NCBI GenBank assembly: GCA_024276815.1
Contig: JAJRWM010000169.1
Coordinates: 1 to 5,924, forward strand
DNA from: a bacterium
Lineage (GTDB): Bacteria > JACRDZ01 > JAJRWM01
Length of the DNA: 5,924 bases
Direction of reading: 5' to 3'
Below the pieces are notes generated by a model. The model made no database searches. It was not told where the DNA came from and was given only the letters and a program-made list of their open reading frames with translations. A program made the translations under genes and the position numbers. Shown piece after piece: positions 1 through 5,924 of this stretch (positions are counted from its first letter, which is position 1; every line of letters starts with the position of its first letter).

Positions 1-120
1 AATGTTGACGTCATAGTGAAGCTGATTATCCCGATCGCCATGGATAAAGAGCTGCGTTTCGCGATCCGTGAAGGCGGACATACCGTGGGCGCCGGCGTTA
101 TCAGCGAAATTATAGAATAA
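1..120 (+). CDS. tuf: Elongation factor Tu, C-terminal end (partial)
   Basis: The window opens inside a gene already in frame at base 1, giving 39 codons and a TAA stop. The translation is the end of EF-Tu domain 3: it contains [19 protein letters not shown] and then [11 protein letters not shown], the near-invariant C-terminus of bacterial EF-Tu. EF-Tu is the cytoplasmic GTPase that brings aminoacyl-tRNA to the ribosomal A site; domain 3 helps bind the tRNA. The GTPase domain lies upstream, outside the window. The gene ends 20 nt before rpsJ, the usual str–S10 junction in many bacteria, so it is probably co-transcribed with the ribosomal protein genes. A genome may carry two tuf copies; this is the one linked to S10. 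Confidence 0.96.
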
Positions 121-140
121 GAAAAAAGGGAAGTGGGAGA

Positions 141-449
141 ATGGTTACGCAAAAGATAAGAATCAGGTTAAAGGGTTATGATCATCGCTTGTTGGATCGG
201 TCGGCAGCGGATATCGTTATGACGGCGAAAAGAACCGGGGCTAAAGTATCAGGGCCGATTCCCTTACCAACGGAAATCTGCCGCCAGACTGTTTTACGTT
301 CTCCCCATGTTAATAAAAAGTCGCGTGAGCAATTTGAGGTGCGTACGCATAAAAGGCTTTTGGATATTTTGGAACCGACCCCTAAGACAGTTGACGCTTT
401 GATGAAGCTGGAACTGGCCGCGGGTATTGGTGTTGAGATAAAACTGTAA
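141..449 (+). CDS. rpsJ: 30S ribosomal protein S10 (uS10)
   Basis: 102 residues, against 103 in E. coli, to which it aligns without gaps for most of its length. Recognised by [17 protein letters not shown] at the N-terminus, [16 protein letters not shown] around residues 29-44, and [19 protein letters not shown] around residues 54-72. S10 binds 16S rRNA in the 30S head; in E. coli it also forms the NusB–NusE antitermination complex. The ATG at 141 follows purine-rich DNA (AAGGG at 126-130, GGGAG at 135-139); the more distal element has the better spacing. It heads the S10 operon, 20 nt after tuf, leaving no room for an E. coli-type S10 leader. Residue 49 is Gln where E. coli has Phe and most bacteria have an aromatic residue; the rest is ordinary. 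Confidence 0.97.
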
Positions 450-462
450 TAGGAGTCGGGAA

Positions 463-1092
463 ATGCCCGTAAGATTGTTAGGTAAAAAAATAGGCATGAC
501 ACGGATGATCCAGGAGAATGGCGATATGGTACCAGTCACTGTGTTGCAGGTTAATCCTGGCAAAATTGTGCAGGAAAAAACGCCGAAAAAGGAAGGTTAC
601 CGAGCTGTACAGTTAGCCTTCTGCGAGGTTGGCGAGAACCGGGTCAACAAGTCGAGGCTGGGTCACTTTAAAAAGGCCAAGACGAAGCCGCATCGGTATT
701 TGAGAGAGTTTCGGCTTCTGGGTGACGAGAGCTATAAGCTGGGCGACGAGGTTAAGGTCGATGTCTTTGTTGAAGGCGAACTGGTTGACGTGACCGGCGT
801 TTCCAAGGGTAAGGGCTTTGCCGGCGGTGTTAAACGCCACCACTGGAGGGGCGGACCGAAGACCCACGGGTCGAGGTTCCATCGGGCGCCCGGTAGTATC
901 GGCGCCTGCGCGACACCCGGGGAAGTGGATAAGGGGCGGAATATGCCCGGGCATATGGGGCAGGAAAAGGTTACCGTGCAGTGTTTGAGAGTTATGCGCG
1001 TGGACGCCGACAAGAATTTGCTTTTGGTTAAAGGCGCTGTGCCGGGAGCCAATAACGGAATTGTAAGCGTTAAGAAGAGCGTAAAAGCTTAA
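463..1092 (+). CDS. rplC: 50S ribosomal protein L3 (uL3)
   Basis: 209 residues, the same length as E. coli L3. The N-terminus carries [17 protein letters not shown], typical of L3. The centre has [19 protein letters not shown] (about residues 109-127), then [14 protein letters not shown], and the C-terminus has [20 protein letters not shown]3 is an early-assembling 23S rRNA-binding protein; its extended central loop reaches towards the peptidyl transferase centre. The ATG at 463 has a clear AGGAG at 451-455, 7 nt upstream. It follows rpsJ by 13 nt and precedes rplD by 21 nt. The glutamine methylated by PrmB in E. coli (Gln150, in GSIGQ) is Ala148 here (GSIGA), so that modification cannot occur at this site; many bacteria lack this Gln. 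Confidence 0.97.
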
Positions 1093-1113
1093 TACGCTTG
1101 AGGGTATAATAAT

Positions 1114-1752
1114 ATGATTATGGCAGATTTATACGGAAAAAATGGTAAAAAGGCCGGTGAAGTTGAAGTTCCCGCTGTCTTCGCTCAAACCAAAAACAGC
1201 CCGGGGTTGGTTCACCAGGCGGTTGTGCGTGAGCTGGCGAACAAGCGGAGCGGTACCGCGGCTACCAAGACCAGGGGCATGATTTACGGCGGCGGCGCCA
1301 AGCCTCACCGGCAAAAAGGAACCGGGCGGGCGCGGGCCGGCAGTAACCGGTCGCCTCTGTGGGTCGGCGGCGGAACGATTTTTGGTCCGCAACCCAGAAG
1401 CTATCAGAAAAAACTGAATAAAAAAATGCGTCAGGCGGCGCTTAACGCGGTTGTTTTGGACAAAATCAACAGCGGTTTGATTAAAATCGTTGAAGGGCTG
1501 GAAATAAAAGAGGCGAAAACCAAAGAGTTTGTCGCTTTGCTGAAACAGTTGGAAGTTGACGGAAGCGCCTTGATTGTTGCCATTGATTTTGATGAAAAAT
1601 TGAACCTGGCCTCCCGGAATGTTGCAGGGGTGAAAATGTTGACGGTTGGTTGTGTCAATGTGCACGACCTGCTGAAATATCAGCATCTCGTAATAACCCA
1701 GGAAGCCTTAACCATGGTTGGAAGTCGAGGAAATAAAGTTGAATCCGCATGA
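1114..1752 (+). CDS. rplD: 50S ribosomal protein L4 (uL4)
   Basis: 212 residues, slightly longer than E. coli L4 (201). The diagnostic part is the tunnel loop around residues 56-77: YGGGAKPHRQKGTGRARAGS, followed by RSPLWVGGGTIFGPQPRSY and KLNKKMRQAAL. The loop lysine that is substituted in some erythromycin-resistant E. coli (Lys63) is kept as Lys68. L4 binds 23S rRNA and lines the upper exit tunnel. In gammaproteobacteria it also represses the S10 operon through the mRNA leader; no such leader is visible here. The ATG at 1114 is preferred over the one at 1120 because GAGGG at 1100-1104 is 9 nt from the first and 15 nt from the second. Its last codons overlap the start of rplW. Confidence 0.96.
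   Translation: MIMADLYGKNGKKAGEVEVPAVFAQTKNSPGLVHQAVVRELANKRSGTAATKTRGMIYGGGAKPHRQKGTGRARAGSNRSPLWVGGGTIFGPQPRSYQKKLNKKMRQAALNAVVLDKINSGLIKIVEGLEIKEAKTKEFVALLKQLEVDGSALIVAIDFDEKLNLASRNVAGVKMLTVGCVNVHDLLKYQHLVITQEALTMVGSRGNKVESA
1727..1731 (+). promoter_or_regulatory. Shine-Dalgarno for rplW, inside the end of rplD
   Basis: GAGGA lies 7 nt before the TTG at 1739 and inside the rplD coding sequence. It is the main reason for choosing the 1739 start for L23 over the in-frame TTG at 1718, whose nearest purine stretch (GGAAG at 1701-1705) is 12 nt away. Confidence 0.7.
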
Positions 1753-2026
1753 TATTATAATTAAACCAATAATTTCTGAACAAACGAGCAAGCTGAGTGA
1801 ATTGAATAATTCATACACTTTCAAGGTGGCCAAGGGCGCTAATAAAATAGCTATCAAGGATGCTGTGGAAAAGCTGTTTGATGTCAAGGTGAAGAAAGTT
1901 AACACTCTTAATTTCAAAGGTAAGAAAAGGCGGGTTCGGGCTAAGTTGGGAATGACCGCGAGTTGGAAAAAAGCGTATGTGACTCTCCAGAGCGGAGACC
2001 GCATTGAGATATTTGAAGGGGTATAA
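1739..2026 (+). CDS. rplW: 50S ribosomal protein L23 (uL23)
   Basis: 95 residues from a TTG start, the normal L23 length. The N-terminus reads [19 protein letters not shown], matching the usual 'D-I-I-x-x-P-I-I-S/T-E' opening. Later landmarks are [35 protein letters not shown] and DWKKAYVTL-like [10 protein letters not shown]23 sits at the polypeptide exit of the 50S subunit and docks trigger factor and SRP; the docking glutamate (E. coli Glu18) is Glu14 here. The frame is open back to another TTG at 1718, which would add seven residues and give a 35-nt overlap with rplD. The 1739 start gives a 14-nt overlap and is better supported by its Shine-Dalgarno and by family length. Translational coupling to rplD is likely. 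rplB begins 2 nt after the stop. Confidence 0.95.
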
Positions 2027-2028
2027 CA

Positions 2029-2865
2029 GTGGCTGTTAAAACATATAAACCAACAACTCCTTCGCGTAGATGGATTACTACTCTCGATAATAAGGAAGTA
2101 ACCAAAACGCGACCGGAAAAGTCGTTGACCGAACCCAAAACCCGTATCAGCGGCCGCAATAACGCCGGCCGGATAACTGTCAGGCGGCGTGGCGGCGGCC
2201 ATAAACGTCTTTACAGGATTATCGATTTCAAGAGGAACAAGGACGGCGTTCCGGCCAGAGTGGCGGCGATTGAATATGATCCGAACCGCTCGGCCCGAAT
2301 CGCTTTGCTGCACTATGCCGATGGGGAAAAACGTTATATTCTCTGGCCCAAGGGGCTGGAGGTTGGCGATCAGGTCGAAAGCGGCGAAAACGCGCCGGTT
2401 CGAACGGGTAATTGCCTGAAGCTTAAGCAGTTGCCGCAGGGCACAATTGTGCATAATATTGAGCTTCGCCAGGGTAAGGGCGGTCAGATGGTGCGTAGCG
2501 CCGGCGGTTACGCTCAAGTGGTGGCTTTTGAAAACAAATACGCTTACCTGAAGATGCCGTCCGGCGAGGTGCGAAAAGTACTCGAGGAATGCCTGGCGAC
2601 CGTTGGCGAGGTTGGCAACTCCGACCACGCCAATATCTCCTGGGGTAAAGCCGGCCGCTCACGCTGGAAAGGCCGTCGGCCTAAGGTGCGCGGGGTCGCG
2701 ATGAACCCGGTCGACCATCCTCATGGCGGCGGTGAAGGCCGCACTTCAGGCGGACGTCACCCTGTTACTCCCTGGGGTATCTCGACCAAGGGACATAAAA
2801 CCAGGAGCAATAAGAGAACTGATAAATATATTGTCACGGATAGAAGACAGAAGCGTAATAGATAG
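2029..2865 (+). CDS. rplB: 50S ribosomal protein L2 (uL2)
   Basis: 278 residues (E. coli 273). It starts with GTG at 2029; GAAGGGG at 2015-2021 is 7 nt upstream and lies inside the end of rplW. The N-terminal part has [10 protein letters not shown] and [20 protein letters not shown] (residues 42-61), which binds 23S rRNA. The C-terminal part has [14 protein letters not shown] from residue 225; His230 corresponds to E. coli His229, implicated in peptidyl transferase activity and subunit association. The extreme C-terminus is [13 protein letters not shown] plus a basic tail. L2 supports assembly of the peptidyl transferase centre and contacts both subunits. It ends with TAG, which matters for interpreting the TAG inside rpmC: reading through would append 16 unrelated residues before a TGA. 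Confidence 0.97.
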
Positions 2866-2881
2866 GAGCAAAGGATAATAA

Positions 2882-3169
2882 ATGGGCAGATCGTTAAAGA
2901 AGGGGCCATACGTTGATGAGAAGCTTCTCAAGAAGGTCAGAGAGGCGACCTCAAAGGGTGAGACCAAGGTAATCAAGACCTGGGCGCGTAATTGTACCAT
3001 TGTTCCTGAAATGGTTGGGCACAGGATAGCGGTTCATAATGGTAAAAAGTTTTTCCCTGTTTACCTGACTGAGAATATGGTAGGGCATAAGCTGGGAGAG
3101 TTTTCGCCAACCAGATATTATCGTGGGCATCCCGGTACCAAGGCTGAAAGAAAATCTTCAGCCAGGTAA
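2882..3169 (+). CDS. rpsS: 30S ribosomal protein S19 (uS19)
   Basis: 95 residues, close to the usual 92-93. It opens with [18 protein letters not shown] and contains [15 protein letters not shown] and [13 protein letters not shown], all hallmarks of S19. S19 binds 16S rRNA in the 30S head, pairs with S13, and lies near A-site tRNA and the intersubunit bridge. The ATG at 2882 has AAAGGA at 2870-2875, 6 nt upstream. The segment ARNCT at about residues 35-39 differs from the common SRRST and the C-terminus ([13 protein letters not shown]) is slightly extended; neither argues against the assignment. It lies 16 nt after rplB and 19 nt before rplV. Confidence 0.97.
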
Positions 3170-3177
3170 AGGGTATA

Positions 3178-3183
3178 GAGGAG
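3178..3183 (+). promoter_or_regulatory. Shine-Dalgarno deciding the rplV start
   Basis: GAGGAG lies 5 nt before the ATG at 3189 and only 2 nt before the adjacent ATG at 3186. It supports initiation at 3189 and argues against the GTG at 3123, where the frame first opens inside rpsS. Confidence 0.75.
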
Positions 3184-3188
3184 TTATG

Positions 3189-3524
3189 ATGGAAGCAAAA
3201 GCATTGGCTCGATATGTGAGAATAGCGCCGCGCAAAGTGCGAATGGTTGTTGATGTTATTCGCGGTCAGGCTGTTGAGACGGCCTTTAAAAATCTTCAGT
3301 TTGTTAACAAGCGTCCCAAAGAAGTCGTGGAGAAGACGCTTAAAAGCGCTGTCGCTAACGCCGGCTATAATGGTGAAATGGATATCGATAAATTATACGT
3401 GAAGTCCGTTTATGTTGATCAAGGCCCGACTTTAAAGCGTTTTATGCCCAGAGCAATGAGACGGGCTACCAAGATAGAGAAGAAAACAAGCCATATCACT
3501 ATAGTAGTGGCAGAAAGGGCGTAG
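3189..3524 (+). CDS. rplV: 50S ribosomal protein L22 (uL22)
   Basis: 111 residues, aligning without gaps to the 110 of E. coli. The N-terminus [19 protein letters not shown] is the canonical L22 opening, which with the Shine-Dalgarno fixes the start at the second of two tandem ATGs. Further landmarks are [18 protein letters not shown], and the hairpin and C-terminal strand [15 protein letters not shown] then [14 protein letters not shown]22 touches all domains of 23S rRNA, and its beta-hairpin lines the exit tunnel near the L4 loop. At the hairpin, residues 90-91 are Met-Arg where E. coli has Lys-Gly; Met at 90 is common, but Arg at 91 is less usual. The gene ends in TAG, 2 nt before the rpsC start. 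Extending through TAG would add about 36 unrelated residues. Confidence 0.96.
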
Positions 3525-3526
3525 CT

Positions 3527-4204
3527 GTGGGGCAGAAAGTTCATCCCAATGGTTTCAGGCTGGGCACAACTAAGACCTGGAGATCGCGTTGGTTCGCGAC
3601 CAAGGATTATGCTGGTTTTTTACATGAAGATTTGAAATTGCGCAAATACGTTAAAGGTATTTATAGTTTTGCCGGCACCTCGGAGATCGAGATCGAGAGA
3701 GCCGGACAAAAAATCAAGATTAATATCTATACCTCCCGCCCGGGAATCGTTATCGGCAAGAAAGGGGTCGCTATCGAGGCTCTGAAAAATGATCTGAAAA
3801 AGATGACGGGCAAGGAAGTGCGGATTAATATAAAGGAAGTTAAACGACCGGAGACGGACGCCCAGTTGGTAGCTGAAAACGTCGCGCTACAGTTGGAGAG
3901 AAGGGTTTCTTTCCGCCGGGCGATGAAGAAAGCTCTTACCTCGGCTTTGAAAATGGGAGCCGAGGGCATCAAAATATCAACGGCGGGTCGTTTGGGCGGT
4001 CGCGAGATGGCGAGAACTGAATGGTATCTGGAAGGTCGTCTGCCCCTTCATACTTTGAGGGCTGACATTGATTATGGCTTCGCCGAGGCCAGCACGACTT
4101 ATGGTTTGATAGGCGTGAAGGTCTGGATATTCAAGGGTGAAGTGATGTTAAAAGACTTGTACGAGAGCCGGCTGAAAAAAGCCACATCTATGAACGAAAA
4201 GTAG
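3527..4204 (+). CDS. rpsC: 30S ribosomal protein S3 (uS3)
   Basis: 225 residues (E. coli 233, which has a longer basic tail). The GTG start at 3527 follows GAAAGGG (3513-3519) by 7 nt, and [13 protein letters not shown] is the invariant N-terminus. A type II KH domain follows, with the loop GKKG at residues 77-80 inside [10 protein letters not shown]. The C-terminal domain has SGRLGG-like [16 protein letters not shown] and the closing block [16 protein letters not shown]. Arg130, Arg131 and Lys134 (FRRAMKKA) correspond to the E. coli mRNA-entry-channel residues linked to ribosomal helicase activity. S3 sits in the 30S head at the mRNA entrance with S4 and S5. It ends in TAG, 13 nt before rplP. 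Confidence 0.97.
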
Positions 4205-4217
4205 TTGGAGCAAACTT

Positions 4218-4646
4218 ATGTTAATGCCTAAAAAGGTGAAATATCGTTATCAGCATCGCAAGAAATTTAGCGGCAACGCCAAGCGTGGCACCGAGATCAA
4301 CTTCGGCGATTATGGTTTGAAGGCGCTGGGTTCGACCTGGATTACGGCTAACCAGATTGAGTCGGCCCGTATCGCTATTAACCGTTTTATGAAGCGCGAA
4401 GGCAAGATATATATTAGGATATTCCCGGATAACCCCTTTACCAAAAAACCGCTGGAAACACGTCAGGGTAAAGGTAAGGGAAGTCTGGAGGCCTGGACGG
4501 CCAGGGTAAAGCCCGGCCGGATTATGTTTGAGATCAGCGGTGTTCCCCACGCTGTAGCTAAAGAGGCGATGCGTTTGGCAAGCCATAAATTACCGATTAA
4601 AACCAAGTTTATTTGTCGACCTGGTTTGGCGGAGGACGTTCATTGA
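4218..4646 (+). CDS. rplP: 50S ribosomal protein L16 (uL16)
   Basis: 142 residues (E. coli 136). The N-terminus [10 protein letters not shown] is a standard L16 opening, and the ATG at 4218 has GGAG at 4207-4210, 7 nt upstream; the in-frame ATG at 4224 would be 13 nt away. Other landmarks are [24 protein letters not shown], written here as separate motifs [10 protein letters not shown] and [14 protein letters not shown], then GKGKG, and the C-terminal [10 protein letters not shown]16 joins late in 50S assembly and contacts A-site tRNA. Arg82 ([10 protein letters not shown]) corresponds to E. coli Arg81, the residue hydroxylated by the YcfD/RoxA oxygenase there; whether it is modified here is unknown. 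The TGA stop overlaps the rpmC start codon by 4 nt (TTGA). Confidence 0.96.
4631..4635 (+). promoter_or_regulatory. Shine-Dalgarno for rpmC, inside the end of rplP
   Basis: GGAGG, a perfect core anti-16S match, lies 7 nt before the TTG at 4643. It shows that initiation of L29 is intact and was presumably under selection, despite the stop codon 15 codons later. Confidence 0.85.
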
Positions 4647-4843
4647 AAGCTAGTGAATTAAGAGAGATGACCATTGATGAGCTTAACTAGAAGCTCCGTA
4701 AAGAAAAGGAAGCGCTTTTTAAGTTGCGGTTCCGTGCCGCGACCGGCAAGCTGGAAAATCCGATGAAAGTCAGGATGATCCGCAGGGAAGTCGCGCGGAT
4801 CAATACCGTGGTCGGCGAGAAACAAGAAAGCGCCAGAGGTTAA
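4643..4843 (+). pseudogene. rpmC: 50S ribosomal protein L29 (uL29), interrupted by an in-frame amber codon
   Basis: From a TTG start with a strong Shine-Dalgarno, the frame reads [15 protein letters not shown], then TAG at 4688-4690 (codon 16), then [40 protein letters not shown] and a short tail to TAA. Counting the TAG as one residue, the product is 66 residues, the normal L29 length, and both sides match the family in one frame (ELR..., LRFxxATGxLENP, RREVARI). No frameshift is needed. L29 is a two-helix protein at the tunnel exit beside L23. The gene lies where L29 belongs, between rplP (4-nt overlap) and rpsQ (1 nt apart). Relatives often have Gln or Glu at the stop position, so CAG to TAG is the simplest origin. 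Translation to the first stop gives only 15 residues. Partial suppression, reinitiation at the TTG at 4724 (39 residues), or a sequence error are alternatives. Identity is near certain; functional status is not. Confidence 0.9.
4688..4690 (+). other. In-frame TAG at codon 16 of rpmC
   Basis: The codon sits between AAC (Asn15) and AAG (Lys17), in the linker/second-helix start of L29. The following base is A; a 3' purine is known to favour amber suppression in E. coli, which leaves leaky readthrough possible but does not demonstrate it. I see no recoding hairpin directly downstream. TAG also terminates rplB, rplV and rpsC in this window. Confidence 0.95.
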
Positions 4844-4844
4844 T

Positions 4845-5102
4845 ATGGAAAAGAGGAATCTGCGAAAAGAGCGCGAGGGAATTGTCGTCAGCGTTGACAT
4901 GGATAAGACTATTACCGTGGCGATTGCCCGGTTGGTTAAGGATCCGCTTTACGGCAAGACCATCAAGAAAACCAAAAAGATTATGGCGCACGACGAAAAA
5001 AACGAGTGCGAGGTCAATGACCGGGTGCGGGTTATGGAATCCCGTCCCCTTAGCAAGCGAAAACGTTGGCGTTTAATAAATATCGTAAAAAAACATAGTT
5101 AA
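4845..5102 (+). CDS. rpsQ: 30S ribosomal protein S17 (uS17)
   Basis: 85 residues, close to E. coli's 84. It contains the S17 core: [47 protein letters not shown] and the signature [14 protein letters not shown]17 is an OB-fold primary 16S rRNA-binding protein in the 30S body, needed early in assembly. The ATG at 4845 has GAGG at 4836-4839, 5 nt upstream and inside the end of rpmC, and lies 1 nt after the rpmC TAA. If rpsQ is normally coupled to rpmC translation, the amber codon in rpmC could lower its expression; its own Shine-Dalgarno may compensate. Small departures from the commonest sequence are Asp for His in the 'KHPxYGK' block and Asn for Gly before the 'D-x-V' turn (VNDRV). Confidence 0.96.
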
Positions 5103-5111
5103 GAGAAAACA

Positions 5112-5480
5112 ATGATCCAATTACAAACAATCTTAAACGTAGCAGATAACACAGGCGCCAAAAAGTTAATGTGCATCAGGGTCCTGGGCGGTTCCAAGCG
5201 GCGTTACGCGCATATTGGCGATATTATCGTGGGTGTGGTAAAATCCGCTATTCCCGGCGGCGCCGTGAAAAAAGGCGAGATCGTCAAGGCGGTTGTGGTG
5301 AGAACGTCCAGCCCTCTTAAACGGAAAGACGGCTCTATTATCCGGTTCGATGATAATGCCGCCGTGATCGTGGACGCCCAGAAGCAACCGAGAGGCACAC
5401 GGATGTTTGGCCCGGTTTCCCGGGAATTGCGGGAAAAAGAGTTTATGAAAATAGTCTCTTTATCAGCTGAAGTTTTATAA
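5112..5480 (+). CDS. rplN: 50S ribosomal protein L14 (uL14)
   Basis: 122 residues, the standard L14 length. It opens [18 protein letters not shown] and contains [63 protein letters not shown] and the terminal [12 protein letters not shown], all family hallmarks. L14 binds 23S rRNA at the intersubunit face, forms bridge B8 with 16S rRNA and is the target of the silencing factor RsfS. It is the first gene of the classical spc operon, but only 9 nt separate it from rpsQ, so no promoter or terminator marks the boundary. The Shine-Dalgarno (AAGAGA at 5101-5106) overlaps the rpsQ stop and is weak, which fits reliance on coupling. Confidence 0.97.
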
Positions 5481-5491
5481 GGACTTGGAAA

Positions 5492-5845
5492 ATGAAACAA
5501 TCAAATAGCGCCAGGAAGAAGCTGCATGTGAGAAAGGGCGATCAGGTTATCGTCATTTCGGGTAAAGAAAAAGGTAAGCAGGGAGCCGTGCTGAAGGTTG
5601 ATTCGAAAAACTCCCGGGTTATCATTGAGAAGGTTAATTTTGTCAAGCGCCACACTCGTCCCTCCCAGAGCAATCCCCAGGGCGGGATTGTTGAAAAGGA
5701 AGGCTCTATTCACAGCAGTAACGTGATGCTGTGGTGCGGCAAGTGCAACCAGGCTACCAGGGTGAAGCGCGAAGAACTGAAAGAGGGCGGCAAGGGTCGG
5801 GTTTGCCGAAACTGCGGCGAGATGTTCACTGTGAAGGGTAAGTAA
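5492..5845 (+). CDS. rplX: 50S ribosomal protein L24 (uL24), zinc-ribbon-like form
   Basis: 117 residues, longer than E. coli L24 (104). The N-terminal KOW domain is clear: LHVRKGDQVIVISGKEKGK followed by GAVLKVDSKNSRVIIEKVN (about residues 11-49). Then come VKRHTRPSQSNPQGGIVEKE and SIHSSNVML, typical of L24. The C-terminal region has two CxxC pairs, Cys82/Cys85 (CGKC) and Cys105/Cys108 (CRNC), probably a zinc-binding module; E. coli L24 lacks the complete set. L24 is one of the two 50S assembly initiators, binding the 5' end of 23S rRNA, and later sits near the tunnel exit. The ATG at 5492 has AAGGA at 5479-5483, 8 nt upstream and overlapping the rplN stop. rplE starts 4 nt after its TAA. 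Confidence 0.96.
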   Translation: MKQSNSARKKLHVRKGDQVIVISGKEKGKQGAVLKVDSKNSRVIIEKVNFVKRHTRPSQSNPQGGIVEKEGSIHSSNVMLWCGKCNQATRVKREELKEGGKGRVCRNCGEMFTVKGK

Positions 5846-5849
5846 GAGA

Positions 5850-5924
5850 ATGACGGCAAGATTAAGAGAAAAATACAAGAAGGATATCGCGCCAGCCTTG
5901 ATGGAGAAGTTCAAATATGGCAAC
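5850..5924 (+). CDS. rplE: 50S ribosomal protein L5 (uL5), N-terminal fragment (partial)
   Basis: The ATG at 5850 opens a frame of 25 codons that runs off the window. It reads MTARLREKYKKDIAPALMEK then FKYGN, the typical L5 N-terminus. L5 binds 5S rRNA with L18 and L25 and contacts P-site tRNA in the 50S central protuberance. Its position directly after rplX follows standard spc order. The best Shine-Dalgarno is GAAGGG at 5833-5838, 11 nt upstream and inside rplX, which is rather distant; with only 4 nt between genes, coupling to rplX is likely. Confidence 0.95.
   Translation, partial: MTARLREKYKKDIAPALMEKFKYGN

Follow-up and report, generated by a model that had tools for sequence, protein, structure and literature searches.

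The window examined here, a single whole contig of 5924 bases, has both ends cut inside a ribosomal operon and contains rpmC, the gene for ribosomal protein uL29, with a TAG stop inside its reading frame. Does this stop belong to the organism, or is it a wrong letter in the assembly? In a preliminary description, the frame was said to be a complete L29 broken at codon 16 and to continue as good L29 in the same frame beyond the stop, and both statements hold. Translation of the frame places TAG at codon 16 (Table 1), the read-through product matches the full PF00831 profile (79.6 bits, positions 1-57 of 57), and coding bias is normal both 5′ and 3′ of the stop. The genomic L29 match scores 77.9 bits, above the curated cut-off of 24.5. 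Its TTG start codon overlaps the TGA stop of L16, and a GGAGG lies ~7 bases upstream. What the gene lacks is the uninterrupted reading frame of a uL29. A search of the whole assembly for a second rpmC copy, proposed earlier as a check, found none; the gene is single-copy.

Among relatives, the frame is open. A same-species genome was sought, and there was no match within the genus or family; comparison was made with three genomes of the same phylum (L16 identity 55-63%), and rpmC is open in all three. L29 is present in 375 of 386 genomes searched, and the window's rpmC is the only one with an internal stop among the ~155 stronger matches listed from these genomes. Codon 16 falls in a highly variable column, occupied in 69 aligned L29 proteins by Q (13), K (10), E (9), A (7), T (6), D (5) and others, and by N and S in the two nearest relatives. 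Because of this variability the changed base is not identifiable, and from the alignment the ancestral residue cannot be inferred. The CAG-to-TAG origin first suggested is possible, Gln being the commonest residue at the column, but with this genome's codon use, and assuming uniform substitutions, TAG could have arisen in one step from GAG, AAG or CAG with about the same probability.

A frame that goes on past TAG could also mean that TAG is read as an amino acid, through a suppressor tRNA, pyrrolysine or a code change. A few other genes of the same draft genome have an internal TAG, and the recovered tRNA set is incomplete (~33 genes, in a draft 91% complete), which leaves this explanation some room. 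However, none of the ~33 tRNA genes found carries a CUA anticodon, and a crude pyrrolysine-tRNA-like pattern has no match in the draft. TAG also serves as an ordinary terminator, ending rplB, rplV and rpsC (L2, L22 and S3) within the window and 109 of 423 strong open reading frames, about a quarter, in an 826-kb sample of the draft. Release factor RF1 is present and intact (539.5 bits). Furthermore, genes in the draft are interrupted by TAA more often than by TAG, and by TGA too. Amber reassignment was thus rejected on both counts, TAG being in use as a terminator and RF1 being intact with no CUA tRNA found, and decoding of the rpmC codon is extremely improbable.

Internal stops also occur elsewhere in the draft (246 contigs, 91.4% complete). 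In the 826 kb, sampled as separate stretches, in-frame stops flanked by same-frame coding signal were collected, and Pfam was then used to ask whether one domain crosses the stop. This coding-bias scan returned 25 strong candidates, compared with 4 in 621 kb of control sequence, taken from two genomes of the same phylum (221 kb and 400 kb). All 4 control candidates look like two adjacent genes rather than one broken gene. In approximately 15 draft genes, as judged by reading of domain limits, the stop is spanned by a single Pfam domain or by one homologous protein, against 0 in the control; S1, FabH and an RmlA-like gene probably add to these. Under equal rates, all 15 would fall in this draft with a probability of ~2 in 10,000, and at least 25 of the 29 candidates would do so with one of ~8 in 10,000. 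The draft thus carries an excess of nonsense codons in unrelated essential genes.

Table 1. Coordinates of features in the window, followed by genes elsewhere in the draft with an internal stop.
Feature	Position	Strand	Description	Basis
rpmC (uL29) reading frame	4643..4843	+	TTG start, broken at codon 16	operon place, PF00831
In-frame TAG of rpmC	4688..4690	+	most likely assembly base error	translation; draft-wide stops
rplP (uL16)	4218..4646	+	intact, stop overlaps rpmC start	
rpsQ (uS17)	4845..5102	+	intact, next after rpmC	
rplB (uL2) terminal stop	2863..2865	+	TAG	
rplV (uL22) terminal stop	3522..3524	+	TAG	
rpsC (uS3) terminal stop	4202..4204	+	TAG	
Na/H exchanger			TGA inside	Pfam/protein across stop
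Nucleotidyltransferase			TAG inside	Pfam/protein across stop
SbcC			TGA inside	Pfam/protein across stop
Asparagine synthase			TAG inside	Pfam/protein across stop
Trigger factor			TAA inside	Pfam/protein across stop
Rubrerythrin			TAA inside	Pfam/protein across stop
UMP kinase PyrH	L094:6239-6976, contig C8		TAA inside (+ a TAG)	Pfam/protein across stop
AdoHcyase			TAA inside	Pfam/protein across stop
Response regulator			TAA inside	Pfam/protein across stop
ClpX			TAA inside	Pfam/protein across stop
PlsX			TAG inside	Pfam/protein across stop
CysS	L136:3043-4557, contig C149		TAA inside	Pfam/protein across stop
ABC ATPase			TAA inside	Pfam/protein across stop
RarA			TAA inside	Pfam/protein across stop
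GAF-containing kinase			TGA inside	Pfam/protein across stop

Among the interrupted genes, cysS and the UMP kinase gene pyrH are both single-copy and essential; the cysS stop sits at the Glu of the HHENEIAQ motif of its homologues, and pyrH contains two in-frame stops of different kinds. No cell using the standard code is viable with these stops, and the draft therefore contains base errors. The residues replaced are varied, as far as the few homologues tell: the AdoHcyase stop, like that of CysS, stands at a position of Glu, the RarA stop where one homologue has Lys, and the PyrH stops at positions of Lys, Thr or Asn. A damage signature limited to C-to-T changes was considered and is not seen, the changes appearing mixed.

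Since the same draft carries TAA, TAG and TGA inside many conserved single-copy genes, the rpmC TAG is itself most likely a base error. With a probability of about 0.93, it reflects one wrong consensus base in a draft rich in errors, and the organism most likely carries an ordinary, intact rpmC. The draft is probably a low-coverage metagenome assembly, and low read depth would be the underlying cause; the rpmC stop probably belongs to the same class as the draft's other stops. The preliminary description had offered a recent change, a sequence error or a decoded codon as alternatives. The occurrence of all three stop kinds in essential genes strongly favors the second, while the third finds no support. 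Fifteen stops in 826 kb, with 3.8% of random substitutions yielding a stop, correspond to an error rate of at least ~5 per 10,000 bases, or higher if detection is incomplete; a literature search found no directly usable error rates for such assemblies. At the estimated rate, ~3 or more wrong bases are expected in the 5.9-kb window, so that one interrupted gene among its ~13 is unremarkable. Counting against an assembly error, no further stops or frameshifts are seen elsewhere in the window.

Several residues encoded in the window depart from otherwise conserved columns. In uL16 (rplP), Tyr replaces Trp at position 65, Gln replaces Met at position 83, and several more differences occur, at columns that vary little or not at all among 83 homologues, the three same-phylum genomes included. 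These are probably lineage divergence rather than errors, because some need two base changes. In uS19 (rpsS, 3023-3025), Arg (AGG) replaces a Thr found in all 75 homologues, and in uL14 (rplN, 5463-5468), Ser-Ala stands where all 79 homologues have Ala-Pro. As one-base changes could account for them, these departures may be further sequence errors.

L29 is dispensable in E. coli and is among the less essential ribosomal proteins, so that in principle it could truly be lost. If the stop were a real nonsense mutation of recent origin, or a variant of the strain, L29 would be cut to 15 residues in the population and the ribosome would work without it. The remainder of rpmC is free of decay and no other copy is present, both of which fit such a loss, and an initially proposed minimal set for translation did not contain rpmC (PMC9035817). 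Nevertheless, the stops in cysS, pyrH and plsX, genes that cannot be lost, make error the simpler cause, and L29 is retained nearly throughout the genomes searched. A real mutation is accordingly very unlikely, and it is highly improbable that a natural bacterial population lacks full-length L29 through one. Alternatively, translation could restart 3′ of the TAG at a codon such as the in-frame TTG at 4724-4726, which is preceded by the purine-rich AAAGGAAG, and produce a shortened L29. This form would lose the first helix and occurs in no relative, whether among the three same-phylum genomes, the 69 aligned L29 proteins or the matches listed from the 386 genomes. A restart is also unnecessary if the TAG is an error, and is exceedingly unlikely.

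The rpmC stop is almost certainly neither new biology nor a real feature. Before a single interrupted gene in a draft is taken as recoding or gene loss, its stop should be weighed against the rate of in-frame stops across the rest of that draft. Draft metagenome assemblies with consensus base errors are marked by scattered stops of all kinds in conserved genes that are otherwise intact, together with fragmentation, and this draft shares these traits. The usual uL29 gene, rpmC of the S10-spc operon, lies between rplP and rpsQ. The window's rpmC shares its length, its place in the operon, its start overlapping rplP and its full-profile match to PF00831, but differs by one TAG at codon 16.
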